From Bacteroidota bacterium (lineage in GTDB: Bacteria; Bacteroidota; Rhodothermia; Rhodothermales; JAHQVL01): a stretch of DNA of 46,816 nt. Under the pieces are notes generated by a model. That model was not told the origin of the DNA, searched no databases, and saw nothing but the letters and a program-made list of their open reading frames with translations. Position 1 is the stretch's first letter, and each line of letters starts with the position of its first letter. The position numbers were made by a program, and so were the translations under genes. Below, piece by piece: positions 1 through 46,816 of the stretch. Location of the stretch: assembly GCA_039111535.1 (NCBI GenBank), contig JBCCIM010000022.1, forward strand, positions 1 to 46,816, read 5' to 3'.

Positions 1-136
1 AACTGAACTTTGACAGCTACTATTTTTTCTGAACACCCCTGGTTCGGTGTTAGATATTCAACAAGCCTTTTGCTCGCCCAGGTCCTTCGTGAGACGCGGG
101 CAAACATGGATGGGACAAGGCGCCTGATATGGCGCG

Positions 137-796
137 CTAGTGATGATCGAGGATCTGGCCGTCGATGAGGGGGAATTTCTCGTTGATGAGCATAAAGGGG
201 TTTCCGCTACAAATCACGCGGTAGGTGCGGCTGTTGAAGCGACCATCTGAACGGCTCCGTACGGCTGCCGGCAACTCCTCCATTTCTTCTCTGCCGTACC
301 AGAGTACTTCACGCCGGGTTTCGAGCTTGTTCTTGATAAGCACGCGGCCAATGCCCTGTGGGTGAACCTTCAAGTCTTCGCGCACAGCGTCGGGCAACTG
401 ATCATGGACCAGCAGCGATACAGCATACGCAAAGAGGCGCTTGCTGTATTTACCTTCCAGAATCACCTGGCGTGTAATGACCGGTGTGCCGGCATCCACT
501 TCAAGCCAGGGATGCCGGTCGGCCAGCTCTCTTGTATCCTGCTCCAGTAATTTCACCATGACAGGCTCCATTACATACGCCTCGATGAACTTTGTTACTG
601 TTCCATCGATGGTAAGCAACGCGCGCTGGTAAGGCGTAAGCGTGCGTAGATTAATCTCACGCAAGTGCGCCGGTTTTTCGACTTGCGCCACCAGCAAATC
701 ACCAAGCGGATCAAAGCCGGCTCCGTTTATATCGGGGCTGATTGTAATTCGGCTTTCATCCAATCCTGCGGGGGCGCTGTCACCGGCACTACTCAT
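137..796 (-). CDS. Chorismate pyruvate-lyase-like protein (DUF98 / Rv2949c family)
   Basis: This 219-residue soluble protein resembles the DUF98 chorismate-lyase family, typified by mycobacterial Rv2949c, which splits chorismate into 4-hydroxybenzoate and pyruvate. Family-like stretches are LTPYQRALL (53-61) followed by an acidic EAYVMEPV segment, TRQVILEG (108-115), GIGRVLIKN (148-156), an ETRREV segment (159-164) and INEKFP near the C-terminus (204-209). Length fits the family. It is the last gene of a five-gene leftward run and its ATG overlaps the stop of the carrier-protein gene by 4 bp (ATGA), so the two are probably translationally coupled. In context it should supply 4-hydroxybenzoate to the adenylating enzymes encoded upstream. 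Family assignment is good; the exact product is inferred from the family, not from a solved active site. Confidence 0.8.
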   Translation of the reverse strand: MSSAGDSAPAGLDESRITISPDINGAGFDPLGDLLVAQVEKPAHLREINLRTLTPYQRALLTIDGTVTKFIEAYVMEPVMVKLLEQDTRELADRHPWLEVDAGTPVITRQVILEGKYSKRLFAYAVSLLVHDQLPDAVREDLKVHPQGIGRVLIKNKLETRREVLWYGREEMEELPAAVRSRSDGRFNSRTYRVICSGNPFMLINEKFPLIDGQILDHH

Positions 797-1071
797 GCGT
801 TTCCTGCAATTTTTTCCTGAACTACGTTCGCGATATCCGCAAGGGTATCGAAGTAGTCTACACTCATTTCGAAGGTTTCAAACTTGATATCGTAGTGGTC
901 TTCAAGAGAGGCAGCCAGTTCTACGATGGTGATCGAGTCAAGGATACCGCCGGTAATCAGTGCAGTGGCATCTTCCAATACTTCCATCTTTTTGGGAGGA
1001 ATGAAGTCGCCCAGATATTTCTTGGTTACCGCCTTGATCTCGTCAATATTCTGTGTTACCGCTTCGCTCAT
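793..1071 (-). CDS. Acyl carrier protein
   Basis: A 92-residue acidic helical protein with the phosphopantetheine attachment motif GGILDSITIVEL, where Ser46 in D45-S46-I47 is the expected carrier serine. Asp-Ser-Ile rather than the Asp-Ser-Leu of fatty-acid ACP suggests a dedicated carrier, like DltC or secondary-metabolite carriers. It sits directly behind the MBOAT gene (66-bp gap) and overlaps the chorismate-lyase gene by 4 bp. It would carry an acyl or aryl group loaded by one of the adenylating enzymes of the cluster and deliver it to the MBOAT at the membrane. No Shine-Dalgarno is visible; the ATG is the only sensible start. Identity as a carrier protein is firm, its cargo is inferred. 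Confidence 0.88.
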   Translation of the reverse strand: MSEAVTQNIDEIKAVTKKYLGDFIPPKKMEVLEDATALITGGILDSITIVELAASLEDHYDIKFETFEMSVDYFDTLADIANVVQEKIAGNA

Positions 1072-1137
1072 TGTATTATTTAAATCTTGATTACGTAAAG
1101 AGAATGCTGTCCGGTACGGATCAGCCCATGCTGCTTT

Positions 1138-3732
1138 TTAATCTGTCGTAGCAGTTAATCCCAGTTGCAGTCGAGCATCTTCCTCGACCAGGGTTTTGTA
1201 AAGGGCATCAGCAATCAGTTTATGTCCGCGCTTGTTGAGATGGGTATCCCATGGCGCGAGATATACTGATTCAGCATCTACCCCCTGGTATGCTCCTTCT
1301 AGCGTAACAACATTGAAGCCAGATTCTTCAGCATAGCCTTTTAGGATTGGGTGCCATTCTTCATTGTATCCATCTACCTCCTCGGTGCTTGGCACAAAGA
1401 GTCCGATGATCGGAATCTGGTTGGCTTCGCTAAATTCACCCATTTTCTCAAAACTGGTGCGAATAATTTTATCGCCAAATGGATCGAGCCGGCGACGAGC
1501 TTCCTGGTGTGTGATATCTTTGGTCACACCCGCCTCAGCAAAAATATCGTTGAGGAACACGTACGATACGTCGCGCTTGTCCTGTGCCAACTTCTGCAAC
1601 TGCATCAGGAGCCGGCGCTTTTCGGTAGAGTGAATCGCATAGATAATGGCATCAGGCGCAAACTCGGCTGCACGGTTCTCCATCAGGTACAGCGTCTGCA
1701 CCGGACTGTATCCGCCGACAGCAAAGCTGAGCACTTCATACTTGTCGTACGTCTGTCCCGCGTGCTGTGCATTCAGCATCTGTTCGATAAGCGCAGGGAA
1801 AATTTCTTCGTCGTCAACGCCGGCGCCCTGTTCAAACGAGGCACCCATAAAGGCGATGCGGAAGGTACCCGGCTCCTTTTCTTTGGCGTAGGACTTGTCG
1901 CGCATGCCCCATTCGTTCACGTTGAACGGTGCATCTTTGATGATGCCACTGTAGGAAGGAATGAGTTCATACACCAGCACATCTTCACCCGGCTGTACGG
2001 CATCCGAGTTCATTGTGGCTTTCCAGTTATCCGGTTTCTCTCCTTTGTCGGTCCACCAGATCTGCGACGTGTAGCTATTCCCGTCGATCAGGCCTTCATA
2101 GTATCCGCGCTCCAATACACCCTGGTCACGATCGTTGAGCCGGCTTTCTTTGAGCGAGGCAATAAATGAGGCAGACTTTTCGCCAAAATTGTTGTTCACG
2201 CGAGGCATCCCAACGGCTACCAACGCCAGCACACCAATACTTGTACGCAGCGCAACGCTATAGAAAGGCAATTCATTTTCATCCCACAGCAAGCTCCATC
2301 CCTTGAAATCCATAAACAAATGCGTTACCAGCATTGCGAAAATGCCAAATATACCCAGCATCAGCAGGCCATATTCTTGCAAACTCGCTGTGCCACCAAC
2401 CATCATCACAGACCACCAGTCAGCAATCGAGTGACTACTCCAGAAAGACCAGAGCACACTCATAAAAATGAACATGCCCAGAATCCGCATAGACTGGCGA
2501 GATGCCAGGCCCCACGACCATCCTGTGTCCTCGTCGTCTTTAGGTGTTAGATCTTTGGTTGTTTTGATGGTATTGATTACCACAAACATACCCAGGATCC
2601 CCCAGTAAAGGCCGTCAATCGCGTTTAGCGGAAAGGCACCCCGCAGCCAAAACCATTGGTACGAGTGCAGCAGCCAGGTTGCGACAAACACAAGCATTGT
2701 CCCAAGTACACGGGCGCGCATCATGCCCATCTTTCTGATCTTCATCACCAGCGGGTAATACAGCACCTTCGCCATGAAGTCCTTCCAGTAGATGTTCAGC
2801 TTGCGCCAGACTTCGTTGAATTCACCAGCGAGGAAGTAATGGTGGTGCGTCTCAGGCAAGTTCATGCCGAACAGGCACAAGATCCCAATGATCACATGGA
2901 AGAGTCCGGATACACGCAGGTAGATCAGATAGCTGGAAATGATGAACAGCACAACCTGCCAGAGGCCTTGAATTTCTTCAGGCGTAGGGACGAGATAGTA
3001 ATACACCGCCCGATACAGGATGAGGTGTGTTACCCCACGAAATATCCAGAGTACCCCTTTCTGATAAATTTTGTAGTCGTCGTCGTTGTAATACGTTTTC
3101 CGAAACAGCTGGTAGTCAATTACCGGAAAAAGTGGAAACGCAACATTGGGCAGTAAAAAGAAATAGGCAAGCCGCTCCCAGATGGTCGCCGGCTTCCGTT
3201 CGTGGCGCAGGTCGTGCATGTAAATCACAAGCCTGAACATGAACATGGCGCCCAGAATAGGCAGAATCAACTCTGACCACGACGTTGTCACCCAACCGCC
3301 GCGCAACACAACGAGGCCGGCAACTGCAAGCAGCACCAGCGCAACACGCGCACGAAACGGTATCGGTAAATGACACAATCCAATCAAGCCGAGCCCTATA
3401 CCGATGAGCCAAAGCCCATTTACCCAGCTAAAAACCGCGATTATGGCTGCAAGCGAGAGGAATACAAAGAAGGGCAACCGTAAAGAAGGCGCCAGGACGG
3501 CATGAATAATAAAGCCGCCAAAAATGATAGGCAGAATGATATGCAGCGCGCTGGCATCTTCTACGTTGAAAAGCCTGATCGAGAAAATGACAACAGCCAG
3601 TTGTAAAACCAGCACCAACAATTTGGGAAACTGAATATTACTGGCCAGGAATGGAATGCCCATCCCTTTGGTCATCCCGCCAGCGCTTCCCTCGCCCAAC
3701 TGCTCTGAAACTACTTTGGTATACTTTAACAT
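1138..3732 (-). CDS. MBOAT acyltransferase fused to an SGNH-hydrolase-like domain
   Basis: An 864-residue two-part protein. Residues about 35-530 form a polytopic membrane domain with MBOAT features: a conserved cytosolic stretch EVWRKLNIYWKDF (307-319) and a candidate catalytic His356 in TWLLHSYQ. Residues about 540-864 form a soluble SGNH/GDSL-like domain with a serine block GAS (Ser632), a glycine block (AVGGYSP) and a C-terminal D-x-H-x-N block (Asp829, His831, Asn833). MBOATs move acyl groups from a carrier across the membrane to an extracellular hydroxyl; SGNH partners such as DltD or AlgX/AlgJ act on the outer side. Fusion of both into one chain beside a carrier protein and adenylating enzymes suggests a complete export-acylation machine. 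The acceptor is unknown. The serine block is GAS rather than GDS, so the SGNH part may be a transferase or a binding domain instead of a hydrolase. Confidence 0.85.
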   Translation of the reverse strand: MLKYTKVVSEQLGEGSAGGMTKGMGIPFLASNIQFPKLLVLVLQLAVVIFSIRLFNVEDASALHIILPIIFGGFIIHAVLAPSLRLPFFVFLSLAAIIAVFSWVNGLWLIGIGLGLIGLCHLPIPFRARVALVLLAVAGLVVLRGGWVTTSWSELILPILGAMFMFRLVIYMHDLRHERKPATIWERLAYFFLLPNVAFPLFPVIDYQLFRKTYYNDDDYKIYQKGVLWIFRGVTHLILYRAVYYYLVPTPEEIQGLWQVVLFIISSYLIYLRVSGLFHVIIGILCLFGMNLPETHHHYFLAGEFNEVWRKLNIYWKDFMAKVLYYPLVMKIRKMGMMRARVLGTMLVFVATWLLHSYQWFWLRGAFPLNAIDGLYWGILGMFVVINTIKTTKDLTPKDDEDTGWSWGLASRQSMRILGMFIFMSVLWSFWSSHSIADWWSVMMVGGTASLQEYGLLMLGIFGIFAMLVTHLFMDFKGWSLLWDENELPFYSVALRTSIGVLALVAVGMPRVNNNFGEKSASFIASLKESRLNDRDQGVLERGYYEGLIDGNSYTSQIWWTDKGEKPDNWKATMNSDAVQPGEDVLVYELIPSYSGIIKDAPFNVNEWGMRDKSYAKEKEPGTFRIAFMGASFEQGAGVDDEEIFPALIEQMLNAQHAGQTYDKYEVLSFAVGGYSPVQTLYLMENRAAEFAPDAIIYAIHSTEKRRLLMQLQKLAQDKRDVSYVFLNDIFAEAGVTKDITHQEARRRLDPFGDKIIRTSFEKMGEFSEANQIPIIGLFVPSTEEVDGYNEEWHPILKGYAEESGFNVVTLEGAYQGVDAESVYLAPWDTHLNKRGHKLIADALYKTLVEEDARLQLGLTATTD

Positions 3733-3810
3733 AATGTAGATCTGTGGGACATTAAATACGGAGCCGGCACGAGGCCGGCTTTTCCGTACATCCTGAAATA
3801 TTGCAGGATA

Positions 3811-5121
3811 TTAGCTCCCGGCTACTGCCAGGTTAAGTTTTCTGTGATCTGTAAAGCGACGGGCTTTCAGGTCAAACCGTGGCAGTGTCCCCTGGGGCAC
3901 CACATTCAGCTGGACACGCAGTCCAAGACCGTTACGAAGCACCTTCACAATGTCTTTGGCCGTCTCTTCAGGATTTTCGCCGCCAATCTCGACCCGGATT
4001 TCCATTTCGTCCAGGTTTTTGTTGCGGTAAACATCCACAGCGAACTCTCCAACATCTTCAAACCGGCGCACGATGTTCTCAATTGCGCTCGGGAATACGT
4101 TGATGCCGCGCACAATCAATGCATCGTCAATGCGTCCGATGACCCCCCCTTTGAGCCGGCGGAACGTACGTTCGCTGCTGGTTTCAGAAGTATCGATCGC
4201 CACACGGTCACCTGTACGGTACCGGATAACTGGCATGCCGAGTCGGCCGAGGTTCGTAATAATGAGCTCGCCTTCGTTAGCAGGATTACCTTCTTTGTCG
4301 ACTACTTCAGCAATAAATTCAGCTTCATTGACAAAGAAAGAGCCGCTATTGGCCGCTTCGAAGCCCCATGCACCAACTTCCGTTGCGCCGGCATGGTCAC
4401 AGCATCGCGCGCCCCAAACCCGTTCGATCCGCTCTTTGGTAGCCGGCAAACTGGCGCCAGGCTCTCCTGCGTGAATGGTGATGCGCACATTGGATTCTGA
4501 CAGGTCGATACCTTCCTGCTCTGCTACTTCAGCGAGATGCAGGGCATAAGTTGGTGTACAAACCAGTACCGTCACTTCGTTTTTGAGCATAAACTTGATG
4601 CGCTGCAATGACGACATACCGCCACCAGGCAGCGCCAGCGCGCCGATGCGCTGTGCTCCTGCGTATGCGCTCCAGAACCCGATAAACGGCCCAAAAGAGA
4701 ACGCAAAGAAAATGCGATCGGAAGGCGTTACGCCGGCGCCCCGATATACTGCTGCCCAGCATCGTGCCCACCAATCCCAGCTTTCTTCGGTATCAAGGCA
4801 GCGCAGTGGCTCACCGGTGGTACCGGAAGTCTGGTGAATCCGCGTATATAATTCGAGCGGAAACGTAAGATTGGTGCCATAAGGCGGGTTATCCACCTGG
4901 TCGTGCACAAGCTCCTGCTTCGTGGTAAACGGCAGTTTGCGAAAATCTTCAAACGACTTGATATCGCTTGACGACGTAATGCCGGCAGCATTCAGCTTCT
5001 GCTGGTAAAAGGTGTTGTGGGTGAGGATTTTATCCAGCATTATCTGGAATTTCCTCAGCTGCACTTCTTCAAGCGCGTGTCGGCCCAGCTTTTCAATAAA
5101 TGGATCTAAATTACTAATCAT
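3811..5121 (-). CDS. PaaK-family aryl-CoA ligase (phenylacetate-CoA ligase-like)
   Basis: A 436-residue ANL-superfamily enzyme of PaaK length. The phosphate-binding loop is QTSGTTGEPL (97-106), followed by HAGATEVG (243-250), the ribose-contacting YRTGDR (301-306) and the PaaK-typical hinge region with RGINVFPSAIE (338-348). PaaK enzymes adenylate aryl or arylacetic acids and then form the CoA thioester. With the chorismate-lyase gene in the same run, the natural substrate may be 4-hydroxybenzoate, but that is inference. It lies between the FAAL-like gene (134-bp gap) and the MBOAT gene (78-bp gap), all in one direction. Having two different adenylating enzymes in one cluster is unusual: one may make the CoA ester and the other load the carrier protein. 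Confidence 0.88.
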   Translation of the reverse strand: MISNLDPFIEKLGRHALEEVQLRKFQIMLDKILTHNTFYQQKLNAAGITSSSDIKSFEDFRKLPFTTKQELVHDQVDNPPYGTNLTFPLELYTRIHQTSGTTGEPLRCLDTEESWDWWARCWAAVYRGAGVTPSDRIFFAFSFGPFIGFWSAYAGAQRIGALALPGGGMSSLQRIKFMLKNEVTVLVCTPTYALHLAEVAEQEGIDLSESNVRITIHAGEPGASLPATKERIERVWGARCCDHAGATEVGAWGFEAANSGSFFVNEAEFIAEVVDKEGNPANEGELIITNLGRLGMPVIRYRTGDRVAIDTSETSSERTFRRLKGGVIGRIDDALIVRGINVFPSAIENIVRRFEDVGEFAVDVYRNKNLDEMEIRVEIGGENPEETAKDIVKVLRNGLGLRVQLNVVPQGTLPRFDLKARRFTDHRKLNLAVAGS

Positions 5122-5255
5122 TGCTATCTCACAATCGCTATCAAAAATGCTTCATGAAGAAGATTTCGACATTAAAGACGTTAGCCGCTCGAACAGACAC
5201 ACAAGGTGCCACACGCAGGGCGTATGTGCCGGCGGCGCGATTCACTCCCGGGGGT

Positions 5256-6977
5256 TTAGCTTATATCAGCCTCTATTGAAGATTCGTCAACACGATAGGG
5301 TTTAAGTTTTCCGTCGATGTACATCTGACGGAAATGCCGATGCCGACGCTTGCCACTGGATGTTTTCGCCAGTGTGCCGGCTTTTACAAGCTCAATATCT
5401 GATACGGTAACACCCAGGCGCAGCAATATTTGCTTGGTGATGTCACCAGAAATGTCTTCCAGGCTGCGGGTTAACGGCTCGCGTACTTCAGACACAACCA
5501 CAACACGCTGCGTGCCATGGGCGCCTTCATCAACACCAAAAACGACAAAGCTGCCTGTTCGTAACCCTTCTATATCAAAAAGAATGGGCTCAAAATCGCT
5601 TGGGTCATACTTTTTACCGCGTAGTACAATCCGCTCTTTTTCACGACCCACCCAGTACAGGTTGTTATTCCGCTTGTACCCGATGTCGCCCGTTAGCAGC
5701 AAGTCGTTGACAAGCGCTGCATCTGTAGATTCCTGGTCTTCTTTGTAGTAGAGCAACCGCGACGGCGTGCGAAGCGCAACGCGACCTACGCGACCTTCAG
5801 GTAACAGCTCATTGTCATCCGAAAGAATTTCGATGCCCAGTGTTGGGTGTGGTTGGCCACAACTCACAATGGTGACAACGCTTTCACTGTCTTCCGGCAC
5901 TTGCTCGGCAACAAAGTCACCGTATAGCTTGCTCGGATCGAGGTGTTCAACCTGGTACGGCTCATCCATACCGGTGAAGGTTGCACCGCCCACGTTTTCA
6001 GCGCAGCCAAAGTTCATTTTCAGTGCGCTTTCCTGCAATCCGTAGTCTTTGAACCGCTCGTAGAACGCCACAACTGTATCGTAGTGGATTCTTTCAGCAG
6101 CATTCCAAAAAGCTTTGACGTGGCTGAGATCGAGGCCTTCGATCTGCCGATCGCGCGTACGCTGGGCAGTGATGGCATATCCGAAGTTAGGAGACCAAGT
6201 AAAGGTCGAGCCCGTATCTTGCATGGCTTTAAGCCAGAGATAAGGGCGTTTAACAAATTCGTGTGGACTGAACAGGATCAGCGGAATGCCGGCGGTCATG
6301 CACAACATAAAGTTGTTGATCAGCCCCATATCGTGGTACAAAGGCGTCCAGTTAAAGCAAATATCTTCCTGCGTGATACCGCAAGCAGCTTCCATACCAT
6401 CCAGCGCAGCAAGGATGCCTTCCTGGCTCCAAACGCAAACGCGTGGAAATCCTGTTGTACCAGAAGTTAGCTGCATCGCGCCGATGGCGTCCGAAGCAGG
6501 GTAATAGCGTTCGATGTCTCCACCTTCGCCCGGCAGCACAATCTCAGATTCGCCAAATAGGAGCGACACGCCTTCCAGGTCACCTGTCAACTCTTCCCGA
6601 AGATCGGTCATCGTATCAGCACAAAGCACCACGCGGGCGCCTGATTTGCGAACGGTGTGCTTCAGAATTTTGGGCAGGTCGAGCATACTTCCTTGCACAG
6701 CAGGAGGTGCAACGAGCAGCGGATTGCCGCCCAGCAACAGCACAGCCAGAATGGAGCGGGCCGATAAGTGGCCACTTGGCAGCACGATGACACAAACGTC
6801 ACCTTGCTTAAATCCTTGTTTCTTGATTTGAGCAGCAACTTCGAGGGATTGGGTAAAAAACTGCTCGTAGCTGATCCAGGACAGGGACTCTTTAGGATCG
6901 TAATAAGCAATCGCCTTGCTTTCAGGGGCTTCATCTAGCCGGCGATATAGCCTCTCTTGAAGGGAAGCGTTAGTCAT
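5256..6977 (-). CDS. FAAL-like acyl/aryl-AMP ligase
   Basis: A 573-residue ANL-superfamily enzyme. It has the loop LTSGTTGFPRV (170-180), TPLYHDMGLI (211-220), which is typical of fatty-acyl-AMP ligases, a CAENVGGATF segment where FAALs carry a related motif, a YWVGREKERIVLRG hinge, and a C-terminal KTSSGKRRHR segment with the candidate catalytic Lys543. FAAL-type enzymes pass acyl adenylates to a carrier protein rather than to CoA, which suits the ACP three genes downstream. It is the first gene of the leftward five-gene run, with about 430 bp of non-coding DNA upstream that should hold the promoter. The substrate could be a fatty acid or 4-hydroxybenzoate; mycobacterial FadD22 is a precedent for a 4-hydroxybenzoate-AMP ligase working with a carrier domain. 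Confidence 0.85.
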   Translation of the reverse strand: MTNASLQERLYRRLDEAPESKAIAYYDPKESLSWISYEQFFTQSLEVAAQIKKQGFKQGDVCVIVLPSGHLSARSILAVLLLGGNPLLVAPPAVQGSMLDLPKILKHTVRKSGARVVLCADTMTDLREELTGDLEGVSLLFGESEIVLPGEGGDIERYYPASDAIGAMQLTSGTTGFPRVCVWSQEGILAALDGMEAACGITQEDICFNWTPLYHDMGLINNFMLCMTAGIPLILFSPHEFVKRPYLWLKAMQDTGSTFTWSPNFGYAITAQRTRDRQIEGLDLSHVKAFWNAAERIHYDTVVAFYERFKDYGLQESALKMNFGCAENVGGATFTGMDEPYQVEHLDPSKLYGDFVAEQVPEDSESVVTIVSCGQPHPTLGIEILSDDNELLPEGRVGRVALRTPSRLLYYKEDQESTDAALVNDLLLTGDIGYKRNNNLYWVGREKERIVLRGKKYDPSDFEPILFDIEGLRTGSFVVFGVDEGAHGTQRVVVVSEVREPLTRSLEDISGDITKQILLRLGVTVSDIELVKAGTLAKTSSGKRRHRHFRQMYIDGKLKPYRVDESSIEADIS

Positions 6978-7403
6978 ATAATTAGAAGTGTAATCGTCAA
7001 TAAGAAAAATCTATAACTGAAGTTTTCTATGGCGTAAGCAATAGCTTTCTAGATATCCGTCATCGCGCACTGCGCTAGCAGCAAAAAATGCAACTAAATT
7101 CATTTCTTGCTCACAGCTTATTTCGACCAAAACGAACGAATGGGAGGTGTGGCATTAAATAGGCACATAAATTAATCCACCTCTTATGCGGACAGCGCTC
7201 GACTATGGAGGAGAAATTGTTCGATCTTAGGCGCGGATAGCTGCCACTTTTGGCTTGCGCATCCATGTCTGAAGGAGCAGACATCCACACGAAACGGAAT
7301 TAAAATCGACGGAATTCCTTTATCTGCGTTATCGTCACGCGTTCGGTAGATCTTAACCGTGCCGGAGCCAGGCCGGATTGCCGGCAAAATGAGGGGTGTT
7401 TGT
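6978..7403. other. Intergenic region, probable promoter of the five-gene cluster
   Basis: This stretch separates the FAAL-like gene from the P-loop kinase gene, both on the minus strand. The part nearest the FAAL-like gene (about 6978-7170) is AT-rich and is the natural place for its promoter, but I could not pick out a convincing -35/-10 or Bacteroidota-type box. The only open frame of note (7184-7387, minus) has no recognisable protein features. No strong hairpin was seen. Confidence 0.4.
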
Positions 7404-7955
7404 CTAGCGCTTTTCTGCAGGAATGGCGCTTTCTATTTTCAGAATAAGTGCATCCAGCGGGATCGGCCGGCGCAATTCTATCCACACCAGGTGGGCGTAC
7501 GCATTCTTTTTGCGGATGTCGCTATAGCGACGGCGGCGGTAATGGAATGTTTTTATCACCCACCAGAGAATAGAATCGCGGCTAAGAAAAGAACGCCGGA
7601 ACGTCTCGACGTTGCCAGAATAGAGTTGTTCGCGTGTAAAAACGCGGCGGCACGTACGGGTTAGTGCACGCCACACTACGCGGGAATAGCTGTAGTTCAG
7701 CCATACGACAACCTGGGCCCGAGGCCAGGAAATAGCATGGGTTCTGCTGTAATTCCCATCGATTACCCAGTGCGAATGCTGGGTAACCGCTTCAGTCAGC
7801 ATTTTAAAAAAGGTAGGATCGTCTCGCTCGGTCCATCCAGGCATCCACTGCAGGGCATCAAGCTGGATATAGTGCAGATCCAGCGCGGCACTCAACTTTT
7901 GTGAAAGGGTAGATTTGCCGGCGCAGCTTGAGCCTACAACCAGAATCCGAGGCAT
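7404..7955 (-). CDS. P-loop kinase-like protein (adenylate-kinase / FlaR-like)
   Basis: A 183-residue soluble protein with a Walker A loop GSSCAGKST (residues 8-16) near the N-terminus. It has the layout of the small nucleotide kinases annotated as topology modulation protein FlaR or adenylate-kinase-like: a DALQW substrate segment, WVIDGNYSRT, and a basic arginine-rich lid region (about 110-145). The stop lies 9 bp before the neighbouring FKBP lipoprotein gene ends its 5' side, so the two are probably co-transcribed with the FKBP gene first. The phosphate acceptor is unknown; members of this group are usually annotated only from the fold. Confidence 0.75.
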   Translation of the reverse strand: MPRILVVGSSCAGKSTLSQKLSAALDLHYIQLDALQWMPGWTERDDPTFFKMLTEAVTQHSHWVIDGNYSRTHAISWPRAQVVVWLNYSYSRVVWRALTRTCRRVFTREQLYSGNVETFRRSFLSRDSILWWVIKTFHYRRRRYSDIRKKNAYAHLVWIELRRPIPLDALILKIESAIPAEKR

Positions 7956-7964
7956 TGATGATTG

Positions 7965-8447
7965 CTAACTCCCAACGCGAAGGCCTACAACCTCCACTTC
8001 AAATATCATAATAGAGTTTGGCGGCACTGAACCCTGTCCGAAAGCGCCATAACCCAACGAAGGAGGAATCACGAGCTGGCGCTCACCGCCTTCACGCATG
8101 CCCTGTAATCCTTCGGTCCAGCCCTGAATCACATTGGTTGTACCAATAATCACACGGATAGGGGTGCGACCAGGGAGTAGAACAGAGCTGTCAAAAATCA
8201 ACCCGTTGGTAAGCCATCCGGTGTAGTCTACAAAAAGGGTGTCGCCAACCGCAGCTGCCGGCCCTTCACCATCCACAAAGTCAAAGTACTTTAATCCGGA
8301 GTCGGTTACGGTAAAATCCTCTTCAGCAACGACACGCGCCTGAGGACCTTCAATCATATCATCCGGATCTTCGTTGCTATCACACGCAGCAACAAAGAAG
8401 AGGGCAAGAAACAAAGAAAATCCAGTTACGATCTTACGATTGATCAT
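7965..8447 (-). CDS. FKBP-type peptidyl-prolyl isomerase, lipoprotein
   Basis: A 160-residue protein that starts with a lipoprotein signal (lipobox VAAC, then DSNEDPD) and continues with one FKBP domain (about 48-158). The canonical FKBP stations are present: VDYTGWL, IFDSSV, VIQGWTEGLQGM with the pocket tryptophan, and IPPSLGYG followed by VPPNSIMIFEVE. It should isomerise X-Pro bonds and help folding of exported proteins in the periplasm. It lies just upstream of the P-loop kinase gene and is followed upstream by a second, more divergent FKBP lipoprotein, so the pair looks like a tandem duplication. Confidence 0.9.
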   Translation of the reverse strand: MINRKIVTGFSLFLALFFVAACDSNEDPDDMIEGPQARVVAEEDFTVTDSGLKYFDFVDGEGPAAAVGDTLFVDYTGWLTNGLIFDSSVLLPGRTPIRVIIGTTNVIQGWTEGLQGMREGGERQLVIPPSLGYGAFGQGSVPPNSIMIFEVEVVGLRVGS

Positions 8448-8594
8448 AATGTCTATAATTAGGTGAGGGAGTAAATTTAGAGCGTCTCTATGGGTAAGGC
8501 TCAGATCCGTCGATAATACCAGGCCGTGCCGGTTGTTTCAACAAAGCAAAAGCTACACCCGTAGACCATAAAATCACAAGGCAAATCGGCAATA

Positions 8595-9053
8595 TTACTG
8601 AGCGCCGAGCAATGCAATTTCAAACGTGAGGGTTTCATTTGACGGGACGAGGTCATTGCCTTCTTCGCCATAGCCGAGTTCGGGGGGGATAACAACCTGG
8701 CGCAAACCGCCTAGGTACATACCACTCACGCCTTCATCAATGCCTGCAATTACATTGCCAAAACCTAAAGCAAACTGAATAGGCTGGCCGGCCAGAATAG
8801 AGCTGTCAAAAATGGTCTCATCTTCAAGCCAGGCATTGTAGTCGATCAGGACCACATCACCTGAATCAGCCGTGACACGGGCTGTATCGCCAACAACGAG
8901 ATCAAAATATTTCAACCCGGTTGCGGTTACGATATAGCTTGAATCTGCTACAAACTCAGGTTTGGGAGACGGTAAAATGATGGGATCTGGATCTCCAGAG
9001 TCACAACTACTACACACAAGCAACAAGGCCACCAGCAGGGACGCAGGCTTCAT
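8595..9053 (-). CDS. Divergent FKBP-type peptidyl-prolyl isomerase lipoprotein
   Basis: A 152-residue lipoprotein (signal MKPASLLVALLLVCSSC, then DSGDP) with one FKBP domain. It keeps IFDSSI, IPPELGYG and a C-terminal LTFEIALLG strand. The VIxGW segment of active FKBPs reads VIAGIDEG, so the tryptophan that floors the proline pocket is replaced by isoleucine; this may lower isomerase activity or change ligand preference. It is a paralogue of the neighbouring FKBP lipoprotein, 147 bp away and in the same direction. It is probably periplasmic, attached to a membrane by lipid. Confidence 0.85.
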   Translation of the reverse strand: MKPASLLVALLLVCSSCDSGDPDPIILPSPKPEFVADSSYIVTATGLKYFDLVVGDTARVTADSGDVVLIDYNAWLEDETIFDSSILAGQPIQFALGFGNVIAGIDEGVSGMYLGGLRQVVIPPELGYGEEGNDLVPSNETLTFEIALLGAQ

Positions 9054-9475
9054 AGGGATTCCTCAAAGTATTTCCTGAATGTAAATGTAACTGGCGTGCC
9101 TATTTACGGTGGCGAGGTGGATAGACACGCGCGTTTCTTCCCTAAATGCCTATTGCGCCCAGATGATTCCGTGATTAAGGAATGTTGTAAGGTGGTGAAG
9201 ATCGCTAATCCTAAATCGCAATTCAACAATCTGCCAACCCAAGATCCTTCGAGGACTCAGGATGACGGTTGAGAAGCAGGTTGCCATTCATTGAACACTC
9301 GGCATTCATACGAATGAAGGGTTGCGTTTAGTGCCGAATGCCGATTGATGTTCTTCTCTTTTTAAAAGACGCATGCAATAGCATCGCTACGTGTACCGGA
9401 ATAGTTCAAAACAGAAGCACGAAAACACGAAAAACGCAGCTCATCTCCTTAACCCCTTTATTCAGCACACAGTCC
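9054..9475. other. Intergenic region with repeat-like motifs
   Basis: No gene is visible between the FKBP lipoprotein and the radical SAM gene. It holds a short phrase around 9243-9268 (CCTTCGAGGACTCAGGATGA) that resembles dispersed intergenic repeats of many bacterial genomes. It also holds a hairpin whose 8-bp arms CGGCATTC (9300-9307) and GAATGCCG (9336-9343) match perfectly, with a smaller CATTC/GAATG palindrome inside the loop. No T-run follows on either strand, so a simple terminator is not supported. Confidence 0.45.
9300..9343. repeat. Inverted repeat, 8-bp perfect arms
   Basis: Arms CGGCATTC and GAATGCCG flank a 28-base loop. The loop begins with a second small palindrome (CATTC-ATAC-GAATG, sharing the left arm). 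It sits in gene-free DNA about 130 bp beyond the radical SAM stop codon. It may be a copy of a dispersed intergenic repeat rather than a terminator, because no T-run adjoins it. Confidence 0.45.
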
Positions 9476-10534
9476 CTAAAACAGCTCTTGCTGGCCTGTG
9501 CGGCGGAAGTGTTCGGTGCTGTGGCTGATGCGGCCCTGGTTGAGGCCGTATTGCTTGACGGTGTTGCGATGTAGTTGGCGCAGGATTTCCGCCCACTTGC
9601 CAGCACCGCGCATGCGGCGTCCAAACTTTTGATCGGTAAGTTCATCTCCGCGCAGGTCGCGCAAGCGGTTAATGACGCGTTGTTTTCTGTCCGGAAACTC
9701 AGCCTCCAGCCATTCGAGAAACAGTTCTCTTACAGCACCCGGCAACCGGAGCATGACATAGTGCGCCCAGGACGCGCCGGCGCCGGCGGCCGCCTTGATA
9801 ATCTCGGGCATTTCTTCATCGGTCAGACCGGGCACAATGGGCGCAACCATGACGCCAACCGGGATGCCACGCGCCGCCAGTTTCTCAATCGCTTCGATAC
9901 GCCGCATCGGGTGGGAGGTACGGGGCTCCATCACGCGGGTCACTTCCGGCTTCAAACTCGTGATTGAAATGCTGACGCTGACCAGGTTGCGTGAAGCGAG
10001 CTCTTCGAGCAAGTCGATATCGCGGGTAACGAGATAGTTTTTGGTGATGAGTGCAACCGGATTCCGGTGCCAGGCAAACACTTCCAGACACGACCGGGTG
10101 AGTTTTAATTCGCGCTCTGCCGGCTGGTAACAATCCGTATTCCCTGACATCATCACCGTTTGCGGCTGCCAGGACTTCTTCTGAAAGGTTTTCGCCAGTA
10201 GCTTTGCAATGTTGTGCTTGACCACAATTTTGGTCTCAAAATCGAGGCCAGCGGAGTACCCCAGGAATTCGTGGGACGGCCGGGCATAACAATAAATACA
10301 GCCGTGTTCACACCCGCGATACGGGTTGATGCTGTAGTCGAAGGGTACATCCGGACTGCTGTTTTTGGAGAGGACCGTTTTGGAGGTATCCGCGATGAAC
10401 TCCGTTCTCACTTGACGGAGATCATCTGCATCGAGGGCAGCCGGATCCTCGACGTGATGGTGTTGCAAAAACTTGTTGGCAGGATTTGAGGCAGCGCCCC
10501 GCCCCCGCCGGCGTGGGGTTGGATCGATTTCCAT
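9476..10534 (-). CDS. Radical SAM protein, PA0069 / Rv2578c family
   Basis: A protein of 352 residues from the chosen start. The radical SAM cluster motif is CEHGCIYCY (Cys75, Cys79, Cys82), preceded by the family-typical GRGAASNPANKF near the N-terminus and INPYRG. The family is related to spore photoproduct lyase by sequence layout; its reaction is not established. I chose the ATG at 10534 because it places RGRGA about ten residues in, as in relatives, and because a palindromic site at 10550-10576 then lies upstream of the gene rather than inside it. An upstream ATG at 10570 and TTG at 10576 are in frame. No clear Shine-Dalgarno is present. The gene lies 60 bp after the TonB receptor stop and in the same direction but probably has its own promoter. 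Confidence 0.85.
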   Translation of the reverse strand: MEIDPTPRRRGRGAASNPANKFLQHHHVEDPAALDADDLRQVRTEFIADTSKTVLSKNSSPDVPFDYSINPYRGCEHGCIYCYARPSHEFLGYSAGLDFETKIVVKHNIAKLLAKTFQKKSWQPQTVMMSGNTDCYQPAERELKLTRSCLEVFAWHRNPVALITKNYLVTRDIDLLEELASRNLVSVSISITSLKPEVTRVMEPRTSHPMRRIEAIEKLAARGIPVGVMVAPIVPGLTDEEMPEIIKAAAGAGASWAHYVMLRLPGAVRELFLEWLEAEFPDRKQRVINRLRDLRGDELTDQKFGRRMRGAGKWAEILRQLHRNTVKQYGLNQGRISHSTEHFRRTGQQELF

Positions 10535-10549
10535 GAGATCAGGATCAAA

Positions 10550-10576
10550 TTGAACATATGTTATGCACATGTTCAA
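10550..10576 (-). promoter_or_regulatory. Palindromic operator-like site upstream of the radical SAM gene
   Basis: Perfect 8-bp arms TTGAACAT and ATGTTCAA are separated by 11 bases. Inside lies AACATATGTT, itself a palindrome. GAACATATGTT is one base short of the GAAC-N4-GTTC LexA box known from Gram-positive bacteria. The site ends 15 bases before the chosen start codon, a good place for a repressor. Whether LexA of this lineage recognises such a site is not known to me. Confidence 0.4.
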
Positions 10577-10594
10577 AAAACGATCCTGAATCGC

Positions 10595-13500
10595 TTAGAA
10601 TGCCAGTCGTACGCCGAGCCGGATGAGTCGGGGGATGCCTGCCCATTCGGGAATTCTGTTGCGATGACGATAAAGCGTTTCTCCAGTGGGAGTAGTATTT
10701 CCTAAATATCTTTCTCCAGCAGGCATCGCAAGATATCCATCATTATCCAGTTGTCCGGTAAAAGGCCAGACTTTGTTGCTGTTGGTTCGATTGAACAGGT
10801 TTTGGACTTGCAAGAAAAGGACAGCCTCAGCGGATCCTGCATACACAAACCGCCGGGCTATATGCAAATCGGCGCGCACCTGGCCTGGCATCCGAAGCTC
10901 ATTGACTTTGCTGGCTACAGTTGGGAGGCGCGCTCCGCCGACCTGACTTACAGGTTCTTCAATTAGGGTATAAGGAAAACCACTACCGGCTTGTAGCAAA
11001 GCATGTAGCTGCATCTTACCAAAAGGATGGACGCCGAATATCGCAGGTCCGAATTGGGCCGGCGTATCAAGTTGAAAAGCAAGGTTCAGCCGATGGCGCT
11101 GATCGAAAAACCGTGGTATTTCTTCCACTTCTGAATACGACAAGGTATAATTCAACCTGACTTGAAAAGGTTGTGCGGCTAAAAACAAGCCTAGCTCGAT
11201 GCCTCGAGAATAGCTAAGATCCCGGTTAATCGAAGAAGCGATCAGGTCGCTACCCTTATTGTAGAAACCAGCCAGAGTACTCTCTACACCTTCATGCCAC
11301 TTCTGATGAAAGCCCAGTTCAATTTTTGCAAGCTTCTCTGAAGTAAGCCCGGAATTCCTCAGCGTCCCGGCGGATCTAAAACTACCAAAGGTAGCAAATG
11401 CCGATGCATTGGGTGCCTGGGCAAAATGCCCATAGCTGGCAAAAAGCGTTGTATTTTGGTTCAGATGATATCGCGTACTAATGCGAGGCAAAATAATGAG
11501 ATCAGCATCGTATGCAGTAAACATATCTCGGGTTATGACATTACTTGTTACCCGCGCCTGCCCCTGCAACTGTATTGTACCAGCGTCTGCTACCTGGCCA
11601 CTGGCGTCGTAATAAACGCCATTGGTATCCCGAAAACCAACAATAGTGGAGCCGCTGTAGAATATCGCAAAGTCTTCTCCGATACCGGTCGCTACAGCAC
11701 CTTCGCCGCAGATTCCATTGAACGAATTACCCAGGTCCCTTACGCGGCATACAGGTCGGTTGAAAAAGGGATCAATAACCGTAAGCGTGTTATTGTCAAA
11801 AAGCTGAAACCGCACGCCGGCTTCGACCACAAGCCCATCCCATGCAAACTGATCCTGCACATACCCACTCAACAATTCGGACTGATATGGGGCAATGTTA
11901 TAGTGCTCAAGGGGCTTATTGGGATCCTGAGAAAGCAACGTATCAAAATCTTCGCTATCCACTTCGTTTTGCCCCCGAAGGTCGTAGCCATAATAAAGCC
12001 CGACGGTGGTATCAAGTAGCTGTAATGGAAGCTCCTCATAGGTTGTGTATCCCTCCTGGTTAAAATCAGGATTTAGAGGATCTATACGCTCGGGATTTCC
12101 ATCTGCATAAAAAGGTGCCAAATTAGATGCGTTGATGTACCAAAACCGGTTTGTATGCTTTTCATAAGCACCTCCAATCGTCACCTGATGCAATCCAAGG
12201 CCGGCAGTAAAGTATCCGCTCATTCTTATGCGAGCGTCGCTACGCTGCTGGAATGCATTATAGCGGCCTCCAGGAATTTGAACGAGACTGTTGATTACTT
12301 CGTCGGTACCCGCCGGGTCGTTCCCATCACCATAAACGGCTGGAAAGAAGGGAACGCGCACGGTAAACTCTGTGTCATCAGAAGGATCATTCGGCGTCCC
12401 ATGATCATCAATCCGGATTTCGTTTTCAAAGGACAAAAACTTGTACGATGACAAGAACATGAATGCAGGGTCATCAATGTCTCCATAAAAGAAAAGATTT
12501 TCCCAATTCTCCCCCAGCCGCGGGTCGTATATAGTTTGGGAAAAACTCCTGTATGATCCTTGAAAGTGTAACAGCGTATTGGCTGAAAAACGTTGACGCA
12601 GTGCAACATGCAAATACTGCTCCTCCTGGTCCACGCGCTGCGTCATTTCTGGTGCAAATAATACACGTCGGTTGCTGGTCTCATCAAACCAATCTCGTTC
12701 CTGTTGATTAAACAGTGCCCCAATTCTGAGTTGGGTTCGGGGCAGGATTTTCACAGACAAGTTACCTAACAGCAAGAGGTTTTCTTTTTGCCGGCCCAGC
12801 AGTGCATCTTCCACACTAAATGCATCTGGTGTAAGAACGCTGGCGCGCTGGACCGGCCCAAGTTGTATATCAGCAGGCGCAAGGTTTTGAGCATCAATGG
12901 TCACCCCGTCGGAAAACGTGAGATGCCCATCGGTCAACACAGGAAAACCATCATTGTCAACCATCAGCGACGCGCCATTCTCCAGGTTGAAAGGAATTGG
13001 CAAATAAACCCGATTCCCCTCTACGTCTGTACCACTAAATGCCATTGGAAATGCCCGCAAATCTTCCAATACCTCTGGCTTAACCCGCAACTGCCCCAAT
13101 GCACTCGGTGTGCTGTCAAACTGGTCTTCATAAGTACCTGCCAGGAGCAAGTTGACTCGCCCCTTCAACAGCGGCCCGCCGGCAGCACCCGTGATGGCAT
13201 TGTAGCCAAAGGCATCGAACGACTCCGAAGTCTGTCCTTCCACCAACCCAAACCACCGCTGGGCATCTGATTTCAAAGAGAGGTGCACCATACCACCCAT
13301 TTTGTCGCCATAAGCCGCACCCATGTGCCCGGTCTCAACGGACAACTGATTGAGCGCGAGGTACGGAATATTGTTATGAAAATCGCCGTCCAGGTTGAAC
13401 CCGTCGAGGGTGTATTGCACGTCGCTGGCCCGATTGCCGCGCATGTAAAGGCCGGGTTGTCCATCAAAAGAAATGACGCCAGCCTGCGTGCGCACAACGT

Positions 13501-13960
13501 CGTCAATGTTTCGGTAGGGCAGCATAGTCAAATCAGCACTGCTGTAGTTTTTGGCGAAACCACTCGCATCTTCAGCCAACAAATCAGGTGTATGCAGGAT
13601 AATATATGTACCGCCCTGGGATGCTTCATTCAGGTAAATATCAAGATTTACAGCCAACGCACGCTCCAACAATACATTCCGAATTTCCACCTGCTGGTAA
13701 CCGTCTGCCTCAACAACAACCACATACGTGGCCAAAGGGACACTGGAAATACGAAAGGTACCACTGGCCCCTGATCTGGCTTGGATGCCTGTCTGTTTGA
13801 TCAAAACTCTGGCGTTTGCAATGGGTGCATCGGTTGCCCGGTCTTTGACTTGCCCGGTTAGCGAACCAACTGCCTGCCCGAAAGAAAGCGCCGGCGCTAA
13901 AAAACATAACACACAAACCAAGCTGAAACACCTGACGTGTTTAATCACTGCGTCAATCAT
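10595..13960 (-). CDS. TonB-dependent outer-membrane receptor with carboxypeptidase-regulatory-like domain
   Basis: A 1121-residue outer-membrane protein. Order: signal peptide (ending near SFGQ), a carboxypeptidase-regulatory-like beta-sandwich (about 32-112, beginning SLTGQVKDRATDAPIANARV), a plug domain (about 140-230, with RNIDDVVRTQAGV and MRGNRASDVQYTLDG), then a long 22-strand-type barrel that ends in phenylalanine (GVRLAF), as outer-membrane barrels do. Such receptors import a bound ligand using TonB energy. No SusD-like partner lies beside it, so it is not a classic polysaccharide SusCD pair; peptide, siderophore or other ligands are equally possible. The gene is monocistronic on its upstream side, with a divergent promoter region shared with the secreted beta-propeller gene. 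Confidence 0.9.
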   Translation of the reverse strand: MIDAVIKHVRCFSLVCVLCFLAPALSFGQAVGSLTGQVKDRATDAPIANARVLIKQTGIQARSGASGTFRISSVPLATYVVVVEADGYQQVEIRNVLLERALAVNLDIYLNEASQGGTYIILHTPDLLAEDASGFAKNYSSADLTMLPYRNIDDVVRTQAGVISFDGQPGLYMRGNRASDVQYTLDGFNLDGDFHNNIPYLALNQLSVETGHMGAAYGDKMGGMVHLSLKSDAQRWFGLVEGQTSESFDAFGYNAITGAAGGPLLKGRVNLLLAGTYEDQFDSTPSALGQLRVKPEVLEDLRAFPMAFSGTDVEGNRVYLPIPFNLENGASLMVDNDGFPVLTDGHLTFSDGVTIDAQNLAPADIQLGPVQRASVLTPDAFSVEDALLGRQKENLLLLGNLSVKILPRTQLRIGALFNQQERDWFDETSNRRVLFAPEMTQRVDQEEQYLHVALRQRFSANTLLHFQGSYRSFSQTIYDPRLGENWENLFFYGDIDDPAFMFLSSYKFLSFENEIRIDDHGTPNDPSDDTEFTVRVPFFPAVYGDGNDPAGTDEVINSLVQIPGGRYNAFQQRSDARIRMSGYFTAGLGLHQVTIGGAYEKHTNRFWYINASNLAPFYADGNPERIDPLNPDFNQEGYTTYEELPLQLLDTTVGLYYGYDLRGQNEVDSEDFDTLLSQDPNKPLEHYNIAPYQSELLSGYVQDQFAWDGLVVEAGVRFQLFDNNTLTVIDPFFNRPVCRVRDLGNSFNGICGEGAVATGIGEDFAIFYSGSTIVGFRDTNGVYYDASGQVADAGTIQLQGQARVTSNVITRDMFTAYDADLIILPRISTRYHLNQNTTLFASYGHFAQAPNASAFATFGSFRSAGTLRNSGLTSEKLAKIELGFHQKWHEGVESTLAGFYNKGSDLIASSINRDLSYSRGIELGLFLAAQPFQVRLNYTLSYSEVEEIPRFFDQRHRLNLAFQLDTPAQFGPAIFGVHPFGKMQLHALLQAGSGFPYTLIEEPVSQVGGARLPTVASKVNELRMPGQVRADLHIARRFVYAGSAEAVLFLQVQNLFNRTNSNKVWPFTGQLDNDGYLAMPAGERYLGNTTPTGETLYRHRNRIPEWAGIPRLIRLGVRLAF

Positions 13961-14168
13961 AATCTAGGCACTACTGAGAAATGTAATGGAAGTGCACGCT
14001 ACCAGGAAGTCGGGGCAAAGCACGTCGAATTCGGACGAACTACTGAAAAATGTGTCCGCGATCTGCTTCGATGTAAACGACCTTATCATAACAATGCTCC
14101 TCAGTTTTCCCTGTCCTTTCATCCCGAAACCTGACAGGTTGCTCCCTGCCTTTCTGCGTCTTATCACT

Positions 14169-14200
14169 GGCTATGCCGGACGTCTGTCCACCGCATAGCC
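14169..14200. promoter_or_regulatory. Hairpin in the leader of the secreted beta-propeller gene
   Basis: Arms GGCTATGC (14169-14176) and GCATAGCC (14193-14200) pair perfectly over 8 bp with a 16-base loop. The hairpin ends 17 bases before the ATG at 14218, so it could affect ribosome access if transcribed, or be a protein-binding site. Confidence 0.35.
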
Positions 14201-14217
14201 TATTTGTTTGCCTTGCC

Positions 14218-16221
14218 ATGAAATTTGCTATTCCAGCTTTTCTCCTCTTGTGCGTTTCGTTTTTTGCTGCTGATGTTGTAGCACAGGAATTTACAGGAAA
14301 TGCAGTCCAGCTACCTACGCAATCCAACACGCATATCCATAGCGATGGGACGTTTTTTCAAACCGGTTCTTTTATCGACTCACCGGATTTCGACCAGGAT
14401 AGCGAGCCAGATTTCACCAGCCGTGGCGGCTCAGACATTTTCATTTCCAGTCATGCTGCAGATGGATCGCTCAACTGGGTCATTGCAGCCGGCGGTACGG
14501 CAGCATCTGAAACGGTCAACGAGGCCGGCGGTGGCACCGTGGTTGGTAATGGCAAACTTTACGTCGCTGGCACCTACGACGGCGCCGCAGATTTTGACGA
14601 AGATGAGGTTGATGACATCACTTCTGCCGTACCTGAAACAAGCAGACTTTTCATCGCGCAGTATGAACTCGATGGGACCTTCAACTGGGTCAAACCCATC
14701 GGGGACCTCGACGGCTTTGTCAACGGGTTGGTATTCTCAGATAACAGCAATCTGCTTTATCTGGCAGCCACACAACTCGACGAAGCCGGCAACACGGAAG
14801 GCACGGGCGTGATGCATGCAGTAGCACTTGACACTGAAGGTGTTGTGCAATGGACATCCAGCACAGCCATTGATGGCACACCGACAACAGGTAACGTGCA
14901 GGCAAACGACTTGCTCGTAGATGACCAGGGTCAGCTTCATCTATCCGGCGCATTCAGGGGTAATGTCGATTTTGATGGGGATGGCCCCCTCGACCCGGTA
15001 GCAGCTGGCAGCACCCAGTTTGGCCCGCAGGCCCGCGCGTATGTTGCGCAGTACAGCGCATCGGGCACCATCAACTGGATTGATTACGCCGGCGGGACTG
15101 GCTCTTCGTTTGCGAACAGTATCGACCTGGATGCAACGGGTGATTTGTATGTGGCCGGTAGCTATGGACTGGGCAACGTGATTTTTGAAAACACAGAAGC
15201 AACCTACACAGGCCCAGAGCCGGCGGACAACATGTTTCTCGCCAGATACAACGCCACAGGTGAAGTACAATGGGCTGTATTTCCCAATGCGCTGGTCGAC
15301 TTTTTCATATTCTCCGGCGTCTACGGCAACGCCGTTGCCGTCTGCCCGAATGAGGAGATTGTTTACGTGGGTGGCTACCTCACCGGATCCGTCGATTTTG
15401 ATGGAAACGGACAGTATGAAGTTAACACCTTTAGCTTCCCCGCCTATACAGCCGTGTACACCAAAGACGGTATCAACGGTTCAAACTGGACAGCGGGTGC
15501 GGATGCAAGCATTCACCAGATCATCCCAACGGGGCCAGAAATGTTCAAGGTCCTGGGCGACTTCAACACCAGCATCGATTTTGACGGTACAGGCGGCGAA
15601 CCGGCAATGGACGTATTCGGCGGCTCGGGCCGGGGTTATTTTGTGGCTGACTTCACGCGGGTGGGTGACCCCATCCCGGTTGAACTGACTTCTTTTGAAG
15701 CAACCGCCAATGGCAGCGCAGCCAGTCTGAAATGGGCTACAGCTTCCGAAACCAACAACGCTGGCTTCGAAGTGCTCCAAGACGGGCAATCGATCACGTT
15801 TATCGAGGGCGCCGGCACAACCAACGAGCCGCAGACCTATGCGCATCATATCAATAACTTGCCAGCCGGCACCTATACGTTCCAGCTCAAACAAATCGAC
15901 TTCGACGGCGCGTTTGAGTTAAGCAACGAGGCACAGTTGACAATCGACCTGACGGGCGCTTATCAACTGGGTAAAGCTTTTCCAAACCCATTCAATCCGC
16001 AAACCACTTTCAGTCTTTCAATTGCGCGTGGACAGGATGTTCAAATCACTTTGTTCGATATGCTTGGCCGGCAGGTACAGACGTTGCACAACGGCTTCCT
16101 CGAAGCCAACACGCAGCACCGGTTTACCATTGATGGTAGTGGGTTGGCAAGTGGTACGTATTTCTATAATGTGCGTGGTCATCAGTTTACAGCAAGCGAG
16201 CACATAACCCTGATGAAGTAG
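14218..16221 (+). CDS. Secreted SBBP-type beta-propeller protein with type IX sorting domain
   Basis: A protein of 667 residues from the ATG at 14218, which gives a clean signal peptide (MKFAIPAFLLLCVSFFAADV, ending near VVAQ); an upstream ATG at 14173 would spoil it. Residues about 50-470 hold repeated blades of the form LYVAGxYxGxxDFDxDG (for example GTYDGAADFDEDE, GAFRGNVDFDGDG, GYLTGSVDFDGNG), which are SBBP-type propeller repeats with calcium-loop-like acidic runs. Then comes a fibronectin-like linker (about 495-585, beginning VELTSFEA) and a C-terminal type IX sorting domain with FPNPFNPQTTFSL and GLASGTYFYNV. It should be exported by Sec, then through the type IX system to the cell surface or medium. 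The ligand is unknown. Confidence 0.85.
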   Translation: MKFAIPAFLLLCVSFFAADVVAQEFTGNAVQLPTQSNTHIHSDGTFFQTGSFIDSPDFDQDSEPDFTSRGGSDIFISSHAADGSLNWVIAAGGTAASETVNEAGGGTVVGNGKLYVAGTYDGAADFDEDEVDDITSAVPETSRLFIAQYELDGTFNWVKPIGDLDGFVNGLVFSDNSNLLYLAATQLDEAGNTEGTGVMHAVALDTEGVVQWTSSTAIDGTPTTGNVQANDLLVDDQGQLHLSGAFRGNVDFDGDGPLDPVAAGSTQFGPQARAYVAQYSASGTINWIDYAGGTGSSFANSIDLDATGDLYVAGSYGLGNVIFENTEATYTGPEPADNMFLARYNATGEVQWAVFPNALVDFFIFSGVYGNAVAVCPNEEIVYVGGYLTGSVDFDGNGQYEVNTFSFPAYTAVYTKDGINGSNWTAGADASIHQIIPTGPEMFKVLGDFNTSIDFDGTGGEPAMDVFGGSGRGYFVADFTRVGDPIPVELTSFEATANGSAASLKWATASETNNAGFEVLQDGQSITFIEGAGTTNEPQTYAHHINNLPAGTYTFQLKQIDFDGAFELSNEAQLTIDLTGAYQLGKAFPNPFNPQTTFSLSIARGQDVQITLFDMLGRQVQTLHNGFLEANTQHRFTIDGSGLASGTYFYNVRGHQFTASEHITLMK

Positions 16222-16363
16222 TACACAGTGATATTTATACACTGATGATGATTCAGGCCTCTCAAACCCCCATCAAGAAACCGCGAAGCATGGACCAAAA
16301 CGGGGTATCCTGTGTATGAAGTAGCCTCTTTGAAGCGGTATAAACCATCACACCCAGCAGCGT

Positions 16364-19099
16364 ATGGCTACTCCAGAAAAGCGAGATTATTTCGGCGCCA
16401 AATCCACCTTCGACACCGGAGCGGGAAGCGCGTATTACTACGACCTCAATGCCCTCATCAAGCAGGGTTTTACAGGCATTGAAAAACTGCCGTTCTCTAT
16501 AAAAGTATTGCTCGAATCCGTCCTGCGTGAGTGTGACGGATTTTTGGTTACCAAAGAAGACGTTGAACGGTTGGCTTCGTACAACCCGAAAGCGCCGGCA
16601 AAGGAAGAAATTCCATTCAAGCCTGCACGCGTTCTGCTGCAGGACTTCACGGGTGTACCCGCCGTTGTTGACCTGGCAGCCATGCGCTCTGCGATGGCCC
16701 GACTTGGCGGAGACCCGAATGAAATCAACCCGGGCGTCCCGGTTCACCTGATCATCGACCACTCTGTACAGGTTGATGCATTTGGTATGCAAGATGCGCT
16801 GCGCATCAACGCTGAAAAAGAGTTTACGCGAAATCGAGAACGCTACGAGTTTCTGCGCTGGGGACAGCAAGCCTTTGATAACTTCTCTGTTGTCCCGCCA
16901 GCAAGCGGCATTTGCCACCAGGTTAACCTGGAATATGTAGCGCGAGGCGTTTGGACAAAAGAAGACGCGGACGGCGTCACGGTTTCTTACCCCGACACAC
17001 TTGTTGGTACTGACAGCCACACCACCATGATCAATGGTCTCGGTGTTGTAGGCTGGGGTGTTGGCGGCATCGAAGCAGAAGCCGTCATGCTCGGACAGCC
17101 TATTTACATGTTGATGCCTGAGGTGATCGGCTTCCGTCTGCACGGCGAAATGCCAGAAGGTGCCACGGCAACCGACCTCGTACTCGGCATTGTAGAGATT
17201 CTTCGCAAGTATGGTGTCGTAGGGAAATTTGTTGAGTTCTTTGGCCCAGGCCTGAGCAATCTCTCTGTGCCAGACCGCGCGACCATTGCCAACATGGCGC
17301 CTGAGTACGGTGCAACCATGGGCTTCTTCCCAATTGATGACGAAACCCTGGCCTTCCTGCGCCGCACCGGCCGGCCAGAAGACCTCATCACAATGGTTGA
17401 ACGCTACACCAAAGCGCAAGGCCTCTTCCGTACCAATGACACCCCCGACCCGGAATACCTGGATGTTCTGGAGCTCGACATGAGCACGGTTGTCCCGAGC
17501 CTTTCCGGCCCGAAGCGGCCGCAAGATCGGATCACGCTGCCGGGCATGCAGGGAGACTTTGCCAAGTCGCTCACGACGCCACCGGGACCACGTGGCTTTG
17601 GCCTCAGAGAGGATGCGCTGGACAACACCGGCAAGTACAAAGACGACGCCGGCAACGAACTCGACATGAAACACGGTGATGTTGCTATTGCTGCCATCAC
17701 CAGTTGCACCAACACCAGCAACCCGTCGGTAATGATCGGCGCCGGCCTTGTGGCCAAGAAAGCCATTGCGCGCGGCCTGAAAGTCAAGCCATACGTAAAA
17801 ACCAGCCTTGCGCCAGGATCAAAGGTGGTAACAGAATACCTGCATGCAGCAGGACTCCTGCCTTACCTCGACCAACTCGGCTTCAACCTTGTCGGTTACG
17901 GTTGCACAACGTGTATTGGTAACTCTGGCCCGCTGCCGGAGCCCGCTGCAAACGCCATTAGAGAAGGCGACCTGATTGTTTCGGGTGTGCTTTCTGGAAA
18001 CCGTAACTTCGAAGGTCGTATCCACCAGTTGGTACAGGCCAACTTCCTGGCGTCACCGCCACTCGTCGTTGCATTCGCCCTCGCAGGCACGGTTGATATC
18101 GACCTCAGCAAAGATGCTATTGGTCAAGATGAAGCCGGCAACAACGTCTACCTCAAAGACATCTGGCCAACCAACGCAGAGGTTCAGGATGCGGTAAACC
18201 AGTTCCTTACACCCGACATGTTCAAGCAGGAATATGACGGTATTGAGACGTCCAACGAAGACTGGAATAGAATCAAAATTCCAGAAGGATCGATCTACGA
18301 CTGGAACGCGGATTCCACTTACATTCAGGAGCCGCCGTTCTTCGCCGGCCTGACGCCCGAAACACCTGTGATCCAGTCTATTGATGGCGCACGGGTCATG
18401 GCTATCCTCGGCGACTCAACCACAACCGATCATATTTCCCCAGCCGGCGCAATCAAACCTGATGGCCCTGCAGGAAATTATCTAACCGACAAAGGCGTGA
18501 AGTTTTTGGACTTCAACTCCTTCGGTTCTCGGCGTGGTAATCACGAAGTGATGATGCGCGGTACGTTTGCAAACATCCGCATCAAAAACAAGCTGGTACC
18601 AGGCACAGAAGGTGGTATCACCAAGAACCTGATGTCTGGCGAAGTACAGCCGATTTACGACGCGAGCATGGAATACCAGGACGCCGGTATCCCGCTGGTT
18701 GTCCTCGCTGGTAAAGACTACGGCATGGGATCCAGCCGCGACTGGGCTGCCAAAGGCACCATCCTGCTCGGTGTAAAGGCTGTGATTGCTGAAAGCTTTG
18801 AGCGCATCCATCGCTCCAACCTGATCGGTATGGGCGTGCTGCCTTTGCAGTTCGCTGATGGCGAAACACCAACTTCACTCGGACTCGACGGGTCAGAAAC
18901 CTTCAGCATTCCTGTGACAGATGACGTGAAGCCCCGGCAAAACATCCAAGTCACAGCGACCAAAGCAGATGGCTCAACTGTCAGCTTTGCTACACGCTGC
19001 CGGCTCGACACGCCTGTTGAAGTAGATTACTACCGCAACGGTGGTATCCTGCATTACGTACTCCGGAATTTCCTGAATACGTCTTCCGTTGAAGCCTAA
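16364..19099 (+). CDS. acnA: Aconitate hydratase A (aconitase)
   Basis: A 911-residue enzyme of the AcnA/IRP1 type that interconverts citrate and isocitrate in the TCA cycle. The [4Fe-4S] ligands are Cys448 in [10 protein letters not shown] and Cys514 and Cys517 in [11 protein letters not shown]. Other landmarks are the [13 protein letters not shown] segment, FVEFFGPG, and in the C-terminal swivel domain the [13 protein letters not shown] stretch and [12 protein letters not shown] with the catalytic serine. Full length, no frameshift. There is no good Shine-Dalgarno before the ATG. A strong hairpin terminator follows 28 bp after the stop. A 470-codon open frame on the opposite strand is a shadow of this gene. 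Confidence 0.97.
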
Positions 19100-19126
19100 G
19101 CCGTTTCGACAAAAGTCTGGTACTAT

Positions 19127-19166
19127 AAAAAACCCGCAGTCGCCTGACGCTTCTGCGGGTTTTTTT
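19127..19166. terminator. Bidirectional rho-independent terminator after aconitase
   Basis: Arms CCCGCAG (19133-19139) and CTGCGGG (19153-19159) pair perfectly, with a 13-base loop, flanked by six A on the left and seven T on the right. The stem can extend through A-T pairs. It ends aconitase transcription and, read on the other strand, can also end the convergent BP74-like lipoprotein gene. Confidence 0.93.
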
Positions 19167-19170
19167 GTGG

Positions 19171-19229
19171 TTAGGAGTTAGGAGTTAGGAGTTAGGAGTT
19201 AGGAGTTAGGAGTTAGGAGTTAGGAGTTA
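19171..19229. repeat. Tandem 7-bp repeat (TTAGGAG), 8 copies
   Basis: Eight exact head-to-tail copies of the heptamer TTAGGAG plus a partial ninth (TTA), starting 5 bp after the terminator T-run. It lies in the convergent gap between aconitase and the BP74-like lipoprotein gene, outside coding sequence. Copies are identical, suggesting recent slippage expansion; copy number is likely to vary between strains. Confidence 0.95.
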
Positions 19230-19292
19230 TTGGATTTTCCTTCGATATTCGGAGTTCCTTGCTCGATATTCAACCCCAGCGCCCATCCGCAA

Positions 19293-19703
19293 TCAATTCT
19301 CTTTCCCAACAAGCTTTGCGCCCCAGGGACAGTATACTTCTACGCTCTCCAGCCAGTAAGTCAAATCGTTTTCAACAAAACTGGGGCGGCCGTCGCATAG
19401 CTCTATAGCCAAATCAGGAAACGTGATTTCGCCAGGATTCAGGTGCCAGCTGTACGGCGCATTAAAACCGCCGTCGCCAGCGATGATGGGACCGTGTACA
19501 ATTTTGTTGATGCCGGCGCTGAGCAAAGAATCTGCTTGCTGCTCAATTTTGGGATCGTTGATTTTGATACGGAACGTCTCGCCACCGCCAGTCTCAACGA
19601 TGAATACAGGTATTTCGTCTTCCATCAAGGTGCTGTCGCAACCAGCCATAATGAACAATAGCGCAATCGCACCCGGGAGACATTTTATCATGCGATACAT
19701 CAT
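19293..19703 (-). CDS. BP74-like domain lipoprotein
   Basis: A 136-residue lipoprotein: signal with lipobox IMAGC (Cys22), then one small domain. The stretch KIVHGPIIAGDGGFNAPYSW, followed by HLNPGEITFPD, AIELCDGRPSFVE and a final CPWGAKLVG resembles, from memory, the N-terminal domain of the slime-mould calcium-dependent adhesion-related protein BP74 and its bacterial relatives, which are mostly annotated as hypothetical. Two cysteines in the mature part (in ELCDG and YCPWG) may form a disulfide. Several near-start ATGs are in frame (19703, 19700, 19691); the choice does not change the lipobox. Function unknown; probably bound to the outer or inner membrane, facing the periplasm or surface. 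Confidence 0.7.
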   Translation of the reverse strand: MMYRMIKCLPGAIALLFIMAGCDSTLMEDEIPVFIVETGGGETFRIKINDPKIEQQADSLLSAGINKIVHGPIIAGDGGFNAPYSWHLNPGEITFPDLAIELCDGRPSFVENDLTYWLESVEVYCPWGAKLVGKEN

Positions 19704-19806
19704 TCTCTATTTTTTAGCTCAATAATATTCAAAGTGGTGGTTAGACAATCCTTGTTCTCGTATCATTCCACAGATTATTCTCTGGAATCCAGAACAACTT
19801 TTAGCC

Positions 19807-20790
19807 ATGGCCTCACGTCGTCAGTTTATCAAAATCGGTTCACTGGGTAGTATTGCTGCATCCAGTATCTCTCTTTCAGCCTGTGCAAACCAGGAATCGC
19901 CTGCGGTGACTCCTGTAAAACCGGTAGTGATTTCAACCTGGAATCATGGTATTGCTGCAAATGAAGGCGCCTGGGAAATTTTGGCTGCCGGTGGTGGTGC
20001 ACTTGATGCTGTTGAAGCCGGCGTACGCGTAACCGAATCTGATCCTGATGTGCATACGGTAGGCATTGGCGGCCGGCCCGACCGCGATGGACACGTTACG
20101 CTAGATGCCTGCATTATGAGTCCGAGTGGCGACTGTGGATCGGTAGCTTTCCTGCAGCACATCAAAAACCCGATTTCGGTCGCGCGTAAAGTGATGGAAG
20201 AAACCCCACACGTGATGCTGGCAGGAGAAGGTGCACTCGAATTTGCGCTCGCACAAGGTTTCGAAAAAGAAAACCTGTTGACCCCAGATGCCGAAGCAGC
20301 CTGGAAGAAATGGCTAGAGGAAGCACCTGAAGACGTACGCGCAGAAATTAATGTGGAAAACCACGATACCATTGGCATGCTCGCGCTGGACGAAAACGGG
20401 GATATGGCGGGCGCCTGTACAACAAGTGGCGCATCATGGAAATTGCATGGCCGCATCGGTGACTCGCCAATCATTGGCGCCGGCCTGTTTGTAGACAATG
20501 AAGTCGGCGGCGCATGCGCAACCGGTTGGGGAGAAGCAGTAATCCGCGTCGTTGGCTGCCATCTCGTGGTAGAGTTTATGCGGCAGGGTAACTCGCCCGA
20601 AGAAGCTTGCCGGCTTGCTGTTGAACGGGTCATCAGCAAAAATCCGGACTACCGCGACATTCAGGTGGGCTTTCTTGCGCTCAACAAAAACGGTGAGTAT
20701 GGCAGCTACTGCATCCAGCCTGGTTTTGATTACGCGGTGTATGACAACAACGACGGCAACCGTCTGATCGACGCACAAAGCCGGCTGTAA
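19807..20790 (+). CDS. N4-(beta-N-acetylglucosaminyl)-L-asparaginase (glycosylasparaginase family), Tat-exported
   Basis: A 327-residue Ntn-hydrolase precursor. The N-terminus (MASRRQFIKIGSLG...LSACANQ) is a twin-arginine signal with a lipobox-like end. The self-cleavage site is ENHDTIGMLAL, with Thr188 as the new N-terminal nucleophile of the beta chain; GACTTSG and the downstream GAGLFVDNEVGGACATGWGE region (ligand loop) are also typical of the family. The enzyme cleaves the Asn-GlcNAc link of glycopeptides or related amides. It would work outside the cytoplasm, perhaps scavenging glycoprotein fragments. It is tail-to-tail with the serine hydrolase gene, only 3 bp apart, with no terminator between them. 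Confidence 0.9.
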   Translation: MASRRQFIKIGSLGSIAASSISLSACANQESPAVTPVKPVVISTWNHGIAANEGAWEILAAGGGALDAVEAGVRVTESDPDVHTVGIGGRPDRDGHVTLDACIMSPSGDCGSVAFLQHIKNPISVARKVMEETPHVMLAGEGALEFALAQGFEKENLLTPDAEAAWKKWLEEAPEDVRAEINVENHDTIGMLALDENGDMAGACTTSGASWKLHGRIGDSPIIGAGLFVDNEVGGACATGWGEAVIRVVGCHLVVEFMRQGNSPEEACRLAVERVISKNPDYRDIQVGFLALNKNGEYGSYCIQPGFDYAVYDNNDGNRLIDAQSRL

Positions 20791-20793
20791 CTG

Positions 20794-21897
20794 TTACCCG
20801 GTCGGACAGCCCAGCGCACGTAGAGCATAATTCTCAGTCAGTCGGGTGCTTTGCTGGTGCATACCATTACGGCCGTAGTTCTGCCGCGTAAGCACAACAA
20901 CTGCATCAAGCTCAGGCAGCATCAGCACGTTATTCCCACCATTTCCCGACATGTAAGGCGCCTCCTGCGGGCCACAGTCCGTCTGCCATGCCCGCCGCCA
21001 GAACTGATACCCGTATTTTTGGAATGGATTTGCGACAACGATGGGAGACGTGGCCTTTTGCACCCAGGATGCAGGGATTACCTGTGTATTGCCCCAGACG
21101 CCGTCATTCAACACCATAAGTCCAATTTTTGCAAGATCACGCGCACGCAGCCTGAGGCCGCCGCCTGTCATATATTCACCGGTTGGAGAACGGCTCCATT
21201 GCCAGGTTTCAATGCCAAGCGGGTCAAAGAGGTGTGCTTTAAAAAACGCATCCAGCGTTTGGCCTGATACGCGCTCAATCACTTGCCCCATCAAGAAAGA
21301 ACCAGCGGTACAGTAAGCAAACGCGCCGCGTCCGTTTTCATCGCGCTCATATGCTTCGCGAGCAGGAATATCCACCGCCCAGCGGGACCAACTGCGCAGC
21401 GGGTACATGTTTGCCTCATTCCCAGGACTTGTGCCTTCATTGTCGTTGCACGCCAACGCAGATGACATTGAAAGCAAATCAGCAACCGTAACTTGTTGCT
21501 TCAACGGACTGTCATTTTCAACAGGAGCAAGATCTGGCAACAAGGGAAAAACGAGCTGATCCTCTGCGAGCAAACCAGCCTCAATAGCAACACCCGCCAT
21601 GAGCGCCGTCAATGATTTGGTAGCCGAACGGGTGTCGTTTAACAACAATTCGTCACCATAACCAAAGTATCCTTCATAGATAAGTTTACCGTCTTGCAGC
21701 AAGAGCACACTGGTTGTATTGGGAAAAGAATCAGCCATAATGGCTCGCTCCATTTCAGCAAAAATGGCATCTTGCGCAGCAGATAGCGGTGCATCTGCCA
21801 AAGCGAGCCCAGGAATTTGCTGACGCTTATCCTGCGCTTGCAGGCATCCGGTAGTAAAGAGTGCCAGCAATAGCAGTGTGTAGTATGAAAGACGCAT
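20794..21897 (-). CDS. Serine hydrolase, class C beta-lactamase-like, lipoprotein
   Basis: From the ATG at 21897 the protein has 367 residues and begins with a lipoprotein signal (lipobox FTTGC, Cys18); an in-frame upstream ATG at 21936 would bury it. The catalytic SxxK is SATK (Ser91, Lys94) in RSATKSLTALMAG. The second motif is AYCTAG in place of the usual Y-x-N, and the protein continues with the family-typical GQTLDAFFKAHLFDPLGIETW. Members hydrolyse esters, amides or D-amino peptides rather than necessarily penicillins. It is likely periplasmic. Substrate unknown. Confidence 0.85.
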   Translation of the reverse strand: MRLSYYTLLLLALFTTGCLQAQDKRQQIPGLALADAPLSAAQDAIFAEMERAIMADSFPNTTSVLLLQDGKLIYEGYFGYGDELLLNDTRSATKSLTALMAGVAIEAGLLAEDQLVFPLLPDLAPVENDSPLKQQVTVADLLSMSSALACNDNEGTSPGNEANMYPLRSWSRWAVDIPAREAYERDENGRGAFAYCTAGSFLMGQVIERVSGQTLDAFFKAHLFDPLGIETWQWSRSPTGEYMTGGGLRLRARDLAKIGLMVLNDGVWGNTQVIPASWVQKATSPIVVANPFQKYGYQFWRRAWQTDCGPQEAPYMSGNGGNNVLMLPELDAVVVLTRQNYGRNGMHQQSTRLTENYALRALGCPTG

Positions 21898-21966
21898 GGC
21901 AGAATGCAATTTTCTATAGCAAGGGGGAGGGCCCATTTTACGACTTCAACGTACCTAAGGTTACGA

Positions 21967-23541
21967 TTAAACACCCCAGCCGCCACCGCCCGGCGTTTCG
22001 ATACGCAGACATTCTCCTTCCTTGAACCGTCTGGAAAACTTAGATGGCAGGGTTATTTGCTCGCCATTTGCTTTGACAAGTGTGTTTACCCCACTACTTC
22101 CTGATTCGCCGCCGGCAAGCCCAACCGGCGCAATGGCCCGCCGCTCGCTAAGCATGGTAGCCGTAACATCTCGTAAAAAGAGGTATTCGCGCACCACACC
22201 GCGCCCGCCTCGCTGCCGTCCACCGCCCGCGCCATCTTTTCGTAAGGTGTACGTGTTGAGCCGAAAAGGGAAAGCCATTTCCAATGCCTCAACGGGTGTA
22301 TTTAACGTGTTAGACATATGAACATGCACCCCATCAAGCCCGTCAGCATACGCAGTTGCGCCCATGCCGCCGGCAATGGTTTCGTAGTAGGCAAACGGAC
22401 GCCCGTCAGCAAGCTGCCCCCCGATCGTCAGGTTATTCATGGTACCTTGCGACCCCGCCGGCACCTGATTTGGCAATGCCTGCGCAAGCGCACCAAAAGC
22501 TGTGTCCACAATGCGCTGTGAAGTCTCAACGTTACCGCCGGCTACAGCTGCCGGCGGCGTGGCATTTACAACACAACCGTTCGGCGCCTTTACATGCACG
22601 GCTGAAAAACATCCACTATTTACCGGAATCTCTTCGCCGGCCAGGCTAATAACTACATAGTAACACGCAGACTGGGTAATACTCAGTACAGCATTTAGTG
22701 AACTCTGGTCTGCTGCCCCTGTACCTTCGAAGTCAAAGGTAATGCTGCCTCCATCAATCGTTACGCACAGCACAACAGGTACCCGGCTGGCTGGCTCCTC
22801 AGCATCAAGCTCGAGGTAGTCGGTATAGCGATAGACCCCATCCGGCCACTGGGAAATTGCAGCGTGCACGAGCTTTTTGCTATAGGCCTGCACATGGCCG
22901 GCATACGCCTGTACTTCTTCGATGCCGTAGCGGGTGGCCAATTCCTGTAATCGACGCGCGCCAACAGCATGCGCTGCACGTTGCGCCGAAAGGTCGCCCT
23001 TTCGCTCTTCAGGGGTACGTACATTGCGCAATACGAGGCGTAATAAATCTGCATTTAATTGCCCGGCCGTGTAAAGCCGGACGGGCGGGATGATCAATCC
23101 TTCCTGGTAGATTTCGGTAGATAGCGGCAGCGACCCGGGTGTCATGCCGCCGATATCAGCATGGTGCGCACGACTGGCAATGAAGAATTTTGGCCGATCT
23201 CTCTGCCCATCAACAAACACGGGAGAAACCAGCGTAACGTCGGGTAAATGCGTTCCGCCCTGATAAGGATCATTGAGCATAACCACATCGCCCGGCTGCC
23301 AATCGGGAAAGGTTTGCAGGGCAGCTTCGACGCTTGCCGGCATCGCCCCCAGATGAACAGGAATATGAGCAGCCTGCGCTACCATGCTGCCGGCTTCATC
23401 AAACACAGCGCAGGAAAAATCGAGGCGCTCCTTAATGTTTGGCGAGTAGCTGGTGCGCTGCAATGTGACACCCATTTCCTCAGAAACACCCGCAAACCGG
23501 TGCTCATATAGCGTTAACAGTACAGGATCCATGTTTCGCAA
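21967..23541 (-). CDS. hyuB: Hydantoinase B / oxoprolinase family protein
   Basis: A 524-residue protein of the HyuB family (C-terminal subunit type of 5-oxoprolinases and N-methylhydantoinases). Family landmarks are MVAQAAHIPVHLGAMP, GDVVMLNDPYQGGTHLPD, FIASRAHHADIGGMTPGS and a C-terminal GGGGRQRG-like region with ETPGGGGWG. With HyuA it hydrolyses cyclic amides such as hydantoins or 5-oxoproline using ATP. Two starts are possible: TTG at 23541, which has AAGGA six bases upstream, and ATG at 23532; I took the TTG because of the spacing. It follows hyuA in the same direction, but across a 243-bp gap instead of the usual few bases. Confidence 0.9.
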   Translation of the reverse strand: MRNMDPVLLTLYEHRFAGVSEEMGVTLQRTSYSPNIKERLDFSCAVFDEAGSMVAQAAHIPVHLGAMPASVEAALQTFPDWQPGDVVMLNDPYQGGTHLPDVTLVSPVFVDGQRDRPKFFIASRAHHADIGGMTPGSLPLSTEIYQEGLIIPPVRLYTAGQLNADLLRLVLRNVRTPEERKGDLSAQRAAHAVGARRLQELATRYGIEEVQAYAGHVQAYSKKLVHAAISQWPDGVYRYTDYLELDAEEPASRVPVVLCVTIDGGSITFDFEGTGAADQSSLNAVLSITQSACYYVVISLAGEEIPVNSGCFSAVHVKAPNGCVVNATPPAAVAGGNVETSQRIVDTAFGALAQALPNQVPAGSQGTMNNLTIGGQLADGRPFAYYETIAGGMGATAYADGLDGVHVHMSNTLNTPVEALEMAFPFRLNTYTLRKDGAGGGRQRGGRGVVREYLFLRDVTATMLSERRAIAPVGLAGGESGSSGVNTLVKANGEQITLPSKFSRRFKEGECLRIETPGGGGWGV

Positions 23542-23562
23542 TTTGTTTCCTTGATTTACGGC

Positions 23563-23571
23563 TTATCCACT
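23563..23571 (+). promoter_or_regulatory. DnaA-box-like 9-mer (one mismatch)
   Basis: TTATCCACT matches the consensus TTATCCACA except for the last base. It is the left-most of three boxes in the hyuA-hyuB gap and faces the other two. Confidence 0.4.
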
Positions 23572-23605
23572 ACCCACAAAAACACCCACATCACGTAGTG
23601 TAAAA

Positions 23606-23614
23606 TGTGGATAA
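23606..23614 (-). promoter_or_regulatory. DnaA box, perfect
   Basis: TGTGGATAA on the plus strand is the exact complement of the consensus TTATCCACA. It is followed by CTTGTGGAATTAA and the AT-rich segment. Confidence 0.55.
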
Positions 23615-23750
23615 CTTGTGGAATTAACTTTGATCCATTCTTCACTAACTCTCATTTGATTTTGAATAAGTGTTTGTTTTAATGCACTTTAGGCCATAAT
23701 CACAGTTTTAACATATGTTAGATGTGCATCCCTACAAACACGTGTTTTTT

Positions 23751-23759
23751 TGTGGATAA
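23751..23759 (-). promoter_or_regulatory. DnaA box, perfect
   Basis: A second exact TGTGGATAA, preceded by a run of seven T. It lies 26 bp beyond the hyuA stop codon. Confidence 0.55.
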
Positions 23760-23784
23760 GGTGTGCCTAAACGTTCATATCATC

Positions 23785-25884
23785 CTAAAGCGCATCATCC
23801 TCGCGCCAAAGGTGGATGCTATTGTGCGCATCAACCTCCATCCGCCATAGTCCAGATATCACCAGTGTAGTATCATATTGGCACACAATGGTGGGTCCGG
23901 ATAGCGTATTGCCAGGTTGCAAGCGGTTGCGATCATACAATGGGACGATATCGGGCTGCGCTGCCCCAAACCAAACCCGAGCATTTCCTGCCATAGCACC
24001 CGATGCATCTGGCGCTCCCAACGACATTGCCGGTAGTTCCGGACGCGCGCCAGGTTGCCGGCCAACAACCCGCAATGTAACCACCTCAACCCGATCATCT
24101 TCAAGCGCATACCCATAGCGCTGCCTGTGCAAGGCATGAAAAGAAGTTACTGCCTCTTGCAGAGATTCCAGCACATAAGAATCATCCAACAGCGTATCCA
24201 ATGGTGCAGTCAATTCAAACGCTGCGATAAAGCCGGCTTCTATCTCATACCCTTGCCCCCGATACCGCATCTCTAATAACGCCGACAAAACAGGCTCCTC
24301 CTTGCCAGGCGCAACAAGCACCTGTTGCACCTGCTCCGCAAGGGCCAGGAGACCAGCTTTCAAACCTACCAGATCTTCTCGCAATACCTGGTATGTCTGT
24401 AGTACCGACTGGGAAGACTCATACGTCACATCTGCCATCAATAAACCCAGTGCACTTAACACACCGGGATAGCGCGGGATCAGAATATGCCGCATGCCAA
24501 GGGCCTCCGCCAGTGCACAAGCGTGCAAGGGGCCGGCACCTCCGAAAGGCACCAGGGTGTAATTCCTCGGATCATATCCTTTTTCAACAGAGACTTTCCG
24601 AACAGCGCGCTCCATGGTTGCATTTGCAACTTGCACAATCCCTAACGCGGCGGCCTCTATGGTTACATTCAACTTGTCCGCCATAGGCTTCAAGGCCTGG
24701 CGTGCCAGATCCAGGTTGAGGCTCAGGGTCGCCGTACCTCCCAGAAAGGCGGCTGCGTCCAACCTGCCCAATACCAGGTTGGCATCGGTTACTGTGGGCA
24801 GCGCTCCTCCTCGCCCATAACATGCAGGACCAGGAACCGCGCCGGCACTTTCGGGGCCAACCCGCAACACGCCCCCAGCATCAACACTTGCAATAGAGCC
24901 ACCGCCAGCACCCACAGTATGTATGGCCGTCGATGGAAATCGCAGCGGCAGGCCAGCAATTTCGCCTTCCGAAGTACGCGGTAACACACCCGGGCAAAGC
25001 GCAACGTCCGTACTGGTGCCTCCCATGTCAAACGTAATGATCTGGGGAGCCTCAGATTGCATGGCCGTACGCGCCACATCAAAAGCACCGACAATGCCGC
25101 CCGCAGGCCCACTGAGCACAAGCCGCGCAGCCTGGGCTGCAGCTTTCTCAAGTCCGATTGCCCCGCCACTCGACTGCATAACCCGGACCGGGCGATCTCC
25201 GAGTGCAGATTTCAGCCGGCCCAGGTAGTTTGCAACCAGTGGCTGAACGTACGCATTGATCACCGTTGTTGCCGTACGCTCATACTCCCGATACTCAGGC
25301 AACAACTGGCTGCTAACCGACAGATGAATTCCAGGAAGCCGCGTACGCAAATAGGCTGCTGCTTCTCGCTCATGCGCCGGATGCAAAAAAGAAAAAAGAA
25401 ACACCAGCGCAACACTCTCAACCTCTTCAGCAATAAGCACCGCTACCGCTGCATCGAGTGTGGCCACATCCAACGGCTTCAATACACGCCCTTCAGCATC
25501 TACCCGCTCAGCAGCCTCTAACCGCAAAGACTCCGGCACAAGGGAGGGGCGGCGCTGCTGCCCCAGGCGATACAGATGCGGCCTGTTCTGCCGGCCAATC
25601 GCCAGGACATCAGCAAATCCTTCTGTTGTCAGCAGGGCGGTTCGTGCACCACGGTATTCAAGCAAGGCATTGGTGGCAACGGTCGTCCCGTGCACAACAG
25701 CTGCATGCTCCGAGACCCCAAGCGCGTCAATGCCGGCCAAAATACCTGTACTCTGATCTTCCGGGGTTGTTGAGACTTTTTGCACAACGAGGCGCCCCTC
25801 TCTCAGCCAGACAAAATCAGTGAATGTACCACCAACATCGATACCTACCAGCTCTGCTTCGGGCGACTTGCTTCCCGCATTCAT
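23785..25884 (-). CDS. hyuA: Hydantoinase A / oxoprolinase family protein
   Basis: A protein of 699 residues from the ATG at 25884, which has AGAGG seven bases upstream; an in-frame TTG at 25890 is less likely. The N-terminus carries the actin-fold ATP-binding motif GIDVGGTFTDFVWL, followed by VVHGTTVATNALLE, SSQLLPEYREYERTATTVINA, SGPAGGIVGA and DMGGTSTDVA, all typical of HyuA and 5-oxoprolinase N-terminal parts. It is the ATP-using subunit for opening cyclic amide rings with HyuB, encoded downstream. Substrate (hydantoin, 5-oxoproline or other) cannot be told from sequence. No transporter or racemase gene lies beside the pair. Confidence 0.92.
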   Translation of the reverse strand: MNAGSKSPEAELVGIDVGGTFTDFVWLREGRLVVQKVSTTPEDQSTGILAGIDALGVSEHAAVVHGTTVATNALLEYRGARTALLTTEGFADVLAIGRQNRPHLYRLGQQRRPSLVPESLRLEAAERVDAEGRVLKPLDVATLDAAVAVLIAEEVESVALVFLFSFLHPAHEREAAAYLRTRLPGIHLSVSSQLLPEYREYERTATTVINAYVQPLVANYLGRLKSALGDRPVRVMQSSGGAIGLEKAAAQAARLVLSGPAGGIVGAFDVARTAMQSEAPQIITFDMGGTSTDVALCPGVLPRTSEGEIAGLPLRFPSTAIHTVGAGGGSIASVDAGGVLRVGPESAGAVPGPACYGRGGALPTVTDANLVLGRLDAAAFLGGTATLSLNLDLARQALKPMADKLNVTIEAAALGIVQVANATMERAVRKVSVEKGYDPRNYTLVPFGGAGPLHACALAEALGMRHILIPRYPGVLSALGLLMADVTYESSQSVLQTYQVLREDLVGLKAGLLALAEQVQQVLVAPGKEEPVLSALLEMRYRGQGYEIEAGFIAAFELTAPLDTLLDDSYVLESLQEAVTSFHALHRQRYGYALEDDRVEVVTLRVVGRQPGARPELPAMSLGAPDASGAMAGNARVWFGAAQPDIVPLYDRNRLQPGNTLSGPTIVCQYDTTLVISGLWRMEVDAHNSIHLWREDDAL

Positions 25885-26344
25885 AAACAATCCTCTTTCT
25901 TAACGGACGCCAATTCCCAACATCTATGTATTTCCCCTACCTGTTTCTCCCTCCTACACCTGGTTGCGATGAACACAGTCCTTGTTCAAAAGCGTTTACT
26001 TGCATTGTTACTCACAGGCATCTGAAGATACGGAAGTCTATGCTGTTTATGATGGCCACGTACCGTACCTCGACGTCCATCTCAAAGATAGTGAACCCCG
26101 GAGGTATTCTCGGCTACAAAAAGCAACGCGACGGGGCGCTTGTGTCCGATTATCGGTTTATATGGATCCTGCCAGGATTCTGCTGCGCGCCCTCGAAACG
26201 GGTGCTGCAATCAAGGTAAACTATACCCATAGGTTTTAGAAGATCAGCGGCCTATGTCGTAAACGCCCGGGTGCCTGCGCATTTATAGTTGAATTTATCA
26301 ATTATCATCTGAACCATTAGGCATCCACGCTCGGCACACACATC
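25885..26344. other. Intergenic region, divergent promoters
   Basis: This stretch lies between the leftward hyuA and the rightward unknown lipoprotein gene and should hold both promoters. It also contains a short open frame on the plus strand (listed separately). No hairpin, repeat or RNA gene was recognised. No convincing promoter boxes were found by eye. Confidence 0.4.
25982..26239 (+). CDS. Possible small protein, unrecognised
   Basis: An 85-codon open frame starting with TTG. Its second half (about residues 20-82) has codon use like the neighbouring genes and a plausible amphipathic, basic composition (for example SVYMDPARILLRALETGAA). The first 15 residues look less natural, and no in-frame ATG or Shine-Dalgarno supports a start. 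It might be a real small protein, the tail of a decayed gene, or chance. It matches nothing I recognise. Confidence 0.25.
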   Translation: MFKSVYLHCYSQASEDTEVYAVYDGHVPYLDVHLKDSEPRRYSRLQKATRRGACVRLSVYMDPARILLRALETGAAIKVNYTHRF

Positions 26345-27061
26345 ATGTACTCAAAAATTTCCATCTTTTCCTTTTTCATTCTACTTGGCATACAAAGCTG
26401 TAAATCACTTGAACCAGTTACCTGGATCCTCGAACCCACAATCGACACCAGCGAGATATGGGACACAAACAAGGATCCAAATGAACCCGTGCTTTCACTG
26501 AACTGTGTTAACACGTTCGGCGCAAATCACTTGATGACCGGCCTGGCCGGCTTCAAAGAACCTGCAACCAATTTAGACCGGTTTATGGCGCGGCTGATTG
26601 TAGATTGCGTTGAACATATCGAGTTTGGCGGCAAGTATCTTCACCGCCCGATCGACAATCAGAATCCAACCGTACTCACAACTTACCTGTCTTTCAGGAC
26701 CGGCTCTTCTGAGCAGCCTATTGACCTGGAGTCTGGGCAGCTGCCGATTGGACTTGCAGTCACCCACACCAACAATAATTACGTCAAGAACTTGCAGTTT
26801 CTCTATGTAACAGAAAATCAGGGTATCCTTTCTGATTACACAGATCCAGATTACACAGCCGAAACGATTACCGATTACCCGGCTTATCCCCGGCTACAGC
26901 TTGTTGGCACAAACCCCCATGTAACCTTCCTGCAATGCGGTTCGCAGGAAGTAATGACGGGTATCCGGGTTCGACAGAATTCGAACAATGGGAAGATCAG
27001 GATGGTGGGTATACACTGTCAGCTGTTGCGCAGAGACGAAAGCGCTACACCGGAGTCTTAA
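26345..27061 (+). CDS. Unknown lipoprotein with internal duplication
   Basis: A 238-residue protein with a lipoprotein signal (lipobox GIQSC, Cys19). Not assigned to a named family. Two similar segments are visible: one at about 54-90 (Cys54, then HLMTGLAGF and RLIVDCVE with Cys88) and one at about 198-227 (Cys198, then EVMTGIRVRQ and MVGIHCQLL with Cys225). The shared plan C-x(6-10)-MTG-I/L ... V-x-C suggests a repeated beta-rich unit with a disulfide in each copy, of a kind seen in secreted binding proteins. It is monocistronic and followed by a good terminator. Location: lipid-anchored, periplasm or surface. Function unknown. Confidence 0.7.
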   Translation: MYSKISIFSFFILLGIQSCKSLEPVTWILEPTIDTSEIWDTNKDPNEPVLSLNCVNTFGANHLMTGLAGFKEPATNLDRFMARLIVDCVEHIEFGGKYLHRPIDNQNPTVLTTYLSFRTGSSEQPIDLESGQLPIGLAVTHTNNNYVKNLQFLYVTENQGILSDYTDPDYTAETITDYPAYPRLQLVGTNPHVTFLQCGSQEVMTGIRVRQNSNNGKIRMVGIHCQLLRRDESATPES

Positions 27062-27093
27062 TAATTTAATAGCGCCCGGCCCATTTTACTGCA

Positions 27094-27129
27094 AGCAGCG
27101 TAACTCCCCGAGGGTTGCGCTGCTTTTTT
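27094..27129 (+). terminator. Rho-independent terminator after the unknown lipoprotein gene
   Basis: Arms AGCAGCGTAAC (27094-27104) and GTTGCGCTGCT (27114-27124) pair over 11 bp with one T-G wobble, loop of 9 bases, followed by a T-run. It sits 33 bp after the stop codon. Confidence 0.92.
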
Positions 27130-27257
27130 ATGGGGTACCATTTTACGTGAGGCACACACCCAATTATTGAGGCACTTTCTTTTTCCTTAGGATCTTTTTG
27201 TTTGTAGATTGGCGTTCTTTACAACAACGCGCCGTATTTCTTCAGATAAATTGATAC

Positions 27258-28865
27258 ATGAACTACCTGAAAAGCTTGCTACTGTTTGCGTTGCTCCTGC
27301 CAGGATACGCGTTCGCACAGTCTCCCAACATAGATGTTTTGCACTACGCCTTTCACCTGACACTGACTGATGAGAGTAATAACATCACCGGGCGCACCGC
27401 CGTCACCGTCAAATTCACGGCATCAAACGTGGGCTCTTTTGCGCTCGACTTGATTGGCATTGATGGCTCGGAGCGTACAGGCATGCGGATAGCTTCCGTG
27501 ACGCACAACAAGGAAGCACTTGCTTTCGATCACACAGATGACCGCGTAACAATTACCCTTCCGGCGCCCGCGAACAAAGACGATGAGCTAACCTTTATGA
27601 TTAGCTACACAGGAACGCCGGCTGACGGCTTGTTCATCTCCAAAAACAAATACGGCGAGCGCACCTTCTTTGGCGACAACTGGCCCAACCGGGCACGGCA
27701 CTGGCTTCCTTCAAATGACCATCCATCAGACAAAGCAACGATGGAGTTTATTGTCACTGCCCCAAACCACTACCAGGTTATTGGGAGCGGAGTTATGATT
27801 GAAGAAAGTGACTTGCTCGATGGCAATCGGCTGACCCATTGGTCTACCAAGATCCCGATCCCTACCAAAGTAGCGGTCATTGGTGCCGCGCAATTCGCAA
27901 TCCAGCACGACGAACCCTACAACGGCTTCCCGATCCAGCACTGGGTATATCCCCAAGACCGCGAAGCCGGCTTCCACGACTTTGGCGTCACGCACGATAT
28001 GATGAAGTTCTTCGAGGACAACATCGGGCCCTATTCATACGAGAAACTGGCCAATGTTCAGTCGAAAACCCGCTATGGCGGTATGGAAAACGCCAGCAAC
28101 ATCTTCTACAGTGAGAACTCAATAAGCGGCGAACGCACCAACGAAGGCCTTGTGGCACATGAAATAGCCCACCAGTGGTTTGGCAATTCAGCAACTGAAT
28201 CGGACTGGCAACACATCTGGCTCAGCGAAGGGTTTGCTACCTACTTCACGCAGTTGTATATGGAGCACGCTTATGGGCGTGAGCGTATGGTCGAAGGCAT
28301 GGCAAGAGCACGTCAATCTGTACTCGGCTTTTACAACAGGGTGCCAAATGCACCGCTCGTAAACCCGACAATCACGGACCCCAATCAGCACCTGAACTCC
28401 AACAGTTACCAAAAAGGGGCGTGGGTACTACACATGCTGCGCCATACCATAGGTGACGACGCGTTTTGGGCCGGCATCCAGCTCTACTACAAATCGCACC
28501 GCAACAGCAATGCCTCCTCGGCCGACTTGCAGCGTGCCATGGAAGCAGCCTCCGGCTCAGACCTAACCTCTTTCTTCCAACAATGGCTTTACCAGCCGGG
28601 CCAGCCGATGATCGAAGCCAGTTGGACGTACAATGCAAACAAAGGAGAACTGGCCCTGACCGTTGCGCAAACCCAGGACGGCCCCTTGTTCAAAACACCG
28701 CTGGAAATTGGCATCTACAGGCCTGACGGTTCTATGTCCTTAACCACGATGATGCTGGAAAAGAAAACAGAAACCGTGGCAATCCCGCTTAAAGCAGCAC
28801 CGGCATCCGTTGAACTGGACCCGAAAACCTGGTTGCTGGCCGGCATCACGATCAACGAACAGTAA
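27258..28865 (+). CDS. M1 family metallopeptidase (aminopeptidase), exported
   Basis: A 535-residue zinc peptidase with a signal peptide (ending near YAFAQ). The zinc site is HEIAH (His301, Glu302, His305) with the third ligand Glu324 in LSEGFATYF, and the substrate-binding motif is GGMEN (274-278), in place of the common GAMEN. It lacks the long C-terminal helical domain of the large M1 enzymes, so it is a short-form member, comparable to the catalytic parts of many Bacteroidota enzymes. It should remove N-terminal residues from peptides in the periplasm. The TRIC-type gene begins 4 bp after its stop, so the two are probably one transcription unit. Confidence 0.93.
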   Translation: MNYLKSLLLFALLLPGYAFAQSPNIDVLHYAFHLTLTDESNNITGRTAVTVKFTASNVGSFALDLIGIDGSERTGMRIASVTHNKEALAFDHTDDRVTITLPAPANKDDELTFMISYTGTPADGLFISKNKYGERTFFGDNWPNRARHWLPSNDHPSDKATMEFIVTAPNHYQVIGSGVMIEESDLLDGNRLTHWSTKIPIPTKVAVIGAAQFAIQHDEPYNGFPIQHWVYPQDREAGFHDFGVTHDMMKFFEDNIGPYSYEKLANVQSKTRYGGMENASNIFYSENSISGERTNEGLVAHEIAHQWFGNSATESDWQHIWLSEGFATYFTQLYMEHAYGRERMVEGMARARQSVLGFYNRVPNAPLVNPTITDPNQHLNSNSYQKGAWVLHMLRHTIGDDAFWAGIQLYYKSHRNSNASSADLQRAMEAASGSDLTSFFQQWLYQPGQPMIEASWTYNANKGELALTVAQTQDGPLFKTPLEIGIYRPDGSMSLTTMMLEKKTETVAIPLKAAPASVELDPKTWLLAGITINEQ

Positions 28866-28869
28866 TCCG

Positions 28870-29499
28870 TTGAATCCAGAAATTGCCCTTTACACCCTCG
28901 ACCTCATTGGCACCTTTGTATTTGCCGTTTCGGGGGCACTCAAAGCAACCAAATACGACCTCGACCTGCTTGGCATCATCGTGCTTGCCATCTTAACCGG
29001 GGTAGGCGGCGGCATTGTGCGAGACGTATTACTGGGGGCTACACCGCCGGCGGTTTTTCAGGATGAGCTATTCCTGATTGTATGTGCGCTCGGAGCCTTG
29101 CTTGTATTTCTTGCCTCGTCCCACATTGAGCCCTGGTGGCACCGCATGATGATTGCTGATGCCATCGGGCTCGGCGTATTTGCCGCAATTGGTGCATCTA
29201 AGGCGCATTCATTCGAACTTGGCCCGCTGGGCATCATCATGATGGCTGGCCTAACGGCGACGGGCGGCGGCGTCATCCGAGACATGCTAGTCCGAGAGAT
29301 TCCTGCTGTAATTCAAAAGGACTTCTATGCCACTGCGGCACTTGCCGGCGGGTTATCTTTTTTGCTGATGGGCGCCCTAGGATTCGGCCCCACCACACAG
29401 CTTATCACAACAGCACTCATTACAATCGGACTGCGTTTCTTTGCCATGTTCTCCCGGCTAAACCTGCCGCGTGCTCGAAAAAAACCCGGAGCCGGATGA
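28870..29499 (+). CDS. Trimeric intracellular cation channel (TRIC) / UPF0126 (YicG-like) membrane protein
   Basis: From the TTG at 28870, which lies 4 bp after the peptidase stop, the protein has 209 residues (PEIALYTLDLIGTF...); an in-frame ATG at 28810 would overlap the peptidase by 56 bp and adds an unlikely tail. It is a polytopic membrane protein with two similar halves, each carrying the UPF0126 signature: TGVGGGIVRDVLLG in the first half and TATGGGVIRDMLV in the second. Bacterial TRIC homologues form potassium-permeable trimers. The C-terminus is basic. The DNA encoding its last residues also holds part of a hairpin that may terminate the convergent VIT gene. Confidence 0.88.
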   Translation: MNPEIALYTLDLIGTFVFAVSGALKATKYDLDLLGIIVLAILTGVGGGIVRDVLLGATPPAVFQDELFLIVCALGALLVFLASSHIEPWWHRMMIADAIGLGVFAAIGASKAHSFELGPLGIIMMAGLTATGGGVIRDMLVREIPAVIQKDFYATAALAGGLSFLLMGALGFGPTTQLITTALITIGLRFFAMFSRLNLPRARKKPGAG

Positions 29500-29517
29500 C
29501 AACTCCACACATCCGGC
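29485..29517 (-). terminator. Hairpin followed by T-run on the minus strand, terminator for the VIT/vWA gene
   Basis: Arms GCCGGATG (29491-29498) and CATCCGGC (29510-29517) pair perfectly over 8 bp with an 11-base loop. Read on the minus strand the stem is followed, after six bases, by seven T (opposite an A-run at about 29478-29484). The spacing to the T-run is longer than ideal. It overlaps the end of the convergent TRIC gene. Confidence 0.55.
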
Positions 29518-29535
29518 CCAGGGTCGAGGGGAAAA

Positions 29536-31728
29536 CTACCTTACAAGTACCAGTTTGTGTGTATGCCGGCCTGCAGGAGAAGTCATAACAAAAAAGTAGA
29601 TGCCATTGGCCGCCGGCGCTCCAGCATCCGTTGTGCCATCCCAGACCAACTCAGCAACGCGGCCATTTACCGAAGCCGGACGAAGTAGCGCAACACGTTG
29701 CCCCATCGTATTGAAAATCTCAAACGTGACCGCTTCAAAATCCACCACTTCAGGAAAGGTCACTGTGATGGTTACATGCGACACAAACGGATTTGGATAC
29801 GCATCAATATTGACGGACATCTCTCCTGGCACTTCATCATCAACAGAAGTAACCAGTGCTGTTTCGTCTTCACATTCATCCCCACAGGGTTCTTGCTCGT
29901 TCACGCCGGGCTCCAGCGCCAGAAACGCGGTATACAGCGAAATTACGCGGGCTCCCAGGCTAAACTCGATGATGTCCACAATGGTATTGTCATCTTGTTG
30001 ACGCTGCTCCAACGCGTCGATCTGATTGCCTGTCCAATACGCTACCAGCGTGCTGTCCGACGTTGATACTTCTTCACCCACGATATCAATTTGATTCGAG
30101 AATGGTTCAGCATCAAAAACACCCGAGGCCTGAATAACAAACGGTGTATCACCAAGATAACGGCCAACCTGGGTAACTGCTGAATGCAAGGGAATAACAT
30201 CTGCAATCTGGCTGGTTGTATGGGTAAAGCGGCCGTACGTAAAGCCGCTCTGCAAGCTCGCGTAAAGGTCGAAAGCCTCAACGCCTCCGTCAGCGCCGGC
30301 TAGCAGTTCGCGTGAAAGGGTGGAAAGGGGTTTGCCATCTCGGATCGTCACAAATTGACCACCGCTTTCCCGGGCCAAAGCAGCGTAAAGCAAGCTATTA
30401 CCCGCATGAAAAATTCCATTATCACGGGTTGTTGTCAACCTGTCATTAGCAAGATCTGCAAACAGCATCACAGGCAGCGGCTCGGGTGCACTCAGCGCAA
30501 CCAAATCAGCCATCAGCCGGTCGGAAACCTGTTTATCCCCCAACGCATCCGTACTGGAAATCACAAACAGACTGCCTTCTACGCCCAGGTCATTCACAAA
30601 GGCGATACCGTTTGCCAGCATGGCCGGCAGGTTGGAATAGTTGGCAAGAACGGTCTGGTCGAGGGTATCAAACACCCCATCGATGGCATCAGGCGTTGCC
30701 GGCAGCCAGGTTTCGCTTGCGCGTCGTATATCAGCCTGGGAGTAGATTACAGTAAATTGGTCCGTTGGCGCGAGGTTATCTTTGAGCGCCTGCCGCAAGA
30801 TGAGCAGCATTTCTTCCAACGCAACGGTGGTACTGGCAGTACTGAAGTCGATCAGCACAGCTACGTTCCGCTGAGGATTGCCATCGAGTGAAAACACGGC
30901 CGGTAAATAGGCAAGCTGGTAAAATCCGTCTTCTTCAGTATCCAGGTTACTCATGAAAACACCGGACTCCAGGGGGGCTTCAAAAGAAAGTGTCGTTAAT
31001 CCCTTACGCTCAGAAGGCTCTAGTTGCATGCGATGATACATACCAAAACCCTCGTCACTAAGCGTTTCCACAGTGACATCAGGACGTTCCAATAAGCGCG
31101 GTGCGGTCCAGTGCTCACCCGGCCAGGCGAGAATATTTACGGTTTCAATTTCATGCCGGGAATCCTCCAACCAGTCGAACGGCAGCGGAATATGCATATC
31201 GGTGAGCGTCCAATCTACCGGAACCAGATAGGTCAGCTTTACCTTTCGCGGCATGTCGTTTCGCATGGGAAACACGCGAAGTTCATACTGGGTCTGGTTT
31301 TTCTTCGTAAGCAGCGATGGATCACGATTCCGGTTGACAATTCCCTCATAAATCTCTGTTGCTGTCCAACGGTCGATGAGTTGGGCGCGCATGATTTGAT
31401 CCCCTACCCACAGCCAGGAATCAGTCATAATAGCGTCATCTGGCAGCTCAAATCGAAATTCAACCTCCAAATTTTCAGCCCCGCTGAAAGCTGCACCGCG
31501 TGACGAAAACGTCAGGTAAACACCTACCTCTGCGTAAATTCCTTTTGGCCTAACAGAAAAAGTAGCCTCTTCGATCGTGCCAGGACGTTGATCCCAATTA
31601 CGTTGGGGATTAAGTACCATCAGATGGTTATAGTCTGATTGGGCAAACACCGGCACGGTTAGCACCGTCATTGTTAGCAGCGCAATGGTTAGCGCCGGCA
31701 TCAGCAGCGTGCGTATAAATTTTTTCAT
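29536..31728 (-). CDS. VIT and von Willebrand A domain protein with type IX sorting domain
   Basis: From the ATG at 31728 the protein has 730 residues and a clear signal peptide (MKKFIRTLLM..., ending near VFAQ); an upstream GTG at 31746 is less likely. Order: VIT domain (about 40-175, with GAENLEVEFRFELPDDA and RDPSLL), a vWA-like domain (about 288-450), a linker, and a C-terminal type IX sorting domain (YPNPFVSHVTITV, with ANGIYFFVM). The metal-site motif DxSxS of vWA domains reads DFSTA (Asp294, Ser296, Ala298), so the third position is lost and metal binding may be weak. Relatives are inter-alpha-trypsin-like surface proteins. It is probably exported to the cell surface for adhesion or matrix binding; the partner is unknown. 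Confidence 0.88.
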   Translation of the reverse strand: MKKFIRTLLMPALTIALLTMTVLTVPVFAQSDYNHLMVLNPQRNWDQRPGTIEEATFSVRPKGIYAEVGVYLTFSSRGAAFSGAENLEVEFRFELPDDAIMTDSWLWVGDQIMRAQLIDRWTATEIYEGIVNRNRDPSLLTKKNQTQYELRVFPMRNDMPRKVKLTYLVPVDWTLTDMHIPLPFDWLEDSRHEIETVNILAWPGEHWTAPRLLERPDVTVETLSDEGFGMYHRMQLEPSERKGLTTLSFEAPLESGVFMSNLDTEEDGFYQLAYLPAVFSLDGNPQRNVAVLIDFSTASTTVALEEMLLILRQALKDNLAPTDQFTVIYSQADIRRASETWLPATPDAIDGVFDTLDQTVLANYSNLPAMLANGIAFVNDLGVEGSLFVISSTDALGDKQVSDRLMADLVALSAPEPLPVMLFADLANDRLTTTRDNGIFHAGNSLLYAALARESGGQFVTIRDGKPLSTLSRELLAGADGGVEAFDLYASLQSGFTYGRFTHTTSQIADVIPLHSAVTQVGRYLGDTPFVIQASGVFDAEPFSNQIDIVGEEVSTSDSTLVAYWTGNQIDALEQRQQDDNTIVDIIEFSLGARVISLYTAFLALEPGVNEQEPCGDECEDETALVTSVDDEVPGEMSVNIDAYPNPFVSHVTITVTFPEVVDFEAVTFEIFNTMGQRVALLRPASVNGRVAELVWDGTTDAGAPAANGIYFFVMTSPAGRHTHKLVLVR

Positions 31729-31752
31729 GGAATTCAGGGTGAACACGTGATT

Positions 31753-31779
31753 GGGTACATCAACCGGCCTCCTGTACCC
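31753..31779. promoter_or_regulatory. Inverted repeat upstream of the VIT/vWA gene
   Basis: Arms GGGTACA (31753-31759) and TGTACCC (31773-31779) are perfect and separated by 13 bases, a spacing compatible with a dimeric regulator. It starts 24 bp upstream of the VIT/vWA start and lies in the divergent region shared with the cytochrome-DUF1549 gene. It could also form an mRNA hairpin. Confidence 0.4.
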
Positions 31780-31983
31780 TGTAGATTATTTTTACACCTG
31801 CTTCTGACGTGTACACAATACACCCTCAAAAACGGTTAAAACAGGCTAATTTGGCCGCATATTTCTTTATTTCCAAAGGCTGTGCCTGAATATGCAATCC
31901 ACATCATCCTGTAAGATTTGCAGTGAAATTGATGGGTAGAAATACGATATTCTTATATCCCGCAGCATAACAAACAGCCACCC

Positions 31984-34383
31984 ATGTCCTACCGCCGCCT
32001 GGTACCGATTGTCTGCCTGCTCGCGCTTCTTGGAGCTGCAGCTTTTTACTGGACGCAGCCGGCGCCTGTCCAATACAATGCAGACATACGCCCCATCTTC
32101 AACAACAAGTGCATCGCCTGCCACGGAGGGGTCAAACAATCGGGTGGATTCAGTGTGCTTTTTGAAGAGGAAGCCTTCCAGCCAGCTGAGAGTGGCGAAC
32201 TTGCGATTGTGCGCGGCAAACCAGACGAAAGCGAACTGATTCGACGGGTGAACCATGCCGATCCCGAGGAGCGGATGCCGGCAGATCATGACGCGCTTTC
32301 AAACGATGAAATCGAAAAACTGCATGACTGGATTGAAGCCGGCGCAAAATGGGAAACGCACTGGGCCTACATCAAACCCGATCGCGATATCGAGCCGCCC
32401 AACATGGGCAACGACTGGGTTAAAAACGGCATCGATGGCTTCACCCTCGAAACCCTGCGGGCCAACGACCTGAAGCCGGCGCCCCAGGTATCTCGGGAAA
32501 AGCTCATCCGCAGGGTAACCCTTGACCTCACAGGGCTTCCCCCAACGCTTGACGCCGTTGCCAGCTTCACAACAGACACCAATCCTGATGCATACGAAAA
32601 AGTTGTGGATGCACTGCTTGCCTCTCCGCGCTTTGGTGAGCGATGGGCAAGTATGTGGCTTGACCTCGCACGCTACGGTGACTCGCAGGGCTACCAGAAA
32701 GACCCACGCCGCATTATCTGGGCCTACCGCGACTGGGTGATTACGGCCCTCAACAACAACATGCCGTTCGATCAATTTACCATCGAGCAACTGGCCGGCG
32801 ACTTGCTCCCCGACCCTACCACCGACCAAATCCTGGCCACGGCCTACCACCGCAACACAATGAGTAATGACGAGGGGGGCACGGACGACGAAGAATTTCG
32901 GGTCACAGCTGTACTCGACCGCGTCAACACTACTTTTGAAGTCTGGCAAGGCATCACCATGAGTTGCGTGCAATGCCACAGCCATCCCTACGACCCTTTC
33001 AAACACAAAGAGTACTACGAGCTATACGCCTTTTTCAACAACACAGCTGATGCTGATAAAGGCCATGAAAAACCATTGCTACGCGCATTTAGCCCGGCAC
33101 ACCGGGATGAACTGGAAAAACTTATTTCCTGGTTCGAAAAAAACTGTGCTATAGATGTAAACGAAGCAGAAAAGGATAATCCAGCAACCTCGCTTGTTGA
33201 ACGCTATGACCGCATCATTGCCATAAGCGAAGATCCTGATGCCCGTTGCGCCAAAGCCATGGAGCTACCAAACTGGCAGGAACGGCTTGCCAGACTAAAA
33301 TCGCTTGCGCCTCCCAAAACGCCCGTAATGCGCGAGCTCCCGCCAGATAGCAGCAGAACATCACAGCTTTTTGACCGGGGTAACTGGCTGGTATTGGCCG
33401 ACACGGTCCAACCGGGCGTGCCGGCTTCGTTGGCTCCCATGCGCCCAGCATACCCGTCGAACCGACTTGGGCTCGCACAGTGGCTTGTTGACGCTGACAA
33501 TCCCTTAACTGCCAGGGTAATAGCAAACCGTTTTTGGGAGCAAATATTCGGGATCGGCATCGTCGAAACCCTTGAAGACTTCGGTTCACAAGGCGCCCAA
33601 CCAAGCCACCCGGAATTACTCGACTGGCTGGCGGTAGAATTTCAATTTGAACTCGACTGGGATATTAAGGCATTGCTCAAAACGATTGTGATGTCGGCGA
33701 CTTACCAGCAAGACAGTGCGGTTTCGCCTGATCTGCTCGAAAAAGATCCAGCAAACAGGTTGCTGGCGCGTGGCCCCCGCTACCGCCTGGGCGCAGAACA
33801 AATCCGAGACCAGGCGCTGGCTGTTGGCGGGCTCCTGAGCGAAAAAATGTATGGTCCAAGCGTCATGCCCCCCCAGCCGGCAGGCACATGGCAAGTCATT
33901 CGTAACGTGATGCGCTGGGAAAACGCCAAAAACGAAGATCGGTACCGCCGAGCGCTCTACACGTACTGGCGGCGATCCAGTCCATACCCTTCCATGATTT
34001 CGTTTGATACGCCAAGCCGTGAATTCTGTGTTTCGCGGCGTATCCGTACCAATACGCCTTTACAAGCGCTGGTCGTGCTCAATGACACGGTTTACGTAGA
34101 AGCAGCTGTTGGCCTTGCCCAGCGCATGCAACAGGAAGCCGGCCCTACGCCTGCTGAGCAATTGCATCACGGCTTGCAACTGGCCCTTGCTTACCCACCG
34201 TCCGAAATGCAGCACAATACCCTCGAGACTTTTTACAACAACACACGCGCCCACTACGACCAGCACCCGGAAGCAATTACCGCGCTTGTGCCGGATACTT
34301 TATCCCAAGAACCTGCAACAGCTGCACTGATCAACGCCGCCAACGTCATCCTCAATCTGGACGAATTCCTTAATAAACCGTGA
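31984..34383 (+). CDS. Cytochrome-type DUF1549/DUF1553 protein (planctomycete PSCyt1-PSCyt2-PSD1 type)
   Basis: A 799-residue exported protein. It has an N-terminal membrane anchor or signal (about 5-22), a c-type haem site CIACH (Cys43, Cys46, His47) in a PSCyt1-like domain with SGGFSVLF and LIRRV, a DUF1549 domain (about 145-350, with RVTLDLTGLPPT, FGERWASMWLDLARY and CVQCHSHPYDP, a second CxxCH that may bind another haem), and a DUF1553 domain (about 490-780, with NPLTARVIANRFWEQIFG and TNTPLQALVVLND). The family is abundant in planctomycetes and also occurs in marine Bacteroidota-like groups; it is thought to work with DUF1501 partners in polysaccharide breakdown. Here the DUF1501 gene follows with overlap, which fits that pairing. 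Confidence 0.9.
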   Translation: MSYRRLVPIVCLLALLGAAAFYWTQPAPVQYNADIRPIFNNKCIACHGGVKQSGGFSVLFEEEAFQPAESGELAIVRGKPDESELIRRVNHADPEERMPADHDALSNDEIEKLHDWIEAGAKWETHWAYIKPDRDIEPPNMGNDWVKNGIDGFTLETLRANDLKPAPQVSREKLIRRVTLDLTGLPPTLDAVASFTTDTNPDAYEKVVDALLASPRFGERWASMWLDLARYGDSQGYQKDPRRIIWAYRDWVITALNNNMPFDQFTIEQLAGDLLPDPTTDQILATAYHRNTMSNDEGGTDDEEFRVTAVLDRVNTTFEVWQGITMSCVQCHSHPYDPFKHKEYYELYAFFNNTADADKGHEKPLLRAFSPAHRDELEKLISWFEKNCAIDVNEAEKDNPATSLVERYDRIIAISEDPDARCAKAMELPNWQERLARLKSLAPPKTPVMRELPPDSSRTSQLFDRGNWLVLADTVQPGVPASLAPMRPAYPSNRLGLAQWLVDADNPLTARVIANRFWEQIFGIGIVETLEDFGSQGAQPSHPELLDWLAVEFQFELDWDIKALLKTIVMSATYQQDSAVSPDLLEKDPANRLLARGPRYRLGAEQIRDQALAVGGLLSEKMYGPSVMPPQPAGTWQVIRNVMRWENAKNEDRYRRALYTYWRRSSPYPSMISFDTPSREFCVSRRIRTNTPLQALVVLNDTVYVEAAVGLAQRMQQEAGPTPAEQLHHGLQLALAYPPSEMQHNTLETFYNNTRAHYDQHPEAITALVPDTLSQEPATAALINAANVILNLDEFLNKP

Positions 34384-35864
34384 TGAACTACTTCGAAGAG
34401 ATTATTGCTCGCCATCAACGGTACCTGACACGCCGGCACTTCCTGCGTGACGCAACACTCGGACTCGGGTCGATTGCACTGGGCTCAATGATGGGATGTC
34501 GCACCGATACACTTGACACTGCTGATACGGCGCGGGACATGAGCCGGCCGCTGATGACGCGGGCTGCACATTTTGCGCCCAAAGCCAAGCAAGTCATTTT
34601 CCTGCACATGGCCGGCGCGCCGTCACAACTGGAGCTTTTTGACTTCAAACCAGCGCTGCATCAATACGATGGGCAGGATTGCCCCGACTCGTTTCTTGAA
34701 GGCAAACGGTTTGCCTTCATCCAGGGCGTCCCCAAACTGCTCGGACCGCAAACGAGCTTCAAACAATATGGAAAATCTGGCGCATGGGTCTCTGAACTAT
34801 TTCCCCATTTCGCCGAAGTAGTCGACGAGGTCGCATTCCTCAAAGCCGTTCATACGGATGAATTTAACCATGCGCCGGCGCAGCTCTTTATGCATACGGG
34901 CAGCCCTCGTCATGGCCGACCAAGTATTGGCTCGTGGGTAACGTACGGTCTTGGCTCAGAAAACCAGAATCTACCCGGTTTTGTCGTGCTGGTCTCAGGA
35001 CAATCAGCACCGAGCGCCGGCAAAAGTGTTTGGGGGAGTGGATTCTTGCCTTCCGTTTACCAGGGTGTGCAATTTCGGTCTCAGGGCGACCCGGTACTCT
35101 ACGTATCGGACCCCAATGGTATCGACCGCAGCGTTCGAGAAGAAGCCATTGCCACCATCAACAAACTCAATCACATCGAGCACGAAACCATAGGCGATCC
35201 GGAGACGCTATCGCGGATTTCACAGTATGAAATGGCATTCCGGATGCAGATGACGGTGCCCGAAGCAATGGACATTGCCTCAGAAAGCGAAGCAACCCAC
35301 GCTGCGTATGGCACGGCGCCAGGCAGCACATCTTTTGCCAACAACTGCCTGCTTGCCCGCCGCCTGGTAGAACGGGGGGTACGGTTTGTTCAGCTATTTC
35401 ATCGCGGGTGGGACTCGCATGGAAGCAACGAATTTGAAGCCCTCGAAGGCGGCTTTCTAAAACGGTGCGAAGAGGTTGATAAACCGATGACCGCGCTACT
35501 GCGCGACCTGCGCGAACGGGGCCTGCTCGAAGAGACCCTCGTTGTCTGGGGAGGAGAATTTGGCCGCACCCCCATGCGCGAAAACAGGGGAGGCAAGGTG
35601 GCGCCGTTTAACGGCAGAGACCACCACAGCGAAGCCTTTACCATGTGGATGGCCGGTGGGGGTGTCAAACCGGGCATTACGTACGGCGAAACCGATGAAC
35701 TCGGCTACTACGGGGTTGATGGCCAGATCCATGTACACGATTTACAAGCAACTATCTTACACCAGATGGGCTTTGACCACGAACAACTCACGTATCCATT
35801 CCAGGGCCGGCCCTTCCGTTTAACTGATGTAAGCGGCAAGGTAGTCAACCAGATTCTGACCTAA
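34383..35864 (+). CDS. DUF1501 family protein, Tat-exported
   Basis: A 493-residue protein that begins with a twin-arginine signal (LTRRHFLRDATLGLG, then GSMMGC). The rest belongs to the DUF1501 family, part of the alkaline phosphatase/sulfatase-like fold: FLHMAGAPSQLELFD, HTGSPRHGRPSIGSW, VQLFHRGWDSH, VVWGGEFGRTP and GRDHHSEAFTMW. The ATG at 34383 overlaps the stop of the DUF1549/DUF1553 gene by one base; a GTG three bases upstream is also possible. The two genes form the standard pair found together in many genomes. Substrate is not established; sulfated or other marine polysaccharides are a common suggestion. Confidence 0.9.
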   Translation: MNYFEEIIARHQRYLTRRHFLRDATLGLGSIALGSMMGCRTDTLDTADTARDMSRPLMTRAAHFAPKAKQVIFLHMAGAPSQLELFDFKPALHQYDGQDCPDSFLEGKRFAFIQGVPKLLGPQTSFKQYGKSGAWVSELFPHFAEVVDEVAFLKAVHTDEFNHAPAQLFMHTGSPRHGRPSIGSWVTYGLGSENQNLPGFVVLVSGQSAPSAGKSVWGSGFLPSVYQGVQFRSQGDPVLYVSDPNGIDRSVREEAIATINKLNHIEHETIGDPETLSRISQYEMAFRMQMTVPEAMDIASESEATHAAYGTAPGSTSFANNCLLARRLVERGVRFVQLFHRGWDSHGSNEFEALEGGFLKRCEEVDKPMTALLRDLRERGLLEETLVVWGGEFGRTPMRENRGGKVAPFNGRDHHSEAFTMWMAGGGVKPGITYGETDELGYYGVDGQIHVHDLQATILHQMGFDHEQLTYPFQGRPFRLTDVSGKVVNQILT

Positions 35865-35880
35865 ACCTGCCGGTCAGCTT

Positions 35881-36065
35881 ATGAGCAACGGAATGCTTTC
35901 CTTATTTGCCGTCCTTTGCATTGTCACACTGGTTTTAGCCAGCCAGTAGTGGTTGCTGAAGACCCGACGTGGCCGTATACTTCTATACCGATTACCTTTA
36001 GCAACACAGCGCCTAACATCCGGGGGCTTGCTTCCGGGTACGCTTATGAAGCGCTGCCGTATTGA
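35881..36065 (+). pseudogene. Possible frameshifted small secreted protein
   Basis: A start at 35881 encodes a textbook signal sequence of 22 residues (MSNGMLSLFAVLCIVTLVLA, then SQ) that ends at a TAG (35947-35949). One frame over, immediately at this point, an open stretch continues (VVAEDPTWPYTSIPITF, then SNTAPNIRGLASGYAYEALPY) to a TGA at 36063-36065. A single-base indel would join the two into a secreted peptide of about 62 residues. This may be a decayed gene, a sequencing error, or chance. The DUF1801 gene starts 12 bp later. Confidence 0.3.
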
Positions 36066-36077
36066 CACATCAAGCGT

Positions 36078-36470
36078 ATGAAATCAGCAACCAAATTTGG
36101 CACTTTCGAAGAACTGATTGCTGCTATACCCGCCGACCTGCAGGCAATCTGCACTTCACTAAAAGAAGTAATTCTGGATCTGCACCCAGAAACCGTAGAA
36201 GTTGTCAGACTAGGGGATAACGCTGCTTCGTATGGGCTCGGTCCGAAAAAAATGAGTGAAGCCTATGCGTATATCATGCCCAGAAACGGGTATGTAAACC
36301 TCGGCTTTTTCTATGGCGCCATCCTGAGTGACCCGGATGGTTTACTGGAGGGAACGGGCAAGAAACTGCGCCATGTAAAAATCCGTAGCCTCGCGCAGGC
36401 ATCAGACGAAGCTACCCAAACGCTCCTTCGCGAAGCAATTGCAGAACGAAGGGCAACGCTGGGCCGATAG
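36078..36470 (+). CDS. DUF1801 domain protein (YdhG-like)
   Basis: A 130-residue soluble protein of the DUF1801 family, with LKEVILDLHPETVEVVRLGDNAASYGL and the typical AYIMPRNGYVNLGFFYGA segment, ending in a helical stretch. The family is small and uncharacterised; some members are annotated as iron-chaperone-like YdhG. It is monocistronic, rightward, and convergent with the ribokinase gene 18 bp away. Confidence 0.8.
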   Translation: MKSATKFGTFEELIAAIPADLQAICTSLKEVILDLHPETVEVVRLGDNAASYGLGPKKMSEAYAYIMPRNGYVNLGFFYGAILSDPDGLLEGTGKKLRHVKIRSLAQASDEATQTLLREAIAERRATLGR

Positions 36471-36488
36471 CCCAGACGCGATCAGGCA

Positions 36489-37406
36489 TTACAACAGATC
36501 GGCCACATCATCCCACACGGGCATGGCATCCTGCGCGCCGCGGCTGCGGACGGCAAGACTGCCGGCAGCACACCCCAACCGGGTTGCTTCAACAAGCGAC
36601 CAACCGCGCGCCAATCCAACACCCAATGCAGCGGTGAATGCATCGCCGGCCGCGGTTGTATCTACTACAGGCGCCTTAGTCGCTGCAACGTGGTCAAACA
36701 CATTGTCAGTGTCGAGTACATACGCCCCTTCACTGCCCATTTTTAACACCACCCGCTGTGCGCCCTGGTTTTTCAGGTAGCGCGCAGCCTGCTCAGCTGT
36801 GGAGCGGTCCTTGATCTGTATTCCGCTTAAAACGGTTGCCTCGTGCTGGTTGGGTGTAAACACATCCACGTGGTACAACAACTCAGGCAGGCCGGCATCT
36901 GGTACCGGGGCGGGATCCAGGATGATGGGCACGCCGGCCGCTTTGCATGCATGTATGGCTGCAACCACCGTTTCAAGGGGAATTTCGAGTTGCATCAACG
37001 CCACGCCAGCGGACGCCAGCAGCGTATCAAATGCCAATGGGGGTGGGAGCCTGACTGCTCCGTTAGCACCAGGCACAACGGTAATTGCGTTTTCACCCAG
37101 AGCATCAACCTGAATCAGCGCCACACCACTTGCGATATCTACACGGCCAACATGGGTTGTATCAATCCCTTCATCTTCCAGGCCGTCTCGCAGCTCATTT
37201 CCAAAATCGTCTGCGCCAATCGCGCCAACCATGTGGACTTGTGCCCCCAATCGGGCAGCTGCAACGGCCTGGTTTGACCCTTTGCCCCCAGGCACAGTAA
37301 CAAAGGTGTGACCCATCACGGTTTCACCGGGGCCAGGCATTCGGCCGGCTTGCACAACCAGATCCATGTTTATGGATCCTATAACCAGGATCTTTGCTTC
37401 ATTCAT
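36489..37406 (-). CDS. rbsK: Ribokinase
   Basis: A 305-residue PfkB-family sugar kinase. The first signature is GSINMDLVVQAGRMPGPGET and GGKGSNQAVAAARLGA (36-51); the second is DTTAAGDAFTAALG near residue 252, where the aspartate of AAGD is the catalytic base. LDPAPV in the middle is also ribokinase-like. It phosphorylates D-ribose at O5 for entry into the pentose phosphate pathway. It lies 57 bp after the CheR-PAS gene in the same direction. No ribose transporter gene is next to it, so it may serve nucleoside-derived ribose. Confidence 0.93.
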   Translation of the reverse strand: MNEAKILVIGSINMDLVVQAGRMPGPGETVMGHTFVTVPGGKGSNQAVAAARLGAQVHMVGAIGADDFGNELRDGLEDEGIDTTHVGRVDIASGVALIQVDALGENAITVVPGANGAVRLPPPLAFDTLLASAGVALMQLEIPLETVVAAIHACKAAGVPIILDPAPVPDAGLPELLYHVDVFTPNQHEATVLSGIQIKDRSTAEQAARYLKNQGAQRVVLKMGSEGAYVLDTDNVFDHVAATKAPVVDTTAAGDAFTAALGVGLARGWSLVEATRLGCAAGSLAVRSRGAQDAMPVWDDVADLL

Positions 37407-37463
37407 GTTGCAGTGCGCCTCCAGGGGAATGATACCCCGAAGAAAACACGCCTCGGGGCAGGC

Positions 37464-39599
37464 TTATTTATCAGCTTCCTGCAAAGTAGTGCTTTGCTGC
37501 CTGAGTTTCTCGTCGATGGCCTCGTTTCTTTTTTCCAGATCAGAAATAAGACGACGCAATGCACCCGTATCTTCTTCTTCCCGGTGCTGGATATCCCTCA
37601 CCACCATCAACATCCCCATTTCGTCATCCGCCTGATCGCGTAAAACATGGATGGAAGACTCGACACGGCTTTCTGTGCCATTCAACTGAAGCAAATAATG
37701 CGTCCCCGTCCAGTGGCCCTTCTCGGCCAGCACCCGGTATGCTTTTTCCCGTTCTGCCTCATTTTTCCATACACTGGTGTATAGATCTTCCAACCGACAA
37801 CCCATCGCCTTTTTATTGAACAGATTGTACCGTTCGATGGCTGCTTTATTGAGATAGGTCACCTGTAGATTTTGATTTGTGATAACAACCGCGTCTTTCA
37901 TTTGGTTTAGCACGTCCGCTTTGAATCGGTCCCATTCGCCGGCGCGATGCTGATCGGTCACATCCACAAAGGTGCAGACCAAACCTTTGTCTTGCTCACC
38001 AAAACTGTACGGCTGTACCCGGATTTTATACCAGCGGTCGTTGGTGCTGTAGGCTTTGCGTTCGATGGCCGTTTGCGACCGGGCAACAGACGCGACCGCT
38101 TTGGGAAAATCCCAATGGAACGGAGAAGCAACGCTAGAAATGGGCCGGCCAATATCTGATCGCGTCAGGTTGAGCAGGCTGCCGGCTCCAGGTGTAAACA
38201 TTTCCACCCCTCCATTTTCGTTAAGGAGCACAAACCCGATGCCACTATGGGCGATAATCCCTTCAAGATGCGCATAGGCATTTTGCAGTTGTGTACTCTG
38301 ATTTTTGAGGTCTTTGTTGGCCCGAAGAATGCCATCTTCCATGTCCTTTAGTGCGGCATGTTCAGCCTGGATCTGGTCTTTTTCGAGAAGGGCCTGGCGC
38401 AAGCCGGTCTGTAGCTTGTGGTTTTGATCGACCAACTCGTCGTGTGCGGTTTCATACTCCTCGATCGTGAGCCGTAGCCGCTCTTTGGTTTCGAACAGTT
38501 CTTCCTCCAGATACCGGGTTAACGGCATAACTTGTGGCGTTGCTACATCTGATGGCGCCGGCATGGCTGGCGAAGCAGCCGGCTTCCGCGTTGCTACGGC
38601 CGTATCGCGTCGGCGATACAATCCGTGCTGCACATCCAGCTCTTCAAAAAGTGTAGATAGTTTTTCGGACCGTACTGTAGGCTCCAACATAAGGTAGCCA
38701 CCGGGACGCAGCCGGCTGTAAAACGCCTGGATCAGTTTGTGTTGGATGTCGCTATTTCTGAACAACAGTGGATTGCGGCAAACCAGCAGATCGAGATCTG
38801 AAAATGTGGTCGCGTCATCGGTTTCGTTGTGCACAAAGCGAACGTGGCTCCGAATTTTCTCGTTGATGCGGTATCCATCCCGTGTTGCTTCAAAAAAGTG
38901 ATCGAGACAAAACGGCGAAAGGTCTGCCGTAACCAGGTGCGGGTAATAGCCACGCCGCGCCTGGTTGAGTGCGTTTTTGTCTTCATCATTCCCAAGAATA
39001 CGAACGGGTACGCGGTGACGATTCCGCTTCATCATCGCCTCCACCAGCATCGCAAGGGAGTAGGCTTCTTCACCGGTACCACATCCCGTCACCAAAATGC
39101 GCATCCCAGCGTCATCACCAAGCCGGCTACCCGGTGCTTTTAGGAGCGCAGGCAATACAGCGCGCTCCAGTTCAAAGTACACATTGGGATCCCTGAAAAA
39201 GTCTGTAACCCGAATCAGCAGGCTGCGACGTAACGCTGGCAGTTCAGCCGGGTTATGCGCCAGTACCGTTTCATAGGTAGCAAGATCGTCCACGCCATTG
39301 AGTCGCATACGCCAGGCCAGGCGACGCAGCAGCAGCGTGGGATCAAGCTGACATATGTCGATCCCTGTTGCATCCTGCAGGGTGTTCAGCAGGCTACGCA
39401 GGCCATTGCCTTCGCGCGCCAGATCTGCATCCAGCTGTTGCTTTTTATCCTGCGGCCAATACGAATCGGTAAAACCAATGAGCTGCGCGACGATCGAAAC
39501 GTCGGATACAGCAAAGGTATTGGGTTTGGAAACCAGCTTAAAGCCGGGCTCCCACTTCGTCGGTGCCTGCGACGAAGAAACTTCAATCGTTGAGTTCAT
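37464..39599 (-). CDS. CheR-type methyltransferase with coiled coil and two PAS domains
   Basis: A 711-residue cytoplasmic signalling protein. Order: CheR N-terminal helices (about 55-135) with VTDFFRD (131-137), the SAM-binding CheR domain (about 140-330; TGCGTGEEAYSLAM at 171-184, CRNPLLF at 274-280 in place of the usual CRNVLIYF), a long coiled coil (about 370-450), a PAS domain (about 450-560), a second PAS domain (about 575-690) and a short coiled-coil tail. The layout equals the middle of CheB-CheR-PAS fusion proteins without the CheB esterase and without a histidine kinase. No chemotaxis genes are nearby. It may methylate receptor glutamates or use the CheR fold only as a partner-binding unit. 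Confidence 0.88.
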   Translation of the reverse strand: MNSTIEVSSSQAPTKWEPGFKLVSKPNTFAVSDVSIVAQLIGFTDSYWPQDKKQQLDADLAREGNGLRSLLNTLQDATGIDICQLDPTLLLRRLAWRMRLNGVDDLATYETVLAHNPAELPALRRSLLIRVTDFFRDPNVYFELERAVLPALLKAPGSRLGDDAGMRILVTGCGTGEEAYSLAMLVEAMMKRNRHRVPVRILGNDEDKNALNQARRGYYPHLVTADLSPFCLDHFFEATRDGYRINEKIRSHVRFVHNETDDATTFSDLDLLVCRNPLLFRNSDIQHKLIQAFYSRLRPGGYLMLEPTVRSEKLSTLFEELDVQHGLYRRRDTAVATRKPAASPAMPAPSDVATPQVMPLTRYLEEELFETKERLRLTIEEYETAHDELVDQNHKLQTGLRQALLEKDQIQAEHAALKDMEDGILRANKDLKNQSTQLQNAYAHLEGIIAHSGIGFVLLNENGGVEMFTPGAGSLLNLTRSDIGRPISSVASPFHWDFPKAVASVARSQTAIERKAYSTNDRWYKIRVQPYSFGEQDKGLVCTFVDVTDQHRAGEWDRFKADVLNQMKDAVVITNQNLQVTYLNKAAIERYNLFNKKAMGCRLEDLYTSVWKNEAEREKAYRVLAEKGHWTGTHYLLQLNGTESRVESSIHVLRDQADDEMGMLMVVRDIQHREEEDTGALRRLISDLEKRNEAIDEKLRQQSTTLQEADK

Positions 39600-39852
39600 C
39601 TAAGAGGTGTATGCTACGGCTAACGGGATTGCCGAGGGGTAGAAGGGTGTCGAAACGAGGTAAATGATTTGTAGCCTGAGTGGCTCTACAAACAGAATCC
39701 GGGGAAGTGCTAGAGGATCTCTGTTTCAGAAATTTGCGCTACTACCGCCGACTATGAAGGAAGGTTCCAATATCTAACAACGCCGACCAGCTCCCTGCAT
39801 ATCTACATGAAAATACTGCACTTACGAACCAGGGACCTGACACAATAGCAGG
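39600..39852. other. Intergenic region between the CheR-PAS and M19 dipeptidase genes
   Basis: Both flanking genes point left, so the part nearest the CheR-PAS start should hold its promoter. A hairpin with arms TTTGT-AGCC (39668-39676) and GGCT-ACAAA (around 39682-39692, with a two-base bulge) is visible. No T-run follows it, and no open frame is convincing. Confidence 0.35.
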
Positions 39853-40923
39853 TTATGCCGGCCAGGTAGCCTCCAGAATGCGTATCCAGTTTTCTGATCC
39901 GATTTTCCTCAGGGCAGCAGCAGCATATCCACGCTCACCGAGCAGCGCCATCAGCCGGGGCAGGCCAGTTACATCGCCGAGTTCATTTGGTACCGTAGCC
40001 CCGTCAAAATCAGACCCTAGTGCAACGTGATCGATGCCCATTCGCTTCACCATGTAATCGATGTGACGCACCAGATCATCAAGCGGGGTATCTGCATTTT
40101 GCTGCCCGTCTGCACGCAAGAATCCGACATGATAATTGACCCCTACAATACCGCCTGATTCCGCGATGGCATCAAGTTGCTTGTCTGTTAAGTTACGCGG
40201 CGAGGGACTTAGTGCATGGACACACGAGTGGGTTGCTACCAGCGGGTGCGTACTATACCGCGCAACATCCCAAAATCCTTTTTCATTCAGATGGGACATG
40301 TCGATCATGATACCCAGCGCATTACAGGCCCGAACAAGGTCGACGCCGGCCACGGTGAGGCCCTCTCCTTGGTCCGGGGAACCAGGAAAAGTAAACGGTA
40401 CACCATTGGCAAAAACATTGGGCCGGCTCCACACCAGGCCAAGCGAACGCAAGCCGGCTTCGTAAAGCACATACAGGGCATCCAACCCCTCATCAATGGC
40501 TTCCGCGCCTTCGATATGAAAAATCATGGCAAGCGCGCCGTTGTCAAGAGCGCTATGCAATGCATCGAGGGTGCGCACAACTGCAACATGACCGTCAGCA
40601 GCAGCTTCGATCTCATACATGATCCGCGCCATAGCCATCGTTTTTGACAACGCATGATGCAGATCCACCGGATGGCGCGCTTTTTCCAGGTATGCCTCGA
40701 GCAAAGCAGGATCGCTGCCTACTGCCGGCTTCGCGCCAACATTTGGGGGCGGCGTAAACATTGCGAAAAAACCACCGATCAACCCACCTTTACGTGCACG
40801 AGGTAGATCGATGTGTCCAATTGTCGATTCCTCAAAGAAAGAGCGCCCCTGCCCCCTGTGCTGCTCGAGAAGATTGAGCAGGGTATCGTTGTGCCCATCG
40901 AAAATTGGAATATTTTCGGCCAT
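39853..40923 (-). CDS. M19 (renal-type) dipeptidase
   Basis: A 356-residue dinuclear zinc dipeptidase. Metal-site landmarks are DGHND (His11, Asp13), FHIEGAEA with the bridging glutamate, ATHSCVHAL (first of the conserved histidines of the C-terminal half) and ALGSDFDG. No signal peptide is seen, so it is probably cytoplasmic, where it would cleave dipeptides, including some with D-residues or beta-lactam-like bonds. The gene is divergent from the SlyD-like gene with a 225-bp structured gap between them. Confidence 0.92.
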   Translation of the reverse strand: MAENIPIFDGHNDTLLNLLEQHRGQGRSFFEESTIGHIDLPRARKGGLIGGFFAMFTPPPNVGAKPAVGSDPALLEAYLEKARHPVDLHHALSKTMAMARIMYEIEAAADGHVAVVRTLDALHSALDNGALAMIFHIEGAEAIDEGLDALYVLYEAGLRSLGLVWSRPNVFANGVPFTFPGSPDQGEGLTVAGVDLVRACNALGIMIDMSHLNEKGFWDVARYSTHPLVATHSCVHALSPSPRNLTDKQLDAIAESGGIVGVNYHVGFLRADGQQNADTPLDDLVRHIDYMVKRMGIDHVALGSDFDGATVPNELGDVTGLPRLMALLGERGYAAAALRKIGSENWIRILEATWPA

Positions 40924-41004
40924 AAGTCCGCATAATTTATAGGATGAGCGGGTAATATAAGACAGGGTGAATTGGAATTCTCAAGATGGGACCTTTCAAG
41001 CCAT

Positions 41005-41110
41005 GGGGCAGTATAGGGCCCCTTACAGCATGATTTGCTGTCTTGAACACGTCAAAAGCTTGTTGCCTGAAGGTGATCAGATAAATGGCCTCTTCAGACA
41101 ACAAGCTTTT
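41005..41110. ncRNA. Cluster of three hairpins in the divergent gap, possible structured RNA or leader
   Basis: Three stem-loops follow one another. They are GGGGC/GCCCC (41005-41009 with 41018-41022), ACAGC/GCTGT (41025-41029 with 41037-41041), and a long one of 18 paired bases with one mismatch: AAAAGCTTGTTG plus CTGAAG (41054-41072) against CTTCAG plus CAACAAGCTTTT (41092-41110). The last ends 38 bp before the SlyD-like start. Neither neighbouring gene ends here, so an ordinary terminator is unlikely; an attenuator in the SlyD-like leader or a small RNA is possible. Confidence 0.4.
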
Positions 41111-41148
41111 CTCCTTTCATTCCTAAGCATATAATTACAGGTAGCGCA

Positions 41149-41586
41149 ATGGCAGCTGCAAAAAGTGGTGATACAGTACTTGTCCACTATCGCGGTGAGC
41201 TCGAAGATGGCTCAATTTTCGATCAGTCAACAGAAGACGATCCATTACAGTTTACTGTTGGCAGCGGCATGCTGATTCCGGATTTTGAAGCAGCCGTACT
41301 CGATATGGAAGTAGGAGATGCAAAAACCATTAACATCGAAGCTGCCAACGCTTACGGTGTTGTACGGGAAGACCTGATCATCAGCGTAAACAGGAGTGAA
41401 TTCCCGCCACACATCGACCCACAAGTTGGACAGCAACTGCAACTCACCCAGCCAGACGGCAACCCCCTCGTTGTTAAAATCAGCGAAGTCTCAGACGAAG
41501 CTGTCGTGCTTGACGCCAACCATGTTTTGGCCGGCAAAGACCTTACATTCGAAATCAAGCTGGTTGATATCGTAACAGGTGAATAA
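41149..41586 (+). CDS. SlyD-like FKBP-type peptidyl-prolyl isomerase
   Basis: A 145-residue cytoplasmic FKBP of the SlyD/FkpB type. The isomerase part has VHYRGELEDGSIFDQS and IPDFEAAVLDMEVGD, and an inserted chaperone (IF) region lies at about 65-125 (ANAYGVVREDLIISVNRSEF to VVLDANHVLAGKDL). It lacks the histidine-rich metal tail of E. coli SlyD. It should catalyse prolyl isomerisation and hold unfolded chains. It is tail-to-tail with the first barrel-protein gene (4-bp gap), and its upstream leader holds a strong hairpin. Confidence 0.92.
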   Translation: MAAAKSGDTVLVHYRGELEDGSIFDQSTEDDPLQFTVGSGMLIPDFEAAVLDMEVGDAKTINIEAANAYGVVREDLIISVNRSEFPPHIDPQVGQQLQLTQPDGNPLVVKISEVSDEAVVLDANHVLAGKDLTFEIKLVDIVTGE

Positions 41587-41590
41587 CAGC

Positions 41591-42781
41591 TTACGGGCTA
41601 CCCATCGGCTTTGTCAGATGGTGTAGCGCTGCAAGCGCCAGCGTTGTCGCCAACAACGGATCGTTTTCTTTGTTTGGCGCACCAAGCGGATTCATGTACG
41701 AACCGTCTACGCGGACGTGTGCGGCCAACAGGTTGTGCATTTCAGTGCGCTTTCCATCGGGCCATCCAAACGTCGCATACACTTCCGCCCGAACCGCCAG
41801 GTGGTAAAAGAACATCACTTTATCCCAAGCCGCAGGCGTATCTTGTGGAATGCCTGCGGGATAGGCTAGGGTATCATGTCGTGCAAGCCAGCTTAACGCA
41901 TCCTGTACCGCCGGCGCATCGTGGTTAACACCCAACGCATGGAGTGCCAGCAAGCCGTCACAAGTGGCTGTTGCATAACCATGGAAGACGGCAACACTAT
42001 CAGCTTGCGTCACTTCGCCTTTGTTGGCCAGAAACACTGCTGGTGCATAGTGGAAGCCGCCATCATAGAACAGCGTGTCAGCGCTGGCAAGCCAGTGTCG
42101 ATTCTGGAGTTGCGCGAGAAATGCGCTGGCTGCATCCCGGTCATATGTGCCGGCGCTTGCCCGCAAGGCCTGAAGCACCCGACGCGTGTGAGACAAGTCG
42201 ACGTGCCCAACCTGACCATACACCAAACGCTGCTCTCCAAATCCCCAGCCCCCATACGCAGCGTGCCCAGCAGTAATACCGCGCGACCCGGCAAATTGCT
42301 GGGCACGCAAATACGTCTTCATTTGGCTAATACGATCTTTGTCGACAGGATCGCTCATTGCTGTAAGGACGCGCAATCCGTAAGACGTGGCGTAGTTGGG
42401 ATATTCCAGCAACAAAGGATCTGAAAAACCCAGGGCGCCAGCTGAATTGATTTGCTCCCGCATAAAACGTAGCGCATCCGCAGTAGCTACTTTTTGGGTG
42501 CGGGATGGTGATCGCGCTACTTCAAGGAGATGATAGAGGAGAAACGGCGTATAGGCAGCCCCTCCTTTTAATAAACCGTGGGTACGGCTGTGCCACCCGC
42601 CATCATCAGCCTGTTGCGTCCACAGATACGCAGCGGCCCGTGATTTGAGTTCAAGGGCTTGATCATATTCAGGAAACAACGCCGGCTGCTTTGGGTCGGC
42701 GCAACACAATAAAAAAAGCAGGAGGAGCGGCAAGAAAGCCACTCCTCCGCTTTGAAACACATATATGCCCTCAGCCCTCAT
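41591..42781 (-). CDS. Exported squalene-cyclase-like (prenyltransferase alpha/alpha-barrel repeat) lipoprotein
   Basis: A 396-residue protein with an N-terminal lipoprotein-like signal (FLPLLLLFLLCC, then ADPKQ). The mature part has repeats of the terpene cyclase/prenyltransferase barrel type: WTQQADDGGWHSRTHG with a QW-like motif, then GGAAYTPFLLYHLLE, YGGWGFGEQR and ATCDGLLALHALGV. No DxDD acid motif of squalene-hopene cyclases is seen, and the signal puts it outside the cytoplasm, so enzymatic cyclisation is doubtful. Its ATG shares one base with the stop of the next barrel protein gene (TAATG), so the two are translationally coupled. Function unknown. Confidence 0.75.
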   Translation of the reverse strand: MRAEGIYVFQSGGVAFLPLLLLFLLCCADPKQPALFPEYDQALELKSRAAAYLWTQQADDGGWHSRTHGLLKGGAAYTPFLLYHLLEVARSPSRTQKVATADALRFMREQINSAGALGFSDPLLLEYPNYATSYGLRVLTAMSDPVDKDRISQMKTYLRAQQFAGSRGITAGHAAYGGWGFGEQRLVYGQVGHVDLSHTRRVLQALRASAGTYDRDAASAFLAQLQNRHWLASADTLFYDGGFHYAPAVFLANKGEVTQADSVAVFHGYATATCDGLLALHALGVNHDAPAVQDALSWLARHDTLAYPAGIPQDTPAAWDKVMFFYHLAVRAEVYATFGWPDGKRTEMHNLLAAHVRVDGSYMNPLGAPNKENDPLLATTLALAALHHLTKPMGSP

Positions 42782-44118
42782 TAGTCTGCCTGCTGCACAA
42801 GCAGTTCGCGATCACGGTCGGCCAGCATCGCCATAATAACCGCAGTTGTGCAAAAAACCGGACTCGTAATGCAATGGTGACCGGCCCAGCTTCCGTCTTC
42901 GTTCTGGATTCTGGCCAGCAGGTTATGTAAGCGAGCATACCACATTTCCCAATCTTCACCCCCCGTGACCACAAGAGATTCGCTCGTCATCATATGGCTT
43001 AGGAATTCTTCGCCACCGTTGTTGCCAAATCCTTTCAGAACTTCGTCATCCTTGAGCATTTGCCGCGTTGCTACATTTTGGGCATAGGCTTCTTCAAGCC
43101 GTTTTGCCTCTTCAGCATCGACACCCAGTTGCTCAAGGGCCTGGGGGCTCATGATTACATCCTCATCGAGCCGACCATCGCGTTTGCCTTGTTCAACAAG
43201 TTCTTGTGCCTTGCGTGCTTCTTTCGCTGTAGCGCGCTGGTTACTTGTAATGGTGTACAACGAGATTCCTGCTGCGCTTTCCGTTTTAACGCTGCCGGTC
43301 TGTGCATCCACATTACTTTTCTGGTACGCCCGCGATCTTTCGAGTACTTTTTTATCTATTTCAACGCCGGCTTCATCAGCAAATTCCAACGCGTTGTTTG
43401 CCATAGCAGACTGCAATACAGCAGCCCAACCACCCCGATCATTCCAACTGCCGTCGGCACTCTGCGCGGCTGCCAGTTTATCCAGACAGGTCTGCAACAC
43501 GGCGCGTACGCGGTTTTCGAGTACAGGACGGTCATCCAGCGTTGGCAAAACACGGGTAAACAGTTGAGCAGCCATCGAAACGTCGATGTTTTGACCGAGT
43601 TTGGCCTGGGGTTGTGTCCCTGATATGGATGTAATGCTGGGCCCCTCTTTCGGGTGCGCCTCAACAAGTTCTACCATAAACAACAACGCTTTTTCGAGGT
43701 TTTCGCTGTACGGGCCCTTGTCGAGTGTATTGCCGGCACGGAGCAACGCCATCGCAGAAAACGCTGTTGTTGCAGGATCTACCTGCACTTCGCGTGGGTC
43801 ACGGATGTCTTGCCGCGCGTGCGCGCCGGCGCCCCACCCACCATTGTCAAACTGCGCTGCGACAAGCCATGCAAGGCCACGCTCAACAAAAGCCGGCATA
43901 GGCTTCACATCTTCGTCTGGATGAATAAACGTAACCGGAGAGACGGTATGGGTGCCAGGTTGCCCAGCAGGCTGTGTAACAGGAAATGAAGCAGGGGTTA
44001 GGGGCGAAGACACCAGGTCGTAAGAAGTAACAATCTTTGGGCTATCCACAGCGCTCCATACGCCAAAGGAAGCCACAGCAAGCCCAAGGCCCGCCAGAAT
44101 TAAATGTGCTGGTTTCAT
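42781..44118 (-). CDS. Exported squalene-cyclase-like barrel-repeat protein
   Basis: From the ATG at 44118 the protein has 445 residues with an N-terminal anchor or signal (MKPAHLILAGLGLAVASFGV). Repeat-like stretches are GLAWLVAAQFDNGGWGAG, VQVDPATTAFSAMALLRAG, SADGSWNDRGGWAAVLQSAMA and NEDGSWAGHHCITSPVFCTT, which are QW-type units of the alpha/alpha barrel shared by squalene cyclases, complement C3-like and alpha-2-macroglobulin domains. A charged helical insert (about 290-360) interrupts the repeats. It comes first in a two-gene unit with the other barrel protein. An in-frame GTG at 44127 is less likely as start. Role unknown; a scaffold or sensor in the cell envelope is possible. Confidence 0.75.
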   Translation of the reverse strand: MKPAHLILAGLGLAVASFGVWSAVDSPKIVTSYDLVSSPLTPASFPVTQPAGQPGTHTVSPVTFIHPDEDVKPMPAFVERGLAWLVAAQFDNGGWGAGAHARQDIRDPREVQVDPATTAFSAMALLRAGNTLDKGPYSENLEKALLFMVELVEAHPKEGPSITSISGTQPQAKLGQNIDVSMAAQLFTRVLPTLDDRPVLENRVRAVLQTCLDKLAAAQSADGSWNDRGGWAAVLQSAMANNALEFADEAGVEIDKKVLERSRAYQKSNVDAQTGSVKTESAAGISLYTITSNQRATAKEARKAQELVEQGKRDGRLDEDVIMSPQALEQLGVDAEEAKRLEEAYAQNVATRQMLKDDEVLKGFGNNGGEEFLSHMMTSESLVVTGGEDWEMWYARLHNLLARIQNEDGSWAGHHCITSPVFCTTAVIMAMLADRDRELLVQQAD

Positions 44119-44424
44119 AAGATGCACCGATCATAAGTTTGTGAATATCGGGGCCGGGAGAATTGTATTTTCCTGATGATGTGTTCTTCCAGGAAATGAG
44201 TGCACGTACCAACTCTCGCATCAAAGTCTTCATACATGCTTCCAAAAGAAGTATCATGTTAACGGTGCCAATGCGACGAATATTGCTCAAAAACGGAACG
44301 TATCCCAAAAAAATCTGTTGTCAGGGGCGATCTAGTTGCACATAATTCGCATGATTAGTATCGACTGTGCCTGGTTGCAAATCCGTTCAGGCAGCAACTG
44401 GAAACAGAAACCATTTCGTTTCAC
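44119..44424. other. Intergenic region, divergent promoters
   Basis: This gap lies between the leftward barrel-protein pair and the rightward small outer-membrane protein. An inverted repeat TTTCCTG (44169-44175) / CAGGAAA (44190-44196) with a 14-base spacer is present about 50 bp upstream of the barrel-protein start and could be an operator. No RNA gene or convincing open frame was seen. Confidence 0.4.
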
Positions 44425-44982
44425 ATGTCAAAACTTCTGGCTTATTTATTTTTACTTGCAGCCTTTGTACTTCCCCAGGAAGGGCATGGACAGGTACTAA
44501 AAAAAGCATCGACAATCCCCGGGGGAGATTTTGCGCTCAGCGCTGCTCCAGCCGTTTACATGGATGGCGGCACCAACGATATAGGGCTCTTTCTTTACGG
44601 TCAATACGGGCTTGGCAGTAACACCAATTTTCGTGTGCGTGCGGGCTTTTTTGAGGCGGACAATTACATCGGGGGCAACTTTGAATGGACCTTGCGCCGA
44701 AGTGGGCCATCTTTCACGTTCTCACTCGGCGGCCATTACGTTAATGACCCAGCAGCCGATGTGACATTCAACTTAACGGTACCATTGAATAAAAACGTCG
44801 ACCTGTACGGCGGACTCGATGCCGACCTTATTGTTGATGACGACCCCGACCTGCCACTGTGGACCTTCCTTGGCTTTTCCTACAGCGTTTTGGACCACGT
44901 TGATGTCCTGCTAGAATTCAACGCAGGAATTGTTGAAATTGCACCACACATTCTCTCGTCAGGTTTTGTTTTTTATTTTTAA
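44425..44982 (+). CDS. Small outer-membrane beta-barrel-like protein, unknown
   Basis: A 185-residue protein with a signal peptide (MSKLLAYLFLLAAFVLPQEG, ending near HGQ). The mature part shows alternating polar/hydrophobic strands (FLYGQYGLGSNTNFRVRAG, FTFSLGGHYV, LDHVDVLLEFNAGIVEI) and ends in aromatic residues (GFVFYF), the usual end of an outer-membrane barrel. About eight strands are likely. No family name recognised. It stands 112 bp upstream of the TRAP solute-binding gene and in the same direction. Confidence 0.7.
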   Translation: MSKLLAYLFLLAAFVLPQEGHGQVLKKASTIPGGDFALSAAPAVYMDGGTNDIGLFLYGQYGLGSNTNFRVRAGFFEADNYIGGNFEWTLRRSGPSFTFSLGGHYVNDPAADVTFNLTVPLNKNVDLYGGLDADLIVDDDPDLPLWTFLGFSYSVLDHVDVLLEFNAGIVEIAPHILSSGFVFYF

Positions 44983-45094
44983 TTGACGACTTTTGAGAAA
45001 TTGATCCTGCTTCCTACACACGATCATTAGTGCAGGAGATAGAGGGGAACGGACCGGAATGATCTGACGGGAAGCACACCCCACTTTGTGTACG

Positions 45095-46219
45095 ATGGAA
45101 AGACGTAAGTTTATCAAAAAATCCGCGCTTGCCGTTACGGCAGGCGGACTTGTCGCCGGATGTAGCAGCGAATCCACCGGCAGTGCCGATGCGCCCGCTA
45201 TCATAACCCAGCCAAACCTGCGCTGGCGGCTTATCTCAAGTTTCCCAAGATCGCTGGACACCATTTTTGGAGCAGCTGAGGTTTTTTCTCAGCGCGTGCA
45301 CGCCCTCACGGATGGGCGATTCGACATACGTGTGTACCCTGCCGGCGAAATTGTACCCTACGACCAGGTACTGGAATCGGTACAAAAAGGTACCGTACAG
45401 ATGGGCCATGCGGCCAGCTACTACTTCAAGGGAAAAAATCCGGCGCTGCCTTTCGACTGTAGCGTTCCGTTTGGCCTTACAGCCCGGCAACAGAATGCCT
45501 GGATGTACCACGGAGGCGGACTCGAGCTTATGCGAGAGTTGTTTAGCGACTTTAATGTCGTCAATTTCCCCGGTGGAAATACTGGCACACAGATGGGCGG
45601 CTGGTTCAGGAAAGAAATCAACGGACTGGCAGATTTGCGTGGGTTGAAAATGCGCATCCCGGGCCTGGGTGGCGAAGTGATGGATCGACTTGGCGTGGGC
45701 GTTGAGCAAATCGCCGGCGGCGAAGTGTACCCCGCGCTCGAACGAGGCGCGATCGATGCCGCAGAATGGGTTGGGCCGTACGACGATGAAAAACTCGGCT
45801 TTTACAAAGTTGCCCGCTATTACTACTATCCGGGATGGTGGGAGCCAGGCCCCGCATTGACGTTTTACATCAACCAGGATGAATGGGCCAAACTACCCAA
45901 GGTTTACCAGGAAGCCGTGACAACAGCTTCCACAGCAGCCTCTACGGCAATGCAAACAAGCTATGATGCCAAGAACCCACCAGCGTTTGCCCGGCTATTG
46001 GCAGAAGGCGTACAGGTCCGTCCTTTTCCGGCAGACATGATGGCTGCAGCTGAAAAGCATGCATTCGAAATTATGGAAAGTCAGGCAGCATCCGATGCTA
46101 CGTATAACAAAGTCTTCACTGCTTTCAAGGAATTCCGCGAACAGTCTTATCGATGGTTTGCCGCAGCAGAGAATACATATGCTACTTATGCCTTTCGGGA
46201 CAAGCTTCCTGCTACATGA
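45095..46219 (+). CDS. TRAP transporter solute-binding protein, TakP-like (DctP family)
   Basis: From the ATG at 45095 the protein has 374 residues; an in-frame TTG at 45086 adds only three. It starts with a twin-arginine signal (MERRKFIKKSALAVTAGG, then lipobox AGC). The DctP fold is shown by RFDIRVYPAGEI, NPALPFDCSVPFGLT, GLKMRIPGLGGEVMDRLG and EVYPALERGAIDAAEWVGPY followed by YYYPGWWE, a run very like TakP, which binds 2-oxo acids such as pyruvate. No DctQ/DctM membrane genes are next to it in the window; the following gene is LOG. It may be an orphan binding protein that shares permeases encoded elsewhere. Confidence 0.9.
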   Translation: MERRKFIKKSALAVTAGGLVAGCSSESTGSADAPAIITQPNLRWRLISSFPRSLDTIFGAAEVFSQRVHALTDGRFDIRVYPAGEIVPYDQVLESVQKGTVQMGHAASYYFKGKNPALPFDCSVPFGLTARQQNAWMYHGGGLELMRELFSDFNVVNFPGGNTGTQMGGWFRKEINGLADLRGLKMRIPGLGGEVMDRLGVGVEQIAGGEVYPALERGAIDAAEWVGPYDDEKLGFYKVARYYYYPGWWEPGPALTFYINQDEWAKLPKVYQEAVTTASTAASTAMQTSYDAKNPPAFARLLAEGVQVRPFPADMMAAAEKHAFEIMESQAASDATYNKVFTAFKEFREQSYRWFAAAENTYATYAFRDKLPAT

Positions 46220-46794
46220 TTAAGAAAAACATCTGCGTTTACTGTTCATCCAGCAATTTACTGGACGACATTTATTACCTCGAAGCCCGACTGCTCGGCC
46301 AGCTTATGGCAAAACAGGGCTACGGCCTTGTTTATGGAGGCGGCAATGTGGGATTGATGGGGGTTATCGCAAAAGCCGTACATGAAAGCGACGGCTATGT
46401 GTATGGCGTGATTCCTCAAGCCCTCAAAGACCGTGAAGGCGTCGCCTACGAAATAGCTGACGAGTTGGTTGTTACTGATTCGCTTCGAGAGCGTAAAGCC
46501 CTGATGTTCGATAAATCCCAGGCCTTTATCACATTGCCTGGCGGCATAGGCACGCTGGAGGAATTGCTGGAGACCTTAACGCTAAAACAATTGGGCTACC
46601 ACAATGCCCCAATGGTGATTGTCAACACCGACGGATTTTACAATTCTTTGCTTGCGTTGCTCAGCGAGCTTCTTGAAAAGCGGTTTGTCAAAGCCTCATT
46701 CCCGGAGCTGTTCACTGTTGTAGAAAACGTGAGAGAAGCCATGGTGTACATCAATTCGACGTTTGAGCCAATCTCAACGGACGGAAGCGCCTAG
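46216..46794 (+). CDS. LOG family protein (cytokinin-nucleoside-monophosphate phosphoribohydrolase-like, TIGR00730)
   Basis: A 192-residue protein of the LOG family. Landmarks are VYCSSSN (8-14), LVYGGGNVGLMG (38-49), RERK near 91-94 and the signature LPGGIGTLEE (107-116). LOG enzymes cut the ribose-phosphate from cytokinin nucleotides or other nucleoside monophosphates. The ATG at 46216 overlaps the stop of the TRAP gene by 4 bp (ATGA), so the two are translationally coupled. The link between a TRAP binding protein and LOG has no obvious functional reason. Confidence 0.93.
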   Translation: MIKKNICVYCSSSNLLDDIYYLEARLLGQLMAKQGYGLVYGGGNVGLMGVIAKAVHESDGYVYGVIPQALKDREGVAYEIADELVVTDSLRERKALMFDKSQAFITLPGGIGTLEELLETLTLKQLGYHNAPMVIVNTDGFYNSLLALLSELLEKRFVKASFPELFTVVENVREAMVYINSTFEPISTDGSA

Positions 46795-46816
46795 CGCCTA
46801 CTCTGCTTGCAAAGAC

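Follow-up and report, generated by a model that had tools for sequence, protein, structure and literature searches.

A five-gene operon with a fused MBOAT-SGNH acyltransferase predicted to place a chorismate-derived aromatic acid on the bacterial envelope

The evidence assembled here leans modestly toward reading a five-gene operon at one end of a bacterial contig as a carrier-dependent, Dlt-like envelope acylation system, the cargo of which would be a 4-hydroxybenzoyl group or a simple derivative of it. The window, meaning the whole stretch of DNA analysed, is an entire contig (G000:C22; 46,816 bases) of a 6.6-Mb draft genome, and this contig stops at position 1. The nearest named relatives of the source genome are Rhodothermaceae/Rhodothermales MAGs. 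All five open reading frames lie on the minus strand and are read leftward, as the original prediction had placed them, and profile searches agree with the families it had assigned to the lyase, the PaaK and FAAL enzymes, the carrier and the SGNH domain. The first gene encodes a FAAL-type adenylating enzyme (5256..6977), the proposed carrier-loading ligase, and is followed by genes for a PaaK-type aryl acid ligase (3811..5121), the proposed activator of 4-hydroxybenzoate (4HBA); a DltB-like MBOAT fused to an SGNH acyltransferase domain (1138..3732); an acyl carrier protein with the phosphopantetheine site GGILDSI (793..1071); and an Rv2949c-like (DUF98) chorismate pyruvate-lyase (137..796), for which 4HBA is the expected product. 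The intergenic gaps are short (134, 78, and 66 bp) and the carrier and lyase reading frames overlap by 4 bp, so the five genes are read as one operon. Nothing further is readable in the stretch 3' of the lyase to the contig end (1..136), and this left end has no stretch of at least 15 bases in common with contigs C58, C66, C79, or C170.

In the proposed pathway the lyase would convert chorismate to 4HBA, which would be activated by the PaaK-type enzyme, the FAAL-type enzyme, or both, with the FAAL-type enzyme the likelier loader of the carrier. On the cytoplasmic side the carrier would give up its aroyl group to the MBOAT half of the fusion protein (His356), which would hand it to Tyr545 in the linker; the SGNH half (Ser632, Asp829, His831) would then pass it to an extracytoplasmic acceptor, a glycan being the most likely one. 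The early steps of this scheme are drawn from gene families and linkage, and the transfer steps from fold and conservation. The operon would be a cargo-swapped member, with pyrrole-2-carboxyl replaced by 4HBA, of a widespread MBOAT-SGNH family.

The SGNH domain of the fusion protein is recognized by profile search (PF13472, E 4e-5). The Pfam MBOAT model (PF03062) has no match in the fusion protein or in the whole genome, and identification of the MBOAT portion thus rests on fold. An AlphaFold model built from a 66-sequence alignment (pLDDT 89.3, pTM 0.84) comprises an MBOAT half at approximately residues 50-480 and an SGNH half at approximately residues 575-864. Among solved structures DltB is the best match to residues 59-441 (Z 20.5 and 19.8), followed by PORCN and HHAT, while the SGNH protein CgnD is the best match to residues 564-849 (Z 20.9), followed by GDSL esterases. 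With DltB as its closest MBOAT counterpart, the MBOAT call made originally proves right by fold despite the silence of PF03062. Within the alignment His356, Asn313, Tyr545, and Ser632 are conserved in all 66 sequences, His831 in 65, and Asp829 in 62. The modelled combination of an MBOAT fold bearing its histidine with an SGNH domain bearing its serine and Asp/His pair makes it likely that the protein is a polymer acyltransferase of the bacterial MBOAT-SGNH type. The linker (residues 543-562) is modelled with pLDDT below 50, yet contains the motif RGYYExL, in which the invariant Tyr545 resides. In the Dlt (DltX) and PatAB (PatA) systems the tyrosine of an FXYXXF motif picks up the acyl group at the MBOAT and delivers it to the SGNH partner (PMC12148441). 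RGYYExL differs from the shuttle motif of PatA and DltX; by analogy with the tyrosine of those systems, we infer that Tyr545 may serve as an acyl-tyrosine shuttle.

Relatives of the fusion protein were sought by a scan of genome contigs, which yielded 151 encoding stretches, with 78 loci retained, distributed among the Rhodothermota, Gemmatimonadota, Pseudomonadota, Acidobacteriota, Planctomycetota, Chloroflexota, and other phyla. Neighbor counts come from the 55 loci flanked on one side by 3.5 kb or more: a carrier is found in 40, an acyl-CoA-dehydrogenase-family protein in 35, and an adenylating enzyme of one family in 34, with all three together in 24. The proline ligase PltF is the best PDB match of this adenylating enzyme among stand-alone enzymes. 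Its pocket code is DLLYLALVC in 21 of 35 cases, and 33 of the 35 are identical to it or differ at a single position; these are the residues of PltF in an alignment with 6o6e. The best PDB matches of one example of the dehydrogenase are 4irn and 5zw0, which are prolyl-ACP/prolyl-PCP dehydrogenases. The PigA model was rejected as proof of a prolyl dehydrogenase, as it also scores 440-448 bits against dehydrogenases encoded elsewhere than in these operons, including one with ETF-like genes next to it; because the model is too unspecific, the argument is carried by the proline pocket code together with gene context. The additional neighbors met most often are halogenase-like FAD proteins, five of which, from four loci, keep GxGxxG and WxWxIP. 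Flavin halogenases of known pathways act on the pyrrolyl-carrier. Carrier, ligase with the PltF code, candidate prolyl-carrier dehydrogenase, and, at some loci, halogenases together point to a usual cargo that is probably aroyl, and most parsimoniously pyrrole-2-carboxyl, with a partly oxidised proline also possible. In the window the carrier gene adjoins the MBOAT gene at the same place as in the proline/pyrrole operons. Sugar-related families are present among 92 neighbors, and glycan genes are found at L119 and L105; it is from such neighborhoods of relatives alone that the acceptor is predicted to be, probably, a glycan.

The lyase is a clear match to PF01947 (E 1.9e-19; 70.6 bits vs. a cut-off of 22). 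The best structural match of its model is AF1396 (2nwi, DUF98), and the model also matches E. coli chorismate lyase UbiC with bound product (1jd3, E 8e-6), which ranks lower, among UTRA-domain regulators of the same fold. Across 20 homologs Arg109 is invariant and Glu206 nearly so, and these residues presumably correspond to the active-site Arg and Glu of UbiC. Family, fold, and residues all agree with the original description of a DUF98 chorismate-lyase-like protein, and the enzyme is a genuine member of the chorismate-lyase family, predicted to yield 4HBA from chorismate. No lyase homolog turned up in the order sample (98 other genomes) or in the phylum sample (393 others), making vertical inheritance within the order unlikely. 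The closest homologs (44-57% identity) are found in five genomes, namely a Gammaproteobacterium (L119), a member of the Planctomycetota (L121), and three from another phylum (L120, L126, and L128), and in all five a PaaK homolog directly adjoins the lyase.

The PaaK-type ligase, in its sequence and its C-terminal domain, matches PF14535 (E 7e-19), TIGR02155 (215 bits), and PaaK in the PDB (4r1l). It scores under the equivalog cut-offs, and so is not taken to be phenylacetate-CoA ligase proper. A homolog from Azoarcus sp. KH32C (49.5% identical) adjoins genes for phenylphosphate carboxylase, an enzyme that makes 4HBA. Adjacency to the lyase and this Azoarcus context point to 4HBA as the likely substrate, in keeping with the 4HBA activation first proposed. 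Two genomes (G947 and G896) have the lyase-PaaK pair and neither a FAAL ortholog nor an MBOAT-SGNH gene, suggesting that the pair is a movable module of wider use.

The FAAL-type enzyme matches PF00501 (E 7e-35), with the FAAL model PRK09192 scoring best (289 bits), and in the PDB it best matches FAAL-type enzymes together with an adenylation domain. By sequence it is nearer to FAALs than to acyl-CoA ligases, and any substrate assignment is putative. The carrier is DltC-like (PF00550, E 0.001; NF052616, 67 bits; DltC models, 20-27 bits). Orthologs of the FAAL-type enzyme (46-54% identity) occur in 3 of 49 MBOAT-SGNH genomes, and at all three loci (L119, L206, and L211) a carrier gene directly adjoins them; of the two gene pairs, carrier-FAAL appears to be the one that links up with the MBOAT. 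Lyase-PaaK is found in three of the MBOAT-SGNH genomes in all, two of which are among the three with a FAAL ortholog. The chance of such an overlap is approximately 0.0075 (hypergeometric, own arithmetic), a value derived from small samples in which many genomes are incomplete. At L119 the genes for carrier, FAAL, lyase, and PaaK stand in a row inside a cluster that also encodes a polysaccharide flippase, a glycosyltransferase, and sulfotransferases, and the MBOAT-SGNH genes of this Gammaproteobacterium are on other contigs. Lyase, PaaK, and FAAL are all present in genomes G107 and G140; of the dehydrogenase there is no match in G107 at E 1e-60, and G140 has weak ones of up to 211 bits.

The largest doubt concerns how the two ligases divide the work, and the main rival to a 4-hydroxybenzoyl cargo is a fatty acyl cargo delivered through the FAAL-type enzyme. 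Fatty acids are the usual substrates of FAALs, and two ligases for one acid are unexplained. The operon might accordingly serve two ends, with the FAAL-type enzyme loading a fatty acid for the MBOAT-SGNH protein and the lyase and PaaK making 4-hydroxybenzoyl-CoA for another use, for example by a downstream gene past the contig end. The lyase-PaaK pairs that stand alone in genomes lacking MBOAT-SGNH would fit such a division, as would two carrier-FAAL pairs, one separated from lyase-PaaK in G140, a Planctomycetota genome, and one in G137, where no lyase was detected. All four genes are nonetheless together both in the window and at L119, the co-occurrence of FAAL and lyase-PaaK exceeds what chance would readily give, and the cargo of the MBOAT-SGNH family elsewhere looks aromatic, so that two separate cargoes are judged unlikely. 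Two unlike ligases, in the window operon and again at L119, might instead act in series on an acid built on 4HBA (e.g., a 4-acyloxy- or tailored benzoate) that is transferred whole. Tailoring genes for such a composite could lie beyond the contig end, but neither the window operon nor the surroundings of the lyase-PaaK pairs showed a recognizable tailoring or condensing enzyme, and this variant is distinctly improbable.

The source genome itself bears on the cargo and on the ancestry of the operon. It has three more MBOAT-SGNH genes (two on contig C66 and one on C4) and, on C58, an operon for carrier, proline ligase, and dehydrogenase, so that the MBOAT of the window could also take pyrrolyl cargo. 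In a phylogenetic tree the window MBOAT falls within the local Rhodothermales lineage, sister to the solitary MBOAT gene of the related MAG.022 and on a longer branch than that sister (0.48 vs. 0.25). The MBOATs of lyase- or FAAL-bearing genomes were not found to form a single clade. From these sequences we infer that a 4HBA module may have joined a resident MBOAT enzyme. That the neighborhood is mere chance, the MBOAT and carrier using the pyrrole module of the genome while the other three genes contribute to some unrelated phenolic compound, would suit the C58 operon and the sister MBOAT without supply genes beside it (L031), but is highly improbable given the tight operon with its carrier-lyase overlap and the recurrence of this gene set next to a carrier in a different phylum.

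The lyase is physically linked to an MBOAT gene in the window and was found so linked in no other genome; lyase and MBOAT-SGNH co-occur, unlinked, in three other MBOAT-SGNH genomes. The synteny check attached to the original prediction, conservation of the lyase-MBOAT linkage in relatives, therefore fails. The suggestion that 4HBA is placed on the envelope is upheld as to a carrier-fed, Dlt-like machine, the lyase family, and aroyl-type relatives, and is weakened by the lack of this linkage; it appears likely in kind and unproven in detail. Its broader form, surface aroylation, gains from the aroyl supply genes of the proline/pyrrole type found beside members of the MBOAT-SGNH family elsewhere.

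Carrier-fed transfer across the membrane has been described for D-alanine, in the Dlt system. The window operon resembles teichoic acid D-alanylation (DltA, DltB, DltC, DltD, and DltX) in having an adenylating ligase, a carrier, a DltB-fold MBOAT, and an SGNH transferase, in a tyrosine motif at the MBOAT-SGNH junction and, at the level of genes alone, in the DltC-like carrier gene adjoining that of the DltB-fold protein. Unlike Dlt, the operon has MBOAT and SGNH in one polypeptide without separate DltX and DltD genes, and the gaps of 66-134 bp leave no room for one; the tyrosine motif is in the linker rather than in a separate DltX; the ligases are of the FAAL and PaaK types, with no DltA-type D-Ala ligase; an acid-making lyase is added; and the cargo is predicted to be aromatic. 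The modules for carrier-bound pyrrole-2-carboxyl (PltF/PltE/PltL, PigI/PigA/PigG, and the CloN genes) combine a ligase, a carrier, and a dehydrogenase of the kinds found with the MBOAT-SGNH relatives, whereas the window itself has no such module. Known modules of this kind deliver pyrrole to antibiotics or pigments, and are not known to deliver it to an MBOAT-SGNH protein. In mycobacteria, the route to phenolic glycolipids likewise pairs a chorismate lyase from the Pfam family of the window lyase (Rv2949c) with a 4HBA-activating adenylating enzyme (FadD22), but its aroyl starter goes on to elongation by a polyketide synthase (PMC7205293); the operon described here has an MBOAT-SGNH protein and no PKS. 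The PatAB-type and the alginate and cellulose O-acetyltransferases resemble the window protein in their MBOAT and SGNH domains and in a candidate relay through an acyl-tyrosine, and differ in using acyl-CoA and separate proteins where the window has a carrier and a fused protein (PMC12148441).

Two designs for polymer acylation were distinguished in a 2025 study, one with separate MBOAT and SGNH proteins and the other with fused AT3-SGNH, and Dlt is named there as the one MBOAT-SGNH pathway to have a carrier (PMC12148441). The fused, carrier-linked form differs in layout from these separate, carrier-free systems. In the library searched, no relevant literature was found on chorismate lyase or pyrrole-2-carboxyl with MBOAT, or joining MBOAT, SGNH, acyl carrier protein, and polysaccharide. 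A tentative proposal, short of an even call, is that a widespread and undescribed class of envelope aroylation exists, in which single-chain MBOAT-SGNH proteins put carrier-borne aromatic acids on surface glycans from a swappable supply: pyrrole-2-carboxyl made from proline, in some cases halogenated, or, in the window, 4-hydroxybenzoyl made from chorismate. If true, the fused carrier-linked MBOAT-SGNH family with its aromatic-acid supply genes would constitute a third design for polymer acylation and would predict aromatic rings on bacterial surfaces. Plasmid records contain no match to the lyase and a single match spanning most of the MBOAT-SGNH protein. Several named isolates, among them Pseudothauera rhizosphaerae, Methylomonas sp. 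SURF-2, and Paraglaciecola arctica, bear the pyrrole version.

Gene neighbourhoods in relatives and other genomes include loci in which a gene for an MBOAT-SGNH protein is followed by genes for a carrier, a proline-type ligase and a dehydrogenase (L035, L036, L039, L040, L052, L061, L067, L070, L078, L087, L091, L097, and further loci). Loci of this type probably encode a pyrrole-2-carboxyl surface acylation system; no description of such acylation via an MBOAT-SGNH protein was found in the literature searched. Flavin halogenase-like proteins carrying GxGxxG and WxWxIP motifs are encoded near MBOAT-SGNH genes at L048:6867-8090, L066:10374-11786, L082:2974-4290 and L089:4998-7861, which suggests that the cargo of these loci is a halogenated pyrrole. 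The window's own genome has a carrier-proline ligase-dehydrogenase operon on a separate contig (C58; L195:288-3374), with no adjoining MBOAT gene. In Rhodothermales genomes, MBOAT-SGNH paralogues also occur as tandem pairs or triplets (L110:13785-19094, L032, L046).

The top NCBIfam match of the window carrier (793-1071) is a carrier linked with the OlsH/OlsI ornithine-lipid genes, at 67 bits against a cut-off of 130; the same model scores higher on a relative's carrier (102 bits). Immediately upstream of the operon lie two adjacent FKBP-like lipoprotein genes (7965-9053), the first of which was covered by Pfam search.

Homologues of the lyase and the PaaK-type ligase are also found elsewhere. 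A Gammaproteobacterium (G1214) whose genome has no MBOAT-SGNH gene carries an exopolysaccharide-like cluster in which a carrier gene is grouped with genes for an AMP ligase and a homologue of chorismate lyase (L148:7324-10826); these adjoin a lipid A-type acyltransferase gene and are perhaps another route of 4-hydroxybenzoate decoration. A Halorussus plasmid (L151:8001-14127) encodes a PaaK-like ligase (42% identity), and a gene of the chorismate pyruvate-lyase family lies approximately 4 kb away from it.
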